Below, one piece after another: positions 1-21,558 of a stretch of 21,558 nucleotides of DNA; the stretch's first letter is position 1, and every line of letters starts with the position of its first letter. The translations under genes were made by a program, and so were the position numbers. Source of the DNA: a virus; IMG/VR virus record IMGVR_UViG_3300031973_000529, positions 1 through 21,558 of that record; one strand, given 5' to 3'. The notes beneath the pieces are model-generated. The model did not search any database, was not told where the DNA came from, and worked only from the letters and a program-made list of their open reading frames with translations.

Positions 1-294
1 TTACCAGTTATGGATTTTAGAAACGCATCTATTCCGGCTGATAAAGTTAACATGATGGACGTTAATAAGGCTATTCAAAGATGTACAGTTAAAGCCATTG
101 CATTACACGGTTTAGGACTTTATATTTACGCTGGTGAAGATTTACCCGAAGAACCACAAAGAAAACAACCGTCTGAACAATTAAAAGAATGTAAAACGTT
201 AAAAGAATTGGCTGCGGTATTTACTGGATTAACTAGAACAGAACAGTCTGCAATGGTTTCTTTAAAAGATGAATTAAAAGCTAAATTATCATGA
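1..294 (+). CDS. Single-strand annealing protein, DUF1071/Sak3-like, C-terminal end (partial)
   Basis: The reading frame is open from base 1 and begins upstream of the window; the first ATG at base 10 is internal. The visible 97 residues open with a PVMDFRN-type segment and continue to MDVNKAIQRCTVKAIALHG and LGLYIYAGEDLPEE, which I recognise as the conserved C-terminal part of DUF1071 (Sak3-like) proteins. Family members bind single-stranded DNA and anneal homologous strands in phage recombination. A charged linker and a helical tail follow (ECKTLKELAAVFTGLTRTEQ), a layout common in SSAP C-termini. The stop overlaps the next start as ATGA (291-294), implying coupled translation. The N-terminal core is not visible, so the assignment rests on the C-terminal signature and on the neighbouring OB-fold gene. 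Confidence 0.8.
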   Translation, partial: LPVMDFRNASIPADKVNMMDVNKAIQRCTVKAIALHGLGLYIYAGEDLPEEPQRKQPSEQLKECKTLKELAAVFTGLTRTEQSAMVSLKDELKAKLS

Positions 295-515
295 AGCCAA
301 CAGATATAGTTACAATAAACACAACTTTTAAAATAACTGCTGAAAAGTTAATTGATTTTGAATTGCAGTTTAGAGAAATTGTAAATGTTATAGATTTTAA
401 ACACATTAGCAATACTGAGGAACTTTATAAAACAGATCCGAAATTTAAAAAATTAGTTAAGGCTAAAAAAGAAGCGACAAAACTTTGTGAATTATATATA
501 AATAGATATAATTAA
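291..515 (+). CDS. Small unknown protein in the recombination/replication operon
   Basis: A 74-aa, lysine-rich protein that I cannot assign to a family. It is predicted mostly helical, with no membrane segment, Cys pairs or signal peptide. The second half (KFKKLVKAKKEATKLCELY) looks like an amphipathic basic helix, which could fit DNA binding or a protein contact, but that is a guess. The start overlaps the stop of the upstream annealing protein by four bases (ATGA), so it is probably translated by coupling and belongs to the same early operon. Only three bases separate its stop from the ATG of the DUF3310 gene. Confidence 0.7.
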   Translation: MKPTDIVTINTTFKITAEKLIDFELQFREIVNVIDFKHISNTEELYKTDPKFKKLVKAKKEATKLCELYINRYN

Positions 516-518
516 ATT

Positions 519-734
519 ATGAAAAGAGCAACTCAAATACATTATGACAACGGAAAGGATTACGATGTTATAGACGTTATAAATGATTTTAACCTTAACT
601 TTTCAAGAGGAAACATTTTAAAGTATATTTGTAGAGCTGGAAAAAAGAAAGACGAACTACAAGATTTATTAAAAGCTAAAGATTATTTAGAGCGAGAAAT
701 TGAAAGAATAAGAATAAATAATAATAATAACTAA
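519..734 (+). CDS. DUF3310 family protein
   Basis: A 71-aa protein carrying the full DUF3310 pattern: an N-terminal HYDNGKDYDVIDVINDF, then LNFSRGNILKYICRAGKK, then a helix DLLKAKDYLEREIER. Phage genomes often label this family as a nucleotide-kinase-like or SaV-like protein, but to my knowledge its biochemical role is not established. Its length is normal for a stand-alone DUF3310 protein. It sits between the annealing protein and the SSB-like DUF3127 protein, so a role in nucleotide supply or DNA metabolism is a reasonable inference. The ATG at 519 follows the A/T-rich leader AATTAAATT, without a Shine-Dalgarno sequence. Confidence 0.85.
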   Translation: MKRATQIHYDNGKDYDVIDVINDFNLNFSRGNILKYICRAGKKKDELQDLLKAKDYLEREIERIRINNNNN

Positions 735-750
735 ATTAAATAAATAAATT

Positions 751-1104
751 ATGAGTGAATTATCAATTACAGGAAGTATTAAAAAGATTTTACCAATTGA
801 AAGCGGTACAGCTAAATCAACCGGTAACGAATGGCAAAAACAAAGTTTTATTGTATCTAATAAAGACGGATACGAAGGTAAAGAACAAATATTTTGTTTT
901 GAAGTATTTGGACAAGAAAAAGTTGAAAATCTTACTAAATACCAAAAAGAAGGCGATAATGTAAAAGTATCTTTTAACATTGGTACAAACGAATGGAAGG
1001 ATAAATATTTTACAAGTTTGTCAGCCTGGAGAATCGAGAAATTAAAATCAGAGACGACCACTAACGAACCTAAACAAGTTGAAGCTGGTGATTTACCTTT
1101 TTAA
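751..1104 (+). CDS. DUF3127 OB-fold protein, SSB-like
   Basis: A 117-aa protein matching DUF3127. It has an N-terminal beta-rich segment (ELSITGSIKKILPIESGT), the characteristic STGNEWQKQSFIV block at about residues 23-35, CFEVFG at about 50-55, then KVSFNIGTNEWKDKYFTSLSAWRIE. The fold is OB-like, and the family usually acts as, or is annotated as, a single-stranded DNA-binding protein in Bacteroidota and their phages. The C-terminus ends in an acidic, hydrophobic tip (EAGDLPF), like the partner-binding tail of SSB proteins. It is the last gene before a hairpin terminator at 1116. With the SSAP two genes upstream it probably forms the ssDNA-handling half of a recombination module. Confidence 0.85.
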   Translation: MSELSITGSIKKILPIESGTAKSTGNEWQKQSFIVSNKDGYEGKEQIFCFEVFGQEKVENLTKYQKEGDNVKVSFNIGTNEWKDKYFTSLSAWRIEKLKSETTTNEPKQVEAGDLPF

Positions 1105-1115
1105 TTAATTAATGC

Positions 1116-1150
1116 AATAGGGATGTTTAAATAGCATCCCTATTTTAATA
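1116..1150 (+). terminator. Hairpin terminator after the DUF3127 gene
   Basis: A perfect 10-bp stem, AATAGGGATG (1116-1125) paired with CATCCCTATT (1135-1144), encloses a 9-base loop and is followed by a short T/A tract. It lies 12 bases after the DUF3127 stop and 21 bases before the next ATG. The U-tract is short and interrupted, so read-through into the phosphoesterase gene is likely; I see no clear TAnnTTTG promoter between it and base 1171. Confidence 0.6.
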
Positions 1151-1170
1151 TTAACAAAAAACAAAAAAAC

Positions 1171-2397
1171 ATGAGTAAGTTAGTAAAATGGTTAAATAAA
1201 AAAGAAGCAGAAATATTAAATTTAAAAGTAAAAGAAAACGAATCTAACAGAAAACAAGCTCGTTATTACTTAACTCAAGAACAATGGGATTTTGTTTTAA
1301 GACAAAGAACTAAACCAAACAAACGTAAATTTGTAGAAACACAAAAAAAGTTTGATAAAGACGGTGAAATAGTTTCAACTGTTGAAAAATTACAATCTAA
1401 ACCAATTGATATACCGGAAGATTTTGAGGTTATAAAAATAAGCACTTCTAAAACAACGGGTCAACAGTGGGTTCAATATGCACCAAAAAAAGAAACACCT
1501 TCAGAAGTTGTTGAATCTTTTGATTTTAAAAGTATTATTAAAAAGTACATTAAACCAATAAAACAAAAGAAAGTAAAAAAACATGAAGAATCTAAAGATT
1601 TTGATACTTTAACTATTACTGATGTTCATATCGGAATGGATACAGATGTAGATAATAATACAATGTACTCAAAAGAATGGAACAAAGAAGAGTTAATGAA
1701 ATCTGCTGATATTGTAATTGAAAAAACTCTAGAAGAGCAAGAAAGCTCTATTTTATACGTTGATGAATTAGGCGACTTATTAGACGGTTTTAATGCACAA
1801 ACAACTAGGGGCGGACATTCTTTGCCTCAGAACATGACTAATGAGGAATGTTTTGATGCTGCTTTAGAATTTAAGCTAAAAATACTTTACGGATTAGTTG
1901 ATAATTACCAGGAAATACATTTTAATAATATTTGTAATGACAATCATTCCGGTGCCTTTGGTTATTTTGTTAATAAAGCATTCAAACAAATTGCAGAATT
2001 ACAGTTTACAAATGTAACGGTAACAAATCACAGAAAGTTTATAAATCATTATTTTGTAAATGATATTTGTTTTATTATTACTCATGGTAAAGATGACAAA
2101 TCTTTAAAATTTGGTTTTAAGCCTCATTTAGATTTAAAAGGAGCTGAAAAAATAGATCAGTACTGTAAACAAAATAAAATATATAAAAATTCTGATTTAG
2201 TTATATTTAAAAAAGGTGATTCTCACCAGGCATTGTTTGATATGTGTACTTCTGACGACTTTTATTATTTTAATTATCCAGCTTTATCACCAAGTTCTAA
2301 CTGGATAAAGAATAATTTTAAACTAGGTAGAAGAGGTTTTGTAAACGAATCTTTTAAAGGTTTAAAGAATTACATGAAATTTAACTTTATTAAATAA
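1171..2397 (+). CDS. Calcineurin-like metallophosphoesterase
   Basis: A 408-aa protein with metallophosphoesterase metal-binding motifs in order: DVHIG (D151-x-H153), LGDLLD (G201-D202, D205), CNDNHSG (N258-H259), THGKDD (H305) and KGDSHQ (H352). This pattern defines the dinuclear-metal fold used by phosphodiesterases, nucleases such as Mre11/SbcD, and protein phosphatases. Residues 1-140 form a basic, Lys/Gln-rich N-terminal region without a recognised domain, which may bind nucleic acid. Because it follows an annealing protein and an SSB-like protein, a nuclease role in recombination or replication is my preferred inference; a phosphatase cannot be excluded. It has a short A-rich leader and no Shine-Dalgarno sequence. 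Confidence 0.8.
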   Translation: MSKLVKWLNKKEAEILNLKVKENESNRKQARYYLTQEQWDFVLRQRTKPNKRKFVETQKKFDKDGEIVSTVEKLQSKPIDIPEDFEVIKISTSKTTGQQWVQYAPKKETPSEVVESFDFKSIIKKYIKPIKQKKVKKHEESKDFDTLTITDVHIGMDTDVDNNTMYSKEWNKEELMKSADIVIEKTLEEQESSILYVDELGDLLDGFNAQTTRGGHSLPQNMTNEECFDAALEFKLKILYGLVDNYQEIHFNNICNDNHSGAFGYFVNKAFKQIAELQFTNVTVTNHRKFINHYFVNDICFIITHGKDDKSLKFGFKPHLDLKGAEKIDQYCKQNKIYKNSDLVIFKKGDSHQALFDMCTSDDFYYFNYPALSPSSNWIKNNFKLGRRGFVNESFKGLKNYMKFNFIK

Positions 2398-2453
2398 AAT
2401 TGATTATATTTGTAAATCTTCTCACGAAGTTTTCATATTTAGTTTTAGTTTTT

Positions 2454-2484
2454 ACCCGTCTATTTGTTTAGATGGGTTTTTTTT
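2454..2484 (+). terminator. Rho-independent terminator after the phosphoesterase
   Basis: The stem ACCCGTCTA (2454-2462) pairs with TAGATGGGT (2469-2477, one G-U pair) around a 6-base loop, followed directly by a run of eight T (2477-2484). It lies 56 bases after the phosphoesterase stop and is the strongest + strand terminator in the window. Confidence 0.85.
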
Positions 2485-2512
2485 GTAGTTAATAAAATCT
2501 TTTATATATTTG
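2482..2512 (+). promoter_or_regulatory. Bacteroidota-type promoter for the small-gene operon
   Basis: TTTG (2482-2485), a 19-base spacer and TATATTTG (2505-2512) match the known Bacteroidota primary sigma factor pattern (-33 TTTG, -7 TAnnTTTG, spacing about 19). The first gene starts at 2533, giving a leader of roughly 15 bases. The -33 element is built from the end of the preceding terminator's T tract, so termination and re-initiation are packed together. Confidence 0.8.
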
Positions 2513-2532
2513 TTTGACTAAAATATAAAACT

Positions 2533-2772
2533 ATGAATGAAACAGAATATTTACTATCTACACAAGTAAATACAAATAGATTAAAACAATCAATAAAACA
2601 AATAGATATGCACAACAAACCTTTAAAGATTACATTAGAATTTTATAATAAGAAAATATCTACACAAGTAGACCATTCAGATTTAGAACTTGATGAATTG
2701 CACGAGTTATGGCTTGAGATTGTCAGAGGCATGGGATACCATAACGATACAATAAAAGAATTTTATGAGTAG
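2533..2772 (+). CDS. Small unknown acidic phage protein
   Basis: A 79-aa protein, the first gene behind the promoter at 2482-2512. I cannot name a function. The second half reads HSDLELDELHELWLEIVRGMGYHNDTIKEFYE. That pattern (a beta strand, then D-x-x-L-D-E-L followed by a helix with a Gly-Met-Gly-Tyr turn) is of a kind I associate with small uncharacterised Bacteroidota phage proteins. There is no membrane segment, Cys motif or obvious nucleic-acid-binding signature. It is followed by three even smaller genes on the same strand, consistent with an early-expressed accessory cluster. Confidence 0.65.
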   Translation: MNETEYLLSTQVNTNRLKQSIKQIDMHNKPLKITLEFYNKKISTQVDHSDLELDELHELWLEIVRGMGYHNDTIKEFYE

Positions 2773-2838
2773 AAATACCAACATAAAAAATAAAATAAAT
2801 AGATAACGATAGTAAAAACAAACAATAAATATATAGAT

Positions 2839-2991
2839 ATGACAACAATGATAGTAAACGGAGACAGATATTTAATAAATACTGAAATGAGTGATAAAGC
2901 TCAAGATGAAGTAGTACAAAGAATTTTAGAAAGGTATCCAAATAATGCGGATATTGAATTTCAGCCTCCAACATTTCAAGATGTAATATAA
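2839..2991 (+). CDS. Very small unknown protein (50 aa)
   Basis: ATG at 2839 to TAA at 2989-2991 encodes 50 residues beginning MTTMIVNGDRY and ending FQPPTFQDVI. The first half looks like a beta hairpin (IVNGDRYLINTE), followed by a helix (DKAQDEVVQRILERY) and an acidic tail. The family is unknown. The ATG follows an A-rich leader (AATATATAGAT) typical of this phage's starts, and the next gene begins 11 bases later with the same kind of A/T leader. Codon use resembles its neighbours, which supports it as coding despite its size. Confidence 0.55.
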   Translation: MTTMIVNGDRYLINTEMSDKAQDEVVQRILERYPNNADIEFQPPTFQDVI

Positions 2992-3002
2992 ATAACTAAA
3001 TT

Positions 3003-3131
3003 ATGAGTTTAGAAGCAAAAGAATTTTTAGATAATAAACAAGAGCAGCACTTTAAACAATTTGGTGTTTACGCAGATGTAACTAGTAAGTTAGCTGAATG
3101 GATGCAAGAATATAAAGATAAACAATTATGA
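3003..3131 (+). CDS. Very small unknown protein (42 aa)
   Basis: ATG at 3003 to TGA at 3129-3131 encodes 42 residues (MSLEAKEFLDN ... EWMQEYKDKQL). It is predicted almost wholly helical and highly charged, with no Cys, membrane segment or known motif. The stop overlaps the start of the next gene as ATGA (3128-3131), which is good evidence that both are translated, since the same four-base overlap joins several confident genes here. The A/T leader AACTAAATT precedes the start. Function unknown; charged helical peptides of this size in phages are often modulators of host proteins, but nothing specific supports that here. Confidence 0.55.
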   Translation: MSLEAKEFLDNKQEQHFKQFGVYADVTSKLAEWMQEYKDKQL

Positions 3132-3286
3132 ACGTAGAAATATTTATAGTATCAATATTATTAGGCTTGTTAGGTTTTGCATTAGGATATGCAAAAGGGA
3201 GCGAAGTAATGACAAGACATATAAGACAAGCTTTTAGAGATGAAGGTTATGATTACGAAAAGTTTTACAATGTAATTAATAAATAA
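3128..3286 (+). CDS. Small single-span membrane protein (52 aa)
   Basis: ATG at 3128 overlaps the previous stop (ATGA); TAA is at 3284-3286. The 52-residue product starts MNVEIFIVSILLGLLGFALGYAKG, a clear hydrophobic span at about residues 4-21 with small-residue spacing (G13, G16, G20) that could support helix packing. The cytoplasmic-type tail (VMTRHIRQAFRDEGYDYEKFY) is charged. It has no lipobox and no cleavable signal. It could be an extra lysis regulator or antiholin-like peptide, or a membrane-located early protein. It ends just before the convergent lysis genes but is transcribed oppositely to them, so I do not assign it to lysis. Confidence 0.6.
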   Translation: MNVEIFIVSILLGLLGFALGYAKGSEVMTRHIRQAFRDEGYDYEKFYNVINK

Positions 3287-3305
3287 GTATATTATTTTAT
3301 ACATT

Positions 3306-3326
3306 TATACATTTTATGTATATTTT
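3306..3326. terminator. Weak hairpin between converging operons
   Basis: TATACAT (3306-3312) pairs with ATGTATA (3316-3322) around a 3-base loop, followed by TTTT. It lies in the 49-base gap between the + strand stop at 3286 and the - strand stop at 3336. The stem is pure A/T apart from one G-C pair, so it is weak and can serve at best as a partial terminator. Confidence 0.35.
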
Positions 3327-3335
3327 CATGTACAA

Positions 3336-3779
3336 TTACTTAATATATTTATCTATTATTTTTCTAGCAAATGATCTAAAACCTAAAACATCAATTACAA
3401 TAGCCCCTAAAACATATTTATACCAATTTGGTAACTTGTCTAAGTTCTCATAAGAAACTCTTATATCGTCTGACAGATTAGTATATTCTGAACTATTATA
3501 AGCTATTATAAAAGGGGTTATTGTTGCAATAACTACCGGAACTAAAAACAAGTACGTTATAACCTCATCTTTTAAGCTGTGTTTTTTATCCTGTGCTGTT
3601 ATCAAATCTATTTGATTATCTGAATCAGTATTTGATAGTATTCTGTCAACTTGAGCCTTTGTTTGTGCCTCTATTATAGAATGTTCCTGTTTAGCCTTTA
3701 AACGCTTTAATTCAGCCCTATTATTTAAAGCATCTTTGCCAATTCCTAAAAGATTTCCTAAAATTTGTAATATCTTCAT
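3336..3779 (-). CDS. Putative holin, GTA/3TM holin-like
   Basis: A 147-aa protein. Residues 1-50 are an amphipathic, charged N-terminal region (including KRLKAKQEHSIIEAQTKAQV). A membrane span lies at about 74-94 (VITYLFLVPVVIATITPFII), followed by a polar loop with NWYKY, and a second hydrophobic segment at about 119-136 (YVLGAIVIDVLGF). The C-terminus is basic. This layout resembles the GTA_holin_3TM family: helical N-terminus, P-containing first span, PxWYKY-like motif, and a second span ending in GxRS. Its role would be timed permeabilisation of the inner membrane to release the endolysin. It is the last gene of the long minus-strand late region, near the M15 endolysin, which supports a lysis role. 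The repeat-rich leader upstream suggests special control. Confidence 0.7.
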   Translation of the reverse strand: MKILQILGNLLGIGKDALNNRAELKRLKAKQEHSIIEAQTKAQVDRILSNTDSDNQIDLITAQDKKHSLKDEVITYLFLVPVVIATITPFIIAYNSSEYTNLSDDIRVSYENLDKLPNWYKYVLGAIVIDVLGFRSFARKIIDKYIK

Positions 3780-3859
3780 AATTTACTCTTGTTTAAAATA
3801 TTTTAAAAACACAAACTATTAGTTTGTATATTCCTATAAATTTACTCTTGTTTAAAATA
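3780..3859. repeat. 21-bp direct repeat pair
   Basis: Identical 21-base units at 3780-3800 and 3839-3859; identity breaks at the next base on the right (T versus C). The downstream minus-strand copy immediately precedes the holin start codon. Confidence 0.85.
3811..3827. repeat. 17-bp dyad (operator- or hairpin-like)
   Basis: ACAAACTA (3811-3818), one central base, then TAGTTTGT (3820-3827), a perfect 8-base inverted repeat. On the minus strand it is followed by GTTTTT, so as RNA it could act as a short attenuator hairpin; as DNA it could be a protein-binding dyad. Confidence 0.6.
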
Positions 3860-3923
3860 CATGGGTAATTAATACCCTTGTTATAAAATTAAATTATACC
3901 CATAATGATATAATATAACCTAA

Positions 3924-4040
3924 TTACCTAAAAATTATACCCGATATGATATAAACTAAATGAACAAACCAAGTACATAATACTAATAACTTTGGATATT
4001 TTACACAGTCTGTTCTTATGATTGCTCCCATAATAAACAT
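3924..4040 (-). CDS. Possible small membrane peptide in the lysis cassette (38 aa)
   Basis: The frame from ATG (4040-4038) to TAA (3926-3924) encodes 38 residues starting MFIMGAIIRTDC, with a hydrophobic span LLVLCTWFVHLVYIISGIIF near the C-terminus. The frame stays open upstream into the end of the endolysin gene, where a TTG could also serve as start; an AAGAGGA stretch lies about 14 bases before the ATG. It sits between the endolysin and the 3TM holin, where small lysis regulators are common. No homologue comes to mind and codon evidence is limited, so it could be a chance frame. Confidence 0.35.
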   Translation of the reverse strand: MFIMGAIIRTDCVKYPKLLVLCTWFVHLVYIISGIIFR

Positions 4041-4060
4041 AATTGTATGAAATAATCCTC

Positions 4061-4384
4061 TTAATAAGTCCAAATTACGTTTTGTGATTTATCTAAATCT
4101 AAATCAACGTGAATAAATGTATCTGCTATTCCTATACGGCTAAATCCAACTGCTAATAAAGCATCTAATATTAAAAATCGTGTTCTACTATCTTTTGCTT
4201 TTATATCTACTGCTAATCCTTTTATATGGCTTGAAGTAGGGTTTTTAATACTTTCCGGATGTCCTGGGCTTCTATAAGCAGAATTTATAATAAAAGGTAT
4301 TCCAGCGTATTCTCTTGCCTCGTCTAATTTAGCAAGAAAATCTAAATTCATATTTTCCTCTATATTTTTAAAGTATTTACTCAT
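4061..4384 (-). CDS. Endolysin, peptidase M15 family
   Basis: A compact 107-aa single-domain M15 (Peptidase_M15_3-like) enzyme. The zinc-site pattern is clear: SAYRSPGHP (about residues 35-43), then SSHIKGLAVDIKA giving H53 and D60, and FIHVDLD giving H92 with D94 next to it. These enzymes cleave peptide cross-links in peptidoglycan (D-Ala-D-Ala or L-Ala-D-Glu peptidases). There is no signal peptide and no separate cell-wall-binding domain, so export depends on a holin. Its ATG overlaps the stop of the upstream one-span holin-like gene (ATGA, 4381-4384), and the 3TM holin lies downstream, forming a lysis cassette. The length is at the short end for the family. Confidence 0.9.
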   Translation of the reverse strand: MSKYFKNIEENMNLDFLAKLDEAREYAGIPFIINSAYRSPGHPESIKNPTSSHIKGLAVDIKAKDSRTRFLILDALLAVGFSRIGIADTFIHVDLDLDKSQNVIWTY

Positions 4385-4533
4385 TCTTTTTCTGATAGTT
4401 TAATAATCTTCAAAACAGTATAAACAATAGTAACTATTAATAATGTTAATTTTAACCAATTTTCAACATTTGTAAAACTTACTGAAAACGCAGCAAAGTT
4501 TATAAATCCTATTTTTAAATCATTAATGTCCAT
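4381..4533 (-). CDS. One-span holin-like protein (50 aa)
   Basis: ATG at 4533-4531 to TGA at 4383-4381 encodes 50 residues: MDINDLKIGFINFAAFSVSF, then a single hydrophobic helix at about 29-45 (LTLLIVTIVYTVLKII), and a charged tail KLSEKE. The stop overlaps the endolysin start as ATGA, a strong sign of coupled translation. Small one-span proteins directly before an endolysin are typical class III-type holins or holin partners; an N-terminal N-x-x-W motif before the span and a Y-x-x-x-K at its end are common in such phage peptides. A second, larger holin candidate lies at 3336-3779, so this may be a co-holin or antiholin. Confidence 0.65.
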   Translation of the reverse strand: MDINDLKIGFINFAAFSVSFTNVENWLKLTLLIVTIVYTVLKIIKLSEKE

Positions 4534-4544
4534 AATATATGATT

Positions 4545-4778
4545 TTATAACTCATTTTGTTCATCGGATTCAAGAAATGGATAAATATTATTATTATTTA
4601 AAACTTCTAGCCAAATTTGTTCATCCTCATAAAAATCCATTTCATTCCAGGGTGAATCCATTGTTTGAGTTGGTGTAACTGAGCCATAAGTATGTATTTC
4701 AGTTCTATTATTATTCCAACCTATAAACCAAGTTTCTATTTCCGGTTTGTTTAATCCTGTTCCTTTTAAATTTTCCAT
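4545..4778 (-). CDS. Small unknown acidic protein after the tail fibre gene
   Basis: A 77-aa, Asn/Glu-rich, acidic protein with several Trp residues (WFIGWNNN, SPWNEMDFY, EQIWLEVL). It has no signal, membrane span or recognised domain. It starts 14 bases after the stop of the DUF285 repeat protein and is followed 11 bases later by the lysis genes. Its place directly after the presumed receptor-binding gene suggests a chaperone or accessory for that protein, or a small virion component, but this is inference from position only. Confidence 0.65.
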   Translation of the reverse strand: MENLKGTGLNKPEIETWFIGWNNNRTEIHTYGSVTPTQTMDSPWNEMDFYEDEQIWLEVLNNNNIYPFLESDEQNEL

Positions 4779-4792
4779 TTTATATATATATA

Positions 4793-6523
4793 TTATACTA
4801 AACCACCATCAGTAATAGTCCACCCAAAACCGCCGGAGCTTACTGGGGTTGTTAGTTTATTTCTAGATGCAGAGCCAGCAGTTGTGTATTGAGATTCACC
4901 AAAATGAATACTTAAATTAGTTGGCGTTGTGTGATATGTTTCATTTGCAAAAGCATTTAAAATATTATCATAAACAGCTAGTGGAAATTTTGGCTCATAT
5001 CCATCATAAGAACTCATAAAAGCAAAAGCAAACAAAACATTTGACATATTCCATTTTTCAATATTTGTTGAAAAATTAGACACATCTGTTCCTTGAAACA
5101 TTCCTTGAATATTTGTCATGCTACTAGTATCCCAATCTGAAAGATCCAAAGAAGAAAGAGGATTGTGTGCGAAAGCAAATCTAGCTTGAGTAACATTTGA
5201 AACGTCCCAATTAGAAACTTCAATAATTCCGCCTGTTTCATTTATGTTTCTAAACATGTAATTTATATTAGTAGCTCCGCTAGTATCCCATAAATTTAAA
5301 TTAGCTTCAAATCTAATCGCATTTTCAAACATAGATGACATATTTTCTATGTTAGAAGTTGTAGAATATGTATTAGTTTCCCAACTGTTTAAAAGTTGAT
5401 TAAATGATGTTGCATTTTTAAACATTTGAGATGTTCCAATTACATTACTAACATTCCATAAACTTAAATCTTGATTAAATGATGTTGCACCTCTAAACAT
5501 AGCAAACATATTAATTACATTGCCTGTATTCCAATTATTTAAAGGTTGATTAAATGATGTTGCATTATCAAAAACATAAACCATACTAGTTACATTACTT
5601 ACATCCCATGCATTTATATTTTGATTAAATGATGTGGCATCTTTAAACATGCTTGAAATTTTAGTAATGTTTTTTGTATCCCATTTATTAATATTATTTA
5701 TAAATAAATTTGAAGTATTAGAGCCGGCATTTTCAAACATTGAAAGTAAATTTGTAACATTAGATAAATCCGGAACATCTTGAGAGTTACAATTATATAA
5801 ATTTATGCAGTTTTTAAAAGCACTATTCATGCTTGTCCACTGTATGATACCCCAGTTATTTATTGAAATAAGATTATTTGGAGTTGTGCCAAATGCTGAC
5901 ATATTTATTCTTGGGAAAATTCCATTAATTTTTACTAAATAATCACCAGGAACAGAATAAGTATGTGATAAATTTAAATTACCAGTAACAGTTTGATTAC
6001 TATTATCACCCCAGTCAACCCTAAAATTATATATTTCACTTGAATCTAATCCAATAACAATAGTTTCATTATTAGTTGTTGTTCTCCAAGTCGTTATAAA
6101 TGATGTTTCATTTGGTTTACCGTATCCAACAATAGAAGCGTTAAAACTTATAAAATCGTCAATACTTGAACTGTCTGATAATTCTGTTATAAATCCCTTT
6201 CCACTTTCAACAAATGTATTATCAATATCTTCAGATTTCCATTCTATTAAAGTTCTATTTCTTTTTAACTCTTTTAATCTGTCAAAAGAAACTTTAGTTG
6301 TATCACCACCAGTAAGAAAACTTGTTTTAATTACTAAACCCTCAAAAGATATATTATAGCTTTGTGTTGTTGGCGTTGATGTTGCCCAGCCAGCATTATC
6401 TCTAGTAGTTGTATTTAACATTTCAACAGTTTCGCTAAAAGAATCGCCTGTTAAACAGCCAATCGGTAAAAATTCGCCATTAATTTTTATATATAAAATC
6501 CTATTTTCACCGTTTATAAACAT
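4793..6523 (-). CDS. Tail-tube-like domain fused to PKD-like and DUF285/BspA repeats (probable receptor-binding tail protein)
   Basis: A 576-aa chimera. Residues 1 to about 138 are paralogous to the tail tube protein at 10938-11375: shared LPIGCLT (19-25), SFEG-VIKT (59-67), an FD-x-L segment, and GKGFITEL (108-115) before the last strand. A PKD-like beta domain follows (about 142-205, FRVDWGDNSN and HTYSVPGDYLVKI). Residues about 215-505 are DUF285/BspA-type repeats of about 25 residues (ATSFNQ-x-LN-x-W followed by x-NV-x-x-M-x-x-MF). The end (about 517-576) is the conserved cap HFGESQYTTAGSA ... GWTITDGG. DUF285 proteins are surface adhesins in bacteria. Here the tail-tube module could anchor the repeats on the tail, so a host-recognition or tail-decoration role is inferred. 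It has its own TATATTTG box four bases before ATG. Confidence 0.85.
   Translation of the reverse strand: MFINGENRILYIKINGEFLPIGCLTGDSFSETVEMLNTTTRDNAGWATSTPTTQSYNISFEGLVIKTSFLTGGDTTKVSFDRLKELKRNRTLIEWKSEDIDNTFVESGKGFITELSDSSSIDDFISFNASIVGYGKPNETSFITTWRTTTNNETIVIGLDSSEIYNFRVDWGDNSNQTVTGNLNLSHTYSVPGDYLVKINGIFPRINMSAFGTTPNNLISINNWGIIQWTSMNSAFKNCINLYNCNSQDVPDLSNVTNLLSMFENAGSNTSNLFINNINKWDTKNITKISSMFKDATSFNQNINAWDVSNVTSMVYVFDNATSFNQPLNNWNTGNVINMFAMFRGATSFNQDLSLWNVSNVIGTSQMFKNATSFNQLLNSWETNTYSTTSNIENMSSMFENAIRFEANLNLWDTSGATNINYMFRNINETGGIIEVSNWDVSNVTQARFAFAHNPLSSLDLSDWDTSSMTNIQGMFQGTDVSNFSTNIEKWNMSNVLFAFAFMSSYDGYEPKFPLAVYDNILNAFANETYHTTPTNLSIHFGESQYTTAGSASRNKLTTPVSSGGFGWTITDGGLV
5396..5639 (-). repeat. 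75-bp periodic repeat in the DUF285 region
   Basis: The 19-mer TTGATTAAATGATGTTGCA (plus strand) occurs at 5396-5414, 5471-5489 and 5546-5564 exactly, and at 5621-5639 with one change, each 75 bases apart. It encodes ATSFNQ on the minus strand. The sequence between copies varies more, while degenerate copies of the protein repeat continue on both sides. Confidence 0.9.
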
Positions 6524-6527
6524 AATA

Positions 6528-6535
6528 CAAATATA
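6528..6535 (-). promoter_or_regulatory. TATATTTG -7 box of the DUF285 tail gene
   Basis: On the minus strand TATATTTG ends four bases before the ATG at 6523 (TATATTTG-TATT-ATG). In Bacteroidota the start site lies a few bases after this box, so the mRNA would be leaderless or nearly so. I see no TTTG at the 19-base spacing. Confidence 0.5.
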
Positions 6536-6578
6536 AATTAAATTTATCGTTTATTTCTTTATTATAGATTTTATTTAT

Positions 6579-8501
6579 CTACCCTTTAATTGTTGGTTCT
6601 ACTACATTACCATAGTCAAGTGTTAATTGATAATCAATATCACTGTATGTTGAATCCGGTAATTGATTGTTCAAAATTTGTTTTAGTTTTAGCTTTGTAA
6701 TATTTGTTTCTGCGTTATAATCGTACTCTATTGGCATAAATAAAACATTGTCAATACCGTCAATAGATATTACACTTAAATAGTCAATATAGCCAAAAAC
6801 ATCACCGCTAAATACTCGTAAAGGTTTTGCGTACATTTTCATTCTTTCCTCTCCCATTATTTGAAGGATTGGTTTATACTCATGGTCTCCTCTTGTCCAT
6901 GTTTCTGTGGGCGTTGTTTCATCACTTTTATAAATAGTACCTACATAAATGTCTGAATCATTATCACCATTAAATACTTCTTTTGTTTTTTCTATTTTTG
7001 TAGATGGTTTGTCTATTATTTGAAAAGTGTGATTTTCTCCTTTTAAGTTTGGATCATTACCATTTAAAGTAATTTGTACTTCTTTTATTTCAGCATTTCC
7101 CGAAGGTGTAAAATATTGATTTCCTCCTGTATGTATTATTATTTGTAAATCACCAGCCTCGGGTGTTTCTTCTGCGTTTAATCTAATACTTGATGTTTGT
7201 TCTTTCGACGTTAATACAACCCTTGAAAAACCTTCTATATATTCAACACTATTTGACCAACTTGCGTTGTATGTTCTATTAATTCCAAAAGGAACTGCAT
7301 TGTTTATTGTTTCGTTAGTTAAATCTTCTGTTTTTAAATAATAAGTATTTGAAGTTCCTACAAGTTTCACAGAGAATCTAGTAAAAGAACTTAGTACATC
7401 AGTAAAATATGCAAAGTAAAATGATAAAAAATTATTTTGTGCTATATTTAATGGCGTTTGTAATTCTAATACATCAGTTATAGTACTTTCAGAATCTATA
7501 AAGACCCCTTTTCTATCTAATGGAAAAGTTAAATAAGTATTATTTAATATATTGTATCCAGGTATGTCTGTATCTGAAACACTTTCTAAATAATTATTTT
7601 CTATCAAAGATTGTACTAAACCATATTTATAATTTATACGATAAGCACCAATTGAGGAATCTATTGTTAACTGTTGGTTTTTATTTACATGATGCGGATA
7701 AAAATTATTTATTTGACTACCTAAATTCTGACTAAATTCAACTGTTACTTTGGGAGTAGGTAATGCAACTCCTTCACTATCATAAGCAAAAAAATCTAAA
7801 CTAGTATCGTCAAATAATTCATTTGATTTATAAATATACCAGCTTCCTTCATACTGAGTAATAGAACAACCAAATATTTCTAAAATAGAACGTAAAACCT
7901 CTTCACAGTTCATTATAGTAGTATTATTATCGTCTTTTATAAATCTATTTGAGTTAAAATAAGTATTTACTAAAACGTTTGTGTTTGCAGTCATTCCAGT
8001 ATAATAAATATAAATACTAGTGTAAATATTTTGCTCTAAATTTGTACGTTTTAAACAGTTTGTAATTATTTCTAAAGCTGACTGTTTACCGCTAAATGTT
8101 AACCCAGTTGCATTTTCTACATAAGATAAATTATTCAAAAAACCTAATCCGTCAGTACAATCTAATGAAATTATCCATTTATCTTCAACAAAGCTTTCAA
8201 TTAAACCCTCCGGAGAAAGCCATCCGTAAAACATTAATGTACTATCTCTGTAATATTTTACAGAATATTCTCTTTCGTTTTCAGAATACAAATCATTAAA
8301 AGATAGTAAACTATTAGCTTCTAAGTCTATTTTTAACCCTCCACCTCTTATTGCTTCTAGTGTATCCTTTGTATTTGCTTTTGTTAAAGATAAACTACCT
8401 TGAACCTCTGTTGAATCACCTACAAAAGTATCATTATAAATTTCACATTTGTGTAAAATGTTTTGAACGTCTGTAAACTCAAAATAATATTTTAATGCCA
8501 T
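6579..8501 (-). CDS. Tail-tip/baseplate structural protein (unassigned)
   Basis: A 640-aa, beta-rich protein directly downstream of the tape measure gene (four-base gap), where siphoviruses encode the distal tail or tail-tip hub. The N-terminal half (LSLTKANTKDTLEAIRGGG; EREYSVKYYRDSTLMFYGWL; IISLDCTDGLGFLNNL) resembles the tail-associated structural proteins seen after tape measures in Bacteroidota phages. I see no catalytic motif, lysozyme or peptidase domain, and no collagen-like repeats. The rest reads as alternating beta strands (ITKLKLKQIL, YQLTLDYGNV near the end). The likely role is to close the tail tube and hold the fibre-like product of the next gene; this is inferred from position. 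Its first 60 residues are rich in Thr and Asp and carry no signal peptide. Confidence 0.7.
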   Translation of the reverse strand: MALKYYFEFTDVQNILHKCEIYNDTFVGDSTEVQGSLSLTKANTKDTLEAIRGGGLKIDLEANSLLSFNDLYSENEREYSVKYYRDSTLMFYGWLSPEGLIESFVEDKWIISLDCTDGLGFLNNLSYVENATGLTFSGKQSALEIITNCLKRTNLEQNIYTSIYIYYTGMTANTNVLVNTYFNSNRFIKDDNNTTIMNCEEVLRSILEIFGCSITQYEGSWYIYKSNELFDDTSLDFFAYDSEGVALPTPKVTVEFSQNLGSQINNFYPHHVNKNQQLTIDSSIGAYRINYKYGLVQSLIENNYLESVSDTDIPGYNILNNTYLTFPLDRKGVFIDSESTITDVLELQTPLNIAQNNFLSFYFAYFTDVLSSFTRFSVKLVGTSNTYYLKTEDLTNETINNAVPFGINRTYNASWSNSVEYIEGFSRVVLTSKEQTSSIRLNAEETPEAGDLQIIIHTGGNQYFTPSGNAEIKEVQITLNGNDPNLKGENHTFQIIDKPSTKIEKTKEVFNGDNDSDIYVGTIYKSDETTPTETWTRGDHEYKPILQIMGEERMKMYAKPLRVFSGDVFGYIDYLSVISIDGIDNVLFMPIEYDYNAETNITKLKLKQILNNQLPDSTYSDIDYQLTLDYGNVVEPTIKG

Positions 8502-8505
8502 ATTT

Positions 8506-10260
8506 TTATGTTAATGATAAAGAACCTCCTAAATTTCTATTTCTTTGTAGTGTATTACTTAAAACACCTACTAATTTTGTTCCTTGTATTTCAAATACTA
8601 CATTTTGCATTCCGCCACCGCTTGAGCTACTAAAAGAACTTCCACCACTTGGGCTAAATGTATTTGTATTACTTGAAACACCTCCACCGCCTCCAGCACT
8701 TCCACCACTTGACGACCCTATTTTAGCAGCTCCAGCACTAAATGCAGAACCTAAAGCAACTAAAGCAACACCAGCCCCGATAGCAACAGCTGGGTTCAAA
8801 GTTGCTAAAGCAAGTTTAATTTTCTTAATACCTATACCCACACCAATAGCTAAAGTTCCTAATTGTGTTAACATTCCACCAATACCTCCTAATAATGCTC
8901 GTCCAAGCCCTTGTGCTAAATTACCTCCATTTACTAATGCGTCCCCAATTGCTCTACCTATTCCCGAAAAAGTTTGAACTAAAGAATTCTGTATAATATT
9001 ATTTGCAGCAGCATTTAAGTTTTTCAATTTTTCAATCATTTCAAGTTTTTTCTCTTCAAATGCTTTTAGATTGTAATAAGCCTCCCAGTCAATTGATTCC
9101 CATTCCCATTCTGAATTATCAGCTAATATTATTGGATCCGTTTCAATTAATTCTTGAAACTTATTTTTTTCGTCTTTATATGTTTCTTTAAAATCTACAA
9201 ATACATTTTTTAATTCTTCATTAATTGTTTCGGGAGCTAATCCACCTAATGCGGTAATATTAGTTTCTAAATCTATATTAGTTAACTCTAAAGTTTGTTT
9301 TTCAGCTATTAATTTTAATTCTTCTTTTCTTAATTTATTTAATTTTTCAGCCTCTTTAGCTAATCCCGCTGATTTTCTTTTTCTATTTGATGCGGTATCT
9401 TTTGCGTCTAAAGCTATTTTTTGGTCAGCTATTTCATTTTGTTTAGTTAATAATTGAGTTTCCAAAACCAGTAATTTCTCACTGTTTTTAACAATCATGT
9501 TAGACGCCGCAGTAGCTTTAGCGCGTTTTATTATAGATGTTGTTAAGGTGTCGTATGTAGTTGCTAAACCTCCGTTTAATATCTTTTCATCAGACATATT
9601 CTTTAAATAGTCCGGATATTTTTTTCTCAATGCTTCAATAGCACCTTTACGTTTGTTTATTGATAAATTTGTATTCTCTATTTGAGATTTCAATAACCCT
9701 AAAGTAATTAACTCTTTTTGTGCGCTTTGTTCGCCTTTTAAATTTGCTCTACTTACAGATTCTAAACCATTAACATAATCGTCTAATGCTTGAGTTAACT
9801 TTTCTTGCTCTTCTCTTAATTCTTTGGCTTTATCCTTAGTTTTAAATAATTTATCACCAAAAACTAACAGTAAAGAAGTTGCGACAGAAATAGCTAATGA
9901 AATCCCTCCAAAACCTTTTAAGTCTCTAAGCATTGCGTTTAAAGCACCCTTTGCGCTTCCTGTCTTGTTTTTTAAATATCCAAATTGTTCCGTTAAGTTA
10001 GTAATGTTATTCGAAACCCCCATTATTCCAAAAGGCGCATCTTGAACAGTTCTACTAAAAGCTGTCATTGCAGAATTACCACTAATTGCACTTTTACCTA
10101 GTTTATCAATACCTTTAGCAGAAGAAGATGTACTTTTTCCTAGTTTACTATTAGTTTTTTCAGCAGATTTCTCTAAACTATTAAATTCGCCTTTTGCCTT
10201 TGCTAATTCCTTCTGTAACTTGTCAATCCTTGCGGATATTTCAACACTTAACTCTGCCAT
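8506..10260 (-). CDS. Tape measure protein
   Basis: A 584-aa protein with typical tape measure layout. An N-terminal coiled coil (ARIDKLQKELAKAKGEFNSLEKSAEK) is followed by NITNLTEQFGYLKNKTGSAKGAL. A hydrophobic segment lies at about 116-137 (GGISLAISVATSLLLVFGD), then long charged helices. A Gly/Ala-rich hydrophobic stretch spans 445-510 (LGRALLGGIGGMLTQLG, AIGAGVALVALGSAFSAG). A Gly/Ser linker and a C-terminal VFEIQGTKLVGVL segment complete it. Such proteins set tail length and enter the host envelope during DNA ejection. At about 0.15 nm per helical residue the length predicts a tail under 100 nm. It follows the G/GT chaperones with a one-base TAATG overlap at 10260-10262. Confidence 0.93.
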   Translation of the reverse strand: MAELSVEISARIDKLQKELAKAKGEFNSLEKSAEKTNSKLGKSTSSSAKGIDKLGKSAISGNSAMTAFSRTVQDAPFGIMGVSNNITNLTEQFGYLKNKTGSAKGALNAMLRDLKGFGGISLAISVATSLLLVFGDKLFKTKDKAKELREEQEKLTQALDDYVNGLESVSRANLKGEQSAQKELITLGLLKSQIENTNLSINKRKGAIEALRKKYPDYLKNMSDEKILNGGLATTYDTLTTSIIKRAKATAASNMIVKNSEKLLVLETQLLTKQNEIADQKIALDAKDTASNRKRKSAGLAKEAEKLNKLRKEELKLIAEKQTLELTNIDLETNITALGGLAPETINEELKNVFVDFKETYKDEKNKFQELIETDPIILADNSEWEWESIDWEAYYNLKAFEEKKLEMIEKLKNLNAAANNIIQNSLVQTFSGIGRAIGDALVNGGNLAQGLGRALLGGIGGMLTQLGTLAIGVGIGIKKIKLALATLNPAVAIGAGVALVALGSAFSAGAAKIGSSSGGSAGGGGGVSSNTNTFSPSGGSSFSSSSGGGMQNVVFEIQGTKLVGVLSNTLQRNRNLGGSLSLT

Positions 10261-10577
10261 TACTTTTTGTTATTATATTGTTGTTGTGCTTTTAAAATAG
10301 CGTTCTTTTGTAAATCACTTAAACCTTTTGGTTTTCCCTCTCCTAAATAACTTTTTCGTATTTCGTTTATCCTTTTTTTCTTGTCCTTTCCGTCAATAAA
10401 TCCAGCAATCAAAACATTTGTTGACAATTCAGCTATCTTTAACCATTGGTTTTTCTGAATCCTATTGTACGCAAAAAGGCGAAGTTGAAACTCCGCCCAT
10501 GTCATATTACAATACTGTTCATAAGAACAGTTAAATTCACCTAAACAAACAGAAACAACGTCAACCTCCCAGTTTAT
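10260..10577 (-). CDS. Tail assembly chaperone T segment, made as a G-T fusion by -1 frameshift
   Basis: The -1 frame is open without stops from the A10 run at the end of the G gene (codon ATA at 10577) through INWEVDVVSV, CLGEFNCSYEQYC and NMTWAEFQLRLFAYNR to the stop at 10260-10262, adding about 105 residues to G for a fusion of about 225 residues. An internal ATG (10505) could give an 81-aa free protein, but the 24 conserved-looking codons upstream of it argue for the fusion. The segment W-E-V-D ... E-F-N-C-S ... M-T-W-A-E-F-Q-L is the kind of sequence found in T parts. G and GT coat the tape measure before tail tube polymerisation in lambda-like phages. The C-terminus is basic. Confidence 0.8.
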   Translation of the reverse strand: MNWEVDVVSVCLGEFNCSYEQYCNMTWAEFQLRLFAYNRIQKNQWLKIAELSTNVLIAGFIDGKDKKKRINEIRKSYLGEGKPKGLSDLQKNAILKAQQQYNNKK

Positions 10578-10588
10578 TTTTTTTTTAC
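10574..10588 (-). other. Programmed -1 ribosomal frameshift site (A10 slippery run)
   Basis: The G gene ends GTA AAA AAA AAA TAA, giving ten consecutive A on the minus strand (10577-10586) directly before the stop. Sliding back one base reads on as AAA ATA AAC TGG. GGGAGG follows six bases after the run, and a perfect 7-bp hairpin (10514-10520 with 10525-10531, 4-base loop) lies about 45 bases downstream; whether either stimulates slippage is unknown. Confidence 0.75.
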
Positions 10589-10936
10589 TTCATTATCTTC
10601 AACCCCTTCAGTCTTTGGTAAACTGTCAATAATAGACTGTAAAAATGCCTCAACAAATTTAGCACTTTCTGAGCCGTCTTTAAAATGTCCTGTTTCTTCT
10701 ATTAAGTCAGACATTTCAAACGGTTTTAAATCAACTTTTTTACCTTGTCTTTTGCTGTTATGCAAATAACTTTTATACATTAAATTTGGGATAAATGTAT
10801 AAGGTTCAGAATTAATATTGTCAAAAATACCTTGTAAATCTGTATTTTCTTCTTTTAGAAATTCACCTAAAAAAGATAGCCCAAAAAAGAATTCCAATTC
10901 TTTACCGTTAAAGTTTAGTTTTATTTTATTTGTCAT
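10574..10936 (-). CDS. Tail assembly chaperone (G-like)
   Basis: A 120-aa protein just upstream of the tape measure region and one base after the tail tube stop. It starts with a beta hairpin (IKLNFNGKELEFFFGLSFLGEFL) and continues helical (YTFIPNLMYKSYLHNSKRQGKK, SAKFVEAFLQSIIDSL), ending in an acidic linker and the lysine codons of the slippery site. The fold pattern, position and frameshift signal fit the lambda G/HK97 gp14-type tail chaperone, although sequence identity in this group is always low. The 0-frame product ends KTEGVEDNEVKKK; a fraction of ribosomes should shift to make the G-T form. Confidence 0.8.
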   Translation of the reverse strand: MTNKIKLNFNGKELEFFFGLSFLGEFLKEENTDLQGIFDNINSEPYTFIPNLMYKSYLHNSKRQGKKVDLKPFEMSDLIEETGHFKDGSESAKFVEAFLQSIIDSLPKTEGVEDNEVKKK

Positions 10937-10937
10937 A

Positions 10938-11375
10938 TTATTTCGGATCTACTTCAGTAATTAAACCACTATTTTGAATCGTTCCGCTAAAAGTAGCAAA
11001 TTCATCACCAGCAGCAGCAGTAATTTCCAAGTCAGTTAGAATTCCTGTACCATAATAAGCAACTGGGCTAGTTTGGTCAGTTGACATTCTCCAAAATTGA
11101 CGAACTCCGTTAGATTCATTAATAAAATCTAGTAAAGCATCAAAGTTTGTTTTTTCCGCCTCTGTTTTAATGTAAGTAGCTTCGAAAGAAATCTCTGAAC
11201 TAGTAGAACCACCATAACGAATAACTCTGCCTGGGCTACATTTGGTTTGTGCTTCAATTACGTTTCGAGTAATTGACAAAGAATTTGATGTTAAACATCC
11301 GATTGGTAAATAATCCGTATCAGTATCACTATAAATTGATAGTATTACAGCATCACCTTTTATAAAAGTACTCAT
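10938..11375 (-). CDS. Major tail tube protein
   Basis: A 145-aa protein, beta-rich and without Cys pairs in a motif, located between the tail terminator-like gene and the tail chaperones, the standard site of the major tail protein. Recognisable blocks are LPIGCLTSNSLSI (23-35), SFEATYIKT (63-71), a central RQFWRMSTD and the end GTGILTDLEIT ... FATFSGTIQNSG, the usual last strands of TP901-1/Phage_tail_2-type tube subunits. Hexamers stack to form the tail tube. It has its own promoter-like box (TATATTTG, 11401-11408), consistent with high expression of a many-copy protein. A paralogous copy forms the N-terminus of the protein at 4793-6523. Confidence 0.85.
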   Translation of the reverse strand: MSTFIKGDAVILSIYSDTDTDYLPIGCLTSNSLSITRNVIEAQTKCSPGRVIRYGGSTSSEISFEATYIKTEAEKTNFDALLDFINESNGVRQFWRMSTDQTSPVAYYGTGILTDLEITAAAGDEFATFSGTIQNSGLITEVDPK

Positions 11376-11400
11376 TTTTATATATTTAAATTAATATGTA

Positions 11401-11408
11401 CAAATATA
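11401..11408 (-). promoter_or_regulatory. TATATTTG -7 box of the tail tube gene
   Basis: Minus-strand TATATTTG lies 25 bases before the ATG at 11375, in the 67-base gap after the tail terminator-like gene. It gives a leader of about 20 A/T-rich bases. There is no obvious TTTG at -33. Confidence 0.5.
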
Positions 11409-11442
11409 AATATTATTTATTTAAACTTTCGTTTTAATAAAA

Positions 11443-11877
11443 TTAATTTATAGTTAACTCTAAACGTATTAATTTTCTAAAGATATTTTCGTTTTCTGTG
11501 ATTGTAACAATATCATTAGGAAAATCTTGTATTTGCTTTTGAATTACTAAACCACTTGAAACGTCTAATACTAAATTATTAGTTGCGTTTCTTACTGCGT
11601 CTAAGATATTATCAGCAAGTAAACGGCTTCCAGTGTTACCGCTTCCGTCGTAAGTTGTTACAATGTCAATTAATATAGAACTTTCCCAAACATCACCGCA
11701 TTTGGTCATTTGATTAACCTGGTTAGTTTGTGTTGTCATTAAAATAAAATGCTGAGGAATAACACTTCCTGTTACTCTACTATCATAAGCTGGAATAGTT
11801 AAAGTATCAACTACAATGTTATTCACTGCGTCAAAGACTGCTTTTCTAATATATTTATCGGGTAATTGCTTAATCAT
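11443..11877 (-). CDS. Tail terminator/tail completion-like protein
   Basis: A 144-aa protein placed between the HK97 gp10-like protein and the tail tube. Siphoviruses normally encode the tail terminator (gpU/DUF3168-like) here. The pattern fits: an N-terminal helix (IRKAVFDAVNN), strands around PQHFILMTTQTN, a WESSILIDIVT strand, then a helix SRLLADNILDAVRN and a last strand (IFRKLIRLELTIN). It would cap the finished tail tube and bind the head connector. Assignment is by position and secondary-structure order, not by a diagnostic motif. Its start overlaps the upstream stop by eight bases. Confidence 0.65.
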   Translation of the reverse strand: MIKQLPDKYIRKAVFDAVNNIVVDTLTIPAYDSRVTGSVIPQHFILMTTQTNQVNQMTKCGDVWESSILIDIVTTYDGSGNTGSRLLADNILDAVRNATNNLVLDVSSGLVIQKQIQDFPNDIVTITENENIFRKLIRLELTIN

Positions 11878-12394
11878 ATTTTTTGGTTAACCTTTTTAAT
11901 AACTCTTTTAAATCTTTTAAATATTGTTTTCGACCCTTTACAAATGCCGGATATAAATACGGTTGAGGTTCTTGACCTTTTCGCAATATACTCATAAAAA
12001 TTGGATATGCTGCGATTTCCGGTATTCCTTTATTTTTACACCAATCTTTAATACCTTGTAAACCTTGCTCAAATGATCCGCCTTTTTTACCTTTAAACTG
12101 TGATGCGACATCTTGTAATTCTGCCGGAACTCTTACCTTTGCACCCGTTCCAAATTCTACATAAGCACCATAAGGTGAATTTACTACTACTTTATAATCT
12201 GCTTCACCTACTTTAGTAAAAATAATACTTTGCGCTAACTTTCCTAAATTCTTTGGTGCAAATGCTTTTGCGTCTGCTACTATATCCATTGATGAGATTT
12301 TTGTAATTTCTTCAACTTCTTTTTTAGATTCTGAACCAAACTTTTCTAAATCCTTTAATACTTTTGTTAGTCCTTTAATAGTTTTGTCAGACAT
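11870..12394 (-). CDS. HK97 gp10-like head-tail/tail completion protein
   Basis: A 174-aa protein of the HK97-gp10_like family. It has the hallmark N-terminal helices (KDLEKFGSESKKEVEEI), the DIVADAKAFAPKNLGKLAQSI block at 37-57 (A-P-x-x-T/L-G-x-L pattern), and VNSPYGAYVEFGTG at 71-84, followed by a basic C-terminal helix with YLYPAFVKGRKQYLKDL. Family members help join tails to heads. It shares a one-base TAATG overlap with the upstream gene and is closely coupled to the downstream tail terminator-like gene. Confidence 0.9.
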   Translation of the reverse strand: MSDKTIKGLTKVLKDLEKFGSESKKEVEEITKISSMDIVADAKAFAPKNLGKLAQSIIFTKVGEADYKVVVNSPYGAYVEFGTGAKVRVPAELQDVASQFKGKKGGSFEQGLQGIKDWCKNKGIPEIAAYPIFMSILRKGQEPQPYLYPAFVKGRKQYLKDLKELLKRLTKKYD

Positions 12395-13008
12395 TACAAT
12401 CCGCTTGAAATCCTATGAATAGATATTTTTCTTTTAGAAATTGTTATAGTTCCACTATCAGTTTTTAGAAATATTTGACCTCCATTTGTTTTAAATGAAT
12501 CTAACGTAAAATAAGGAAAAGCAATACTTACTCTATAAGGCGCAATTTTTTCTAATCCTACAATTCTTTCAACTTCTATAATTGTTGAAGTTACTCCCCC
12601 TCCAATATCTAAAATAACATCTAAACCTTTAGGAGATCCAAGCTTAGATTGTATTTCTAAATCTAATCTCATGGTATAAGAATCACCAATATTTATAGCG
12701 TTTATTTTATTATTTGTAACATCCCATAATTCAGAAACACCTCTTATTTGCAAAGGAAGATATAAACTATTTGAACTAGTTGCAGATCCATCAATTAACA
12801 ACTTACTTTCTGATGTTGTTATTGTTTGAGTTGCTGGTGATGTTTCACTGTCAATATAAGACCCCCAACCAAGTATTTCAGATTGTTCTTTAACAAATTC
12901 TGCATTATTAACCAAGTTTGTTCCTACTCTTACAGCAGTATTTGCCGCAGTTTCTGTTTCGTTTTTTATAACGTTTGCGTTTGTAATTATTTGTTCTATT
13001 GTTGCCAT
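12394..13008 (-). CDS. Fibre- or decoration-like structural protein in the connector operon
   Basis: A 204-aa protein without a match I can name. An N-terminal helix (ATIEQIITNANVIKNETETAANTAVRVG) resembles the trimerising or anchoring segments at the start of tail fibre and head fibre proteins in Bacteroidota phages (N-E-T ... A-A-N-T-A-x-R-V-G). The rest is a predicted beta sandwich (SNSLYLPLQIRGVSELW, YTMRLDLEIQSKL, VILDIGGGVTSTIIEVERI, GGQIFLKTDSGTITISKRK), like a lectin or jelly-roll head domain. It lies between the head closure and gp10-like genes, joined on both sides by TAATG overlaps, so it is made together with connector proteins. This suggests a neck or head decoration or whisker rather than a tail-tip fibre. 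Function unproven. Confidence 0.6.
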   Translation of the reverse strand: MATIEQIITNANVIKNETETAANTAVRVGTNLVNNAEFVKEQSEILGWGSYIDSETSPATQTITTSESKLLIDGSATSSNSLYLPLQIRGVSELWDVTNNKINAINIGDSYTMRLDLEIQSKLGSPKGLDVILDIGGGVTSTIIEVERIVGLEKIAPYRVSIAFPYFTLDSFKTNGGQIFLKTDSGTITISKRKISIHRISSGL

Positions 13009-13412
13009 TAATTAAATGTATTATCAAATGTTAAATCGAAAACATCTATTAAAATAGGTGTTATATCGTTCACTGTTTTAAGTTCTTCTTTTACTGCTAT
13101 TATCTCAATTGTATCATCTCTAAAATCTACATTAAAAGGTTGATTCTTTATAATATATTTTGCCCCTCTATATTTTATAAATTGGTTAATACTATTGTAT
13201 GTCAAATCGTTTCTTTTACGTAATTTTATTTTAATCGTATTGGTTGCGCTTGTTATACCTATATCTGTACTCCTATTAGTATCGTTTAACGTTATTATCT
13301 CAGCCCATGACCTAGCAATTAAAGTTTCTGCAACAGTATTACCGCCAAAACCATCAGATACATTTGATGTTTGCCAAATTTCAATTCTTTTTGATAACTT
13401 TCTAGACCTCAT
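13008..13412 (-). CDS. Head-tail joining/head closure protein
   Basis: A 134-aa protein of the phage head-tail joining type (Phage_H_T_join, SPP1 gp16/HK97 gp7-like). The start MRSRKLSKRIEIWQTSNVSDGFGG is diagnostic (K-R-I-x-I-x-x ... D-x-x-G-G), then SWAEI at about 35-39, an arginine-rich strand KIKLRKRNDL, and Y-R-G-x-x-Y-x-I-K (RGAKYIIK). It closes the connector below the portal and adaptor. The C-terminal part after about residue 110 is an extra acidic and hydrophobic tail. The start overlaps the upstream stop by one base (TAATG). Confidence 0.88.
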   Translation of the reverse strand: MRSRKLSKRIEIWQTSNVSDGFGGNTVAETLIARSWAEIITLNDTNRSTDIGITSATNTIKIKLRKRNDLTYNSINQFIKYRGAKYIIKNQPFNVDFRDDTIEIIAVKEELKTVNDITPILIDVFDLTFDNTFN

Positions 13413-13882
13413 TAAATAAAGAATCTTTTGTAATTACTTAATACCATTTTAGACAATTCCGATAAATCAGATTTTATACTTTTACCTGTTTCCGGTGAAT
13501 AATACATTAAATCAATCATTTCATAAGCCACCTCTATTAAATCATTAGGAACATCTAAAGGATCCGTATAACCAACGTTTAACGTTACTTTTAAGTCGTC
13601 ATTTGATTCAGTTGTATAAGTTGTATAAATAGCCTTTTCAACACTTGTCGCAGTCGTTGGAGTAGTTAAACTATTAATAGGAAAATCATAAACATTTACA
13701 GAACAATTTTCTACAACATAGCTTTTAGACCTTGCAAAAAATATGTAATTTGTTATTCTTTCAATTTGAGATAAAGACGCCTTAATCATTCTAGTAATTT
13801 GAGCGTCATCTTCTGTTAAGGTGTCGTCAATTCTAAGGTATGTTTTAGCATCTGCTAACGTTATAATATCTAAATATGCCAT
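13412..13882 (-). CDS. Head-tail connector adaptor, gp6-like
   Basis: A 156-aa protein of the HK97 gp6/SPP1 gp15 adaptor family. It begins ITLADAKTYLRIDDTLTEDDAQITRMIKASLSQIE, the characteristic L-x-x-A-K-x-x-L-R-I-D ... E-D-x-x-I-x-x-x-I-x-x-A pattern. A beta insertion follows (VNVYDFPINSL), then VPNDLIEVAYEMIDLMYYSP, the conserved P-x-x-I-x-x-A-x-x-x-x-x-x-x-x-Y helix. It forms the ring between portal and head closure protein. Both ends share one-base TAATG overlaps with neighbours. Confidence 0.9.
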   Translation of the reverse strand: MAYLDIITLADAKTYLRIDDTLTEDDAQITRMIKASLSQIERITNYIFFARSKSYVVENCSVNVYDFPINSLTTPTTATSVEKAIYTTYTTESNDDLKVTLNVGYTDPLDVPNDLIEVAYEMIDLMYYSPETGKSIKSDLSELSKMVLSNYKRFFI

Positions 13883-14052
13883 TACTTTTTCTTAATCGTT
13901 CTTTTGCGCTCTTTTGTCGCTTTCTTTATTTCTTCAGCGTAACCAGTTGAAATTAGTTTAGCGTTTGTTTCTTTTCCGAAATCAACAGTTTCACCAACTT
14001 GAAAAACTTTATCTTCTTTTAGTCTGTGAACGCTCTTTATTAACTTTATCAT
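13882..14052 (-). CDS. Small basic protein upstream of the adaptor (56 aa)
   Basis: ATG at 14052-14050 to TAA at 13884-13882 encodes 56 residues (MIKLIKSVHRLKEDKVFQVG ... STGYAEEIKKATKERKRTIKKK). The core V-F-Q-V-G-E-T-V-D-F-G-x-E ... L-I-S-T-G-Y-A-E-E is a small beta hairpin plus helix seen in many phage head operons before the connector genes (SH3-like, N-G-K-x-Y-x-x-G-E pattern). The C-terminal tail is strongly basic. It is joined by one-base TAATG overlaps to both neighbours (14052-14054 and 13882-13884), which confirms coding. The role is unknown; a capsid or connector accessory is plausible from position. Confidence 0.75.
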   Translation of the reverse strand: MIKLIKSVHRLKEDKVFQVGETVDFGKETNAKLISTGYAEEIKKATKERKRTIKKK

Positions 14053-14264
14053 TATAAATTAAATTTATAGGTTAAATACTCTATTATCTCTTCATTTTGT
14101 ACAACTGTTATAAGTTGACCACCTATAAACAGATTTATTGTTTTTATTCCATCATCTTCAATGTCCGGCATGTAGAAAGCAACTATTTTAGCTTTGTCTA
14201 TATAAATATCCCTCCATGACCCTAGTTCTGATTCCTCATCTTGTACTAAAAACAATAACCTCAT
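14052..14264 (-). CDS. Small unknown protein after the capsid terminator (70 aa)
   Basis: A 70-aa acidic protein, beta-rich (MRLLFLVQDEESELGSW, KAKIVAFYMPD, KTINLFIGGQLITVV, then a short C-terminal helix). There is no membrane span, despite the hydrophobic first residues, and no known motif. It is the first gene after the capsid terminator and sits behind its own TATATTTG box. It opens a chain of genes linked by TAATG overlaps leading through the connector proteins. It may be a small head or connector accessory; I cannot assign it. Confidence 0.65.
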   Translation of the reverse strand: MRLLFLVQDEESELGSWRDIYIDKAKIVAFYMPDIEDDGIKTINLFIGGQLITVVQNEEIIEYLTYKFNL

Positions 14265-14277
14265 AATGTTTTTTTTT

Positions 14278-14285
14278 CAAATATA
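14278..14285 (-). promoter_or_regulatory. TATATTTG -7 box of the connector operon
   Basis: Minus-strand TATATTTG lies directly after the T tract of the capsid terminator (T9-G-TATATTTG) and 13 bases before the ATG at 14264. The 13-base leader is mostly A. A -33 TTTG is not evident at 19-base spacing. Confidence 0.5.
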
Positions 14286-14286
14286 C

Positions 14287-14322
14287 AAAAAAAAAGCCTA
14301 CTAAATTAATAGTAGGCTTTTT
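14287..14322 (-). terminator. Terminator after the major capsid gene
   Basis: A 13-bp stem AAAAAGCCTACTA (14291-14303) pairs with TAGTAGGCTTTTT (14310-14322) around a 6-base loop. On the minus strand it is followed by nine T (14295-14287, partly in the stem). It lies 20 bases after the capsid stop and should limit read-through from the strongly expressed capsid gene. Because it is symmetric it could also stop plus-strand transcripts. Confidence 0.9.
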
Positions 14323-14342
14323 AATATTGAATTTATTAAACT

Positions 14343-15470
14343 CTATACAGTTGTAAAGTCTCCGTATATCAATGCAGATGGCTGTTCAACAGCTAAAGCA
14401 ACTTGTGCTTCAATTCTAGCAGTGATTTCATTCTTTACAAAGTTAGAACCTTCAGTTTCTGAGAAATCTAAAGATAATCCTTCAGTAACTACTTTCTTAA
14501 CTCTTGACCAGTCTCCAACATAGTACTTGTTAGCAGCTACCCAAGTCGCTTTATAAATAGGAATCCCGGAAATTCTTAAAACTCCACCTTCAAAAGTAAC
14601 AACTCCAGGTAAACCGTATCCAGCTCCTGTTGATTTTTCTGTTACCATGATGCTCCAAAAGTCAGCTGGAGAAACAACAACACCGTTCACATTGTGGTTG
14701 ATTCCTTCTAAAACTGCGATGTTAGAAATTAATCTTTCGATATTGTTTCCGCTTGTGATAGTTGATGCAGTTGCAGCACCAGCTAAAACAGTATTAAAAG
14801 CAGCGTTCTCAGCGATTAAATAATCTCTTCTTAATTCAGTTGGTAAAGAACTTTCCAAGAATGGTAAGTTGTTAGCCATTTTCTTTGAGTATCTTGCAAA
14901 ACCAGCAATAAAGTCAGTGTTTACGTCTACCATTGTGTAATCGTAATCAATCTGAGATTTAGATGAACCTTCTGACTGTGCAGAAATAGATCCTTCACCT
15001 TTTGCAACTTGTACAAAAGTATAAGTACCACCGCTAATTGTTACGTTACCAGCTAAGTCAGAAACGTTTAACGCTTGACCTGGTGCAGAAACAACGTCAT
15101 AGTTGTAATCTCTTGGTTGGTCTCCGGTTAAAGACGCTCCCAATGTCATGTCTCCAACAGCTTTAACTTGTACTGCTTGTCCTTTTCTTACTGCTTTGAT
15201 TGAATCAAAGTTTTCGTTGATTGCGCTTTTTATTGCGTCTCCTTTTACCATTTCTTTTTGTGCTTTTTCTTGAAGTTTAACATCTAATTTATCTGCATGA
15301 TTTTGCATTTCTTTTAGTTGTGCTTCAAAAGATTCTTTTACTTCTTTTATTTGGTTATTAATAACCTCGTTATTCTTTACTTCGAATGCTTCAATAGCAC
15401 TCTTTACTTCTTCATGAGACTTACCTTCTAATTTCAAGGTTAACGCCTCTAATTGTTCTTTTAATTCCAT
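14343..15470 (-). CDS. Major capsid protein, HK97 fold, with N-terminal scaffold domain
   Basis: A 375-aa protein directly after the prohead protease. Residues 1 to about 85 are a strong coiled coil (KEQLEALTLKLEGKSHEEVKSA ... MQNHADKLDVKLQEKAQKEM), the delta-domain-like internal scaffold that the protease removes in HK97-type phages. The mature part starts around 95-110 and contains typical blocks: SEGSSKSQIDYDYTMVDVNT, a long spine-helix region (PTELRRDYLIAENAAFNTVL), GVVVSPADFW, VTFEGGVLRISGIPIYKATWV, then YVGDWSR and SLDFSETEGSNFVKNEITARIEAQVALAVEQPSA. No separate scaffold gene is needed. A terminator follows. Confidence 0.92.
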   Translation of the reverse strand: MELKEQLEALTLKLEGKSHEEVKSAIEAFEVKNNEVINNQIKEVKESFEAQLKEMQNHADKLDVKLQEKAQKEMVKGDAIKSAINENFDSIKAVRKGQAVQVKAVGDMTLGASLTGDQPRDYNYDVVSAPGQALNVSDLAGNVTISGGTYTFVQVAKGEGSISAQSEGSSKSQIDYDYTMVDVNTDFIAGFARYSKKMANNLPFLESSLPTELRRDYLIAENAAFNTVLAGAATASTITSGNNIERLISNIAVLEGINHNVNGVVVSPADFWSIMVTEKSTGAGYGLPGVVTFEGGVLRISGIPIYKATWVAANKYYVGDWSRVKKVVTEGLSLDFSETEGSNFVKNEITARIEAQVALAVEQPSALIYGDFTTV

Positions 15471-16187
15471 TTATAAGGATTTTAAAAATTCGTTAATTAC
15501 TTCTTTACTATTATCAATTATTATCGGCTCTTCAACTATTAAGTCAGTGACAGAATCGGCTGCTTTAGTCTCAAGTGATTTTTTTCCTAATTCATAGCTT
15601 TGAACTTGTAACTGTTTCAATGCTATTTCTAACAATCCAAACGTTTCATCTGTAAAAGTCCCGTTTCTGAATGCTTTTAAGATTAATTTATAATGATCGT
15701 TTACTTCTTTTATCGTAAGTGATTTAAACCCTGTAAAAGGTGTGTTATTATTTGCACCTAAAGTAACATTTGAACCCTCGTACAATTTTAACTCTGTCAA
15801 TAGGTTTGTATTTGGCTCGTTTCCTTTTTCTGATTTCATTACTTGAAATCCAATAGAATGCTCCTTAACAATACCAGCTTCATATAGTTTTAAAGCATCT
15901 GAACTGTATGACGTATCGATTAATGGCTCAGATTCAAAGTATAAACCAAAATTGTCCTCTTTCAACATTGAGAATTTACCATGTGGTTGCTTCCAGTTGT
16001 GCTGATTTAAAAAGAAGATATTGTCTTTTCGTTCTGTTAATGTTTTAGTAAATGCGCCTTTTGATATTATATCATTATCAAAGTCTTTATTGCCAAAAGC
16101 TGACAAATACCCTGTAACAATTCTTTTTTTAGTATCGACGTCTTTAATTAATCCGCCGAACTCTTTTTGTAATATTGGTTTGCTCAT
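15471..16187 (-). CDS. Prohead protease, HK97 family (S78)
   Basis: A 238-aa serine protease. Key motifs: VTGYLSAFGNKDFDNDIISKGAF (25-46), LNQHNW with catalytic H63, VKEHSIGFQV with catalytic S111 (108-116), and the TELKLYEGSNVTLGANNNT block carrying the acidic member (E132/E137) at 131-149. Folding and order are as in HK97 gp4. It cleaves the capsid scaffold region and itself during head maturation. The C-terminal 60 residues are helical and acidic, probably for incorporation into the prohead. It starts a transcription unit (TATATTTG seven bases before ATG) and is adjacent to the capsid gene. Confidence 0.92.
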   Translation of the reverse strand: MSKPILQKEFGGLIKDVDTKKRIVTGYLSAFGNKDFDNDIISKGAFTKTLTERKDNIFFLNQHNWKQPHGKFSMLKEDNFGLYFESEPLIDTSYSSDALKLYEAGIVKEHSIGFQVMKSEKGNEPNTNLLTELKLYEGSNVTLGANNNTPFTGFKSLTIKEVNDHYKLILKAFRNGTFTDETFGLLEIALKQLQVQSYELGKKSLETKAADSVTDLIVEEPIIIDNSKEVINEFLKSL

Positions 16188-16194
16188 AATTGTA

Positions 16195-16202
16195 CAAATA
16201 TA
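16195..16202 (-). promoter_or_regulatory. TATATTTG -7 box of the protease-capsid unit
   Basis: Minus-strand TATATTTG ends seven bases before the protease ATG (TATATTTG-TACAATT-ATG), predicting an mRNA leader of only a few bases. The upstream sequence is extremely A/T-rich and shows no TTTG at 19-base spacing. Confidence 0.55.
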
Positions 16203-16286
16203 AATTAAATTTATTTAAATATTATTTATTATAGTTTTTTTTTATAGTACTAGTTTATTATATTTATTATTCGTAATTTAGCAAGT

Positions 16287-16463
16287 ATGAAAAAAAACAA
16301 ATTTAAGAAACTTCTATTGATAAACTTTTTATCAAAACATCCGGATTTAGACCAATCAAAAACTTACGTTCTACCTATTAGAAATGAAGATTTAACAGAT
16401 TTAGATAATATCTATACAACTTATTACGTAAGTTATTCAGATAAATGGATAATAAACGATTAG
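16287..16463 (+). CDS. Lone plus-strand small protein inside the head operon (58 aa)
   Basis: ATG at 16287 to TAG at 16461-16463 encodes 58 residues. It has a basic N-terminus (MKKNKFKKLLLINFLSKHPD), then LDQSKTYVLPIRNEDLTDLDN and a C-terminal strand with many aromatics (IYTTYYVSYSDKWIIND). No family is recognised. It is transcribed against the late operon between the protease and the head morphogenesis genes, and its stop is only 14 bases from the stop of the minus-strand 51-aa gene. A weak -7-like box TAATTTAG (16274-16281) precedes it. Codon use looks normal for this phage. This position is typical of morons, single genes added between structural genes, but a chance ORF is possible. Confidence 0.5.
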   Translation: MKKNKFKKLLLINFLSKHPDLDQSKTYVLPIRNEDLTDLDNIYTTYYVSYSDKWIIND

Positions 16464-16477
16464 TAATTAAACCCTTA

Positions 16478-16633
16478 TTATATTTTTTCAAATACTATGT
16501 CATTATCTTGTTCCGGTAATGGTTTGCTGTGGTCGTTTTCGCCCTCCCAAATTTCATTTGGTATATCTTTAAAGGCATTGCATTTTTTGCCTATTAAGTG
16601 GTTTTTACAATTCATGCAAGTTGTTACTATCAT
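16478..16633 (-). CDS. Small CxxC protein linked to the head morphogenesis gene (51 aa)
   Basis: ATG at 16633-16631 overlaps the stop of the head morphogenesis gene (ATGA); TAA is at 16480-16478. The 51 residues begin MIVTTCMNCKNHLIGKKCNAF (C6, C9, C18) and continue IPNEIWEGENDHSKPLPEQ DNDIVFE. The C-x-x-C ... C ... H arrangement suggests a small metal-binding knuckle. I recognise this kind of peptide (CxxCKH ... C-x-A-F ... I-P-x-x-I-W-x-G-x-x-x-H) as a frequent companion of portal and MuF genes in diverse phages, but no function is established to my knowledge. It is the last gene before the minus-strand unit is interrupted by the plus-strand ORF. Confidence 0.75.
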   Translation of the reverse strand: MIVTTCMNCKNHLIGKKCNAFKDIPNEIWEGENDHSKPLPEQDNDIVFEKI

Positions 16634-18195
16634 AATCCTGGTATTGTTTTTATTGTTTCGTTAAAAGCTCTTACAAATTCATTTGGTATTTTTGTATTTG
16701 TATGAATAGCCGTCGCAGTTTCAGCCCATAATTCACCAATTGTTGAACCTCCGTATTCAGATACTTTATACCAATCATTTCTGTTTATATTTTGTTTTTT
16801 TAGTTCTTTTTCAAATATATTTCTTAATCCGTATTTATAATCGACAGTATGAAATGATTCATGCACTACTACTTTGTAAAGTGGTTTAGTTCCATCTTGA
16901 TAAACTCCCCATCTTTTAGTATTTTTTAGAGCCTCTAAATTTAATCTTGTTTTATCAAGTAACTGTTGCGGTCTTGTTCCTTCTGCTAAAATTTGTTCAA
17001 ATCTTCTGATCCTTTCGTTTCTGCTTTCATTAAAATTTACGTTAGTTAGCCTTTGTTCTTTTAGTGAATTTTTTGAAAATGTTTTCTGTATTCTTATATA
17101 AAGCGGATTATTATCAAAATCCCTAGCAGCAACTCCAAAAGAACGCCTTCTTTTAACTTGAAAACCTAAATATTGACTTAATTTTACATTATATTTACCC
17201 AAAACCTCTTCAACACCTTGCAATATTTCATTTTGTTCTGATAATTTTAAACCTTTAAAATCAACTTTTGGCGCAAATTTTAACATTCTATTTTCAGCCT
17301 CTTCTATTGTTTTGGCTGGTGTAAACTTATTATTCCCTAAATCGTTGTTTCTTATTGTTGTATTTAATACTGTATTTGGTATTTTCGGAACATCCGAAAC
17401 CCTCATTATATTACCGTTTGCATCTCGTCTAACAACTTGAGCGACCGAACACCTACAATTAATAACATTCCCAGCACTTCCTTTTGGGTCTCCTGGAAAC
17501 ATTAATTTTTCTCCACTTACTTCAAATGGTTTGTCTAAAGGAACTTTCACCTGGTTCATGTGGTAATGGTCAAAATGACTTTCCGGCTCCCTTCTAGTCC
17601 TAGCATCTAAAGCTGAAACCCAAACTTTATCCATAAGAACACCACTAACTGAAGAGGATACAGTGGCAGCGTAGTTTGATGCCGCTGTCGTTTCTGTGCG
17701 TGCAATCCTTAACGCTTGCCATCTGTAAAAGTTTCTACTCTTTACTAATTTAGTCATGTCAGTTGAAATCATTGACATGGTTTTACCTTCTTCTATTCCC
17801 TTAGTCATTATCTGAGTAAGATATTGAATATAAGACTGTCTAACTGTTGTAATTCTGCTACCTTCGTTAGTTGCTAGGAAATTTATTAGAGTTCTTTGAA
17901 ACTCATTTAAAAAACCGTCAATAGTAAAATTCTTTTCGTTTATCTGTTTGTTAATTTGTACACCAACTCGTTTACCGTGTTTAATACCGATTTCAGAATA
18001 TACTTTAACGTAAGCCTCGAATATCTTTTCCTTAGAAACATGCGTCTGTAAATACGCTTTATAAGTTCCAGCACTCATGCGCTCGAATGGTATATCTTTG
18101 GCAATCTCTTTAAAAGTACGTTGAAATATTATTCTCGCTGTACGTTCATAATTATTATGCCATCTTAGCCATTGTTTTCTGTATTGTCTAATCAT
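16630..18195 (-). CDS. MuF-type head morphogenesis protein with C-terminal HExxH metallopeptidase-like domain
   Basis: A 521-aa, two-part protein. Residues about 1-255 are the phage Mu F/SPP1 gp7-like head morphogenesis domain: helical N-terminus, RIARTETTAASNYA (163-176), WVSALDARTRREPESH (192-207), the VPLDKPFEV and MFPGDPKGSAGNVINCRCSV block (218-251) with the final C-R-C. Residues about 295-521 are an extension. It holds a basic region (QVKRRRSFGVAARD) and a VVVHESFHTVDY motif, an HExxH zincin signature (H445, E446, H449), with a downstream GELWAE segment (E488/E492) as possible third ligand. MuF proteins are packaged in small numbers and are known carriers of C-terminal effector domains. 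A four-base overlap joins it to the portal gene. Confidence 0.85.
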   Translation of the reverse strand: MIRQYRKQWLRWHNNYERTARIIFQRTFKEIAKDIPFERMSAGTYKAYLQTHVSKEKIFEAYVKVYSEIGIKHGKRVGVQINKQINEKNFTIDGFLNEFQRTLINFLATNEGSRITTVRQSYIQYLTQIMTKGIEEGKTMSMISTDMTKLVKSRNFYRWQALRIARTETTAASNYAATVSSSVSGVLMDKVWVSALDARTRREPESHFDHYHMNQVKVPLDKPFEVSGEKLMFPGDPKGSAGNVINCRCSVAQVVRRDANGNIMRVSDVPKIPNTVLNTTIRNNDLGNNKFTPAKTIEEAENRMLKFAPKVDFKGLKLSEQNEILQGVEEVLGKYNVKLSQYLGFQVKRRRSFGVAARDFDNNPLYIRIQKTFSKNSLKEQRLTNVNFNESRNERIRRFEQILAEGTRPQQLLDKTRLNLEALKNTKRWGVYQDGTKPLYKVVVHESFHTVDYKYGLRNIFEKELKKQNINRNDWYKVSEYGGSTIGELWAETATAIHTNTKIPNEFVRAFNETIKTIPGL

Positions 18196-19577
18196 ATAGG
18201 CGAACCGTCAACATTTGGAAAATCGTCTAAAGCCTGGTCCAATGTTAATATATCAGCATTTACTGTAATTTCGTTCATTGAACTATCGTCAGATTTAGGC
18301 AATTTCATAAATACCCGACCTTCATTTCTACTAATTAAACCAGTTTCAATTGATGGTTTAACCCAAGAAACCATTTCAGCCATGTCCTCTTGCATTTCCG
18401 GTAATTCACTATATTCAAAAGATAAACAAGTTCCTTTATAGTTTTTAAATAATGGTAATATATCAGTATTAAAAGCAGAAGCTAACAGCTCTAAATCCGG
18501 TATTATATTATCTATAACAACTTGTTTTCTGAATTGTTTAACATTGTCATATTTAGCACCGGAATCATTGTTTAGCAATTTATCACTCCAGCCTAAAGCA
18601 TTACAAATTTGCTTTTGGTCAAAGTTTAAGTAATCAAATAACTTTAATTCATCAGTCGTAAGTGATAACCTTGTAAAACCTATTTCTGCAGATACTCCAG
18701 CAATCTTACCAAGTTTGTCCGGGTCAGCATCCATTTCCTTCAATCTATCCTTTAATCCGGTTGCTTGTTCGTATGTTAATGGTGTTTGCCCTTTAGAATG
18801 TATTAAACCAAATGCGCCCCCATTTTTCATGGTTTTTATGTTTAAGTCTAAAGCAAGGTTAGAACTTTCAATGTTTTTTAATACTGCTCTAATTGGTGAG
18901 AATCCGTATAAATGTGATCCGTTTAAATCAAAGTTAGGATTAGGGTATTTTATATGTGTTATTTCATCAGCCTTAAAGGTTATCCCTATATTACCTTCTA
19001 TTAACTTATAACCAAATACAGGAGATTCAACGCTCATCATGTCGGCGTTTTTCTTCAATATTATTTCCATTGAATGCGATGGCAATAAATATAACGCAAT
19101 TGGCGTTCCAGCATTCATACCCTCCTTAGGCATTAACTTATAAATATAAACGTTTCCTGTTAGCTTTATTAGTGTTTTATATAACTCTAAAAACTCGTTC
19201 CAGGTTTGCATTGGATTCGGAACTTCTAAAGGCATGTTAAAACTATTACTTTTATAAGCTTTACTTTCTAGTATTAGTTTCTTAACCTCTTGTTGAGGTG
19301 TTAAATTATGTTTAGTAGCCTTTAATAAATTGCTTAACTTCTGCTTTTGGTTTTTATCTTCTACTTCTTTTATTGTATAAGGAACAGATGATGTTTTAGT
19401 CGCCATCTGAGCGATTACTGAATAAACTAAAGGATTAATATTAAAACCTTTTTCAATGTATGTTTGAGCGTTTAAATCGTAAGAAGATCCGCCGGAGCCG
19501 ATAAACTTAAAAAAAGCCTCATTAAATTTATTTATATTAGTATTGTTTCTTTTGAATATATTTGAAAGTAAACCCAT
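18192..19577 (-). CDS. Portal protein, HK97 family
   Basis: A 461-aa portal. Recognisable blocks: NPLVYSVIAQMATKTSSVPYTI near residues 48-70, LYKTLIKLTGNVYIYKL at about 129-145, HIKYPNPNFDLNGSHLYGFSPIRAVLKNIE at about 208-237, GGAFGLIHSKGQ (252-263), the stem/crown region DRLKEMDADPDKLGKIAGVSAEIGFTRLSLTTDELKLFDYLNFDQKQICNALG, and a C-terminal acidic tail. Twelve copies form the DNA portal at one capsid vertex, bound by the terminase. It follows TerL after a 56-base gap and overlaps the MuF gene by four bases (ATGA). Length is typical for the family. Confidence 0.92.
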   Translation of the reverse strand: MGLLSNIFKRNNTNINKFNEAFFKFIGSGGSSYDLNAQTYIEKGFNINPLVYSVIAQMATKTSSVPYTIKEVEDKNQKQKLSNLLKATKHNLTPQQEVKKLILESKAYKSNSFNMPLEVPNPMQTWNEFLELYKTLIKLTGNVYIYKLMPKEGMNAGTPIALYLLPSHSMEIILKKNADMMSVESPVFGYKLIEGNIGITFKADEITHIKYPNPNFDLNGSHLYGFSPIRAVLKNIESSNLALDLNIKTMKNGGAFGLIHSKGQTPLTYEQATGLKDRLKEMDADPDKLGKIAGVSAEIGFTRLSLTTDELKLFDYLNFDQKQICNALGWSDKLLNNDSGAKYDNVKQFRKQVVIDNIIPDLELLASAFNTDILPLFKNYKGTCLSFEYSELPEMQEDMAEMVSWVKPSIETGLISRNEGRVFMKLPKSDDSSMNEITVNADILTLDQALDDFPNVDGSPI

Positions 19578-19633
19578 TATAGATGAAAGTTATTTAATAG
19601 TCAAAAGTAATAAAAAAAATCTATTTAAATGCA

Positions 19634-20851
19634 TTAAAAGAAAAAGACTTTATTTTTTACACCTATATCCATCATTTCATGGTATCTGATAGCATCGATA
19701 GCATGATTGTATTTATCTATTGGTTTATTTTGTGTATCCCCTCTTTTATCTTTTTGCCAAATATACTTTTGAAATTCGTTTATAATATTTTTAGATTTAG
19801 ATGTAATTAAATACTCCTGTGTTTGCATTGTTTGAATACCGTATATAATACTGTCCGCCCCTTTTGTTACCGGCATGATATTTATTCCCGCCCTTCTTAT
19901 TTCTTCAATAGATTTAGGTTCTGCTGAATCAGCATAAACAAAAGTATTTTTAGGTAACACCTTTGCAATATCACTATTTAACATTCCTGTTCTATAAACA
20001 ATTTCATTTAGTATTCTTTTACCGTTGTATTTGTAAACTTCAACCGCTGCCGTTGGATCATTCGTGTAACCGAAATCTAAACCAATACCAATTAAACGAG
20101 CTTCACCTGGAACCTCGTCAATAGTACTCCAATTATCAAATATAACACCGTCTAAGTTTCCTACTAAACCTAAGCCGTAAACTCGCCATTTATTGGACCA
20201 GTACTTATTTTTAATGTTACCATCACTAAACAATGATTCAGTAGGTAAATCAGTATTGAAAAAGCCTTTAGCTTTATAGTCTAGGATTGATTTAACTTCA
20301 CTTTCTGCCAGGTATTCATTATCCTGGAATGTTAGAGTAATAAAATTATTCTCATTTATAAAGTCATCACCCCAAAATAAACTGTCCGGATTGTAGTCAA
20401 TAATAGTTAATGAAGCCCTAGAAATAAATTGTACAGCTGTATCAACGTCCATTTTATCCGCCTCATTTATATACAAAATATCTCTTCTGAATCCTTTACC
20501 AACGTCGTTAACATCAGCCCCCAAAAAATCTAGATAGGATCCATTAAAATACTCATGCTTGCTTTCTGACTTATTAAAATCATGTTCATTCTCTAAAACG
20601 CCCCAGTCTTTACATATCTTTTTATAGTCTCTTATTACTGTTCTTTTCATCTTAGACAGCTCAGAGGATAATATTGTAGCTTCTTTAGTTTGAGAACATA
20701 AAGACTGAATCAACAACTGTATTATACTAACAGTTTTGGATGCACCTTGGCCACCTCGAATAACAAAAACGTTTTCTTTAGGATTTGACTTTATTAAATC
20801 TAAAATCTTATAATAAGCCCCTGTATATTTATACTTATTTTCTGTCAGCAA
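19634..20851 (-). CDS. terL: Terminase large subunit
   Basis: A 405-aa ATPase-nuclease. Walker A is VIRGGQGASKT (30-40), Walker B is DILYINEAD (124-132), followed by a coupling-type segment at IIDYNPDS (150-157). The RNase H-like nuclease carries D259 (GIGLDFGYTNDPTAAV), D308 (FVYADSAEPKSI) and D386 (KYNHAIDAIRY). The order and Asp triad match PBSX/T4-type large terminases. It pumps and cuts concatemeric DNA into proheads at the portal. Its start lies inside the end of the small terminase gene (17-base overlap). The C-terminus (KNKVFFF) is unusually short and hydrophobic. Confidence 0.95.
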   Translation of the reverse strand: MLTENKYKYTGAYYKILDLIKSNPKENVFVIRGGQGASKTVSIIQLLIQSLCSQTKEATILSSELSKMKRTVIRDYKKICKDWGVLENEHDFNKSESKHEYFNGSYLDFLGADVNDVGKGFRRDILYINEADKMDVDTAVQFISRASLTIIDYNPDSLFWGDDFINENNFITLTFQDNEYLAESEVKSILDYKAKGFFNTDLPTESLFSDGNIKNKYWSNKWRVYGLGLVGNLDGVIFDNWSTIDEVPGEARLIGIGLDFGYTNDPTAAVEVYKYNGKRILNEIVYRTGMLNSDIAKVLPKNTFVYADSAEPKSIEEIRRAGINIMPVTKGADSIIYGIQTMQTQEYLITSKSKNIINEFQKYIWQKDKRGDTQNKPIDKYNHAIDAIRYHEMMDIGVKNKVFFF

Positions 20852-21263
20852 TATCCGGTAAATTAGGAATGTTTAAACCTCCTTTAACTTCTGTTTGTTG
20901 TTTGTCAACTAAACTATTCAAACGTTGTGTAATCGACGGATTGAAAAATCCTAGCATGCCCCCAATTATTTGGTTTTCTCTAATTTCTTCTTTAATCGCG
21001 CGACAGATACCAATAAACTCAGAGTATAAATCGTCCTGGTTTGTAAAATATTGTTCAATACAACCGTATCTATCCCTAGCAAAACGTTTAAATCCTTCGA
21101 ATGTTAAAGGTATTTTTTTAGGTGTTAGTCTAATATCTCCATCTTTACCGACGTACTGGGTTTCAATCCATTCTTTAGCTTGTTCTTTAGCATTCTCTTT
21201 AAATTTTAGCCATGCTTGTTTAAGCTCTTCGGGTTCGTTAAATATTCTTGTAGGATGTGCCAT
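20835..21263 (-). CDS. terS: Terminase small subunit, gp3-like
   Basis: A 142-aa DNA-packaging protein of the P22 gp3/PF16677 type. It contains AWLKFKENAKEQAKEWIETQYVGKDGD, the basic KKIPLTFEGFKRFARD block at about 49-64, then YSEFIGICRAIKEEIRENQIIGGMLGFFNPSITQRLN (about 80-116), which is the diagnostic R-x-D/E-Q-I-x-G-G-M-x-G-x-x-N-P-S-I-T-x-R-L-N motif. It recognises packaging-initiation DNA and regulates TerL. It overlaps terL by 17 bases and starts one base after the upstream small gene, so all three are one transcription unit. Confidence 0.92.
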   Translation of the reverse strand: MAHPTRIFNEPEELKQAWLKFKENAKEQAKEWIETQYVGKDGDIRLTPKKIPLTFEGFKRFARDRYGCIEQYFTNQDDLYSEFIGICRAIKEEIRENQIIGGMLGFFNPSITQRLNSLVDKQQTEVKGGLNIPNLPDIADRK

Positions 21264-21264
21264 T

Positions 21265-21435
21265 TTATTTTATTTTTTTACTACCTTTAAATAATACTAA
21301 TTTTCTGTTAGATAAATTTTCTAAGAATCTGCCGTTTCTTAAATACCACAGTAAGCAGTCTTTAATATTTTCATATTCTTCAGAGTAAGTGTACCAAACT
21401 CCTTTCTTAAATACTTTATATGCGTATATTTTCAT
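21265..21435 (-). CDS. Small unknown protein leading the packaging operon (56 aa)
   Basis: I choose the ATG at 21435-21433 (56 aa, MKIYAYKVFKKGVWYTYSEEY ... LENLSNRKLVLFKGSKKIK). A longer frame would need a TTG start at 21474, whose extra hydrophobic residues are simply the translated promoter. The product is basic and aromatic-rich, with a possible two-strand plus helix fold (KDCLLWYLRNGRFLEN). No family is recognised. It directly precedes the small terminase by one base and follows a TATATTTG box four bases before its ATG, so it opens the whole packaging and head transcription unit. A DNA-binding or packaging-accessory role is possible but only inferred from position. Confidence 0.6.
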   Translation of the reverse strand: MKIYAYKVFKKGVWYTYSEEYENIKDCLLWYLRNGRFLENLSNRKLVLFKGSKKIK

Positions 21436-21439
21436 AAAA

Positions 21440-21447
21440 CAAATATA
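21440..21447 (-). promoter_or_regulatory. TATATTTG -7 box of the packaging operon
   Basis: Minus-strand TATATTTG lies four bases before the ATG at 21435 (TATATTTG-TTTT-ATG), the same geometry as the DUF285 tail gene. A second overlapping candidate, TAATTTTG, lies at 21455-21448. A TTTG at 21475-21472 is 24 bases upstream of the first box and 16 bases upstream of the second, so neither -33 spacing is ideal. Confidence 0.5.
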
Positions 21448-21494
21448 CAAAATTATAATTGTAATAAAAATCAAATGATCAATAAAATAAAACT

Positions 21495-21515
21495 GTTAAA
21501 ATTTTGTTAAAATTT
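21495..21515. repeat. Tandem GTTAAAATTT repeat in the divergent control region
   Basis: GTTAAAATTT occurs at 21495-21504 and again at 21506-21515, an 11-base period close to one helical turn, with a further partial GTTA at 21516. It lies between the minus-strand packaging promoter and the plus-strand promoter at 21527, a suitable place for an operator or bent DNA. Confidence 0.55.
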
Positions 21516-21526
21516 GTTATTATATA

Positions 21527-21557
21527 GTTGATAAACTAAAAATGTATTGTATATTTG
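21527..21557 (+). promoter_or_regulatory. Plus-strand promoter facing out of the window
   Basis: GTTG (21527-21530), a 19-base spacer and TATATTTG (21550-21557) match the Bacteroidota promoter pattern. It points rightward, so a plus-strand gene should begin soon after the window end, divergent from the packaging operon. Confidence 0.65.
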
Positions 21558-21558
21558 T

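Follow-up and report, generated by a model that had tools for sequence, protein, structure and literature searches.

The protein encoded at 4793-6523 on the minus strand of the window (the whole stretch of DNA that was analysed, 21,558 nt of IMG/VR virus record IMGVR_UViG_3300031973_000529, positions 1 to 21,558) joins a predicted tail-tube domain to a repeat module of bacterial type, and with this ring-fused repeat domain the flavobacterial-type phage probably grabs its host. We put at roughly 60% the probability that a ring at the tail tip bears some six PKD-BspA arms, through which the phage attaches to its host and which replace separate fibres. The gene is a single uninterrupted ATG open reading frame of 576 aa, and its product consists, from N to C terminus, of a tail-tube domain, a PKD-like domain, approximately ten DUF285/BspA repeats, and an ending with GWTITDGG (residues 567-574) (Table 1). 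A first-pass annotation, made from the sequence alone, had described this architecture, and it is borne out by a strong match for DUF285 and a weak one for PKD_4.

Table 1. Features of the window referred to in the text, with window coordinates.
Feature	Position	Strand	Evidence
Second tube-type domain, residues 1-137; predicted distal-tail ring domain	6113..6523	-	BLASTP/HMM to canonical tube, AF2 and Foldseek
PKD-like domain, residues ~138-205	5909..6112	-	PKD_4 E 2e-4, below cut-off
DUF285/BspA repeats, residues ~206-520	4964..5908	-	PF03382 E 3.7e-60, 5 matches, repeat spacing
C-terminal cap, ends SGGFGWTITDGGLV and stop	4793..4963	-	Like ending in L094, L098
Small ORF, 77 aa, in place of relatives' fibre genes	4545..4778	-	No family match
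Tail hub protein, 640 aa, Mu gp44/T4 gp27-like, CBM-like part	6579..8501	-	AF2 and Foldseek
Tape measure protein, 584 aa	8506..10260	-	phrog_167 E 1.7e-5, position
Canonical tail tube protein, 145 aa, paralogue of tube-type domain	10938..11375	-	phrog_1407 E 1.1e-22; Phage_tail_2 over cut-off

The N-terminus had also been claimed to share sequence blocks with the 145-aa tube protein, and all of the named blocks are present in both proteins: LPIGCLT (residues 19-25 of the 576-aa protein and 23-29 of the tube protein), SFExxxIKT (59-67 and 63-71), and GxGxxTxL (108-115 and 109-116). Residues 1-137 align to the tube protein with 31% identity over 140 columns (BLASTP, E 9e-13), and the local alignment score is 124, whereas shuffled sequences (n=2000) score 30 on average and at most 54; judged by alignment, the similarity lies well outside what chance produces. 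The phrog_1407 family, 'major tail protein', is matched by both proteins (E 2.7e-26 for the 576-aa protein), and Phage_tail_2 is matched by the tube protein over its cut-off (E 7e-7), by the 576-aa protein just under it (E 2.7e-4, 21.5 bits vs 23.8), and at 46 bits by L280, a member of the family formed by residues 1-137 and their relatives (second tubes). Profile comparison of the second-tube and canonical tube families gives an E of 1.7e-27.

The tube fold that the first-pass annotation expected of this domain is also what is predicted. An AF2 model of residues 1-137, which used an alignment of 46 relatives, is of moderate confidence (pLDDT 74.9, pTM 0.65), and its best solved matches in Foldseek, monocin MttP (TM 0.70), lambda gpV, and the GTA tube, are tube subunits and not distal-tail proteins. 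Sequence searches of the PDB with the whole 576-aa protein and with the second-tube profile returned nothing convincing, and the canonical-tube profile returned the monocin tube 8qhs (E 1.6e-4). The tube-domain model also matches two BFVD entries that may be further extended forms, A0A6J7WFB0 (651 aa) and A0A6J5NU57 (293 aa).

Beyond the tube domain the window protein carries a 439-aa extension that resembles modules of Flavobacteriales proteins, found in 97 of the 398 genomes sampled; the best identity of the BspA module to these proteins is 49% over 234 residues. The PKD-like part (SFITTWRTT...) is the start of the module common to Flavobacteriales proteins, many of the genome matches start at residues 139-141, and the alignments place the joining of the PKD-BspA module at a domain boundary, with a clean junction. 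The repeat unit is about 25 aa long and nine W[DNE]x motifs are present; endings comparable to WTITDGG occur in BspA proteins of L094 and L098. G+C content is similar in the tube part and the extension (0.27-0.30, with a GC3 of 0.16 in both), so composition gives no mark of recent foreign origin. DUF285 proteins that have no tube domain occur in other phages. An adhesive function of the PKD and DUF285 domains would be expected from their family and position, although the presence of such domains does not prove it. Another IMG/VR contig, 99.9% identical to the window across 7142 bases and different in sequence elsewhere, also carries the gene, there with one nucleotide changed and an identical protein. 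Because this second, slightly different contig holds the same gene, an assembly chimera is unlikely and an artefactual fusion was rejected. No near DNA matches to the window were found in phage records.

Relatives of residues 1-137 are found in Flavobacterium phage 11b, Cellulophaga phage phi10:1, many IMG/VR contigs, and a few Chryseobacterium-group genomes. The family sample (best 80 per query) comprises 140 distinct proteins, 134 of them complete, from 348 loci. Among the matches listed, all but four of the 134 distinct complete proteins are 134-180 aa long, and the longer four are those of L293 and L347 (208 aa each), L280 (334 aa), and the window (576 aa). The window protein is the only one of the 134 distinct complete members listed to contain BspA repeats, and no further BspA fusion was found among the 140 distinct proteins listed from the 348 loci. 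Since nearly all second-tube relatives are short and standalone, the C-terminal fusion is derived in the window phage. The proteins of L293 and L347 (4001-4627) are extended C-terminally by about 70 aa, and that of L280 (3992-4996) has a C-terminal extension with an FN3-like and another domain; this FN3-bearing member suggests that the ring C-terminus is a general plug-in site. A canonical tube protein with an extra C-terminal domain of about 90 aa, possibly Ig-like, is encoded in L038 (469-1173).

A quick tree built from few columns separates canonical from second tubes as two clades (99% support) and places the window domain as sister (97%) to the standalone protein of L007, to which it is 87% identical. 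Second tubes carry the signature TTTRDNxGW vs TKCxPG in canonical tubes. The window domain keeps 35 of the 37 domain positions that are strongly conserved in the standalone family, and two further departures of the window protein lie within the short tail, whose place the extension takes. On this sequence evidence, the second tube-type protein is an ancient paralogue found across flavobacterial phages and separate from the canonical tube. The two clades reject a recent duplication of the tube gene in the window phage. Both genes are present in every one of the 23 loci that extend 6.5 kb or more upstream, the canonical tube gene preceding the second tube by 4.1-6.0 kb. The earlier proposal of a duplicated tube subunit turned into an adhesin anchor is thus retained as to a tube-type anchor with a repeat adhesin and abandoned as to a private, recent copy of the phage's own tube.

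The second-tube gene keeps consistent company. A hub gene lies no more than 150 nt upstream in 101 of 136 loci, and in the exceptions listed it is mostly about 2.2 kb away; in L083, the one exception inspected, portal-like and MuF-like genes on the opposite strand (3789-5895) lie between the hub and second-tube genes. An open reading frame with a common fibre N-terminal module follows within 1.3 kb downstream in 109 of the 125 testable loci. The window and L006, both partial genomes, gave no match to this module at E<=1; the same search found it in 10 of 12 other loci, hits that are partly by construction because the model was built from those fibre N-termini, and the informative result is therefore the absence in the window. 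The module is missing from the two remaining loci, L095 and L201; L095 belongs to another kind of phage, and the L201 sequence stops short of the tip genes. As the window is a partial genome, a fibre gene could be located elsewhere in the phage. In L025 (2350-5228) tandem second-tube genes are each followed by their own fibre-type gene, and in L195 (13079-16255) two second tubes in a row are followed by one fibre gene. Tandem second-tube genes are also present in L196 (13028-13911).

By analogy with lambda gpM and the RcGTA distal tail protein, the second tube is assigned to a distal-tail ring that may work like Dit. Dit genes normally sit between the tape measure and hub genes. The window gene does not lie between the tape measure and hub/Tal genes but after the hub gene, so the 576-aa protein is likened to Dit and not classed as a member. 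Residues 1-137 would assemble into a ring of tube fold, probably hexameric, that sits between the canonical tail tube and the hub encoded by the preceding gene, its putative docking partner. Where relatives have a short C-terminal tail and separately encoded fibres, this phage would have a PKD spacer and a BspA/DUF285 repeat domain radiating from the tip and binding a surface structure of the flavobacterial host, and the PKD-BspA module would stand in for the fibre genes missing at the locus. We infer the tip position, ring formation, copy number, and receptor binding in this scheme. It is a tentative further thought that a bacterial-type surface adhesin module has been fused to the tail-tip ring, so that one gene replaces adaptor and fibre and host self-adhesion is perhaps mimicked; as the module occurs in many copies in flavobacteria, binding may go via contacts normal for host adhesins.

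The first-pass annotation had left two placements side by side, a terminal ring and occasional decorations along the tube. The ring fits the gene order better and is preferred because the gene lies mostly beside the hub and before fibre genes, because no separate distal-tail gene is seen, and no gene at all lies, between tape measure and hub in the window, and because the adhesin is in one continuous frame with no frameshift product. Decoration would mean that the protein is a minor subunit of the tube, inserted at intervals so that the adhesin stands out along the tail, comparable to SPP1 gp17.1* and TpeX of 936 phages; this is unlikely, even though the homology of the 576-aa protein to the canonical tube is clear and SPP1, lambda, and 936 phages have described decorations along the tube (PMC6669499, PMC8718954), since second tubes form a separate old clade with its own signature and the SPP1 and TpeX forms arise by frameshift.

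It is distinctly improbable that the second tube protein is only a peripheral fibre adaptor that forms no through-channel ring. The adjacency of its gene to fibre genes and the tandem arrangements of L025 and L195 agree with such an adaptor, but the tube-fold proteins of solved assemblies are rings, and no other distal-tail gene was seen that could occupy the interval between tape measure and hub. Last, the RefSeq record of Flavobacterium phage 11b labels the second copy (PHG11b_44) 'major tail protein'; on that label the major tube would be built of the 576-aa protein or its relatives, with the 145-aa protein as the minor form. This exchange of roles is very hard to credit: a major tube gene usually lies where the 145-aa gene does, next to tail terminator (phrog_176) and chaperone-type genes, and a tube made of adhesin-bearing 576-aa subunits is unlikely. 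The distal-tail ring with PKD-BspA arms is the reading followed below.

Several neighbouring genes merit description. The AF2 model of the hub protein (pLDDT 83.9) matches Mu gp44, the MuSo2 43-kDa tail protein, VgrG, and CBM4 in Foldseek, and the modelled CBM4 match suggests an inserted sugar-binding domain. A fibre-like 204-aa protein is encoded at 12394-13008 (minus strand) between head-tail joining and HK97-gp10-like genes; like the CBM-like part of the hub, it is a further candidate for binding. A relative of the 204-aa protein (E 7e-46) is encoded downstream of the second tube in L235 (13537-14244), and the same neck position in L201 (757-3080) holds two different genes, of 247 aa and 525 aa (Laminin_G_3 domain). 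Binding modules seem to move between neck and tip. The 120-aa open reading frame at 10574-10936 (minus strand) contains a run of A (near 10574-10586) before its stop, where a frame shift opens into an 81-aa open reading frame (10260-10505, minus strand), a pair that resembles the programmed frameshift of lambda-type tail assembly chaperones.

If the reading is correct, the repeat adhesin is carried by a tail ring protein and not by a fibre, in a lineage whose members almost all have ring and fibre as separate proteins. The widespread second tube-type protein of flavobacterial phages, labelled only 'major tail protein' or 'phage tail protein' in the 11b and phi10:1 records, is a candidate distal-tail ring, and the clean domain boundary, the close standalone protein of L007, and the extended protein of L280 offer a natural experiment on swaps of receptor-binding modules. 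The first-pass annotation knew of no described example of the architecture. The principle is not new, as extended tube proteins and adhesin-bearing distal-tail proteins, including evolved Dit, are already described (PMC6669499, PMC7296036), but a BspA version was not found in the literature searched, and searches on 11b tail proteins and on BspA with tail tube found nothing.

Among known systems, lambda gpM has a topology identical to that of gpV and makes up a ring between tube and tip (PMC10721106), and the RcGTA distal tail protein is tube-like, with an insertion domain that may bind sugars (PMC7296036). The window protein resembles both in having a predicted tube-fold subunit; their ring sits between the tube and a trimeric hub, whereas the window gene comes after the hub gene and its product is still recognisably paralogous in sequence to the tube protein. 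The RcGTA module is an internal insertion, putatively sugar-binding, and that of the window is a C-terminal PKD-BspA extension. In 936-type lactococcal phages, distal-tail and tube proteins can both carry binding modules, and evolved Dit and MTP/TpeX share with the window protein the combination of a tail ring protein and a host-binding module, here putative (PMC6669499). Their module is a BppA-type carbohydrate-binding one and that of the window is PKD plus DUF285/BspA and not of BppA type, so only an analogous role is proposed; furthermore, TpeX arises by frameshift and the window extension lies in one frame. The standalone second tubes (11b gp44, phi10:1 gp089, L007, and L009) have the same domain, at up to 87% identity, and the same post-hub position, but end in a short tail, mostly followed by separate fibre genes, where the window has its long extension and no fibre module nearby. 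The BspA/DUF285 proteins of Flavobacteriales share the module of PKD and ~25-aa repeats at up to 49% identity; those are bacterial reading frames, many of them large (to ~2800 aa), whereas in the window the module is carried by a phage tail protein.
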